Shown: positions 1-33,484 of the stretch, in pieces | How the letters are laid out: each line of letters begins with the position of its first letter | How positions within the stretch are numbered: the stretch's first letter is position 1 | NCBI GenBank assembly: GCA_039815145.1 | Contig: JBCBZW010000051.1 | Location: forward strand, 1 to 33,484 | From: Pseudomonadota bacterium | GTDB taxonomy: Bacteria; Pseudomonadota; Gammaproteobacteria; Steroidobacterales; JBCBZW01 | Length of the DNA: 33,484 bases | Direction: 5' to 3' | Notes under the pieces: model-generated | Database searches by the model: none | What the model was told of the DNA's origin: nothing | The model's input: only the letters and a program-made list of their open reading frames with translations | Program-made: the position numbers and the translations under genes

Positions 1-856
1 CGTTGAGCTGCGACAAGCGTTGTTCACGCGCGATACGCTCGGTCACGTCGGTCGACATCACAAGCAGGCGGCGCTCCCCGCGCTCCGTCTCCACCGGCAC
101 CTTGTCCGTGCTGATCCAAGCGCTGGCACCATCCCGCGGCGTGTAGCGCTCCTCGATGTTCAGCCTTGCCTGCCCTGAGTCGAGGACGGCCAGATCGTCA
201 TCGTGGTACTTCTGCGCCATGGCCGGGAACAATTCGTAGGTGTCACTGCCGCGCAACTGCTCTTCGTCTTCGAAACCCATCGAGATGGCCGCCGCCCGAT
301 TGCAGCGAATAATTTTGTTCGCGTCGTCCTTCAACCAGATTCGAGCGGGCATGTGCTCCAGAATCAAGTCGAGCTCTTGGGTCCTCAGCCTGAGTTCCTC
401 CTCAGCCCGCTTCAGTTCGGTCACATCAGTGTGCGCCCCGAGCATGCGGCGCGGCTGCCCTTGCGCATCGCGCACCGCGAGACCACGACAGCGTATCCAC
501 ACCGTGTGGCCCTCGGTGTGGCGGTAACGGACGATTTGATCGTAGGGGTGCGCGGGATCTTCGAAGTGGCGCTTGGCGTTCTCCAAGGCCAGTTGGAGGT
601 CATCCGGATTGATGATGTCCTGCCACGCAGAGGACAGATGCGGCTTGTCCAGGGGATCGTAGCCTAGGGTCTCCCAGAAGCTGCGACTCATCCACTCGTG
701 TTCGGGCTGCAGCAGATCCCAATACCAGATACCGTCGAGGCAGCCGGCACTCAGGAATTCGAGCACTCCACGATCAGAGGACAGCAGGTCGTGGAATTCC
801 CGTTGGAGATAGTGGCCGCTGCTACCCGCCAGGCTGTCGTTACCGACACCACTCAT
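1..856 (-). CDS. PAS/PAC domain sensory protein, C-terminus beyond window
   Basis: Minus-strand frame open from an ATG at 856 to the window edge (about 285 codons). The start has a GAGGA-type ribosome binding site roughly 7 bases upstream. Two PAS domains are visible. The first covers about residues 35-150, contains the sequence DGIWYWDLL and ends in a PAC-like segment (VWIRCRG, then GAHTDVTELKRAEEEL). The second covers about residues 160-280, with FPAMAQKYHDDD and an ending DVTERIAREQRL that leads into the usual linker helix. No signal peptide or membrane segment is seen, so the visible part should be cytoplasmic. The output domain (histidine kinase, GGDEF or EAL) lies outside the window, so signalling type cannot be stated. 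It lies downstream of the rplM-rpsI-tRNA terminator and should have its own promoter in 857-1015, where no clear one was seen. Confidence 0.8.
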   Translation of the reverse strand, partial: MSGVGNDSLAGSSGHYLQREFHDLLSSDRGVLEFLSAGCLDGIWYWDLLQPEHEWMSRSFWETLGYDPLDKPHLSSAWQDIINPDDLQLALENAKRHFEDPAHPYDQIVRYRHTEGHTVWIRCRGLAVRDAQGQPRRMLGAHTDVTELKRAEEELRLRTQELDLILEHMPARIWLKDDANKIIRCNRAAAISMGFEDEEQLRGSDTYELFPAMAQKYHDDDLAVLDSGQARLNIEERYTPRDGASAWISTDKVPVETERGERRLLVMSTDVTERIAREQRLSQLN

Positions 857-1015
857 GCCGCATCCTCGAGTGGATAAGCGCCCCAAGCTGCTGCACGGAG
901 GCCGGGGCGCGACGGACATAGGCTAACAGGGCAGGCGCGGCGAGAGTCGTGATCCAGCACCGCTGGGGGCGGGAGCACCTGACGAAGAGGTTCGCCGCCT
1001 CCTCAGGGCACAAAT

Positions 1016-1044
1016 GAAAACGCCCCCGACGAGCGGGGGCGTTT
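1016..1044 (-). terminator. intrinsic terminator after tRNA-Gln
   Basis: A perfect 11-bp stem (1018-1028 pairing with 1034-1044) with a 5-base loop. On the minus strand the stem ends in GCGTTTT, giving a short U tract. It lies 5 bases beyond the encoded CCA end of the tRNA and should end the rplM-rpsI-tRNA transcript. Confidence 0.85.
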
Positions 1045-1049
1045 GGTGT

Positions 1050-1123
1050 TGGCTGGGGGACTAGGATTCGAACCTAGGTTGACGGAGTCAGAGTCCGTAG
1101 TCCTACCACTAGACGATCCCCCA
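1050..1123 (-). tRNA. tRNA-Gln (anticodon CUG)
   Basis: A full cloverleaf reads on the minus strand. The 7-bp acceptor stem is TGGGGGA with TCCCCCA, followed by discriminator G and an encoded CCA (1050-1052). The anticodon stem is ACGGA/TCCGT around the loop CTCTGAC, giving anticodon CTG. The T arm carries GGTTCGAATCC. The U1-A72 pair and discriminator G73 are glutamine identity features. It starts 29 bases after the rpsI stop with no promoter seen between, so it is probably cut from the ribosomal protein transcript. Confidence 0.95.
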
Positions 1124-1152
1124 GTAGGCGGTACCGAGGCGCCGAAACGGGA

Positions 1153-1548
1153 TCAGCGCTTCGAGAACTGGGTGGCGCGACGAGCCTTGCGCAGACCGAC
1201 CTTCTTGCGCTCTACCTCACGGGCGTCGCGGGTCACGTAACCGGCCTTGCGCAGGGGCGAGCGCAGCTGCTCGTCGTACTGCATGAGGGCACGGGTGAGA
1301 CCGTGGCGAATGGCGCCGGCCTGGCCCGTGGTGCCGCCGCCCGTCACCGTGACGGTGACATCGAAGCGACCGACCAGCTCGGTGAGCTCCAGCGGCTGCA
1401 TGACGATCATGCGCGCGGTCTCACGGCCGAAGAAACGGTCCAGGGGGACGCGGTTAACCGTGAACTCTCCGGTGCCGGGGCGCACGAAGACGCGGGCGGT
1501 GGAGGTTTTGCGGCGGCCAGTGCCGTAATAATTGCTCTGCATGTTCAT
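1153..1548 (-). CDS. rpsI: 30S ribosomal protein S9
   Basis: 131 residues, close to the 130 of the E. coli protein. It contains the S9 signatures YYGTGRRK at the N-terminus, [10 protein letters not shown] in the middle, [18 protein letters not shown], and the C-terminal tail ending QFSKR that reaches the ribosomal P site. The tail before QFSKR reads RRAT rather than the run of arginines in E. coli. Two in-frame ATG codons (1548 and 1542) are possible starts; the first has GAGAG about 11 bases upstream. It follows rplM by 23 bases in the conserved L13-S9 operon. Confidence 0.97.
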
Positions 1549-1571
1549 TTGCTAATAGCTCTCGCCGTCGC

Positions 1572-2003
1572 TCAGATGTCCAGCGGCTGGGGCTGCTGGG
1601 CTTCGTGCTTGTGTTCGCTGCCGGCGAATACCTTCAGCTTGCGATACATCTGCCGGCCCAGGGGACCCTTCGGCAGCATGCCCTTCACCGCGATCTCGAG
1701 CACGCGCTCGGGCGCACGCTCGATCATCTGGTTGAAGTTGCGCGTCTTCAGGCCACCGATGTACCCCGTGTGGTGGTGATACATCTTGTCGCTGGACTTG
1801 TTGCCGGTGACGCGGATCTTCTCCGCGTTGACCACCACGATGTAGTCGCCCGTGTCCACGTGAGGCGTGTAGATGGGCTTGTGCTTGCCGCGCAATCGGC
1901 TGGCGATCTCGGTGGCGAGACGGCCGAGCGTCTTGTCGGTGGCGTCGACCAGGAACCAGTCGCGTCGCACCTCAGCGGGCTTGGCGGAAACCGTCATTTT
2001 CAT
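1572..2003 (-). CDS. rplM: 50S ribosomal protein L13
   Basis: 143 residues from the ATG at 2003, matching the 142-residue E. coli protein almost end to end. Landmarks are [68 protein letters not shown] and the terminal QQPQPLDI. The frame stays open upstream to a TTG at 2048, but that codon lies inside the -10 box and would add residues foreign to L13. An adjacent ATG at 2006 and one at 1997 are alternative starts. No strong Shine-Dalgarno is visible; in E. coli this mRNA leader is a target of L13 autoregulation, which could apply here but is not shown by the sequence. Confidence 0.97.
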
Positions 2004-2047
2004 CATCTGCGGTGATACCGGGATGGCTGGATGGTAAGGAGCCGGCA

Positions 2048-2076
2048 AGTATAGGGCCGGGTTGGGCCTCTGACAA
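2048..2076 (-). promoter_or_regulatory. sigma70-type promoter of rplM-rpsI-tRNA-Gln
   Basis: On the minus strand TTGTCA (2071-2076) and TATACT (2048-2053) are separated by exactly 17 bases. Each hexamer matches the consensus at five of six positions. The predicted transcription start near 2041 leaves a leader of about 38 bases before the L13 ATG at 2003. This is the best promoter match in the window, as expected for a ribosomal protein operon. Confidence 0.8.
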
Positions 2077-2091
2077 GGCCAACACGACGGA

Positions 2092-2124
2092 CCTGCGGGC
2101 GGGCGATCACTCGCCCGCCGCAGG
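2092..2124 (-). terminator. terminator-like hairpin after the DUF481 gene
   Basis: A 14-bp GC-rich stem with a single bulged base and a TCAC loop (2107-2110). It lies 15 bases past the stop of the outer-membrane protein gene and just upstream of the rplM promoter. There is no U tract on either strand, so it could act as a weak terminator, an mRNA 3'-end stabiliser or an insulator. Confidence 0.5.
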
Positions 2125-2138
2125 CACCGATAGGCGAC

Positions 2139-2912
2139 TCAGAAGTCGTATTGAAGCGTGACCGCCGTGAAGGTGTCGGTCGAGGCCGAGCCCTCGGGCA
2201 CGTCGGAGTTGTTGCGCAGGGTGTAGGACAGGCCGAGCCCGACGTTCCCCACCAGCGTCGCCTTCACTTCCGTGACCGACTCGAACAGCGTGTTCTCGCT
2301 TCCACCCTCCACGGAAAACCGCTGGTTGAAGGAACCCGTTTCGCTGAAGTTCCAGGTGTAGCGCACGGCGGCGCGGGCAATGGCCTGGTTGAAGTCGGTG
2401 CCGTCGTTGCGCTTCTGCTGGGTGGCACCGCCACCGACCTCACCGGCCAGGAGGTGGGTGCCGTTATCGATGAAGGTGCGCCCGTAGCCGACCGTCTCGG
2501 TGATCTGGCGCTCGAACCCGCTGAAGAGGTCGCGATCGAAGTTGAAGCGACCGAACAGGTAGCTCTTGTCGTTGATGGCCCAGTTCGCCTGGTAGCCCGC
2601 CTGATAGCGCTCAGCGGTGGTCTCCGACTCACCCGTGTCCTGGTCGTCCGCGGTGGCCCGCAGGGCATTGGCGGTAAACTCATGACGCCACCGCCCAGCG
2701 GCGTAGACCGTGCCCAGTCCAGCCGTGAGACTGGAGGTGTCGGCGTTACCGGTGGTGGCCGCGAAACCCAGCTTCGCAGTACCTGAGAAGCCCTTTTCTT
2801 CCTCTTCTTGCGCCTGCGCGCCAAAGGAAAGTACGCCGACCAGGAGACAGGTAAGAATCGGCGCCGCGCGACGGCGCAAGATGCTGGACTGGTGCCCGCT
2901 GAAGCGTCCCAT
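2139..2912 (-). CDS. DUF481 (YdiY-type) outer-membrane beta-barrel protein
   Basis: 257 residues from the ATG at 2912, which has AGGA about 7 bases upstream. The frame is open further upstream, but those residues are not signal-peptide-like and would overlap coq7. Residues 1-34 form a signal peptide with an RRR n-region, a hydrophobic core and an AQA cleavage site. The mature part starts with a Glu-rich stretch (EEEEKGFSG), then alternating strands such as GFAATTGNADTSSLTAG and a C-terminal aromatic ending QYDF, typical of outer-membrane barrels. The pattern of a Gly/Asn-rich first strand followed by about ten strands fits the DUF481 family (YdiY, 'salt-induced outer membrane protein'). The biochemical role is unknown. 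Divergent from coq7. Confidence 0.8.
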   Translation of the reverse strand: MGRFSGHQSSILRRRAAPILTCLLVGVLSFGAQAQEEEEKGFSGTAKLGFAATTGNADTSSLTAGLGTVYAAGRWRHEFTANALRATADDQDTGESETTAERYQAGYQANWAINDKSYLFGRFNFDRDLFSGFERQITETVGYGRTFIDNGTHLLAGEVGGGATQQKRNDGTDFNQAIARAAVRYTWNFSETGSFNQRFSVEGGSENTLFESVTEVKATLVGNVGLGLSYTLRNNSDVPEGSASTDTFTAVTLQYDF

Positions 2913-3022
2913 GAGAGTTCCTCGTAGTAGTCGTGTTCGTGATGACACGGTGCGATCACAACCGTGTGGCGGCGCATCATACCAGCGAAATGCCGCCTCT
3001 GCCCGTCCGTTCCACGACCCTT

Positions 3023-3028
3023 TACAAT
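3023..3028 (+). promoter_or_regulatory. candidate -10 box directly before coq7
   Basis: TACAAT matches TATAAT at five of six positions and ends 6 bases before the coq7 ATG. A start at normal distance would fall on or next to the ATG, giving a leaderless mRNA. No good -35 hexamer is present at 16-18 bases, so this is tentative. Confidence 0.35.
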
Positions 3029-3034
3029 GCTCCG

Positions 3035-3706
3035 ATGCGCTCACATCTGACCCTGGCCGATCGCCTCCTGGTGCTCGGCGACCGTTTCCTGCGCCAGGTG
3101 GCAGGCCCGACCGCCGCCGACGCCACCACCACGCCGACCGCCTCTGGCCGCCCGGTGCCGCAGGGCGAGCCCGCCGATCCCCAGTTCGAACTGAGCGCGA
3201 GGGAACACGAACTGGCGATCCGCCTCATGCGCGTGAATCACGCGGGCGAGGTGGCTGCCCAGGCGCTCTACCAAGGTCAGGCCGCCACCGCCCGCGACCC
3301 GCAGATTCGCGCTCACATGGTAGCCGCGGGCGAGGAGGAACGGGACCATTTGGAATGGTGCGAGGTGCGACTCCAGGAACTCGGGGGCGCCACCAGTGCG
3401 CTCGCACCTTTGTGGTATCTCGGCTCGCTCGCGATCGGCGCCACCGCTGGCGCGAGCGGTGATCGTTGGAGCCTCGGCTTCGTCGCCGAGACGGAACGCC
3501 AAGTGGAGGAGCATCTCAGCGAACACCTCGCCCGCCTGCCCGCCGGCGACGCCCGCAGTCGCGCCATCCTCGAGCAGATGCAAGCCGACGAGGTGCGTCA
3601 CGGCGCCGAAGCGATGGCCGCCGGTGGCAGTGAACTGCCCGGGCCCGTGCGCGGTGTAATGCGTCAGGTCGCCAAGGTGATGACGCGCGCGGCGTACTGG
3701 ATCTGA
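3035..3706 (+). CDS. coq7: 2-polyprenyl-3-methyl-6-methoxy-1,4-benzoquinol hydroxylase (Coq7)
   Basis: 223 residues. Di-iron hydroxylase of ubiquinone synthesis that adds the C6 hydroxyl to demethoxyubiquinol, peripherally membrane-associated. The two ferritin-like iron-binding repeats are visible: [17 protein letters not shown] with EEERDHLEW, and [14 protein letters not shown] with [14 protein letters not shown]. Together these give the Glu and ExxH ligands of the family. The N-terminal [17 protein letters not shown] matches the family start and supports the ATG at 3035. An in-frame ATG at 2990 would add a basic, Pro-rich stretch without family likeness. No Shine-Dalgarno precedes 3035. It diverges from the DUF481 gene and is followed by the CRP-type regulator, a common gammaproteobacterial neighbourhood. 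Confidence 0.95.
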
Positions 3707-4080
3707 CGCCGAACACGCCACATGTCGCCAACGCTTGGCGGTCTCTCGATCAAATGAGACCCGCGTCACGACGCGGCCTACATCAATTACGTCTAATCGA
3801 CGACGCGATGACGCGCTTCCCTTGGCGCGAGGACGATCGCAGCTGCGAGGCCGTTTGGGGGAACGGCGTGCCCGGTTCACATTCGCCGGGCGTCAGGTGT
3901 GACGGAACCTTCAGTAACCGGCAGGGCTGCCGATACTAGGCAACGTAAGCCGGCCGCAAGGTCGGTAGGTGACAACGCGGCGTGCCGTGTTCCACTTCCG
4001 CAAACCAGGCAGCAGCCACCCAGGAGACGTGCCACGCGAGAGCTACCGCACGTTTTCAGCCAGCGTCCGAGAGGCCACCG
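3707..4080. other. 374-bp intergenic region between coq7 and the CRP-type gene
   Basis: No convincing gene is seen. It begins with three small GC-rich hairpins, at 3726-3740 (CGCCAA/TTGGCG), 3741-3760 (GTCTC/GAGAC) and 3761-3776 (CCGCGTC/GACGCGG), which may end coq7 transcription although none has a U tract. A stem GCCCGG/CCGGGC lies at 3870-3891. Within and after it are the half-sites TCACA (3877-3881) and TGTGA (3898-3902), arranged back to back with 21 bases between equivalent positions. A weak -10-like GATACT lies at 3932-3937. The long leader suggests that transcription of the regulator is controlled here. Confidence 0.5.
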
Positions 4081-4764
4081 ATGGAAAACCTTGCGAACCC
4101 CGCCAAGCCCCTGAGCGATATCCCAGCGATCAATCGCTTCTTGAGCTATTGCCGCATCCGCACCGTGCCGTCGAAGACGGTCGTGATTCATGCCGGCGAC
4201 GTACCCGACACCCTCTACTACATTGTCGACGGCTCCGTCGAAGTGATGATCGAAGACGAAGACGGCAACGAGATGGTGCTCGCCTATCTCAACAAGGGAC
4301 AGTTCTTCGGCGAGATGGGCTTGTTCTACGAGCAGCCCGCCCGCTCCGCTTGGGTGCGTACCCGCCGCGCCTGTGAAATCGCCGAGATGACCTACCCGTG
4401 CTTCCGCCAGATCGCCAGCGAGAGCCCGGGTTTGGTGTTCGAACTGGCCACGCAGCTCGCGAGCCGCCTGGACCGCACCAACCGCAAGCTCGGCGACCTC
4501 GCCTTCGTCGACGTGACCGGTCGCATCGCCCACGCCCTAATGGATCTGTGTGGTGAGCCCGATGCTTTGGGCCATCCTGATAACTTTGGTGTGCAGATCA
4601 AGGTGAGCCGTCAGGAGCTCGCGCGCCTGGTCGGTTGCTCGCGTGAGATGGCTGGCCGAGTGCTGAAGGTGCTCGAGGAGCAGGGCCTGATCACCGCCAG
4701 CGGCAAGACGATCGTCGTCTACAACATGCGCAATCAGCAGCCGGCCGAGCCCATCGCTCGCTGA
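4081..4764 (+). CDS. crp: CRP-family transcriptional regulator (CRP/Vfr/Clp type)
   Basis: 227 residues from the ATG at 4081 (GAGAGG 6-7 bases upstream). Residues 18-125 are a cyclic-nucleotide-binding domain with LYYIVDGSVEV, the phosphate-binding cassette FFGEMGLF (G77, E78) and R88-S89. The dimerisation helix includes T133-N134 at the places of E. coli Thr127-Ser128. Residues 145-215 are the winged helix, with DVTGRIAHAL and the recognition helix in RQELARLVGCSREMAGRVLK (177-196). R188, E189 and R193 match the three E. coli CRP residues that read TGTGA, so the same operator should be recognised. The VGCSREMAGRVLK wording resembles xanthomonad Clp, a c-di-GMP-responsive relative. Asn134 leaves the ligand (cAMP, c-di-GMP or none) uncertain. 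Confidence 0.9.
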   Translation: MENLANPAKPLSDIPAINRFLSYCRIRTVPSKTVVIHAGDVPDTLYYIVDGSVEVMIEDEDGNEMVLAYLNKGQFFGEMGLFYEQPARSAWVRTRRACEIAEMTYPCFRQIASESPGLVFELATQLASRLDRTNRKLGDLAFVDVTGRIAHALMDLCGEPDALGHPDNFGVQIKVSRQELARLVGCSREMAGRVLKVLEEQGLITASGKTIVVYNMRNQQPAEPIAR

Positions 4765-4780
4765 CCCGCGTTCGCTCGGG

Positions 4781-4804
4781 GTGCGCGACTAAAGGGTCGC
4801 GCAC
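4781..4804. terminator. hairpin between convergent crp and rpe
   Basis: A perfect 9-bp stem GTGCGCGAC/GTCGCGCAC around a 6-base loop, 16 bases past the regulator stop and 12 bases before the rpe stop on the other strand. No U tract lies on either side, so a bidirectional termination role is inferred from position only. Confidence 0.45.
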
Positions 4805-4816
4805 TCCGCGCATCTC

Positions 4817-5488
4817 TCAAGTACCACTGCCCGCCAACGCTTCGCGCATCGCGCTGATCGTTGCCGCGTAGTCGTCCGCCCCGAAGATCGCTGACCCCGC
4901 CACGAAGGCATCGGCACCTGCGGCCGCCACCTCGGCGATGTTGTTCACTTTGATACCCCCGTCCACCTGCAAGCGAATGGGGTGATCCGCCTGGGCGATG
5001 CGTGATGCCAAGGTTCGGATCTTCGGCAACGCCGAAGGCAGGAAGCTCTGCCCACCGAAACCCGGGTTCACGGACATCACCAGGATCAGGTCGATCCGAT
5101 CCATCACGTGGTCCAACCAGTCGATGGGCGTCGCCGGATTCAGCGCCACCCCCGCCTTCACACCGCTCTCGCGGATCAGGCTCAAGCTACGATCCAGATG
5201 ATCCGTCCCCTCCGGATGGATGGAAATCCAATCGGCACCCGCCTCAGCGAACTCGCCGATCAACCGATCCACCGGCCGGCACATCAGGTGCACATCCAAC
5301 GGTGCCGTTATCCCATAGCCCCGCAAGGCTCGCGCGATCTCAGGCCCAAAGGTCAGATTGGGCACGTAGTGACTGTCCATCACATCGAAGTGCACCACGT
5401 CCGCCCCAGCCCCCAACACCGCCGCCACCTCATCCCCCAACCGAGCCAGGTCAGCCGACAAGATAGAAGGCGCAATCACAAACCCCAT
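4817..5488 (-). CDS. rpe: ribulose-phosphate 3-epimerase
   Basis: 223 residues, the usual length. A TIM-barrel metal enzyme that interconverts ribulose 5-phosphate and xylulose 5-phosphate in the pentose phosphate pathway. Family signatures are [15 protein letters not shown], the metal-site strand [19 protein letters not shown] (H33, D35), LDVHLM (H67), the loop [13 protein letters not shown], and [10 protein letters not shown] carrying the second catalytic Asp. The ATG at 5488 has GGGGAG about 6 bases upstream; a TTG two codons earlier is less likely. Convergent with the regulator gene; upstream lies the large inverted repeat. Confidence 0.97.
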
Positions 5489-5528
5489 AACCAACTCCCC
5501 ATAAGTCTTGCGAACCGCTCACCCCAAG

Positions 5529-5565
5529 GCGAGCGCAGCGAAGCCGCCAGGCGCGAGCGCAGCGA
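5529..5565. repeat. 13-bp direct repeat pair
   Basis: GCGAGCGCAGCGA occurs at 5529-5541 and again at 5553-5565, 24 bases apart start to start, in the non-coding stretch between rpe and the inverted repeat. It may be part of the same repeated element. Confidence 0.6.
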
Positions 5566-5587
5566 TGCGCCGACACCGAAATGGACG

Positions 5588-5715
5588 CCTGAGGGGGTTC
5601 AGGGGGTGCAGATCAAGGCGGGGTGGGGGGCGAGAAAGCGGAGCGTAGGCTGCCTACGTGAGCATTTCTCGCCCCCCGCCCCAACGCGGAGCTGCGCCCC
5701 CTGAACCCCCTCAGG
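5588..5715. repeat. 128-bp near-perfect inverted repeat, G-rich arm
   Basis: Arms at 5588-5650 and 5652-5715 are reverse complements. The outermost 19 bases are perfect, followed by one mismatch, 4 matched bases, a short internal loop, about 17 matched bases with one mismatch, a 6-base internal loop, and a 7-bp tip CGTAGGC/GCCTACG around a single T at 5651. The left arm carries runs of 5, 5, 4 and 6 Gs on the plus strand, enough for a G-quadruplex. The outer end of the right arm contains the djlA stop codon (5711-5713). As RNA it would fold into a hairpin of about 60 bp. There is no transposase and no U tract. It could be a small mobile palindrome (MITE- or REP-like) or an unusual terminator. 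Confidence 0.9.
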
Positions 5716-6502
5716 AGCGGGAGGAGCGGATGGTGTCGTATGCCTCGCGAATCTGCCGCGTACGCTCCTCGGCCAGCCGCACCATCTCCTCCGGCATGTC
5801 CCTTCCCACCAACTTATCCGGATGATGCTGATTCATCAGCCGCCGATAGGCCTTCTTCACGGCACTATCGCTCGCATCCCGATCCACCCCCAACAGGCGG
5901 TAGGACTGCTGCAAGCGCTCGGTCGGCGTCACCTGCATCGCCTGCGACGAGCCATGCCGGCGCACCAATGCCTCCAGGCGCGACAGCTCACTGCGCGAGA
6001 TGCCGAGGCTGCTCGCCGCCCGCGTGAGCACCGCCCATTGCTCCTCGCCGATGTCGCCATCCGCGAGCGCCACCTGAATCTGGATCTCCATAAAGGTGCG
6101 CAGCAGATCCGGGTGGTGGCGGCATTTGCCGTGAAAGCGGCGCAGGGTGGCGGGCGCATCGAAGTCCTCCTGCTTGCCCTCGTTGAAGAGGGTGATCGCC
6201 GAGCGGGTCTGCTCTTCATTGAGCTGCATGCGTTGCATGACTTCCCGCGCCACCCGTATCTCCTGCTCGGACACCCGCCCGTCAGCCTTGGCCGTGTGCC
6301 CCATCATCCAAAAGCTGGCCGTAAAGAACTCGAACTGAACCTCGCGCACATCCTGGCCGCCCGCGGCGCGACCGGCGCGCTGGCGCGAGAGACCGACGTC
6401 GAACTGGTGGCCGACGACCACACCGACGATGGCACCCAGCCAGTGCCCGGCCATGAAACCGAGCACGCCGCCAGCAAATTTTCCCCATAGCACTTGGTTC
6501 AT
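5711..6502 (-). CDS. djlA: DjlA-type membrane-anchored J-domain co-chaperone
   Basis: 263 residues. A single glycine-rich membrane segment lies at about residues 9-31 (GGVLGFMAGHWLGAIVGVVVG), the type through which E. coli DjlA dimerises. A TerB-like acidic helical domain follows (about 55-185; FFTASFWMMGHTAKADGRVSEQE, ALADGDIGEEQW). A C-terminal J domain occupies about 198-263, with the DnaK-stimulating HPD at 227-229 within NQHHPDKL. The role is to recruit DnaK at the inner membrane; in E. coli it is linked to envelope stress signalling. The ATG at 6502 has AAGG about 8 bases upstream. The gene ends within the arm of the inverted repeat, so the element may have supplied its stop codon. Divergent from purC. 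Confidence 0.93.
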   Translation of the reverse strand: MNQVLWGKFAGGVLGFMAGHWLGAIVGVVVGHQFDVGLSRQRAGRAAGGQDVREVQFEFFTASFWMMGHTAKADGRVSEQEIRVAREVMQRMQLNEEQTRSAITLFNEGKQEDFDAPATLRRFHGKCRHHPDLLRTFMEIQIQVALADGDIGEEQWAVLTRAASSLGISRSELSRLEALVRRHGSSQAMQVTPTERLQQSYRLLGVDRDASDSAVKKAYRRLMNQHHPDKLVGRDMPEEMVRLAEERTRQIREAYDTIRSSRS

Positions 6503-6529
6503 CGATAGACCTTGCTCTACGCGACCGCG

Positions 6530-6559
6530 ATTTTAGCGGCCCTGGCCGCGCGATATCAG
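6530..6559 (-). promoter_or_regulatory. possible djlA promoter
   Basis: On the minus strand TAAAAT (6530-6535, five of six matches) follows CTGATA (6554-6559, four of six) with an 18-base spacer. It lies 28 bases upstream of the djlA ATG. Moderate match only. Confidence 0.35.
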
Positions 6560-6641
6560 TAGGGACCGCCACCTACGGCGCGGATGGCATACTCTGCGCT
6601 CGCGCCTCGATGCGCCCGAACCTGGCCCAAGCGAAGAGAAC

Positions 6642-7535
6642 ATGTCAGCGAACACCCCTGCGACCTGCGTTTATGAGTCCGACATCGCCGGCCTCGAATT
6701 GATCGCCCGCGGCAAGGTTCGCGACGTCTACGCCGTGGACGAGGAGCGCCTGCTGATCGTGGTCAGTGATCGACTCTCCGCCTTCGACGTGGTGCTGCCC
6801 GACCCGATTCCCGGCAAGGGCGAGGTGCTGAACGGCATCTCCGGCTTCTGGTTCGACCGCACCGAACACATCGTGCCCAACCACCTGCTGCGCGACGGCC
6901 TGCACGATCTCCTGGCCCAACACGGAGCCGAGGCGTACGCCTCGCGCGCCATGCTCGTGCGTCGCCTGCGACCCCTGCCGATCGAGGCGGTGGTGCGCGG
7001 CTACCTCCTCGGCTCGGGCTGGGCGGACTACCAGAAGAGTGGCGAGGTGTGCGGGATCGCGCTGGCGCCGGGCATGCGCCAGGCTGAACGGCTACCGGAG
7101 CCTCTGTTCACGCCGGCCACCAAAGCCGCAGTGGGCGACCACGATGAGAACATCAGCTTCGAGCAGTGCGCGGCGCTGGTGGGCGAGGAGATCGCGACGC
7201 GGGTACGCGACGTGGCCGTGCGCCTCTACCAGCATGCGGCCGAGTACGCGGCGACCCGCGGCATCATCATCGCCGACACCAAGTTCGAGTTCGCCATGGA
7301 CGGCGACCAGCTGATCCTGATCGACGAAGCCCTCACGCCCGACTCCTCACGCTTCTGGCCGGCCGAGGAATACGCCGTGGGCAGCAGCCCGCCGAGCTTC
7401 GATAAGCAGTTCGTGCGCGACTACCTCTCGACCCTCGACTGGGATCGCACCGCGCCGGCACCGTCGCTTCCCGCCGAGGTCATCGAGGGCACCGTGGCGC
7501 GCTACCGACGCGCCCTGGAATTGCTGATCGGTTGA
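6642..7535 (+). CDS. purC: phosphoribosylaminoimidazole-succinocarboxamide synthase
   Basis: 297 residues, the longer PurC form rather than the roughly 237-residue E. coli form. It condenses CAIR and aspartate with ATP to give SAICAR in purine synthesis. Visible motifs are the ATP-binding start [11 protein letters not shown] (around residue 25), [40 protein letters not shown], and [32 protein letters not shown], which matches the second PurC signature. The ATG at 6642 has AAGAGA 3-8 bases upstream. It ends 6 bases from the convergent pmbA stop. It lies 2 kb from purE-purK but apart from them, so it is probably transcribed alone. Confidence 0.97.
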
Positions 7536-7541
7536 CTCGGC

Positions 7542-8912
7542 TCAGTCGCCGGCGATCGTCATCTCGTCCAGGAGGATAGAGCCGCAGTGCACAGCGCCAC
7601 GGCGATCCACGTCCGTGCCGATCGCCTGCAGGCCCGAGAACATCGCGCTCAGGTTGCCGGCGATGGTCACCTCGTGCACGGGGTAGCGAATCTCGCCCCC
7701 TTCCACCCAGAAGCCGGCCGCGCCGCGCGAATAGTCCCCGGTGACCATGTTCACGCCCTGACCGATCAACTCGGTGACCAGGAAGCCGCGATCCATACGC
7801 GCGAGCAGGGCGTCGAAATCCAGCTGCTCACCGTCGGCGGTGGCGGCAGGCACGAGGGTGTTCCAGGCGCCACCGCAGTGCCCGGTGGTGCTCAGCCCGA
7901 GCTTACGGGCCGAATAGCTGGAGAGCAGATAACCCTTCACCACCCCGTCGCTCACCAGATCTCGATCGCGCGTGGCGACCCCTTCCTGATCGAAGCTCGC
8001 ACTGGCCAAAGCGCCCGGTAGGTGCGGTCGTTCCATCATCTGCACGAACGTGGGAAACACCTGCTCGCCCACCACATCGAGCAGGAACGAGGCTTCACGG
8101 TATTGAGCGCCGCCGCGAATGGCGCCGAGAAAGGATCCCACCAGGCCACGGGAGTGCTCCGGCGGCAACAGCACGGGCGCCTTGGTGGTGGCGATCTTGC
8201 GCGCGCCGAGGCGCCGGATCGTGCGTTGTGCGGCGCGCTCCCCGACCGCTTCCGGTGACTCGAGGTGCTCGCGCGCCCGAGCCACGGAGTACCAGTAATC
8301 GCGCTCCATGTTGCCGTCGCTGCTCGCCAGTACGCTGCAGCTGAGCGAGTGGCGCGTGCTGGTGCCGCGGCCGACGAAGCCCCAGCTGTTGCCGTAGACG
8401 CGACAGCCACGGCTCGTGTGCACGGAGCCGCCCTCGGAGTTGTCGATGCGCTCGTCCGTGGCCAACGCCGTCGCCTCGCAGCGCCTCGCCAACTCGATCG
8501 CCTCGTCCGGGTCGAGGGCCCAGGGATGATCGAGGTCGAGATCGGGGAATTCGCTCGCCATCAACGCCTGATCAGCTAGGCCCGCGCATGGGTCCTCCGC
8601 GGTGAAGCCGGCGATGCTGCACGCCTTGGCCACCGTATCCTCGAGGGCGGCATCAGCGAAATCTGCCGTACTCGCCGTGGCCTTGCGCTGACCGAAGTAC
8701 ACCGTCACGGCGACCCCCCGGTCGCGGGTTTGCTCCAGCGTCTCCACGTCCCCGAGGCGCACGGTCACGCCGAGGCCTGCGCCCGCGCTGGCAGCGGCCT
8801 CCGCTTGGCTGGCGCCGCGCGCGGCTGCCATCTTCAGGACGCGTTCGACGACCCGCTGCAACTCGTCAGCGTCGGCCGAGGGTTGCGTGACGGCCAGGGC
8901 GGTTTCGTTCAT
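7542..8912 (-). CDS. pmbA: metalloprotease subunit PmbA/TldE
   Basis: 456 residues from the ATG at 8912 (GGGAAG about 7 bases upstream), close to the 450 of E. coli. The frame is open for about 200 more codons upstream, but that stretch is low-complexity Arg/Ser and antisense to darP. The start ELQRVVERVLKMAAARGASQAEA, the segment VTVYFGQRKATASTADF and the glycine-rich C-terminal region (GVNMVTGDYSRGAAGFWVEGGE) are typical. PmbA is the non-catalytic partner of TldD. The heterodimer degrades unfolded peptides and is known to process microcin B17 and to act on CcdA. TldD is at 17865-19307. Divergent from darP, a pairing conserved in many gammaproteobacteria. Confidence 0.95.
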   Translation of the reverse strand: MNETALAVTQPSADADELQRVVERVLKMAAARGASQAEAAASAGAGLGVTVRLGDVETLEQTRDRGVAVTVYFGQRKATASTADFADAALEDTVAKACSIAGFTAEDPCAGLADQALMASEFPDLDLDHPWALDPDEAIELARRCEATALATDERIDNSEGGSVHTSRGCRVYGNSWGFVGRGTSTRHSLSCSVLASSDGNMERDYWYSVARAREHLESPEAVGERAAQRTIRRLGARKIATTKAPVLLPPEHSRGLVGSFLGAIRGGAQYREASFLLDVVGEQVFPTFVQMMERPHLPGALASASFDQEGVATRDRDLVSDGVVKGYLLSSYSARKLGLSTTGHCGGAWNTLVPAATADGEQLDFDALLARMDRGFLVTELIGQGVNMVTGDYSRGAAGFWVEGGEIRYPVHEVTIAGNLSAMFSGLQAIGTDVDRRGAVHCGSILLDEMTIAGD

Positions 8913-8952
8913 ACGGTTCTTCCCATCGATGCAGACCGGTAGGATTCTACTC

Positions 8953-9486
8953 ATGGAGGACCTCGAGCACGACGACGGACCCAGCAAGTCCCAACGCAAA
9001 CGCGATGCGCAAGCGCTGCAAGCGCTGGCCGTGTCATTGGTCGAGCTATCGGACGAACAGCTAGCGCGGATACCCCTGCCGGAGAAGCTACACGACGCGA
9101 TCGTCGAGACCCGACGCATCACCTCCCACGGTGCCCTACGCCGCCAGCACCAGTACCTCGGCAAACTCATGCGCCGCGCCGAGCATGAACCGATCCGCGA
9201 GGCCCTGGCCCAACTCGAGCGTGAAGCGGCCGGGCAGACGCAACACTTCCATACGCTGGAGCGCTGGCGCGACCGTCTCCTGGCCGAGGGCGACGCGGCG
9301 ATCGATGAACTGCTGGCCAGCTTCCCCCAGCTGGAGCGCCCCCCCCTGCGGCATTTCGTACGCCGGGCACGCCAGGAGCGGGAGGCGAACCGTCCCCCGC
9401 GATCGGCCCGCGCCCTGTTCCGCCACCTGCGTGAGCGCATCGAAGCGCCCACGCCGACGCAGGACGAGGACGCCGCCCCCGACTGA
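8953..9486 (+). CDS. darP: ribosome biogenesis factor DarP (YjgA, DUF615)
   Basis: 177 residues, highly charged, matching the YjgA/DarP family length. Family wording includes [51 protein letters not shown] and the C-terminal [14 protein letters not shown]. In E. coli the protein binds precursor 50S particles and helps late maturation. The ATG at 8953 has TAGGA with an 8-base spacer, which decides this start over upstream in-frame codons that would run into pmbA. Only 40 bases separate it from the divergent pmbA start, so their promoters must overlap. Confidence 0.93.
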
Positions 9487-9501
9487 GCCGACAGCCGCGG
9501 G

Positions 9502-9510
9502 TGATACAAT
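9502..9510 (+). promoter_or_regulatory. candidate extended -10 promoter of purE-purK
   Basis: TGATACAAT contains the extended -10 TG followed by one base and TACAAT (9505-9510, five of six). The last base is 7 bases before the ATG at 9518, so transcription could begin at the start codon. The same bases also hold GGTGA, which could be a Shine-Dalgarno for the alternative ATG at 9509; the two readings exclude each other. Confidence 0.4.
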
Positions 9511-9517
9511 GCAAAGG

Positions 9518-10021
9518 ATGCAACCAAAAGTAGGCATCATCATGGGGTCGCGCTCCGACTGGGAGACCATGCGACCGGCCAGCGACACGCTGACCACCCT
9601 CGGCGTGGCCCACGAGAGCCGCGTGGTCTCCGCTCACCGCACACCGGACCTGCTCTTCGAGTACTGCGAAGGGGCTCGCGCTCGCGGCTTGAAGGTGATC
9701 ATCGCGGGCGCCGGCGGCGCTGCCCACCTGCCCGGCATGGCTGCCGCCAAGACTGAGTTACCGGTGCTGGCCGTCCCCGTGATGTCGAAGGCCCTAGCGG
9801 GAGTGGACTCCCTGCTGTCCATCGTGCAGATGCCTAAGGGCATTCCCGTGGGCACGCTCGCCATCGGCCAGGCGGGCGCACAGAACGCCGCCCTGCTCGC
9901 CGCGGCCATCCTCGCCAATGAGGACGACGCGGTGCATGCCGCGCTGGTCGCGTTCCGACGCGAGCAGACCGAGCGCGTACTGAGCGACCCGGATCCCAGC
10001 CAACCTCCACCGGCATCCTGA
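9518..10021 (+). CDS. purE: 5-(carboxyamino)imidazole ribonucleotide mutase
   Basis: 167 residues. Class I PurE, which converts N5-CAIR to CAIR downstream of PurK. The N-terminus [18 protein letters not shown] is the canonical PurE start, with the GSxSD phosphate-binding loop. Also visible are [17 protein letters not shown] (active-site His), [49 protein letters not shown] and [17 protein letters not shown]. An ATG three codons earlier (9509) is the alternative start. The stop at 10019-10021 is 3 bases before the purK ATG, so the two are translated from one message. The last about 20 residues are a loose Asp/Pro-rich tail beyond the family core. Confidence 0.97.
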
Positions 10022-10024
10022 CCC

Positions 10025-11116
10025 ATGAAGATCGCAATCGTAGGCGGCGGCCAGCTCGCCCGCATGATGGTGCTCGCTGGCTATAACCTCGGGCAGGAGT
10101 TTCTGATCCTCGACCCCAACGAGCGCGCCAGCGGCGGACAGGTCGCGCCGATGATGCTGGGCAACTTCGGCGATCCCGAGCGCCTCGCGGCGCTGGCGGA
10201 ACGGGTCGACGTCGTCACCTTCGACCTCGAGAACGTGCCCGCCCCCGTGCTGCGCCAGGTGGCGGCGCCGCAGCTGTACCCGCCCGTGGACGCGCTCGAG
10301 ACCTGTCAGGACCGTCTGAACGAGAAGACGCTCTTCGACGAGCTCGGCATCGGAGTGGCCGGCTATCGACCGGTGAACGAACTCGACGAGTTGTTCGAAG
10401 CGGTGAACGCGCTCGGTCTTCCCCTGGTACTGAAGACGAGGCGCCTAGGCTACGACGGGCGCGGCCAACGGGTGCTGCGGGAGACCGCGGACATCGAGCC
10501 CGCCTGGCAAGCCCTGCGCGGCGTGCCCCTGCTCGCCGAGCAGTTCGTTCCCTTCGACGGCGAGGTCTCGATCGTCGGCGTGCGCAGCCGCGAGGGCGAG
10601 ATTCGCACTTACCCGCTGAGCCTGAATCAGCATCGCGAAGGAATCTTGCGCACGTCGATCGCACCCGCCCCGGTGGACCCTGCCCTCGAAACCACGGCCC
10701 GCGAGCAGTTGGAGCGGGTGATGACGCGCTTCGACTACGTCGGCGTGCTCACCATCGAGTACTTCATGAAGGACGGTCAGCTCCTCGCCAACGAGATGGC
10801 ACCACGTGTGCACAACTCCGGGCACTGGACCATCGAGGGGGCGGTCACCAGCCAGTTCGAAAACCACATCCGCGCCGTCGCCGGCCTGCCCTTGGGCAGC
10901 GTCGCCGTGCGCTGCCCGAGTGCCATGGTCAACTTCATCGGCACCATGCCGGCGCCGGAGAAGGTACTGGCCATCCCGGGGGCTCATCTGCACGACTACG
11001 GCAAATCGGCCCGCCCGGGGCGCAAGCTCGGGCATTGCACGGTCATCGGCGTGGACGTTGCCGAGCGAGACGCGCGACTGGCGCAGGTTCAGGCCCTGGT
11101 GGGCGATCAGCCCTGA
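10025..11116 (+). CDS. purK: 5-(carboxyamino)imidazole ribonucleotide synthase
   Basis: 363 residues, an ATP-grasp enzyme that carboxylates AIR with bicarbonate and ATP to make N5-CAIR for PurE. The N-terminal nucleotide fold MKIAIVGGGQLARMMVLAGY, the ATP-grasp stretch LPLVLKTRRLGYDGRGQ, EQFVPFDGEVSIVGVRS, and the metal/substrate site NEMAPRVHNSGHWTIEGAVTSQFENH are all diagnostic. The ATG lies 3 bases after the purE stop. A palindrome at the 3' end may help to stop transcription before the convergent small ORF. Confidence 0.97.
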   Translation: MKIAIVGGGQLARMMVLAGYNLGQEFLILDPNERASGGQVAPMMLGNFGDPERLAALAERVDVVTFDLENVPAPVLRQVAAPQLYPPVDALETCQDRLNEKTLFDELGIGVAGYRPVNELDELFEAVNALGLPLVLKTRRLGYDGRGQRVLRETADIEPAWQALRGVPLLAEQFVPFDGEVSIVGVRSREGEIRTYPLSLNQHREGILRTSIAPAPVDPALETTAREQLERVMTRFDYVGVLTIEYFMKDGQLLANEMAPRVHNSGHWTIEGAVTSQFENHIRAVAGLPLGSVAVRCPSAMVNFIGTMPAPEKVLAIPGAHLHDYGKSARPGRKLGHCTVIGVDVAERDARLAQVQALVGDQP

Positions 11117-11130
11117 GCTCAGGCGCCCTT
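11101..11130. terminator. possible terminator at the purK 3' end
   Basis: An outer stem GGGCG/CGCCC encloses the palindrome CCTGAGCTCAGG (11112-11123) and is followed on the plus strand by TTT. It overlaps the purK stop and the end of the convergent small ORF. Weak by U-tract length. Confidence 0.35.
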
Positions 11131-11325
11131 TCGACCTAGTAATTCTCGTTGGTTCACGTCAGGCGGTGCGACCGAGCGGGGGCCGCGGCGGTGGGTCGCT
11201 TTGAGGGCGGCGAGCCAGCGGGAGTAGGCAGCCCAGCCATCACGGGCAGCGTCGCTGTCATCGCGGGCCGGGCCCTCGGGGCTGAAGTCGAACACCGTGT
11301 CTTCCTTGCTTCGTTCGTCTTCCAT
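11119..11325 (-). CDS. small hypothetical protein, 68 residues
   Basis: ATG at 11325 with GGGAAC immediately upstream, so the Shine-Dalgarno spacing is short. The acidic first half (DERSKEDTVFDFSPEGPARDD) is followed by an aromatic segment, DGWAAYSRWLAALKATHRRG, that could form an amphipathic helix. A basic C-terminus ends GRKGA. No signal peptide or membrane segment. The composition looks more like a real protein than a shadow frame, and the gene would fill the gap between purK and the hydrolase. It is divergent from the hydrolase, and a perfect CRP-type operator lies between the two starts. I do not recognise the family and give no function. Confidence 0.5.
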   Translation of the reverse strand: MEDERSKEDTVFDFSPEGPARDDSDAARDGWAAYSRWLAALKATHRRGPRSVAPPDVNQRELLGRKGA

Positions 11326-11391
11326 GTTCCCGTGATCCCATCGTGTTGGCTGTGACGTGCTATGAGACTAGCGCTGCGACGACGTGGACAC

Positions 11392-11407
11392 TGTGAGGTT
11401 CATCACA
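11392..11407. promoter_or_regulatory. perfect CRP-type operator
   Basis: TGTGAGGTTCATCACA is a TGTGA half-site, six bases and a TCACA half-site, the exact CRP consensus core. Its centre is 75 bases upstream of the hydrolase GTG at 11475 and 74 bases from the small ORF start at 11325. The regulator encoded at 4081-4764 keeps the residues that read this core, so regulation of one or both flanking genes is likely. No convincing -10/-35 pair could be set beside it. Confidence 0.7.
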
Positions 11408-11474
11408 AGGTCGCTGAGATCGCAGCGCAGCGAACAAGTTGATCAGTCATCACTCAAGTGAGAGGAGAACGCCC

Positions 11475-12269
11475 GTGGCCGTTCACCGCTACCGCGTATC
11501 GTCACCTGCCCCCATCGAGCTGGAAGTGGACGTGCGCGGCGAAGGCGACGACGCCGTGCTCCTGCTACCGTCCTTGGGGCGCGGCCGGGCCGACTTCGAC
11601 GCGCTCGTCGATGCCCTTGTTCGTGAGGGATTCCGCACCCTGGCGCTCGATCCACGCGGCATTGGTCATAGCGACAACGCGACCTTCGAGAACCTCACCC
11701 TGCACACCCTGGCGGACGACGCCGCGGCGGCCCTGGATGCCCTCGCCATCGAACGTGCCCACGTCATCGGTCATGCCTTCGGCAACCGCATCGCGCGTTG
11801 CCTGCAAGCGGATCACCCCGCGCGGGTACGCTCTCTCGCCCTGTTGGCGGCAGGCGGGCGCGTGCCGCCGGTCGAAGAGGCGGTGGACGCCTTTCGTCGC
11901 TTCGTCTCCACACCGATGGCGCCCGACGCGTTCCTGCACGAGGTGGCAGCAGCCAACTTCTCGCCGGCGAGTGACCCGAGCGCGTGGGCTGACGGCTGGT
12001 GGCTCGACACGGCACGCGGCCAGGCGACAGCCGCCGGTCGCACGGAACTCGAGGATTGGTGGCTGCCCGGCAGCGACGTCGCGGTGCTGATCGTGCAGGG
12101 GTTGGACGATCGCATGGCGCCACCCGCCAACGGCCGTTCCCTAGGCGAAGCGCTCGGCGCTCGTGCACGCCTGGTGGAAGTGGAGCAAGCGGGTCATGCC
12201 CTGCTGCCCGAGCAACCGGCGCAGGTGGAGGCGGCCGTGTTGGAGTTTCTGTCCGGCCAGAGGTCCTAG
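11475..12269 (+). CDS. alpha/beta-hydrolase-fold protein lacking the nucleophile
   Basis: 264 residues from the GTG at 11475, chosen because AGAGGAG lies 8 bases upstream; the frame is open earlier only to a TTG with no binding site. The fold is clear: VLLLPSLGRGRADFDALV (oxyanion-hole region), LALDPRGIGHSDN, the nucleophile-elbow strand AHVIGHAFGNRIAR, VLIVQGLDDRMAP with the acid (D211 or D212), and EQAGHALLPEQP with the catalytic His (H241). At the elbow the GxSxG serine is replaced by alanine (G99-H100-A101-F102-G103). I believe GHAFGN occurs in a minor branch of this superfamily, but that memory could not be checked. Without a nucleophile, ester hydrolysis by the usual route is unlikely. 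No signal peptide, so cytoplasmic. Confidence 0.85.
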   Translation: MAVHRYRVSSPAPIELEVDVRGEGDDAVLLLPSLGRGRADFDALVDALVREGFRTLALDPRGIGHSDNATFENLTLHTLADDAAAALDALAIERAHVIGHAFGNRIARCLQADHPARVRSLALLAAGGRVPPVEEAVDAFRRFVSTPMAPDAFLHEVAAANFSPASDPSAWADGWWLDTARGQATAAGRTELEDWWLPGSDVAVLIVQGLDDRMAPPANGRSLGEALGARARLVEVEQAGHALLPEQPAQVEAAVLEFLSGQRS

Positions 12270-12280
12270 AGGGGGCGGGC

Positions 12281-12727
12281 CTACTGGCTGCGGGGGCGAA
12301 TGGCCGCGGCTGGCTGGCACAGGTCGCCGACGAGCTGGCCCAGCACGCCGCGGGCGCTGAGGAACTCGCCCCGGCGGTAGATCTCGATCTCCACTCGCTC
12401 GCCGATCTGCAGTTCCCGCACGCGCGAGACCAGTTCGCCCGCGAGGTAGATCGGCTGCCCGTCCATGGAGACGATGAAGTCGCCGATGCGCAGCCCGATG
12501 AGCGCTGCCGGCGACCCACGATTGACGTTCACCACCGGCACGCCGTTCTTGACGCCCTCGTACTCCCAACTGCCGGCGGCGTTGCCGAAGATCACGTCTT
12601 GCAGATCGCGCACGTTGACGCCGAGGCACGGGGTGGGCGGATCCGCCTCGAACTCCTGCGCGAACGCGGCGCAGCTCAGGAACAGGAGCCCGACGGGGGC
12701 CCACCAGCGGTAGCGCTTGGCGCTCAT
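12281..12727 (-). CDS. secreted or periplasmic single-PDZ-domain protein
   Basis: 148 residues from the ATG at 12727, supported by AAGGAG with an 8-9-base spacer. Residues 1-24 form a signal peptide (SAKRYRWW, hydrophobic core, AAFAQ cleavage site). A Cys inside the core does not make a good lipobox. After a short linker (PPTPCLGVNVRDLQDVIFG) a PDZ domain spans about 60-135: GVPVVNVNRGSPAALIGLRIGDFIVSMDGQPIY is the ligand-groove and 'GLRIGD' region seen in HtrA- and RseP-type PDZ domains. No protease domain is attached, so it is more likely an adaptor or substrate-binding protein than an enzyme. It lies 74 bases downstream of the pirin gene and is convergent with the hydrolase (11-base gap). 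Confidence 0.8.
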   Translation of the reverse strand: MSAKRYRWWAPVGLLFLSCAAFAQEFEADPPTPCLGVNVRDLQDVIFGNAAGSWEYEGVKNGVPVVNVNRGSPAALIGLRIGDFIVSMDGQPIYLAGELVSRVRELQIGERVEIEIYRRGEFLSARGVLGQLVGDLCQPAAAIRPRSQ

Positions 12728-12801
12728 CGACAAATCTCCTTCGCACGGGCAGCGGCCGGAGGGCACAGCTGCTCTGTCGTCTGACCCCAGTGTAGGGCCG
12801 A

Positions 12802-13752
12802 TTACGTCGGCAAAGGAATGAACTCCTCGTCGTCCCCCGGCACCTTTTCGAAACGACCGTCGCGCCAATCGCGCTTCGCCTGTTCAATCCGGGCAGGATC
12901 GCTGGCCACGAAGTTCCACCACAGGTGCCGCGGACCGAGCGGCGACCCCCCCACCAGGATGAGTCTGGCCCCCTGCGCTCCCCCTCGCGCAGCGAAATCG
13001 GCGCCATCGGCGACCACCGCCATCACCCCGCCGGCGACGTCGTCCTGCCCATCCACGGTGATCGACCCGTGGGCAACGTAAGCGGCAAGTTCTTGGGACT
13101 CGCGGGGGATGTGCACCGCCTGGCCGGCGCCGAGCACGACATCGAGGTACACGGTGGGGGAGAGGGTGCGCACGGGCGAACGCGCGCCCAGCGCCTCGCC
13201 CATCACCACCCGAATCGACACGCCGTCGACCTCGACCGCCGGAATCGTCTCCGCCGGATAGTGATCGAAGGCCGGCTCCGCCTCCTCATGCTCGGCCGGC
13301 AGGGCCATCCAGGTCTGGATGCCGTCCAGCCGCGACGGCGCCTGCAGATCCGGCCCCGCCCGCTCGGAATGCACGATGCCGCGACCCGCGCGCATCAGGT
13401 TGATCGCACCAGGACGGATCAGCTGCGCGTAGCCGAGGCTGTCCCGATGCATGATCTCGCCTTCGAACAGGTAGGTCATGGTGGACAGGCACACGTGGGG
13501 GTGGGGCCGCACGTTGATCCCCTTGCCGGGCGCAAAGGCGGCGGGGCCCATGTGGTCGAAGAAGATGAACGGACCCACCGAGCGGCAGCGGCCGGCGGGC
13601 AAGACCCGCCGTACCTCGAACTCACCGATATCCTTCGCCTTCGGGCGGATGAAGCGGCTCAGGGCATCACTGCGCGGTGTCGCGGCGTCGTGGGGCGGAG
13701 GACAGGGATGAGCGGTCATGAAGGGCCTGCAAGCGTTGGGCGTTGCCGCCAT
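12802..13752 (-). CDS. pirin family protein
   Basis: 316 residues from the ATG at 13752 (GGGGGT about 4-9 bases upstream). An ATG at 13719 is the main alternative, with a weaker site. Bicupin of the pirin family. The N-terminal cupin has GPFIFFDHMGP, RPHPHVCLSTMTYLFEGEIMHRD and RAGRGIVHSER, supplying the His/His/His/Glu iron-binding set of human pirin and E. coli YhhW. The C-terminal cupin has SPTVYLDVVLGAGQAVHIP and GGSPLGPRHLWWNFVASDPARI, the usual pirin ending. Members show quercetin 2,3-dioxygenase activity or act as redox-sensitive regulators; which applies here cannot be read from sequence. Cytoplasmic. Divergent from the photolyase-like gene. Confidence 0.92.
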   Translation of the reverse strand: MAATPNACRPFMTAHPCPPPHDAATPRSDALSRFIRPKAKDIGEFEVRRVLPAGRCRSVGPFIFFDHMGPAAFAPGKGINVRPHPHVCLSTMTYLFEGEIMHRDSLGYAQLIRPGAINLMRAGRGIVHSERAGPDLQAPSRLDGIQTWMALPAEHEEAEPAFDHYPAETIPAVEVDGVSIRVVMGEALGARSPVRTLSPTVYLDVVLGAGQAVHIPRESQELAAYVAHGSITVDGQDDVAGGVMAVVADGADFAARGGAQGARLILVGGSPLGPRHLWWNFVASDPARIEQAKRDWRDGRFEKVPGDDEEFIPLPT

Positions 13753-13893
13753 GCTACCCCCGGTCCGCTGACACCGCGCTACCCTAAGGGCCAGGGACAG
13801 TGTCGCGCGAGGCGGCACCTTGTGGGCCCGCCCAGACTCCGCTCGGCCCTACCGGGCGAAGGCTCTCAGCAGAGTGATCCGACGGTGTTCCCG

Positions 13894-15126
<1,233 letters not shown>

Positions 15127-15163
15127 GTTGGTCAGTTTGGACGCCTCACTAACACCGCTCGTC

Positions 15164-16291
15164 ATGAGTTGGCGCAGCACGGCGCTGGCCCTACCGCTGC
15201 TGTGTGGCGTGGTCTGCCTCTGGCACCTTTACGGCCGTGAGCTGGAGCGTCGGTCCGTAGGCTGGCTAGGAATTTTCTTCGCCTGCGCTGCAATCAGCGT
15301 GCTGCCCCAGATCATCGGCTTCGCTGGCGCCTACGATCGCTGGCCGGATCTCACCTTCGCCCCGATGGACCTGGCCCTGTGGTTCGGCCCGACGCTCTAC
15401 CTTCATGTGCACAGCCTGGTGTACCGCTCGACGCCGCCCTGGTGCTGGTGGCTGTTCGCCCCCGGTGCCGCCTACTTCGCGTACCAGAGCTGGGCCTTTC
15501 TGTTACTACCCGACGTCGCCACCAAGTGGGCCTTCAACGACAGCATCCACGAGCCCTACGTGCTGCCCGTCGTGTTCGCGGGCGCCCTGGGCTTGATCCT
15601 CTTCACGCTGGTGGAGATCTGGCGCCTGCGCCGACGCTACCTGCGCTGGCTGGCAGACCATCACTCGGATGGCGACCGCTTCGAGCCGCGCTGGCTGGTG
15701 CGCTTCGTCGTGATCGGCGTGCCCCTGGCCGGTGCGTGGGCACTCGAGTACGTGCTCGGCAGCGCCTTCGGTTTCGATTACTTCCAACGCTACTGGGGCA
15801 ACTTCGCCGCCGTGATCCTGTTGTTTGCGCTCTGTAGCGAGGCGCTGGCGCGCATCGACGCGGCGTTTCCCAAGATGGATGCGACGGCCCCCGCTGCTGC
15901 CGCCCCGGCCCTCGAGGCGGCGAAGGACTGGCGGGCCGAAGGGGAGCGTTTGCGCGCCGCCACCCTGGCCCAGCAATGGCACCTGCAGTCGGGCCTGTCC
16001 CTGCAGCGCCTTTCGCGCCTGTTCGGCATGAACCAGAGCTACCTCTCGCGCACGCTCAACCTGGGGCTCGAGCAGACCTTCTCCCAGTTCGTGAACGGTC
16101 TGCGCGTGGAGCATGCGAAGTCCCTGCTCAACGATCCCATGCTGCCCCTCCTCGACATCGCCCACGCGAGTGGCTTCGGCTCGAAGGCGAGCTTCAATCG
16201 CGCCTTTCGTGAGCACGCAGGCATGACACCGAGCCAGATGCGCCAAGAGTTGACGTCTCAAAGGAGCGAAACCCGGCCAAATACCGTGTGA
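15164..16291 (+). CDS. membrane-embedded AraC-family regulator
   Basis: 375 residues from the ATG at 15164; a TTG at 15128 is an in-frame alternative just after the preceding stop, and neither has a clear binding site. Residues 1-235 hold six to seven hydrophobic segments with aromatic-rich loops (ALALPLLCGVVCLWHLYG, GWLGIFFACAAISVLPQIIG, LALWFGPTLYLHVHSL, PYVLPVVFAGALGLILFTLV, NFAAVILLFALCSEAL). The C-terminal 100 residues are an AraC DNA-binding domain with SLQRLSRLFGMNQSYLSRTLN (first HTH) and LDIAHASGFGSKASFNRAFREHAGMTPSQMR (second HTH, textbook AraC ending). The design implies a membrane sensor bound directly to DNA. The S41 peptidase gene follows by 64 bases on the same strand and is the obvious candidate target or partner. 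Confidence 0.88.
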   Translation: MSWRSTALALPLLCGVVCLWHLYGRELERRSVGWLGIFFACAAISVLPQIIGFAGAYDRWPDLTFAPMDLALWFGPTLYLHVHSLVYRSTPPWCWWLFAPGAAYFAYQSWAFLLLPDVATKWAFNDSIHEPYVLPVVFAGALGLILFTLVEIWRLRRRYLRWLADHHSDGDRFEPRWLVRFVVIGVPLAGAWALEYVLGSAFGFDYFQRYWGNFAAVILLFALCSEALARIDAAFPKMDATAPAAAAPALEAAKDWRAEGERLRAATLAQQWHLQSGLSLQRLSRLFGMNQSYLSRTLNLGLEQTFSQFVNGLRVEHAKSLLNDPMLPLLDIAHASGFGSKASFNRAFREHAGMTPSQMRQELTSQRSETRPNTV

Positions 16292-16355
16292 TGCGGCGCT
16301 CTCGGCCACCCATTGGTGGAGAGTCGAAGAGTGTTTTGCTGATTGGATATCGCCG

Positions 16356-17855
16356 ATGACCCTTCGTGCTTGCGCTAGCGCCCTCCTCGCAGGTTTCCTC
16401 GCCCTGACCACGCTGGCGCCGGCGACCGGCCTCGCCGCCGCCATGGCGATTCCCGGCGATCAGTCGCTGAACGCCGAGCAGGTGGTGGCGGACCTGGACC
16501 TCGCCGAGAAGGCCTTCTCCCGCGTGCATCCCGGCTATGCGCGTTACGCGGCGCCGGACACCTTGGCGGGCGCTTGGGAATCCCTGCGCGAGCGCGCCCG
16601 GGGGGAGGACGGGATGTCGGTCTCGGCGCTCTACCTCGGCGTCTCTCGCGTGCTGCCCCTGATCCGCTGTGATCACACGAAAGCGGAGCTGCCGAAAGCC
16701 CTGCGGGAGGGCCGATCGGGTGCCCCCCTGTACCTGCCCCTGCGCTGGCAGTGGATCGAAGGGCGTGCCCTGGTGCGCTACGCACCGGCAGATAGCGCCG
16801 TGGCTGCCGGCGACGAGTTGCTCGCCATCGATGGCGTGGCCGTGGCGACGCGCGTGGAGGAGACGGCAGCCCTCGTGCCCGTCGACGGCTACACAGACCA
16901 CGCGAAAGCCGGCGAGATGGGCGTGTCGTTGGAGTTCATGGGCGGCGCGGTGGAGCACTTCGGCGCCCTGCTGCAGCCGCCGCCCGCCGAGGCCACCTTG
17001 ACCGTCCGCGCGCCGAACGCGCCGGAACGCATCGTGCGGGTGACCCGTGTCGACCACAGCGCCTGGTCAGCCCTCGGCGCGCAGGCGGGCCGCGCGCGCA
17101 ACTTCAAGGACGCCATCACCTTTGAGCGCCTCGGAGAGCGCGCCGCCTACCTGAGCGTCGACACCTTCGTCAACTACCGCGAGCCGGTCGATCCTCACTC
17201 GCTCTACGCGCCCGTCTTCCAGGCGCTGAAGGACGAAGGCCGGGACACGTTGATCCTGGATCTGCGCCGCAACGGCGGGGGTTCCAGCGACGCCTCCCAC
17301 GGGCTGCTCGCCTACCTCATCGATCGCCCCCTGCGCATGCACACGGACATGCGCGTCGCCACCCTCGATCTGGACGACCTTCGCGAGCACTTGAGCACCT
17401 GGGATAAGCGTGCCCTGAACCCCAATCGCTTGGGCTTCCGCAAGCAGGACGACGGCACCTACTCCCTGCGCAGCTTCGTCTCCGATGATCTCAAGCGCAT
17501 CAAGCCGCGGCGACAGGCCTTTGAGGGCAGGTTGCTGGTGCTGATCAGCGCCGACAACTCCTCGGGCAGCACCAACCTGTCGGCGATCCTCGCCGAGCAG
17601 GACCGCACCACTTTGATCGGAGAGGAGACCGGGGGTAGCGCAGAGGGACCCACGGCCGGACTGCTGTTCACGCTCACGCTGCCGAACAGCGGCATCCGCA
17701 TGCGCCTGCCGTTCTTTCGCTACCGCAACGACGTCTCGGGCTTCGAGCGCGGCATGGGACTGAGCCCGGATATCGAGGCGCCCTGGACCTTCGAGAGCGC
17801 ACGCGCCGGTGAGGACCCCGCGATGGAGGCCGCCCTGGCGCTCATCGAGCGGTGA
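16356..17855 (+). CDS. secreted S41-family (tail-specific-like) serine peptidase
   Basis: 499 residues with a signal peptide over about 1-29 (LLAGFLALTTLAPATGLAAA). The middle (about 125-240) contains a PDZ-like segment (ALVRYAPADSAVAAGDELLAIDGV). The protease core follows: LILDLRRNGGGSS, then VLISADNSSGSTNLSAILAEQ with S405 at the S41 nucleophile position, then TLIGEETGGSAEGPT. The GEETGG form lacks the Lys used by CtpA-type enzymes at the next step, so this belongs to the other S41 branch, and the exact catalytic partner is unclear. Periplasmic or extracellular peptide hydrolysis is expected. The Shine-Dalgarno is weak. It lies behind the membrane AraC regulator and is convergent with tldD, with a 9-base gap. 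Confidence 0.88.
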   Translation: MTLRACASALLAGFLALTTLAPATGLAAAMAIPGDQSLNAEQVVADLDLAEKAFSRVHPGYARYAAPDTLAGAWESLRERARGEDGMSVSALYLGVSRVLPLIRCDHTKAELPKALREGRSGAPLYLPLRWQWIEGRALVRYAPADSAVAAGDELLAIDGVAVATRVEETAALVPVDGYTDHAKAGEMGVSLEFMGGAVEHFGALLQPPPAEATLTVRAPNAPERIVRVTRVDHSAWSALGAQAGRARNFKDAITFERLGERAAYLSVDTFVNYREPVDPHSLYAPVFQALKDEGRDTLILDLRRNGGGSSDASHGLLAYLIDRPLRMHTDMRVATLDLDDLREHLSTWDKRALNPNRLGFRKQDDGTYSLRSFVSDDLKRIKPRRQAFEGRLLVLISADNSSGSTNLSAILAEQDRTTLIGEETGGSAEGPTAGLLFTLTLPNSGIRMRLPFFRYRNDVSGFERGMGLSPDIEAPWTFESARAGEDPAMEAALALIER

Positions 17856-17864
17856 ACGAAGTCC

Positions 17865-19307
17865 TTAGCCCGTACCACCCACCGTCAGGCCATCGATCTT
17901 CAGGGTGGGTTGGCCGACGCCGACCGGCACGCTCTGCCCCTCCTTGCCGCACACGCCGACGCCGCGGTCCAGGGCCATGTCGTTGCCCACCATGCTGACC
18001 CGCGTCAGCACGTCGGGGCCGTTGCCGATCAGGGTGGCGCCCTTCACGGGACGGGTGAGCTTGCCGTCTTCGATCAGCCACGCTTCGCTGGCGGAGAAGA
18101 CGAACTTACCGGAGGTGATATCCACCTGGCCGCCACCGAAGTTGGAGGCGTAGAGGCCGCGATCCACGGAGGCCAGGATTTCCTCCGGGTCGTGCTCGCC
18201 GGCGAGCATGAACGTGTTGGTCATGCGCGGCATGGGCACGTGAGCGAAGGACTCGCGACGGCCATTGCCGGTCGGTTTCATGCCCATCAGCCTGGCGTTC
18301 ATCTTGTCCTGCATGTAGGCGCGCAGGATGCCTTTCTCGATGAGCACGGTCTCGCCGGTGGGCGTGCCTTCATCGTCGACGTTGAGGGAGCCGCGTCGAT
18401 CGGGAATGTTGCCCTGATCAACGACCGTGCACAGGGGCGAGGCCACCTGCTCGCCCAAGCGACCGGCGAAGGCGGAGGTCTTCTTACGGTTGAAGTCGCC
18501 CTCCAGCCCATGGCCGATGGCCTCGTGCAGCAACACGCCCGGCCAGCCCGGGCCGAGCACCACGGTCATTGTGCCCGCCGGCGCCTCCTCCGCTTCGAGG
18601 TTCACCAGAGCCTGCTCCACCGCCCGCCGCGCGTAGTCCATCGCGCGATCGTCGGTAACGAAGTAGTCGTAGCCGAAGCGTCCACCGCCGCCGGCGCTGC
18701 CGACTTCCCGGCGACCGTCGCTTTCCGCGATCACGGTCACGTTGAAGCGCACGAGGGGGCGCACGTCGGCGGCGAGGGTACCGTCGGTGGCGGCCACCAG
18801 CATGGTCTCCAACTCGCCGGACAGGCTCACCATCACCTGACGCACGCGCGGATCCAGGGCGCGGGTACGCTTGTCGATGTCCTCGAGCAGGGCCACCTTG
18901 GCGTCGTCCGACAGCGTATCGAGGGGATCGACGGGCACGTAGAGCTGTGGCCGTTCGGGCGAACGCCAGGCCTGCACGGCGCCCGCATCGCCCGCGGCAG
19001 CGATGGCCCGGGCGGCACGACCGGCCTGCTCCAGCGCCTTCGGCGCGATTTCATCGGAGTAGGCGAAGCCGGTCTTCTCGGCACTCACCGCGCGCAGGCC
19101 GGCGCCATGATCGATGCTGTGGCTGGCATCTTTGACCATGCCGTCCTCGAGGGACCACCCTTCGCTGCGCGAGGCCTGCAGGTACACATCGGCGTAGTCC
19201 ACCTGCCGATCGAGCATGCCGCCGAGCAGCTGCTCCAGCCGGGTCTCATCGAGGCCCGACGGGGCCAGCAGCGTGCGCCGTGCAGTCTCCAGCGTAGCGT
19301 CAGTCAT
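17865..19307 (-). CDS. tldD: metalloprotease TldD
   Basis: 480 residues, as in E. coli (481). Catalytic subunit of the TldD/TldE heterodimeric zinc protease. The zinc motif HEAIGH is at 261-266 within [15 protein letters not shown], and the Cys in VGVCGKEGQ near residue 455 is the third ligand. The glycine-rich [29 protein letters not shown] region and the ending [13 protein letters not shown] are typical. The ATG at 19307 has GAGAG upstream. Last gene of the long minus-strand run, 27 bases after yhdP, matching the E. coli order rng-yhdP-tldD. Its partner pmbA is about 9 kb away. Confidence 0.97.
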
Positions 19308-19334
19308 CGTTCGTCTCTCTCCACCTAAATTCCA

Positions 19335-22300
19335 TCAACGGCCGCTAGGCGCCGGCGCGGCCGGCCCCTGATCCGCATCGCTCGGCGCGGCGTCGCGCCG
19401 GGAGTTCGGCAACGCCACGCGCTGCACGGTAGGTTCGGCCCAGGGTCCGGTGATCCGGTACTCCGTGCGCGACAAATCCTTGAGCGGCTCCTTCATCAGC
19501 TCCGTGAAGATGAGCAGGGCCGCACCGACGACGGGACCTCCGGCGAGGGCCCCGGCCACCGGCAGGGGCGATCCCACGTTGGCGAGGACCACGGCCGTCT
19601 GATCATAGTCCCGACTGACCAGTCCCGTCCGCCCGCTGATGCGCACATCGGCCGTTTGCCCGAGCAACTGGAGGTCGTCGGTGTAGGCGTCGCCGTCGGC
19701 GATGGTGAAGGTACCGGAGATCTCATCGAAGCCGAGCCCCTTGTCGAACACATCGCGGAAATCCAGCTCCAGGCGTCGCGGCAAGGCGGCAACGCTCATG
19801 AGCCCGAACACCTTGCCCGCACCCGGGCGTACGTTCAGCAGCTGGCCGGACTCGATTTTGACGGCGATCTCCCCCGCCAACCGATCGTCCAGCACGATGC
19901 CGGGCGGCCCCTGCCAGCGGAAATTCGCGTCCAGGCTGGCGGCACTCGCGCTCATCGAGCCGGCGAAGCCGAGCTGCTCCAGCGTCGCCAGGAGGTCCGA
20001 GCTCGCAATCGCGAGCGTCAGGGAGGACGCCTGATCACCCGTCTCACGGGCTGACCACTCCCCCTCCCCGTCGAGGCGATAGCTCTCGCCTTCCACCGTG
20101 AGCCGGGGCAAACGCACGCCGGACTCCACCGCCTGAACTTCCAGGGCCACCCGCCCAAGGTTGAGCTGCCGCCAAGCGAAGTCGTCGATCTCCAGCACCA
20201 GAGCAGGCAGCCGACGCGGATCGAGTTCGATTCCTGCCATCGCGGACACATCGACCGCCTCCGGCTCAGGCTCGGGCCCCTGCAGCGTCGTCTCCATCGC
20301 TAACACCGGCGCGTCGGGCGGGGGCGCAGGCACGTGAAGCTTGCTGAAGCGGGCCACGAAGGGTGCCCCTTCATCCGGCGAGGGCATGAACACCGCGCCC
20401 GCCACATCTTCACTGCGCAAATCGATGGCCCAACGATCGTCATCGTTGCGCAGGGCGACCGACATCGTCTCGAGGGTCTGTCCCGCCACCCTCAGGCGCG
20501 AGATCTCGAGGGCCAGGGCGTTGAGGGGCGGGAGCGCGGGCGATGGTGCGCCGTCCACCGGCGCGGAGGCGACGGCGGGGCCAGCACCGGCGACGCGAGC
20601 GAGGACGGTGCCCCAACCGGTGAGGTCCAGCTCCTCGATGTCGCCCGACACCTCGATACCGCGCACGTCGGGCAGCACCGGTGCCGCGCCGCCGAAGGTC
20701 ACGGCGCCCCGCTCGAGCGAAATCACGCCCTCAGCCAGGGCGCCATCGAGACGCGCGCGAAGCAGCTGCCCGATCGATAGGGCGAGGCTCGCCGCCCCGT
20801 CCCCGGCGTGACTGATCACCACCGAGGTGGGCAGGGCGTCGTCAGGCCCCTTGGTGAGCGGTGCCGGCAGGGCCATGCGGGCGCCCACGAGATCGGACTC
20901 GATCACCAGCGAGCGAACATCTTCGTTCGCCTGCGGCAATCTGAGGCTTGCCAGATAGTCCGTGGTGCCCTCGAGGTAACCGTCGGCATCCGGCAGGATT
21001 CCGCGGACCGCCTCAGCCGCATCGAAGCTGCCGCTCACCTCGAGCTGGGAGGTCACGGCCCTACCGTCCTGATCGTAGAGGGGCGTGAGGCGCACACCGA
21101 CATCGCCGCCCAGCACGGCGCCGCGAATATCCTCGCCGGACAGGCCGTTGTCTCGGTCGTAGCGCAGGGTTCCCGCGAGCTGCTCCAAGGGCATCGGCAA
21201 CCCTGCCAGTTGGATGAATCCCTCCTCGGCGTCGAGCTCAGCGAAGAAGGTGGCGTCCTCGCGCTTACGCAGGGGCAAGCTGAAGTCCAACAACACCTCG
21301 CCCCTACCGCGCACCTCCTCGAGGGGCTCAACGTGCGGGGAGAAGGGACTCGCGCGCAGGAAGTCGGTGAGCGCGGTGAGCGTGCCGCGCGTGCGGCTGC
21401 GGTACTCGAGTACACCCACTCGCAGGTCCGGTATCCCCACTTCGAGCGTACGCACCGAATTGCCCAACGTGCTCCCGGAGAACCCCTCCGCATCCAGGCG
21501 CACGTTGTCGAGCGCTATCACACCCGTTAGGTCAACGGCGTGCGGAAAGCCGTCGGCGTAGGCGAGCTCGACGTCCTGGATCTGCGCACGCACCAAGAAC
21601 TCACCCTCGCCCCCGTCGAAGGGGAAGGCCTTCACGGGGCCGGTAAAGGCGATACTCGCCCTCGGCACGGTGCCACGCACCATGGAGGTCTCGAGCCAGC
21701 GGCCCACGCTTGGCGCCAGCACCAGCGACGGTACGTAGCGGCGAAACTCAGACATGTCTGCATCCGACATAGCGAGCTGGAGATCGAGGAAGGGGCCCGC
21801 GCCGGGCGCGTCGTCGCCAGATCCCTCGGGCGGCAGCCGTAACTCCGCCTTACCCTCCACGTCAAAGGCGTTGCTCCTGAGCACGATGTCCGGCGCCGTG
21901 ACCGTGCGTCCACCTGCGCCATCGCCGGTCCACGAGAAGGTGCCCTGCGCGACCACCGCCGGCAGGGCCTGGCGGAACAAGCTCGGCGCTTCGATGACCA
22001 GCGCATCGCAATCCAGGGTCAGGCTGCCCTCATCGCCGCGCACGTTGAGCGATCCGCTCACGCCGCTGACGCCCGGTCGCTGATCGCTCACGGTGACCGC
22101 GAGTCCGTCGAAGCTCGCCGCCACCATGGGACCGTCCGGCGTCTCGCGCTCGAAGCGCAGCGCGGACAGTTCACCGCGGGGGGCCATGGCGAGCACCTGC
22201 TTAGGCAGCGGGGAGCGCTCGACGGGATCCAGCGACAGGGCCAGGGCCGCGAGGGGCAGGAGATCGTCGACGCGCACGTAGTCCGCGCGCGCCGCCCGCA

Positions 22301-23390
22301 CGCCAGCGCCATCGAGTTCCACGGAGAAGCTGCTCTTCGGCCAGCGATGGCCGTCGCGCGCGAGCTCGACATCGCGCCCTAGCAGGGCCCAGCCCTGCGC
22401 TTGGGCACTCAGGTTGAAGCGTCCCGCCAGGCGGTCGTACTGCACCGCATGCTCGCCCTCCCCGGCGAGCAGCAGGTCGTCGAGATCCACCGTGAGACTG
22501 GCCTGCTCGATGCGCCCTCGATTCCGCGAGGCCCACATGGTGACGCTACCGATGCCGTGCAAGGCGGTCGGCTCCAGGCCGACCGTGGCACCGATTGCGC
22601 CGAGGTCCACCTGATTACCGCTCAGGAAGAACTGCCACCGTCCCTCGCGGGCGGCTTGGCTCAGCTCTCGCCCCTCCACCGAGAAGGAGACTTCACCGCC
22701 TTCACCGGGCGCCTGCAGCGCACCCTCGAGGAAGAGGGATCCACGCTCGTGGGCAAAGTCCAGATGCACGCCGGAGATGCGAGTCGGACCCGCCTCGGGG
22801 TCGTTGCGATCGTCGGTCACCACGATCGTGGCGTCGTCGATCGCCAAGCGCCCGCGGGGCAAGGCCTGGGCCCCACGCGGACGCGTGAGCACCACCTGAT
22901 CAGATCGTTTGGCATTTGGCGCGACGGCGCGCCCCAGCACTTGCCAACCGCCCTCCTCGGAGCGGTGCTCGACATCGATGACCACCCCTTCGAGGCGCAC
23001 ATCGCCCGGCTTTACGGAGAAGTTGGTCAGTAACTCCATCATGTCGAGTGCGACGCTGCCCCGCTCGGCGCTGAGCAGCAGCGCCTCGCCGTCGGGCGAC
23101 CAGAGCGCAGCGTCCTCGAACACCAGCTCAGGCCCCGAGAGCAGAGGCCAGCGTGCATCCAATTCGCTCAGGATGACGCGCACACCGAGCGCCTCGCCGG
23201 CCCACCCCTCGATCTGCGCGTGGTAGGCGGGCGCCAAGGGCAGGGCGAGGCGGAACAGGCCCACGAGCAAGGCGAGCCCGATCACCAGGGCGGCGATCGT
23301 GCGCACGGTCAGGCCGACGACCAGCGCGATCGGCCCGCGCTTCTTCTTGCGCGGCGCTTCGCCTGGCGAGTTGTTCGGTGTTTCGCTCAA
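19335..23390 (-). CDS. yhdP: AsmA-like YhdP-family envelope lipid-transport protein
   Basis: 1351 residues, slightly longer than E. coli YhdP (about 1266). A basic cytoplasmic start (PRKKKRG) leads to one membrane helix (about 20-53), then a very long beta-rich periplasmic part, as in the bridge-like AsmA proteins that carry phospholipids between the membranes. YhdP is one of the three main carriers in E. coli together with TamB and YdbH. Start codon: TTG at 23390, the only initiation codon near the family N-terminus, with GAGGCGGCC 2-8 bases upstream; the next ATG lies about 117 codons in. The C-terminal segment includes GLMSVAALPRRLELDFRDVF and RISGRTGLVSRDYDQ, the AsmA_2 region, and ends in a Pro/Asp-rich tail. 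30 bases after rng. Confidence 0.93.
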   Translation of the reverse strand: MSETPNNSPGEAPRKKKRGPIALVVGLTVRTIAALVIGLALLVGLFRLALPLAPAYHAQIEGWAGEALGVRVILSELDARWPLLSGPELVFEDAALWSPDGEALLLSAERGSVALDMMELLTNFSVKPGDVRLEGVVIDVEHRSEEGGWQVLGRAVAPNAKRSDQVVLTRPRGAQALPRGRLAIDDATIVVTDDRNDPEAGPTRISGVHLDFAHERGSLFLEGALQAPGEGGEVSFSVEGRELSQAAREGRWQFFLSGNQVDLGAIGATVGLEPTALHGIGSVTMWASRNRGRIEQASLTVDLDDLLLAGEGEHAVQYDRLAGRFNLSAQAQGWALLGRDVELARDGHRWPKSSFSVELDGAGVRAARADYVRVDDLLPLAALALSLDPVERSPLPKQVLAMAPRGELSALRFERETPDGPMVAASFDGLAVTVSDQRPGVSGVSGSLNVRGDEGSLTLDCDALVIEAPSLFRQALPAVVAQGTFSWTGDGAGGRTVTAPDIVLRSNAFDVEGKAELRLPPEGSGDDAPGAGPFLDLQLAMSDADMSEFRRYVPSLVLAPSVGRWLETSMVRGTVPRASIAFTGPVKAFPFDGGEGEFLVRAQIQDVELAYADGFPHAVDLTGVIALDNVRLDAEGFSGSTLGNSVRTLEVGIPDLRVGVLEYRSRTRGTLTALTDFLRASPFSPHVEPLEEVRGRGEVLLDFSLPLRKREDATFFAELDAEEGFIQLAGLPMPLEQLAGTLRYDRDNGLSGEDIRGAVLGGDVGVRLTPLYDQDGRAVTSQLEVSGSFDAAEAVRGILPDADGYLEGTTDYLASLRLPQANEDVRSLVIESDLVGARMALPAPLTKGPDDALPTSVVISHAGDGAASLALSIGQLLRARLDGALAEGVISLERGAVTFGGAAPVLPDVRGIEVSGDIEELDLTGWGTVLARVAGAGPAVASAPVDGAPSPALPPLNALALEISRLRVAGQTLETMSVALRNDDDRWAIDLRSEDVAGAVFMPSPDEGAPFVARFSKLHVPAPPPDAPVLAMETTLQGPEPEPEAVDVSAMAGIELDPRRLPALVLEIDDFAWRQLNLGRVALEVQAVESGVRLPRLTVEGESYRLDGEGEWSARETGDQASSLTLAIASSDLLATLEQLGFAGSMSASAASLDANFRWQGPPGIVLDDRLAGEIAVKIESGQLLNVRPGAGKVFGLMSVAALPRRLELDFRDVFDKGLGFDEISGTFTIADGDAYTDDLQLLGQTADVRISGRTGLVSRDYDQTAVVLANVGSPLPVAGALAGGPVVGAALLIFTELMKEPLKDLSRTEYRITGPWAEPTVQRVALPNSRRDAAPSDADQGPAAPAPSGR

Positions 23391-23420
23391 GGCCGCCTCA
23401 GGAGGGCGAGCGCAAGGGCG

Positions 23421-24995
23421 CTACATGAGCACGACATCGTATTGGTCCTGCACGTAGCTATCCTCTTGCTGCAAGCGGATGGGGCGGCCCGTACCCTCTT
23501 CGAGCGCGGCCAGCGCGGAAGATTCTTCGTCCAAGAGCACTTCGATCACCTCGGCGCTGGCCAACAGCATGATCTCCTGGAAATCGAAGCTGTTCGACTG
23601 GCGTGCGATTTCGCGAAATATCTCGTAGCACACGGTCTGCGCGGTCTTGACCCGACCCTTGCCGTCACAGGTTGGACACGCCCCGCACAGCAGGTGTTCC
23701 AGGCTCTCGCGCGTGCGCTTGCGTGTCATCTCCACCAAGCCGAGGGGGGAGACCTCACAGATCTGCGTGCGCGCGTTGTCCGTGCTCAGGTGGCGTTCGA
23801 GCGAATGCATGACCTGGCGCTTGTGCTCCTGGTCCAGCATGTCGATGAAATCCACGATGATGATGCCGCCGAGGTTGCGCAGGCGCAGCTGTCGGGCGAT
23901 CGCCTCGCTGGCCTCGAGATTGGTGCGGAAGATCGTCTCTTCAAGGTTGCGGTGACCGACGTAGGCGCCCGTGTTCACATCCACCGTGGTCATGGCCTCG
24001 GTTTGATCGATCACCAGGTGGCCACCGCTCTTGAGCGACACGCGCCTGTCCAAGGCCCGCTCCAGTTCGTCTTCCACACCGTAGAGATCGAAGATGGGCC
24101 GCGGGCCGTCGTAGTACTCGATACGCTCGCTGAGCTCCGGCGCAAAGGTGCGCGTAAAGCCAACCATCCGCCCATAGGCGGACTCGTCGTCCACCAGCAC
24201 GCGCTCCATCTCAGAACCGAGCAAATCTCTTAGCAACCTGGATGCCAGCGGCAGATCCTCATGCACCAGCTCGCCGGGGGCCGTCTCGATCGCGCGCTGG
24301 GAGATCAGCCCCCAGAGTCGGCGCAAGAAAATCATGTCGGCCCGGAGCGCCTCGACGCTCGCTCCCTCGCCAACGGTGCGCACGATGTAGCCGCCGAGCT
24401 GCTCTCGCTCGCTCGCCACATTGACCAGGTCCCCCACCACCTCGCGCAAACGCTGACGCTCAGCCTCGTCTTCGATGCGCGACGACACGCCGATGCCCTG
24501 CCCCTTCGGCAGGTACACGAGGTAGCGCGAGGGAATCGTGATGTAGGTGGTCAACCGGGCGCCCTTGGTGCCTATCGGGTCTTTTAGGACCTGGACCAGG
24601 ATCTCGCGCCCCTCGCTCACGAGTTCGCGAATGCTCTCGGCGCGAGGACTCTCGATACCGTCCTCATCCAGCTCCGGCGGCGCGATATCGGACGCGTGCA
24701 GGAAGGCCGTGCGCTCGAGGCCGATATCGATGAACGCGGCCTGCATCCCCGGGAGCACGCGCGAGACGCGGCCCTTGTAGATGTTGCTGACCAAGCCGCG
24801 ATGGCTCGCCCGCTCGATGAACACCTCGTGCAACAGACCGTTCTCGAGCAGCGCGGCCCGGGTCTCGCGCGGGGCAACGTTGACCAGCACTTCCTTGGCC
24901 ACCACGCGCCGACCACTCACGCCGGCGCCCCCGGTGACGATGGTGCTGGACGCGGTGGCACCGCGAACCGGCGGATTGGCGGGCGTATCAGACAA
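23421..24995 (-). CDS. rng: ribonuclease G
   Basis: 524 residues. Endoribonuclease of the RNase E/G family that matures the 16S rRNA 5' end and cuts AU-rich mRNA. The S1-like RNA-binding region contains GLVSNIYKGRVSRVLPGMQAAFIDIGLERTAFLHASDI. The catalytic metal ligands are D339 (VDVNTG) and D382 (IIIVDFIDM), with the same 43-residue spacing as in E. coli. The zinc-link cysteines are in CPTC (440-443). Compared with E. coli there is about a 35-residue Ala/Gly/Thr-rich N-terminal extension from a TTG at 24995. That TTG overlaps the maf stop by 8 bases with GGGGGT upstream, pointing to translational coupling. A GTG near 24905 would give the standard length and is the alternative start. Confidence 0.95.
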   Translation of the reverse strand: MSDTPANPPVRGATASSTIVTGGAGVSGRRVVAKEVLVNVAPRETRAALLENGLLHEVFIERASHRGLVSNIYKGRVSRVLPGMQAAFIDIGLERTAFLHASDIAPPELDEDGIESPRAESIRELVSEGREILVQVLKDPIGTKGARLTTYITIPSRYLVYLPKGQGIGVSSRIEDEAERQRLREVVGDLVNVASEREQLGGYIVRTVGEGASVEALRADMIFLRRLWGLISQRAIETAPGELVHEDLPLASRLLRDLLGSEMERVLVDDESAYGRMVGFTRTFAPELSERIEYYDGPRPIFDLYGVEDELERALDRRVSLKSGGHLVIDQTEAMTTVDVNTGAYVGHRNLEETIFRTNLEASEAIARQLRLRNLGGIIIVDFIDMLDQEHKRQVMHSLERHLSTDNARTQICEVSPLGLVEMTRKRTRESLEHLLCGACPTCDGKGRVKTAQTVCYEIFREIARQSNSFDFQEIMLLASAEVIEVLLDEESSALAALEEGTGRPIRLQQEDSYVQDQYDVVLM

Positions 24996-25605
24996 CGTGC
25001 ACCCCCACGGCCGCGAGCAATTTGACTGTCTCGAATAGGGGCAAGCCCATCACTCCCGAATAACTGCCGTCGATGCGCTCGATGAAGGCCGCGCCCAGCC
25101 CCTGGATCGCGTAGGCACCGGCCTTACCGTGCGGTTCCCCACCTTCCCAGTAACGCGCGAGCTCGCCATCGTCCAGCGGACGAAAGCGAACGTCGGTCAC
25201 CGATGTCGCTTGGTGCACGGCGCCGGCCCGATCGCCCACCGCCACATGCGTGAACACCTGATGGGCACGGCCGGACAAGCGTCGCAGCATTCCTAAGGCA
25301 TGCGCTCGGTCACGCGGTTTTCCTAAGGACTCGCCGTCGAGCACTACTGCTGTATCGGCCGCCAGCAGCGGCACCGAAGGGCCGGCTTGCTCATGAATCA
25401 GGCGCGACGCAGCTGCCTCAAGCTTCATCCCCGTCACCCGCCTGACGTAATCCACCGGTGCCTCGCCAGGCCGCACCGATTCATCGACGTCGACCGGGTA
25501 TTGCCGGGTACGCAGGCCCAACTGGGCCAGCAGCGTAGCGCGGCGCGGCGACGCCGACGCCAGCCACACCTCGAATCCGACATCCTCTGCGTGCGTTGGT
25601 GCCAT
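24988..25605 (-). CDS. maf: Maf-family nucleoside triphosphate pyrophosphatase
   Basis: 205 residues from the ATG at 25605. The Maf signature LASASPRRATLLAQLGL is at the N-terminus, followed by VDESVRPGEAPVDYVRR, LAADTAVVLDGESLGKPRD, the FTHVAVG core and the C-terminal YAIQGLGAAFIERIDGSYSGVMGLP. These enzymes hydrolyse non-canonical or pyrimidine NTPs to the monophosphate. Position beside rng-yhdP-tldD matches E. coli yhdE, so the YhdE-type (dTTP/UTP) subgroup is likely but was not proved by diagnostic residues. The frame continues upstream to a TTG that would overlap rlmH. The GAGGG site sits 14 bases before the ATG, rather far. Confidence 0.94.
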   Translation of the reverse strand: MAPTHAEDVGFEVWLASASPRRATLLAQLGLRTRQYPVDVDESVRPGEAPVDYVRRVTGMKLEAAASRLIHEQAGPSVPLLAADTAVVLDGESLGKPRDRAHALGMLRRLSGRAHQVFTHVAVGDRAGAVHQATSVTDVRFRPLDDGELARYWEGGEPHGKAGAYAIQGLGAAFIERIDGSYSGVMGLPLFETVKLLAAVGVHVV

Positions 25606-25622
25606 CAGCGCTTTTGCCACCC

Positions 25623-26120
25623 TCACCGCGACACGGCGCTGGCCGGCGCGGCGCGATGGTAGGGGTGCCCCACGGTAACAGTCCAAGCACGGTAGAGCTG
25701 TTCGGCCAACACGACGCGTGCGATGGCGTGGGGGAGGGTCAGGGAGGACAAGGATAGACGCTCCTGAATACGCGACCCAAGGGAGCTATCCAGCCCGTCG
25801 GCGCCGCCGATCAGAAACGCGAGATCCTGGCCTTGCTCCCGGCGACGCTGCAGCCAAGTGGCGAGGCCTTGCGTGTCGACCTGACGGCCATCGACTTCCA
25901 GGGCCACCACGTGGTCTCGCGCCTCGAGCTTGGCCGTGAGCCGCTGAGCCTCCTGCGCCATCGCCTTCGCGGCATCGTAGCGCGTACCGCTGCGGGCGCC
26001 GGGGGCGATCTCCACCAATTCGAGCGGCAGATCGCGCGGTAGTCGACGACAGTACTCGTCTACAGCGGTGTTGACCCAAGCAGGCATGCGCGTGCCCACG
26101 GCGAGTAGGCGCATGCGCAT
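25623..26120 (-). CDS. rlmH: 23S rRNA (pseudouridine1915-N3)-methyltransferase
   Basis: 165 residues, a small SPOUT-fold methyltransferase that methylates pseudouridine 1915 in helix 69 of assembled 70S ribosomes. The trefoil-knot SAM site is visible as LAFLIGGADGLD, followed by LSLSSLTLPHAIARVVLAEQLYRAWTVTVGHPYHR. The family ends about at HPYHR; here ten extra residues (AAPASAVSR region) follow. ATG codons at 26120 and 26114 are both possible. It lies 3 bases after the rsfS stop, the conserved rsfS-rlmH pair. Confidence 0.96.
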   Translation of the reverse strand: MRMRLLAVGTRMPAWVNTAVDEYCRRLPRDLPLELVEIAPGARSGTRYDAAKAMAQEAQRLTAKLEARDHVVALEVDGRQVDTQGLATWLQRRREQGQDLAFLIGGADGLDSSLGSRIQERLSLSSLTLPHAIARVVLAEQLYRAWTVTVGHPYHRAAPASAVSR

Positions 26121-26123
26121 TGG

Positions 26124-26486
26124 CTAACGTAGGTCGTTGGCGAGATCTGCGCCGCCGAAGCGTTGCGCATCCCACAGCTTCTCGAGCTGATAGAGATCGC
26201 GAATCTGAGGCAGCATGATGTGCAGCACCAGATCGCCGAGATCCACCAGCACCCATTCGCCCTGGGTTTCCCCCTCCATGCCGAGGGGCGGGACGCCCGC
26301 CGCCTTCGCCGCTTGCACCACCTTGTCTGCCAGAGCACGCACGTGTCGATCCGAGGTGCCACTGGCCACCACCATGGTGTCCATGATGCTCGTGAGCCCG
26401 CTCACATCGAGCACGCGGATATCCCGCGCTTTGAGCTCCTCGAGCGCACCCTCGACCAGTTCTGCTAGCGCCGCTTGCGTCATCAT
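26124..26486 (-). CDS. rsfS: ribosome silencing factor RsfS
   Basis: 120 residues, the family length. It binds L14 and blocks subunit joining when nutrients are low. Typical stretches are LEELKARDIRVLDVSGLTSI, MDTMVVASGTSDRHVRALAD, GEWVLVDLGDLVLHIMLPQI and the terminal YQLEKLWD. The ATG at 26486 overlaps the nadD stop by four bases (ATGA), so translation is coupled. Confidence 0.96.
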   Translation of the reverse strand: MMTQAALAELVEGALEELKARDIRVLDVSGLTSIMDTMVVASGTSDRHVRALADKVVQAAKAAGVPPLGMEGETQGEWVLVDLGDLVLHIMLPQIRDLYQLEKLWDAQRFGGADLANDLR

Positions 26487-27172
26487 GCCGTCTGCTCGCC
26501 CTCCCCGGTGCTTGCCGAATCGCCGGACCCCTCGCCCGGTTTTCGGTAACAGCCCGTTTCGAAGATGATCTCTCGTACCGCCTCAGGCATCAGGAACCTG
26601 GGGTCGTGACCGCGTGCGATGAGCGTCCGCACGCTGGTGGACGCGATCTCCAACTGGGTGACCGCGTGAATGTAGATGTGCCCACCGATCGATTCGTGTA
26701 GGTCACCGACGGTGCCGGTGCCACGGTCGACCAACAGCTCTCCCAGCGGACCGGTCGCCGGCGTGCGCCAACCGGGGCGATGCGCCACCACCACGTGCGC
26801 CAACTGCAGGATCTCGCGCCAATGGTGCCACTTGGGCAAGCCGATAAAGGCGTCCATGCCGACGATCAGCAGCAGGGGTCGGGTCGGAAACTCAGCGCGC
26901 AGATCGCTCAGCGTATCGACCGAGTAGGAAGGCCCCTCCCGCCGCAGCTCACGGTCATCGACGGTGAACCCCGGCAGGTCCTGCACCGCCGCCTGCACCA
27001 TGCGCAGGCGCAAGCTCGCATCGGCCATGGGCTGATCGCGGTGGGGTGGGGTGCCGGCCGGCATGAACCGCACTTCGTCCAGGCGCAGGGCGCGCTGCAG
27101 CTCGAAGGCCGTGCGCAGATGCCCGTAGTGCACAGGATCGAAGGTGCCACCAAAGACGCCGATGGCACTCAT
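26483..27172 (-). CDS. nadD: nicotinate-nucleotide adenylyltransferase
   Basis: 229 residues from the ATG at 27172 (GGAG 7-8 bases upstream). It transfers AMP from ATP to nicotinate mononucleotide in NAD synthesis. The nucleotidyltransferase start IGVFGGTFDPVHYGHLRTA contains the HxGH motif (H15, H18), RFMPAGTPPHR is the substrate loop, and STSVRTLIARG near the end is the ISSTxxR-type ATP motif. A roughly 20-residue hydrophilic tail follows the core. The ATG overlaps the holA stop by 4 bases. Confidence 0.96.
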   Translation of the reverse strand: MSAIGVFGGTFDPVHYGHLRTAFELQRALRLDEVRFMPAGTPPHRDQPMADASLRLRMVQAAVQDLPGFTVDDRELRREGPSYSVDTLSDLRAEFPTRPLLLIVGMDAFIGLPKWHHWREILQLAHVVVAHRPGWRTPATGPLGELLVDRGTGTVGDLHESIGGHIYIHAVTQLEIASTSVRTLIARGHDPRFLMPEAVREIIFETGCYRKPGEGSGDSASTGEGEQTA

Positions 27173-28209
27173 GCCGTTACTCCACAAACGCTCACTACCA
27201 ATCCCGTCACCACCGTCCAGGGGTCTACACCCGGTCGCGCCCCCTTCACCACTTCATCCGCGTACCCGGCCTGGCGCAAGGCGCGGTGGATACCCGGCAG
27301 GGTCAGGCGCCGTGCGGCACTCGCCAACAGACGTTGGCGTCTCGGCCAGACCCCGCGCATCGCCTCCGCCTCCGGTCGCCCGGTGGCCAGGGCCCAAGCG
27401 ATGGCCGCCAGGGAGCGCAGCTCACGGGTGAGCGCCCACAGCACCAAGGTCGGCTCCGCACCCTCTGCGCGCAGACCGCCGAGCACACGCAAGGCGCGCG
27501 GTGCGCGGGCGGCCAGGGCCGCGTCCGCCAGGGCGAAGACGTCGTAGCGGGCACTGTCGGCCACCGCCTCCCGCACCGCCTGCTCGTCGAGCGGTCCCGG
27601 CGAGTGCAGCAGAGATAGCTTGTCCACCTCCTGGGCCGCGGCCAGCAGGTTGCCTTCCACCCGGTCGGCGATGAGGGCCGTTGCCTCACGACTGGCCTCG
27701 AAGCCCCGTGAGCGCAAGCGCTGCGCGATCCAGCTCGGCAGCTGCTGCAGGTCAGGCGGCCACAGGGCGAGGTGCTCACCGGCGCCGGTCAGCGCCTTCA
27801 CCCAGCCGGCCTTGGACGTGGTCTTGTCCAGCTTCGGCGCGATCACCAGGAGCAGCGTATCCGTCGGCTCCGCAGCCAGAAAATCGCAGATCGCCTTGTC
27901 TCCGACCTTGCCAGGCTTGGCCGAATTCAAACGCAGTTCGATGAGCCGCCGTTCAGCGAAGAGCGACAGGCTCGCACCCTCCGCGAGGAGCTGCTGCCAG
28001 TCGAAGCCCCGCCCGGTGGTAAAGGTCATCCGCTCGGAGAACCCCTGACTCCTCGCCGCCTGGCGGATCGTGTCGCAGGCTTCCATGACCAGCAGAGGCT
28101 CATCCCCGCTGACCAGATAGGCGGGCTGGAGGTCCTGCTGAAGGTGGGTGGCGAGATTGTCGGTGGTCAGCTTCAAGCGGTCATCCGTTGAAATCCCGAT
28201 AGCCATCAT
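27169..28209 (-). CDS. holA: DNA polymerase III delta subunit
   Basis: 346 residues from the ATG at 28209 (E. coli HolA has 343). Clamp-loader subunit that opens the beta clamp. Landmarks are AYLVSGDEPLLVMEACDTIR, TLLLVIAPKLDKTTSKAGWVKAL, LPSWIAQRLRSRGFEASREA, RVEGNLLAAAQEVDKLSLL and DVFALADAAL. A TTG at 28176 would begin the protein at KLTTDNLATHLQ, which is where most family members start, and has GGATG 5-6 bases upstream. The true start is therefore either 28209 or 28176. Second copies of family motifs are not needed, so the gene looks intact. It lies 56 bases after the HEASH-protein gene. Confidence 0.93.
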   Translation of the reverse strand: MMAIGISTDDRLKLTTDNLATHLQQDLQPAYLVSGDEPLLVMEACDTIRQAARSQGFSERMTFTTGRGFDWQQLLAEGASLSLFAERRLIELRLNSAKPGKVGDKAICDFLAAEPTDTLLLVIAPKLDKTTSKAGWVKALTGAGEHLALWPPDLQQLPSWIAQRLRSRGFEASREATALIADRVEGNLLAAAQEVDKLSLLHSPGPLDEQAVREAVADSARYDVFALADAALAARAPRALRVLGGLRAEGAEPTLVLWALTRELRSLAAIAWALATGRPEAEAMRGVWPRRQRLLASAARRLTLPGIHRALRQAGYADEVVKGARPGVDPWTVVTGLVVSVCGVTA

Positions 28210-28265
28210 AACGTCGCGTCCGCGCGGGCGCACCGCAGACGGGATCGGCCGCGATTCGACCCGCC

Positions 28266-28745
28266 TTAGAGGGGCGCCAAGCGGCGGGCGGCGAGCCACT
28301 CCCGGGCCTGTTCCGCCTCCGTGTACCACCAGCGCCGCGCAGATCCGAGGCGAAAGGTGTAGCCCCAGGTGTCCATGTCGCTCAGCATCCGCTCGCGCCC
28401 CACGTCGGGCAGTTCGTCCGCCAGCAGCACCTGCAGCGCGCACACGGCGCACTCCTCCTCGTCGTCGCCGCCGGCGTCCGTGTGCAGACGAGCCCGCCGG
28501 GCGTCGTCCATGCAGACGTAGTGGGACGCTTCGTGAAGCACCGAATGCACGGGCGTGTCCGGCCGCGCGAGCAGGCGGTGCGCGACCAGCCCTGCCTCAG
28601 CGTCGCCCCAGTAGGAGCCAGGAACGACCTGCTCGGGGGCGAGCAGTTCGAAACCCAAGCCAAGCCGCGCCAGGAGAGCGCTCAAGGCGCGCTGATCCAC
28701 GTCGCGAACGCGCAGCACGCCGCGCGCGGACGGCCGGTCAGGCAT
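28266..28745 (-). CDS. conserved-looking hypothetical protein with HEASH metalloprotease-like motif
   Basis: 159 residues, cytoplasmic (no signal peptide or membrane segment). The centre reads TPVHSVLHEASHYVCMDDARR, with an HExxH signature (H71, E72, H75) of the zinc-metallopeptidase type, followed by DAGGDDEEECAVCALQ, where E96-E98 could provide a third metal ligand, plus C99 and C102. Further distinctive parts are GSYWGDAEAGLVAHRL, MLSDMDTWGYTFRLGSARRW and a Trp-rich C-terminus. The gene overlaps lptE by 8 bases and precedes holA, so it is a co-translated member of the operon. I do not recognise a named family; metal dependence or peptidase activity is inferred from the motif alone. Confidence 0.75.
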   Translation of the reverse strand: MPDRPSARGVLRVRDVDQRALSALLARLGLGFELLAPEQVVPGSYWGDAEAGLVAHRLLARPDTPVHSVLHEASHYVCMDDARRARLHTDAGGDDEEECAVCALQVLLADELPDVGRERMLSDMDTWGYTFRLGSARRWWYTEAEQAREWLAARRLAPL

Positions 28746-29247
28746 CCTCGCGGGCGAGTAGGTCCAGACGCCGGAAAAACCTGTTCACCAGATCGGTGAC
28801 CAACGCGTCCTTTAGCAGCTGCGCCTCGCGACGCTTGCCGAGGATGTCGTTGGGATCGAAACGATAGTCGCGGGTCACGGTGATTTGCTCGTCGCGGATC
28901 AACACCCGATTCCCTGCCCGCAGCTGGAAGCGTACGGTGTGGTACAGCTCCAACTCCTCGGGCACCCCCGTCGCCGAGACCGACAGGATGCGCTCGCCTG
29001 CCTCATCCTCCAGTAAGCGCAGCACGGCTGAGGCCTGGGCGCGGTTGGCCACCAGGGGCTGACCGCGCGCATCCATGGTCCGCCGCAACGCGACGGCGAA
29101 TTCGCTGCTCGCGTCAGCGGCTTCCAGGTAGGTGGCGCGCATCTCATCGGGCAGATCGCCCGTGCCCTGGAGGGTGAAGCCGCAGCCGGCGAGCACGGCG
29201 CACAGCACCGCCACCACGCCCCACCTCATCGCTTCAAAGTGCTTCAT
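28738..29247 (-). CDS. lptE: LPS-assembly lipoprotein LptE
   Basis: 169 residues. Outer-membrane lipoprotein that plugs and assembles the LptD translocon for lipopolysaccharide. Signal peptide with lipobox LAGC (Cys22), then the family start GFTLQGTGDLPDEMR, EFAVALRRTMDARG, the strand RFQLRAGNRVLIRDEQITVTRDYRFDPNDILGKRREAQLLKDALVTDLVNRFFRRL. An ATG at 29229 is an alternative start that would shorten the n-region. It overlaps the LeuRS-like gene by 4 bases (ATGA), the usual leuS-lptE junction. Confidence 0.95.
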   Translation of the reverse strand: MKHFEAMRWGVVAVLCAVLAGCGFTLQGTGDLPDEMRATYLEAADASSEFAVALRRTMDARGQPLVANRAQASAVLRLLEDEAGERILSVSATGVPEELELYHTVRFQLRAGNRVLIRDEQITVTRDYRFDPNDILGKRREAQLLKDALVTDLVNRFFRRLDLLAREDA

Positions 29248-30194
29248 CCGGTCACCACCAGATTCACCAGCTTACCGGGCACCACAATTACCTTACTAAT
29301 TTGCTTGCCTTGTATGTTTCTAGCGACGTTGACGTTAGCCCTGGCGAATCCTTCCACCCGAGCGCGATCGGCCGCTCGCGGCAGCACGATGCGCCCGCGC
29401 AGCTTCCCGTTCACCTGCACCACCCACTCGACTTCCTCACGCGCGAGCGCCGCCCCATCGATCGGCGGCCATGGCGCGTCCATCAAAGTGTCCTCGTGAC
29501 CCAGCCCCTGCCACAGCGCCTGGGTGAGGTAGGGCGCGATGGGCGAGAGGATCAGCACGACCGTCTCCAGGGCCTCCTGCGTGACGGCACGTCCCGCCTC
29601 GTCCATCTGCTCGAACTCGATCACGGCATTCACCAACGCCATGATGCCCGCGATAGCCGTGTGGGACGTACGGCGACGACCGATGTGATCGGTCACCTTG
29701 GCGATGGTCTCGTGCGTCCGCCGACGCATGGCCCTGGCCTCGTCATCCAGCGCGCGGCGATCGAGCGCCTGGGTGGGGCCGCCGTAGGTGTGCCGGTAGA
29801 TCAACCGCCAGAGCTTGCGGAGAAAGCGCCGGGCGCCCTGGAGAGCGCTCTCAGTGCATTCCAAGCGCTGGTCAGGGGGCGAGTTGGAGAGCAGAAACAA
29901 ACGAACGGTGTCCGCCCCGTAGGCGTCGAAGATGGGCGCCGGATTCCATTCACCATCCCTGGGTGGGTCTTCCGCCACGGGCCAATCGACCGCGCACGGC
30001 TCGGCCTCTAGCGGTGCTCGGTGCAGGCCCTGCATGCGTTGGTAGCGCGCGCTCACATCACGCATCACGCAACGTCGCAGGTGCTCCAAGGACATGTCCG
30101 CGACGTTGCTACGGATGGCGCAGACGCTCCTCGCCGCTGCCCATCGCTCCCGTACCCGTGCCTCGATCGGCGAGGGATCGTAGATGGCCTCCAT
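29244..30194 (-). CDS. truncated leucyl-tRNA synthetase-like protein without catalytic or editing domains
   Basis: 316 residues from the ATG at 30194 (AAAGG 7 bases upstream); E. coli LeuRS has 860. Residues 4-73 align to the LeuRS start: IYDPSPIEARVRERW, then SLEHLRRCVMRDVSARYQRM, which corresponds to the HIGH region, but HMGH has become SLEH. From about 74 to 86 the protein jumps to the region just after KMSKS, which is itself lost. From IFDAYGADTVRLFLL (88 on) to the end (VVPGKLVNLVV) the anticodon-binding and C-terminal domains are complete and well conserved (HETIAKVTDHIGRR, VQVNGKLRGRI). Roughly 540 residues are missing, covering most of the Rossmann fold and CP1 editing. It cannot charge tRNA by itself. 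It may bind tRNA-Leu or act as a regulator; a full leuS should exist elsewhere. It leads the lptE-holA operon. No internal stop or frameshift is seen. Confidence 0.85.
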   Translation of the reverse strand: MEAIYDPSPIEARVRERWAAARSVCAIRSNVADMSLEHLRRCVMRDVSARYQRMQGLHRAPLEAEPCAVDWPVAEDPPRDGEWNPAPIFDAYGADTVRLFLLSNSPPDQRLECTESALQGARRFLRKLWRLIYRHTYGGPTQALDRRALDDEARAMRRRTHETIAKVTDHIGRRRTSHTAIAGIMALVNAVIEFEQMDEAGRAVTQEALETVVLILSPIAPYLTQALWQGLGHEDTLMDAPWPPIDGAALAREEVEWVVQVNGKLRGRIVLPRAADRARVEGFARANVNVARNIQGKQISKVIVVPGKLVNLVVTG

Positions 30195-30378
30195 CCGTAC
30201 GCCTTTCCCGTTATCCAACCGCCGCCGGTCGCTGACTCGGTGGGGTGCGCAAGCACCGAAGTGATGCGGCCGAGGATAGCACTGGCCAGCAGCGGTAAGG
30301 TCCACGACAGCGCGCTCAACTTGCTCCCGACAGCCGAATCCGGTTCACTGGCGGGTCTGCCAGGGGGGAGGGACGAGT

Positions 30379-31560
30379 GTGAGTCCCAAACACACCGGCC
30401 GCTTGAAGGCGGCCCTGCAGGCGCGGCTGATCGCCATCCTGTACTGCCACATTCCAGCGACGGTGCTCGGGGCGCTCATCGTGTTCGGCATCAACCTGGC
30501 CTACTACGGGAGCGAGCTACCTGTCGCTTCCAAGTACTGGTGGATAGGACTGACACTGGCCTTCGCCGTGGGGCGCAGTGCGCTCTACGTTGCGCACCGA
30601 CTTCGCCCTGCGCTCACGACCCCGCTTGCCTGGCGCAACCTCCACGCGGCTACTACGTTATGTCACGCGGCGGCTTGGGTCGTCAACGTCCACGCTGTGG
30701 TCTCCCTCGGCTCTCCGCCCGAACTCACCATCGCCGTCATTTCCGTGGCTGGGGTGGTGGGCGCCGCCATCGCCACCACCTCGGCCTCCATCGTGACCTT
30801 CGGTTGCTTCACCGTGCCGCTGGCCCTCGCCCTGCCGCTGCTCATGTGGCCGCTGGAGAGCGACTTCGACTACACGCTGATCGCCGAATGGCTGGCCTGG
30901 TTCACCTTCATGCTCATCTCCGGCCATCGCGTGCATCACACGCTGGTCACGTCCGAGCAGAACCGATTGGAGAAGGAAGCGCTCGTCGAAGAGCTCAAGA
31001 CCTTGTCGGAGCGCGACCCGCTCACCAACCTCTACAACCGGCGCCGCTTCGCTTCGCGGTTGGATGTGGCGTGGCAGGAGGCGCGGGCGAAGGGCTGCGC
31101 CGTGGGCTTGCTGGTCGCGGACATCGACTACTTCAAACGCTACAACGACGCCGTGGGGCATGGCGCGGGCGATGAGTGCCTGCGTGCCGTCGCCGATGAG
31201 CTGGAGAACTTCTGCGCGAGGAACGCGGCAGAGACGCTACTCGCACGCTACGGCGGAGAGGAATTCGTTGTACTGCTGCCGAACACGGATCCGACCGAAG
31301 CCGCCAAGCTGGGGGAGGCCCTGCGTGCGCACTTGGAGCAGTGCGCGATACCGCACCCAGACTCGAGCATCTCTGCGCACGTCACCCTGAGCGTCGGCGT
31401 CGCCACCCTGCCGCCGGAAGAAGAGGAGCGCGAACCGCTCTCGCTCTTCCGCGAAGCGGATCTAGCGCTCTACCGCGCCAAGTCCAGGGGGCGCAACTGC
31501 GTGGTGGCCGCGGAGCTGGCGACGCCCGCCACCGGCAGCCACGAACGCGCTGCCAGCTAA
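30379..31560 (+). CDS. membrane-anchored diguanylate cyclase (GGDEF)
   Basis: 393 residues from the GTG at 30379, chosen for the GGGGGGAGGG site about 8 bases upstream. Residues 1-195 contain about six hydrophobic segments (HIPATVLGALIVFGINLAYY, IGLTLAFAVGRSALYVAH, IAVISVAGVVGAAIATTSAS, FTVPLALALPLLMWPL and others). A short linker helix (NRLEKEALVEELKTLSERD) leads to the GGDEF domain: DPLTNLYNRRRF, DIDYFKRYNDAVGHGAGD, and the active-site loop ARYGGEEF. GGEEF is an active variant, so synthesis of c-di-GMP is expected. The RxxD product-inhibition site normally five residues before the loop is absent (AAET instead). Divergent from the LeuRS-like gene. If the CRP/Clp-like regulator binds c-di-GMP, the two could be linked, but that is speculation. 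Confidence 0.92.
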   Translation: MSPKHTGRLKAALQARLIAILYCHIPATVLGALIVFGINLAYYGSELPVASKYWWIGLTLAFAVGRSALYVAHRLRPALTTPLAWRNLHAATTLCHAAAWVVNVHAVVSLGSPPELTIAVISVAGVVGAAIATTSASIVTFGCFTVPLALALPLLMWPLESDFDYTLIAEWLAWFTFMLISGHRVHHTLVTSEQNRLEKEALVEELKTLSERDPLTNLYNRRRFASRLDVAWQEARAKGCAVGLLVADIDYFKRYNDAVGHGAGDECLRAVADELENFCARNAAETLLARYGGEEFVVLLPNTDPTEAAKLGEALRAHLEQCAIPHPDSSISAHVTLSVGVATLPPEEEEREPLSLFREADLALYRAKSRGRNCVVAAELATPATGSHERAAS

Positions 31561-31597
31561 AAAAAAAGAGCGGCCACCGAGCTTCCCCGGTGACCGC
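31558..31597 (-). terminator. intrinsic terminator of the protease operon
   Basis: A 10-bp stem (31570-31579 with 31588-31597, one mismatch) with an 8-base loop. On the minus strand it is followed by CTC and nine Ts. It lies 28 bases after the small secreted protein stop. The tract overlaps the TAA of the diguanylate cyclase gene on the other strand. Confidence 0.88.
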
Positions 31598-31625
31598 CTA
31601 CCCAAACACTAATGAATCTATCAGG

Positions 31626-31916
31626 TCAGCGCAGCTGCACGCTCTCGAGGCGTCCTAGGGCGGCACGTTGACCGAGCGTGAGCGGGGCAGTCACCCCGTC
31701 CGCATGGCGCTCGATAAGACCCGGGTCGACCCCGAGGCGCAGGAGGATGATCTGCGCATCACCTCCCCCCAGCGTAGCCACCGTGACGCGCTCGACCGGG
31801 TGCGGCGCGGGCGCCCCGCGCACACCGAGGTCATCCCCCGGTGCGCTCAGGACCGGGGCGCCGGCGGCGCCGGACACCCCGAGGACCAACACGATCGACA
31901 TGATCAGCTTATTCAT
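31626..31916 (-). CDS. small secreted protein downstream of the subtilisin-like protease
   Basis: 96 residues from the ATG at 31916, supported by AGGAG with an 8-base spacer; upstream codons in this frame are antisense-like repeat translation. A signal peptide covers about 1-20 (NKLIMSIVLVLGVSGAAGA). The mature part of about 75 residues has HPVERVTVATLGGGDAQIILLRLGVDPGLIERHADGVTAPLTLGQRAALGRLESVQLR. No cysteines or lipobox. The family is not recognised. It starts 26 bases after the protease stop and shares its terminator, so the two are co-expressed. By position it might be an inhibitor, chaperone or accessory factor for the protease, which is a guess. Confidence 0.75.
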   Translation of the reverse strand: MNKLIMSIVLVLGVSGAAGAPVLSAPGDDLGVRGAPAPHPVERVTVATLGGGDAQIILLRLGVDPGLIERHADGVTAPLTLGQRAALGRLESVQLR

Positions 31917-31942
31917 CGCTTTCACTCCTGTCGCTCGTGGGC

Positions 31943-33484
31943 CTAGTCGCCGCGGCCGACGGCATCCTGACTGATGGAGCCATCGCTCCACAGGTAGCCG
32001 TCGCTCCACAGGTACGCATCACTCCAGAGGTAGGCGTCACTCCACAGGTACGCGTCGCTCCAGAGGTAACCGTCACTCCACAGGTAGCCATCGCTCCAGA
32101 GGTAACCGTCACTCCACAGGTAGCCGTCACTCCACAGGTAACCATCGCTCCAGAGGTAACCGTCGCTCCATAGGTAGCCGTCACTCCACAGGTAAGCGGC
32201 GCCCCACTGAGCGGAACCCCACAGCTCGGCCGTGTCCTCGATCAGGATCACCGACCCCTGGTTCGAACGGGACATCTTCGGCGACGGGGCGGTGGCGGCG
32301 AAGCCGTTTTGCGCCAGGGCGGCCTGCACGTCGAGCACACCCGCTCCAACCTCCACCGGATCGCCGGCGATCTTGCGCGCGGAGCGCATCAGGCGGGCCT
32401 TGATCGTGGCCGGATTCAGCGAGGGATCCTGCGCCAGCATCAATGCTGCCGCGCCGGAGACCACGCCTGACGCCATGCTGGTGCCGGACATCTCGAGGTA
32501 GCTGCCGCCGTTGCAGTCGAGAAGGCACTCGACCACACCCTCGGGCAGCTGGTCCTTCAAGTTGGCGTGGCCAGCCACCGCTGCCACCACGCGGTTACCC
32601 GGCGCCAGCAGATCCGGCTTCAGGAAGTGGTCGTACATGGTGGGCCCACGCGAGGAGTAGCTCGACACGTAGTCATCGGCGAAGTTCGCACCCGTGGCCG
32701 CATCCGTCACCGAGCCCACGGTGATGATGTTGCGCGCGATGCCGGGACTCGTGATGTAGAAGTTGCCGAGGGAACCGTAGTTACCGGCCGAGGCCACCAC
32801 CACGATGCCTTCGTCCCACAGTGCTTCCACGGCCTGCACTAGCGGATCGAACTCAGCAGCCGTCTCGACCGCCTTACCCAGGCTCATGTTCACCACACGA
32901 ATGTTGTACTGCTTGGCGTTGTTAGCCACCCAGTCCAGGGCGCTGAGCACACCGCTGACCGTGCCCCTGCCGTCGCCGTCGAGGACGCGCAGGTCGTAGA
33001 TCGGCGCCTGGGGCGCAACACCGCGGTACTGACCGAGGGAGCCGAGACCACTACCCGACAGGGCGCCGGCGACGTGCGTGCCATGACCGGCCGGATCGCG
33101 GTCCGTGATGAAGGCGTTGGGGCCTTCCGCGTAGAAGCTGCCCGCGCTGGTGTTGTGCTTGTTGTCACAGTGCACGGCGAGCAGGTTGTACTCGCCCGCC
33201 CACGCCTTCGTGGTGTCGTACAGACCCAGCTGCAGGCGGCCCTGCTCCGGCCAGTTGTCGAGCTTACTCGACGCACTCACCGATCGGGCGTAGACCTGCT
33301 GCGCATCGACGAAGACACGCAGGTAGCGATCGGAGCCGAGCTTGGCCACGATGTGTTGGGGAACGCCGTTGCGGTGCGGCGGCATCCAGTTCGCCACCAA
33401 ATCGCCCTTCGTCGTCTTGATGCGGAATCGCATTCCACTGTGACCAAGATCTTCGAGCTCGAAGGAGTTGTTCGAACCCACGCC
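31943..33484 (-). CDS. subtilisin-like (S8) serine protease with LamG-like segment and YLWSD repeats, N-terminus beyond window
   Basis: Frame open to the window edge, so the start, signal peptide and probably the catalytic Asp box are missing. The first about 115 visible residues resemble a LamG/concanavalin-A-like domain (FELEDLGHSGMRFRIK, DRYLRVFVDAQQV, LGLYDTTKAWAGEYNLLAVH). The protease core follows, with the catalytic His in PAGHGTHVAGALSG (around 33070-33090), DGRGTVSGVLSALDWV, VVNMSLGKAVE, the oxyanion Asn in VVVASAGNYGS (around 32780) and the catalytic Ser in MSGTSMASGVVSGAAALML (around 32480). After a linker the C-terminus is twelve YLWSD(G/A) hexapeptides and SISQDAVGRGD. An exported or surface enzyme is expected. 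It heads a two-gene operon with the small secreted protein. Confidence 0.9.
   Translation of the reverse strand, partial: GVGSNNSFELEDLGHSGMRFRIKTTKGDLVANWMPPHRNGVPQHIVAKLGSDRYLRVFVDAQQVYARSVSASSKLDNWPEQGRLQLGLYDTTKAWAGEYNLLAVHCDNKHNTSAGSFYAEGPNAFITDRDPAGHGTHVAGALSGSGLGSLGQYRGVAPQAPIYDLRVLDGDGRGTVSGVLSALDWVANNAKQYNIRVVNMSLGKAVETAAEFDPLVQAVEALWDEGIVVVASAGNYGSLGNFYITSPGIARNIITVGSVTDAATGANFADDYVSSYSSRGPTMYDHFLKPDLLAPGNRVVAAVAGHANLKDQLPEGVVECLLDCNGGSYLEMSGTSMASGVVSGAAALMLAQDPSLNPATIKARLMRSARKIAGDPVEVGAGVLDVQAALAQNGFAATAPSPKMSRSNQGSVILIEDTAELWGSAQWGAAYLWSDGYLWSDGYLWSDGYLWSDGYLWSDGYLWSDGYLWSDGYLWSDAYLWSDAYLWSDAYLWSDGYLWSDGSISQDAVGRGD
31979..32194 (-). repeat. twelve tandem 18-bp repeats encoding YLWSD(G/A)
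   Basis: Twelve uninterrupted 18-base units in coding phase. Read in the protein direction they give seven YLWSDG, three YLWSDA and two YLWSDG. The bases differ mainly at third codon positions (CTG/CTC/CTA, AGT/AGC, GAC/GAT, GGC/GGT), while the amino acids are nearly invariant. That pattern implies selection on the peptide rather than recent slippage alone. Confidence 0.97.

Follow-up and report, generated by a model that had tools for sequence, protein, structure and literature searches.

A reduced leuS frame upstream of lptE

The window, i.e. the whole stretch of 33,484 nucleotides that was analysed, contains a leuS-lptE-holA locus in which the place of leuS is taken by a 316-codon open frame (29244..30194, minus strand). 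ORF reading together with LeuRS profile searches and alignments identified this frame as a reduced native leuS, hereafter called the stub. Its ATG is located at 30194, the final sense codon ends at 29247 and the stop codon covers 29246-29244; the single intact frame of 316 residues described in a first-pass annotation was thus confirmed and lies on the minus strand. A GGGAAAGG stretch is found 7 bases upstream of the ATG. The stop codon overlaps the start of lptE (28738..29247, minus strand) in an ATGA, and holA (27169..28185, minus strand, start codon unsettled), found by ORF reading and domain search, is located further downstream. The upstream border of the locus is a divergently oriented diguanylate cyclase (GGDEF) gene (30379..31560, plus strand), identified by domain search and present in the congener too.

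Direct contact between the leuS stop and an ATG (TGATG or TAATG) was seen by eye in 8 of 12 relatives' junctions, taken from 80 named loci. The ATGA overlap of the stub was therefore probably inherited, and it argues only weakly for function, since comparable junctions are found next to complete leuS genes of relatives. The promoter scan revealed no sigma-70-type site, and four terminator-like sites were found where 0.8 were expected, two of the four being one overlapping site within the stub.

Two further genes of the window deserve mention. Between lptE and holA lies a frame of 159 amino acids (28266-28745, minus strand) that contains a HEASH (HExxH-like) motif and is not matched by any Pfam family at E 0.01; it is 78% identical in the congener, is present at three of the 80 named holA loci (L107, L123 and L129) and possibly represents an uncharacterised metallopeptidase-like family. 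A Subtilase-family protease (31943-33481, minus strand) ends in a C-terminal tail formed by an 18-bp tandem array, which encodes about 12 copies of a YLWSDG repeat (31978-32194).

The stub retains the C-terminal half of LeuRS

The bacterial LeuRS profile TIGR00396 (leuS_bact) aligns to stub residues 84-314 alone, corresponding to profile positions 615-842 of 843, with 184.7 bits. This is below the curated cut-off of 548.4, so that the stub does not qualify as a whole LeuRS, and the only family that Pfam reports on it is the anticodon-binding domain. A profile built from 33 relatives of the order covers the same residues from first to last in an ungapped alignment of equal length in stub and profile (279.1 bits), confirming that the post-KMSKS half is complete, as had been claimed; compared with E. 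coli LeuRS it is likewise present in full. The similarity to LeuRS is far above chance level. According to both profiles, Pfam and the predicted fold, residues 84-316 (29247..29945, minus strand) comprise the anticodon-binding helical bundle and the C-terminal domain.

The N-terminal block SLEHLRRCVMRDVSARYQRMQG reaches only 7.0 bits against the relatives' profile. Two parts of the N-terminal region can be placed: the LeuRS start, over about 24 residues (residues 1-24, 30123..30194, minus strand), recognised by alignment with weak similarity, and a degraded 25-residue block around the HIGH motif (residues 34-58, 30021..30095, minus strand), in which the profile of relatives shows five of 11 invariant residues to be altered. 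The first-pass annotation had read this region as the LeuRS N-terminus to about residue 73. Start and HIGH block were recovered, but the extent was given too loosely: the alignment shows separate losses, one between start and HIGH block and one after the HIGH block, with diverged sequence between them. From there to the far side of KMSKS everything is gone except for a few residues without confident placement. The change of HMGH to SLEH and the loss of KMSKS were both borne out by the alignment; the stub therefore lacks the HIGH and KMSKS class I core of a functional LeuRS, and with it the catalytic core and CP1. Every internal loss preserves the frame, and the search for hidden frameshifts reported no match to the native LeuRS profile in the other two frames.

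In the predicted structure, pLDDT is mostly about 90 over residues 121-316 and below 50 at residues 1-30 and 59-82. The top fold matches are tRNA-bound E. coli LeuRS structures (231-236 columns, TMq 0.67-0.71), a result to be expected because the input alignment consisted of LeuRSs.

A full-length leuS of another clade in the same genome

The genome of the window (G000) comprises 6.0 Mb in 295 contigs and is 99.5% complete with 1.6% contamination. Searching it with TIGR00396 yielded one complete leuS (C113:3966-6488, a frame of 847, 1132.9 bits) with intact HVGH and KMSKS motifs, and the encoded LeuRS is 39% identical to the stub across the C-terminal half. The congener G001 carries the same gene on its contig C39 in a collinear neighbourhood (blastn 85% over 5.9 kb).

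We calculated a tree from 42 C-terminal halves, namely those of the stub and of 41 of 42 selected leuS frames, the partial L087 being omitted. The stub falls inside 33 native-type LeuRSs and the C113 and C39 genes inside a second group of eight, to which certain other families of the order contribute genes; each of the two splits has 100/100 support. The branch of the stub is long (1.14) and its exact position unsure, and the connection between the two groups runs through long branches.

Since a full-length leuS is present elsewhere, the stub is a reduced second copy, as the first-pass annotation had proposed as one of its readings. The complete gene is of another clade, however, and not a near duplicate, so that a gene of different ancestry seems to have displaced the native one. 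The stub occupies the native locus and belongs to the native clade, and the replacement of other ancestry is found in the same genome; the stub very probably originated from a native leuS displaced by a leuS of another clade.

A relic of native leuS in the congener

Family f1 consists of two genomes, that of the window and G001, and their HolA proteins are 94% identical. The sole match to the stub in G001 is its second-group leuS, with 34% identity. At the lptE-holA locus both flanks of the stub are collinear in G001 and the window, but the distance between the blastn blocks is about 345 bp in G001 versus about 1,120 bp in the window, and this gap includes ~55 bp of lptE. Within the G001 gap a relic of the leuS end was detected: compared with the last 130 bases of the stub it has an alignment score of 50, versus a mean of 20.4 (sd 3.0) and a maximum of 34 in 500 shuffles, and without the bases adjoining lptE the score is still 40 (shuffle mean 19.3, maximum 32). 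The leader and start part of leuS scored 39 in the G001 gap, which is within chance (shuffle mean 23.3, maximum 40). Read across in one frame, the relic contains two stops; lptE of G001 is nonetheless open. The native LeuRS protein profile did not match the relic, which is visible at the DNA level only. Since the end of leuS is recognisable in the shortened gap, the native gene has been eroded in both species, and much further in G001.

Similar stubs in relatives

We surveyed 80 named loci around holA for leuS. A native leuS with more than 700 residues covered is present at 55 of them, 11 have a partial native leuS, in every case running up to the border of the retrieved piece, and two have a partial second-group leuS far upstream. 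The remaining 12 loci are without leuS, six of these having less than 3.5 kb upstream. Scanning the order gave a leuS match in 380 of 396 genomes and none in 16. Among the matches listed in the upper part of the table, 13 short frames, none above about 710 codons, were inspected. The N-terminal part was located on another contig for ten of them, the start was not found for two (G325 and G327), and one is interrupted internally; these 13 are split, cut or interrupted genes. The interrupted one (G352:C114:35116-37695) is a native leuS of full length (842 positions) with one internal TAG, for which sequence error, readthrough and early decay are candidate readings.

An N-terminal bit joined to a C-terminal half was seen neither in the 80 named loci nor among the matches listed from the 396 genomes. 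Homologues of 300-350 residues, which the first-pass annotation had suggested looking for in relatives, were thus not encountered in the build of the stub. A short protein conserved in several species is not what we observed: the stub is absent in the sole congener examined, and no second one appeared in the survey. Two unusual native LeuRSs, L120 and L097, were considered as intermediates and rejected; each is intact, of full length and the only one above cut-off in its genome. In the second-clade carriers L083-L089 the search for native-type relics gave only full genes (that of L087 being cut short) and matches of at most 17.4 bits, taken as another class I synthetase. A pattern scan for near relatives among genome contigs returned 18 matches and zero relatives, and the corresponding HolA scan, with the best 80 kept, reached a top identity of 55% and may omit very near records.

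Decay and constraint in the stub

Several observations suggest decay. The stub changes six of 40 columns that are invariant in the 33 relatives, the most of the 34 rows (next L092 with 5/45), and the altered residues in the kept half are W113C, D170H, F177S, N178H, A183G and H222Y. In the named set it changes 4/25 and 11/49 invariant columns, to which L120, an intact LeuRS, comes near with 4/29 and 9/50. When LeuRS divergence was set against that of HolA, the C-terminal half of the stub was the most diverged of 60 genomes (mean z -1.48, next -1.20), and GC3 of its last 36 codons is 0.58. The changes in invariant columns, the HolA residual and the low terminal GC3 point to relaxed constraint.

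Other observations suggest that the C-terminal half was maintained. Between the two congeners dS is 0.96 for holA and 1.12 for lptE. GC3 is 0.81 in the C-terminal half and 0.83 in holA, with codon-position G+C alike, and the profile score of this half is 294 bits versus 288-369 in 32 full-length relatives, the third lowest of 33 rows. The HIGH block is more altered than the C-terminal half (5/11 versus 6/40 invariant columns, Fisher p 0.044, and 0.11 at two looser cut-offs). In neutral simulations the frame and the invariant residues were nearly always lost by 0.2-0.3 substitutions per site, and one neutral rate shared by the two ends gives a poor fit, the tail products of the N- and C-terminal blocks peaking at 1.4%, or 0.06% if the absence of stops is included. 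These values are guides and not P-values, as the simulations assumed mutation spectra and indel rates, started from the present sequence and multiplied tail areas; all decay tests are leads only, because they were devised post hoc and the locus came to attention through its open frame.

Since the C-terminal half is without indels, scores at the level of the most diverged full-length LeuRSs and retains 34 of the 40 invariant residues despite a dS of ~1 in holA and lptE, the constraint on it seems to have been long-lasting and, judged from the sequence, to have persisted for most of the time since the species split. Two readings fit: a late death of the old leuS, or continued retention of its tRNA-binding half. 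The functional product argued for earlier is thus a possibility only: the ATGA overlap was probably inherited and no such stub was found in the relatives examined, although the constraint on the C-terminal half seems long.

Discussion

When an essential synthetase gives way to one of different ancestry, usually only the finished result can be seen. Here the losing leuS is still legible in both congeners, in each at a different stage, and the tRNA-binding half seems to be the last part to decay. We infer that the ancestor of the two known species of the genus had already acquired a LeuRS gene of another clade at a second site, and that the product of this gene now charges tRNA-Leu. Once the cell had two LeuRSs, the native gammaproteobacterial leuS could be lost. 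In G001 it would have been deleted down to the scrambled relic, of which about 130 bp are recognisable, and in the window's genome losses that kept the frame would have removed the catalytic core, CP1, HIGH and KMSKS, leaving a product that cannot charge tRNA. What is left at the native site is, on balance, best regarded as a dispensable leftover. Constraint on its C-terminal half would have ended late, since the cell probably went on using the old enzyme, or its RNA-binding half at the least, for most of the time.

A less probable but serious alternative is that the displaced leuS was reduced to a working pseudo-synthetase, with the C-terminal half as a putative tRNA-Leu-binding protein (a chaperone, a sensor of uncharged tRNA-Leu or a partner of LeuRS). 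The C-terminal half is less altered than the N-terminal block and free of indels, its predicted fold resembles tRNA-bound E. coli LeuRS (as expected from an alignment of LeuRSs), and the frame is open although holA and lptE have reached dS values around 1 and neutral simulations nearly always break it by 0.2 substitutions per site. Against this, the stub occurs in one genome only and was lost in the congener, six residues invariant in 33 relatives are altered within the very half that was kept, and the late death of a full-length second leuS accounts for the same constraint. A present function of the product is possible. That it is a free-standing tRNA-Leu-binding protein which works beside the other LeuRS or regulates it, i.e. 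a pseudo-synthetase derived from xenologous displacement and not from duplication, we regard as possible though rather unlikely.

It is very unlikely that the frame has been retained merely as a leader whose translation is coupled to that of lptE. The ATGA overlap and the stop/ATG contacts in the relatives would be in line with such a role, but the counterpart in G001 is short and has two stops in frame while lptE is still open, and coupling alone would not keep LeuRS residues or a gap-free C-terminal half. The assembly collapse that the first-pass annotation had left open, i.e. a collapsed or chimeric leuS in a draft of 295 contigs, is the least probable explanation and was rejected, since a complete leuS sits elsewhere in a region collinear with the congener, both flanks of the stub are collinear with G001 around a shorter relic, and the stub shows more than one loss, diverged sequence between the losses and substitutions at invariant positions, which is unlike a collapse.

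The leftover of a displaced native leuS can be compared with two known cases. In Halobacteriales a second LeuRS integrates elsewhere, the two forms coexist and one may be lost (PMC3436685). Coexistence followed by loss is the same, whereas in the present case the loser can still be seen, in two congeners that differ in how far its erosion has gone. The second LeuRSs of Sulfolobaceae (LeuRS-I) and Halobacteria (LeuRS2) have lost charging or show it much reduced and have kept tRNA binding; LeuRS-I still makes leucyl-adenylate, LeuRS2 still charges a little, and both contain the catalytic domain (PMC9437257). In contrast, the stub has the putative RNA-binding half alone.

In the open-access literature we found no report of a bacterial LeuRS C-terminal half left by displacement or of a truncated LeuRS pseudogene, and nothing usable on the beta subunit of Aquifex LeuRS as a precedent. 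With this locus it becomes testable whether such synthetase fragments are no more than remains or the material from which tRNA-binding proteins arise.

In six genomes of other families the second-group leuS is found next to lptE, either co-oriented with it (L084, L088 and L089) or divergent from it (L083, L085 and L086), whereas in both congeners this gene is located away from lptE. Between the congeners its dS is 0.46, about half of the holA and lptE values, which could reflect stronger codon bias or a later exchange.
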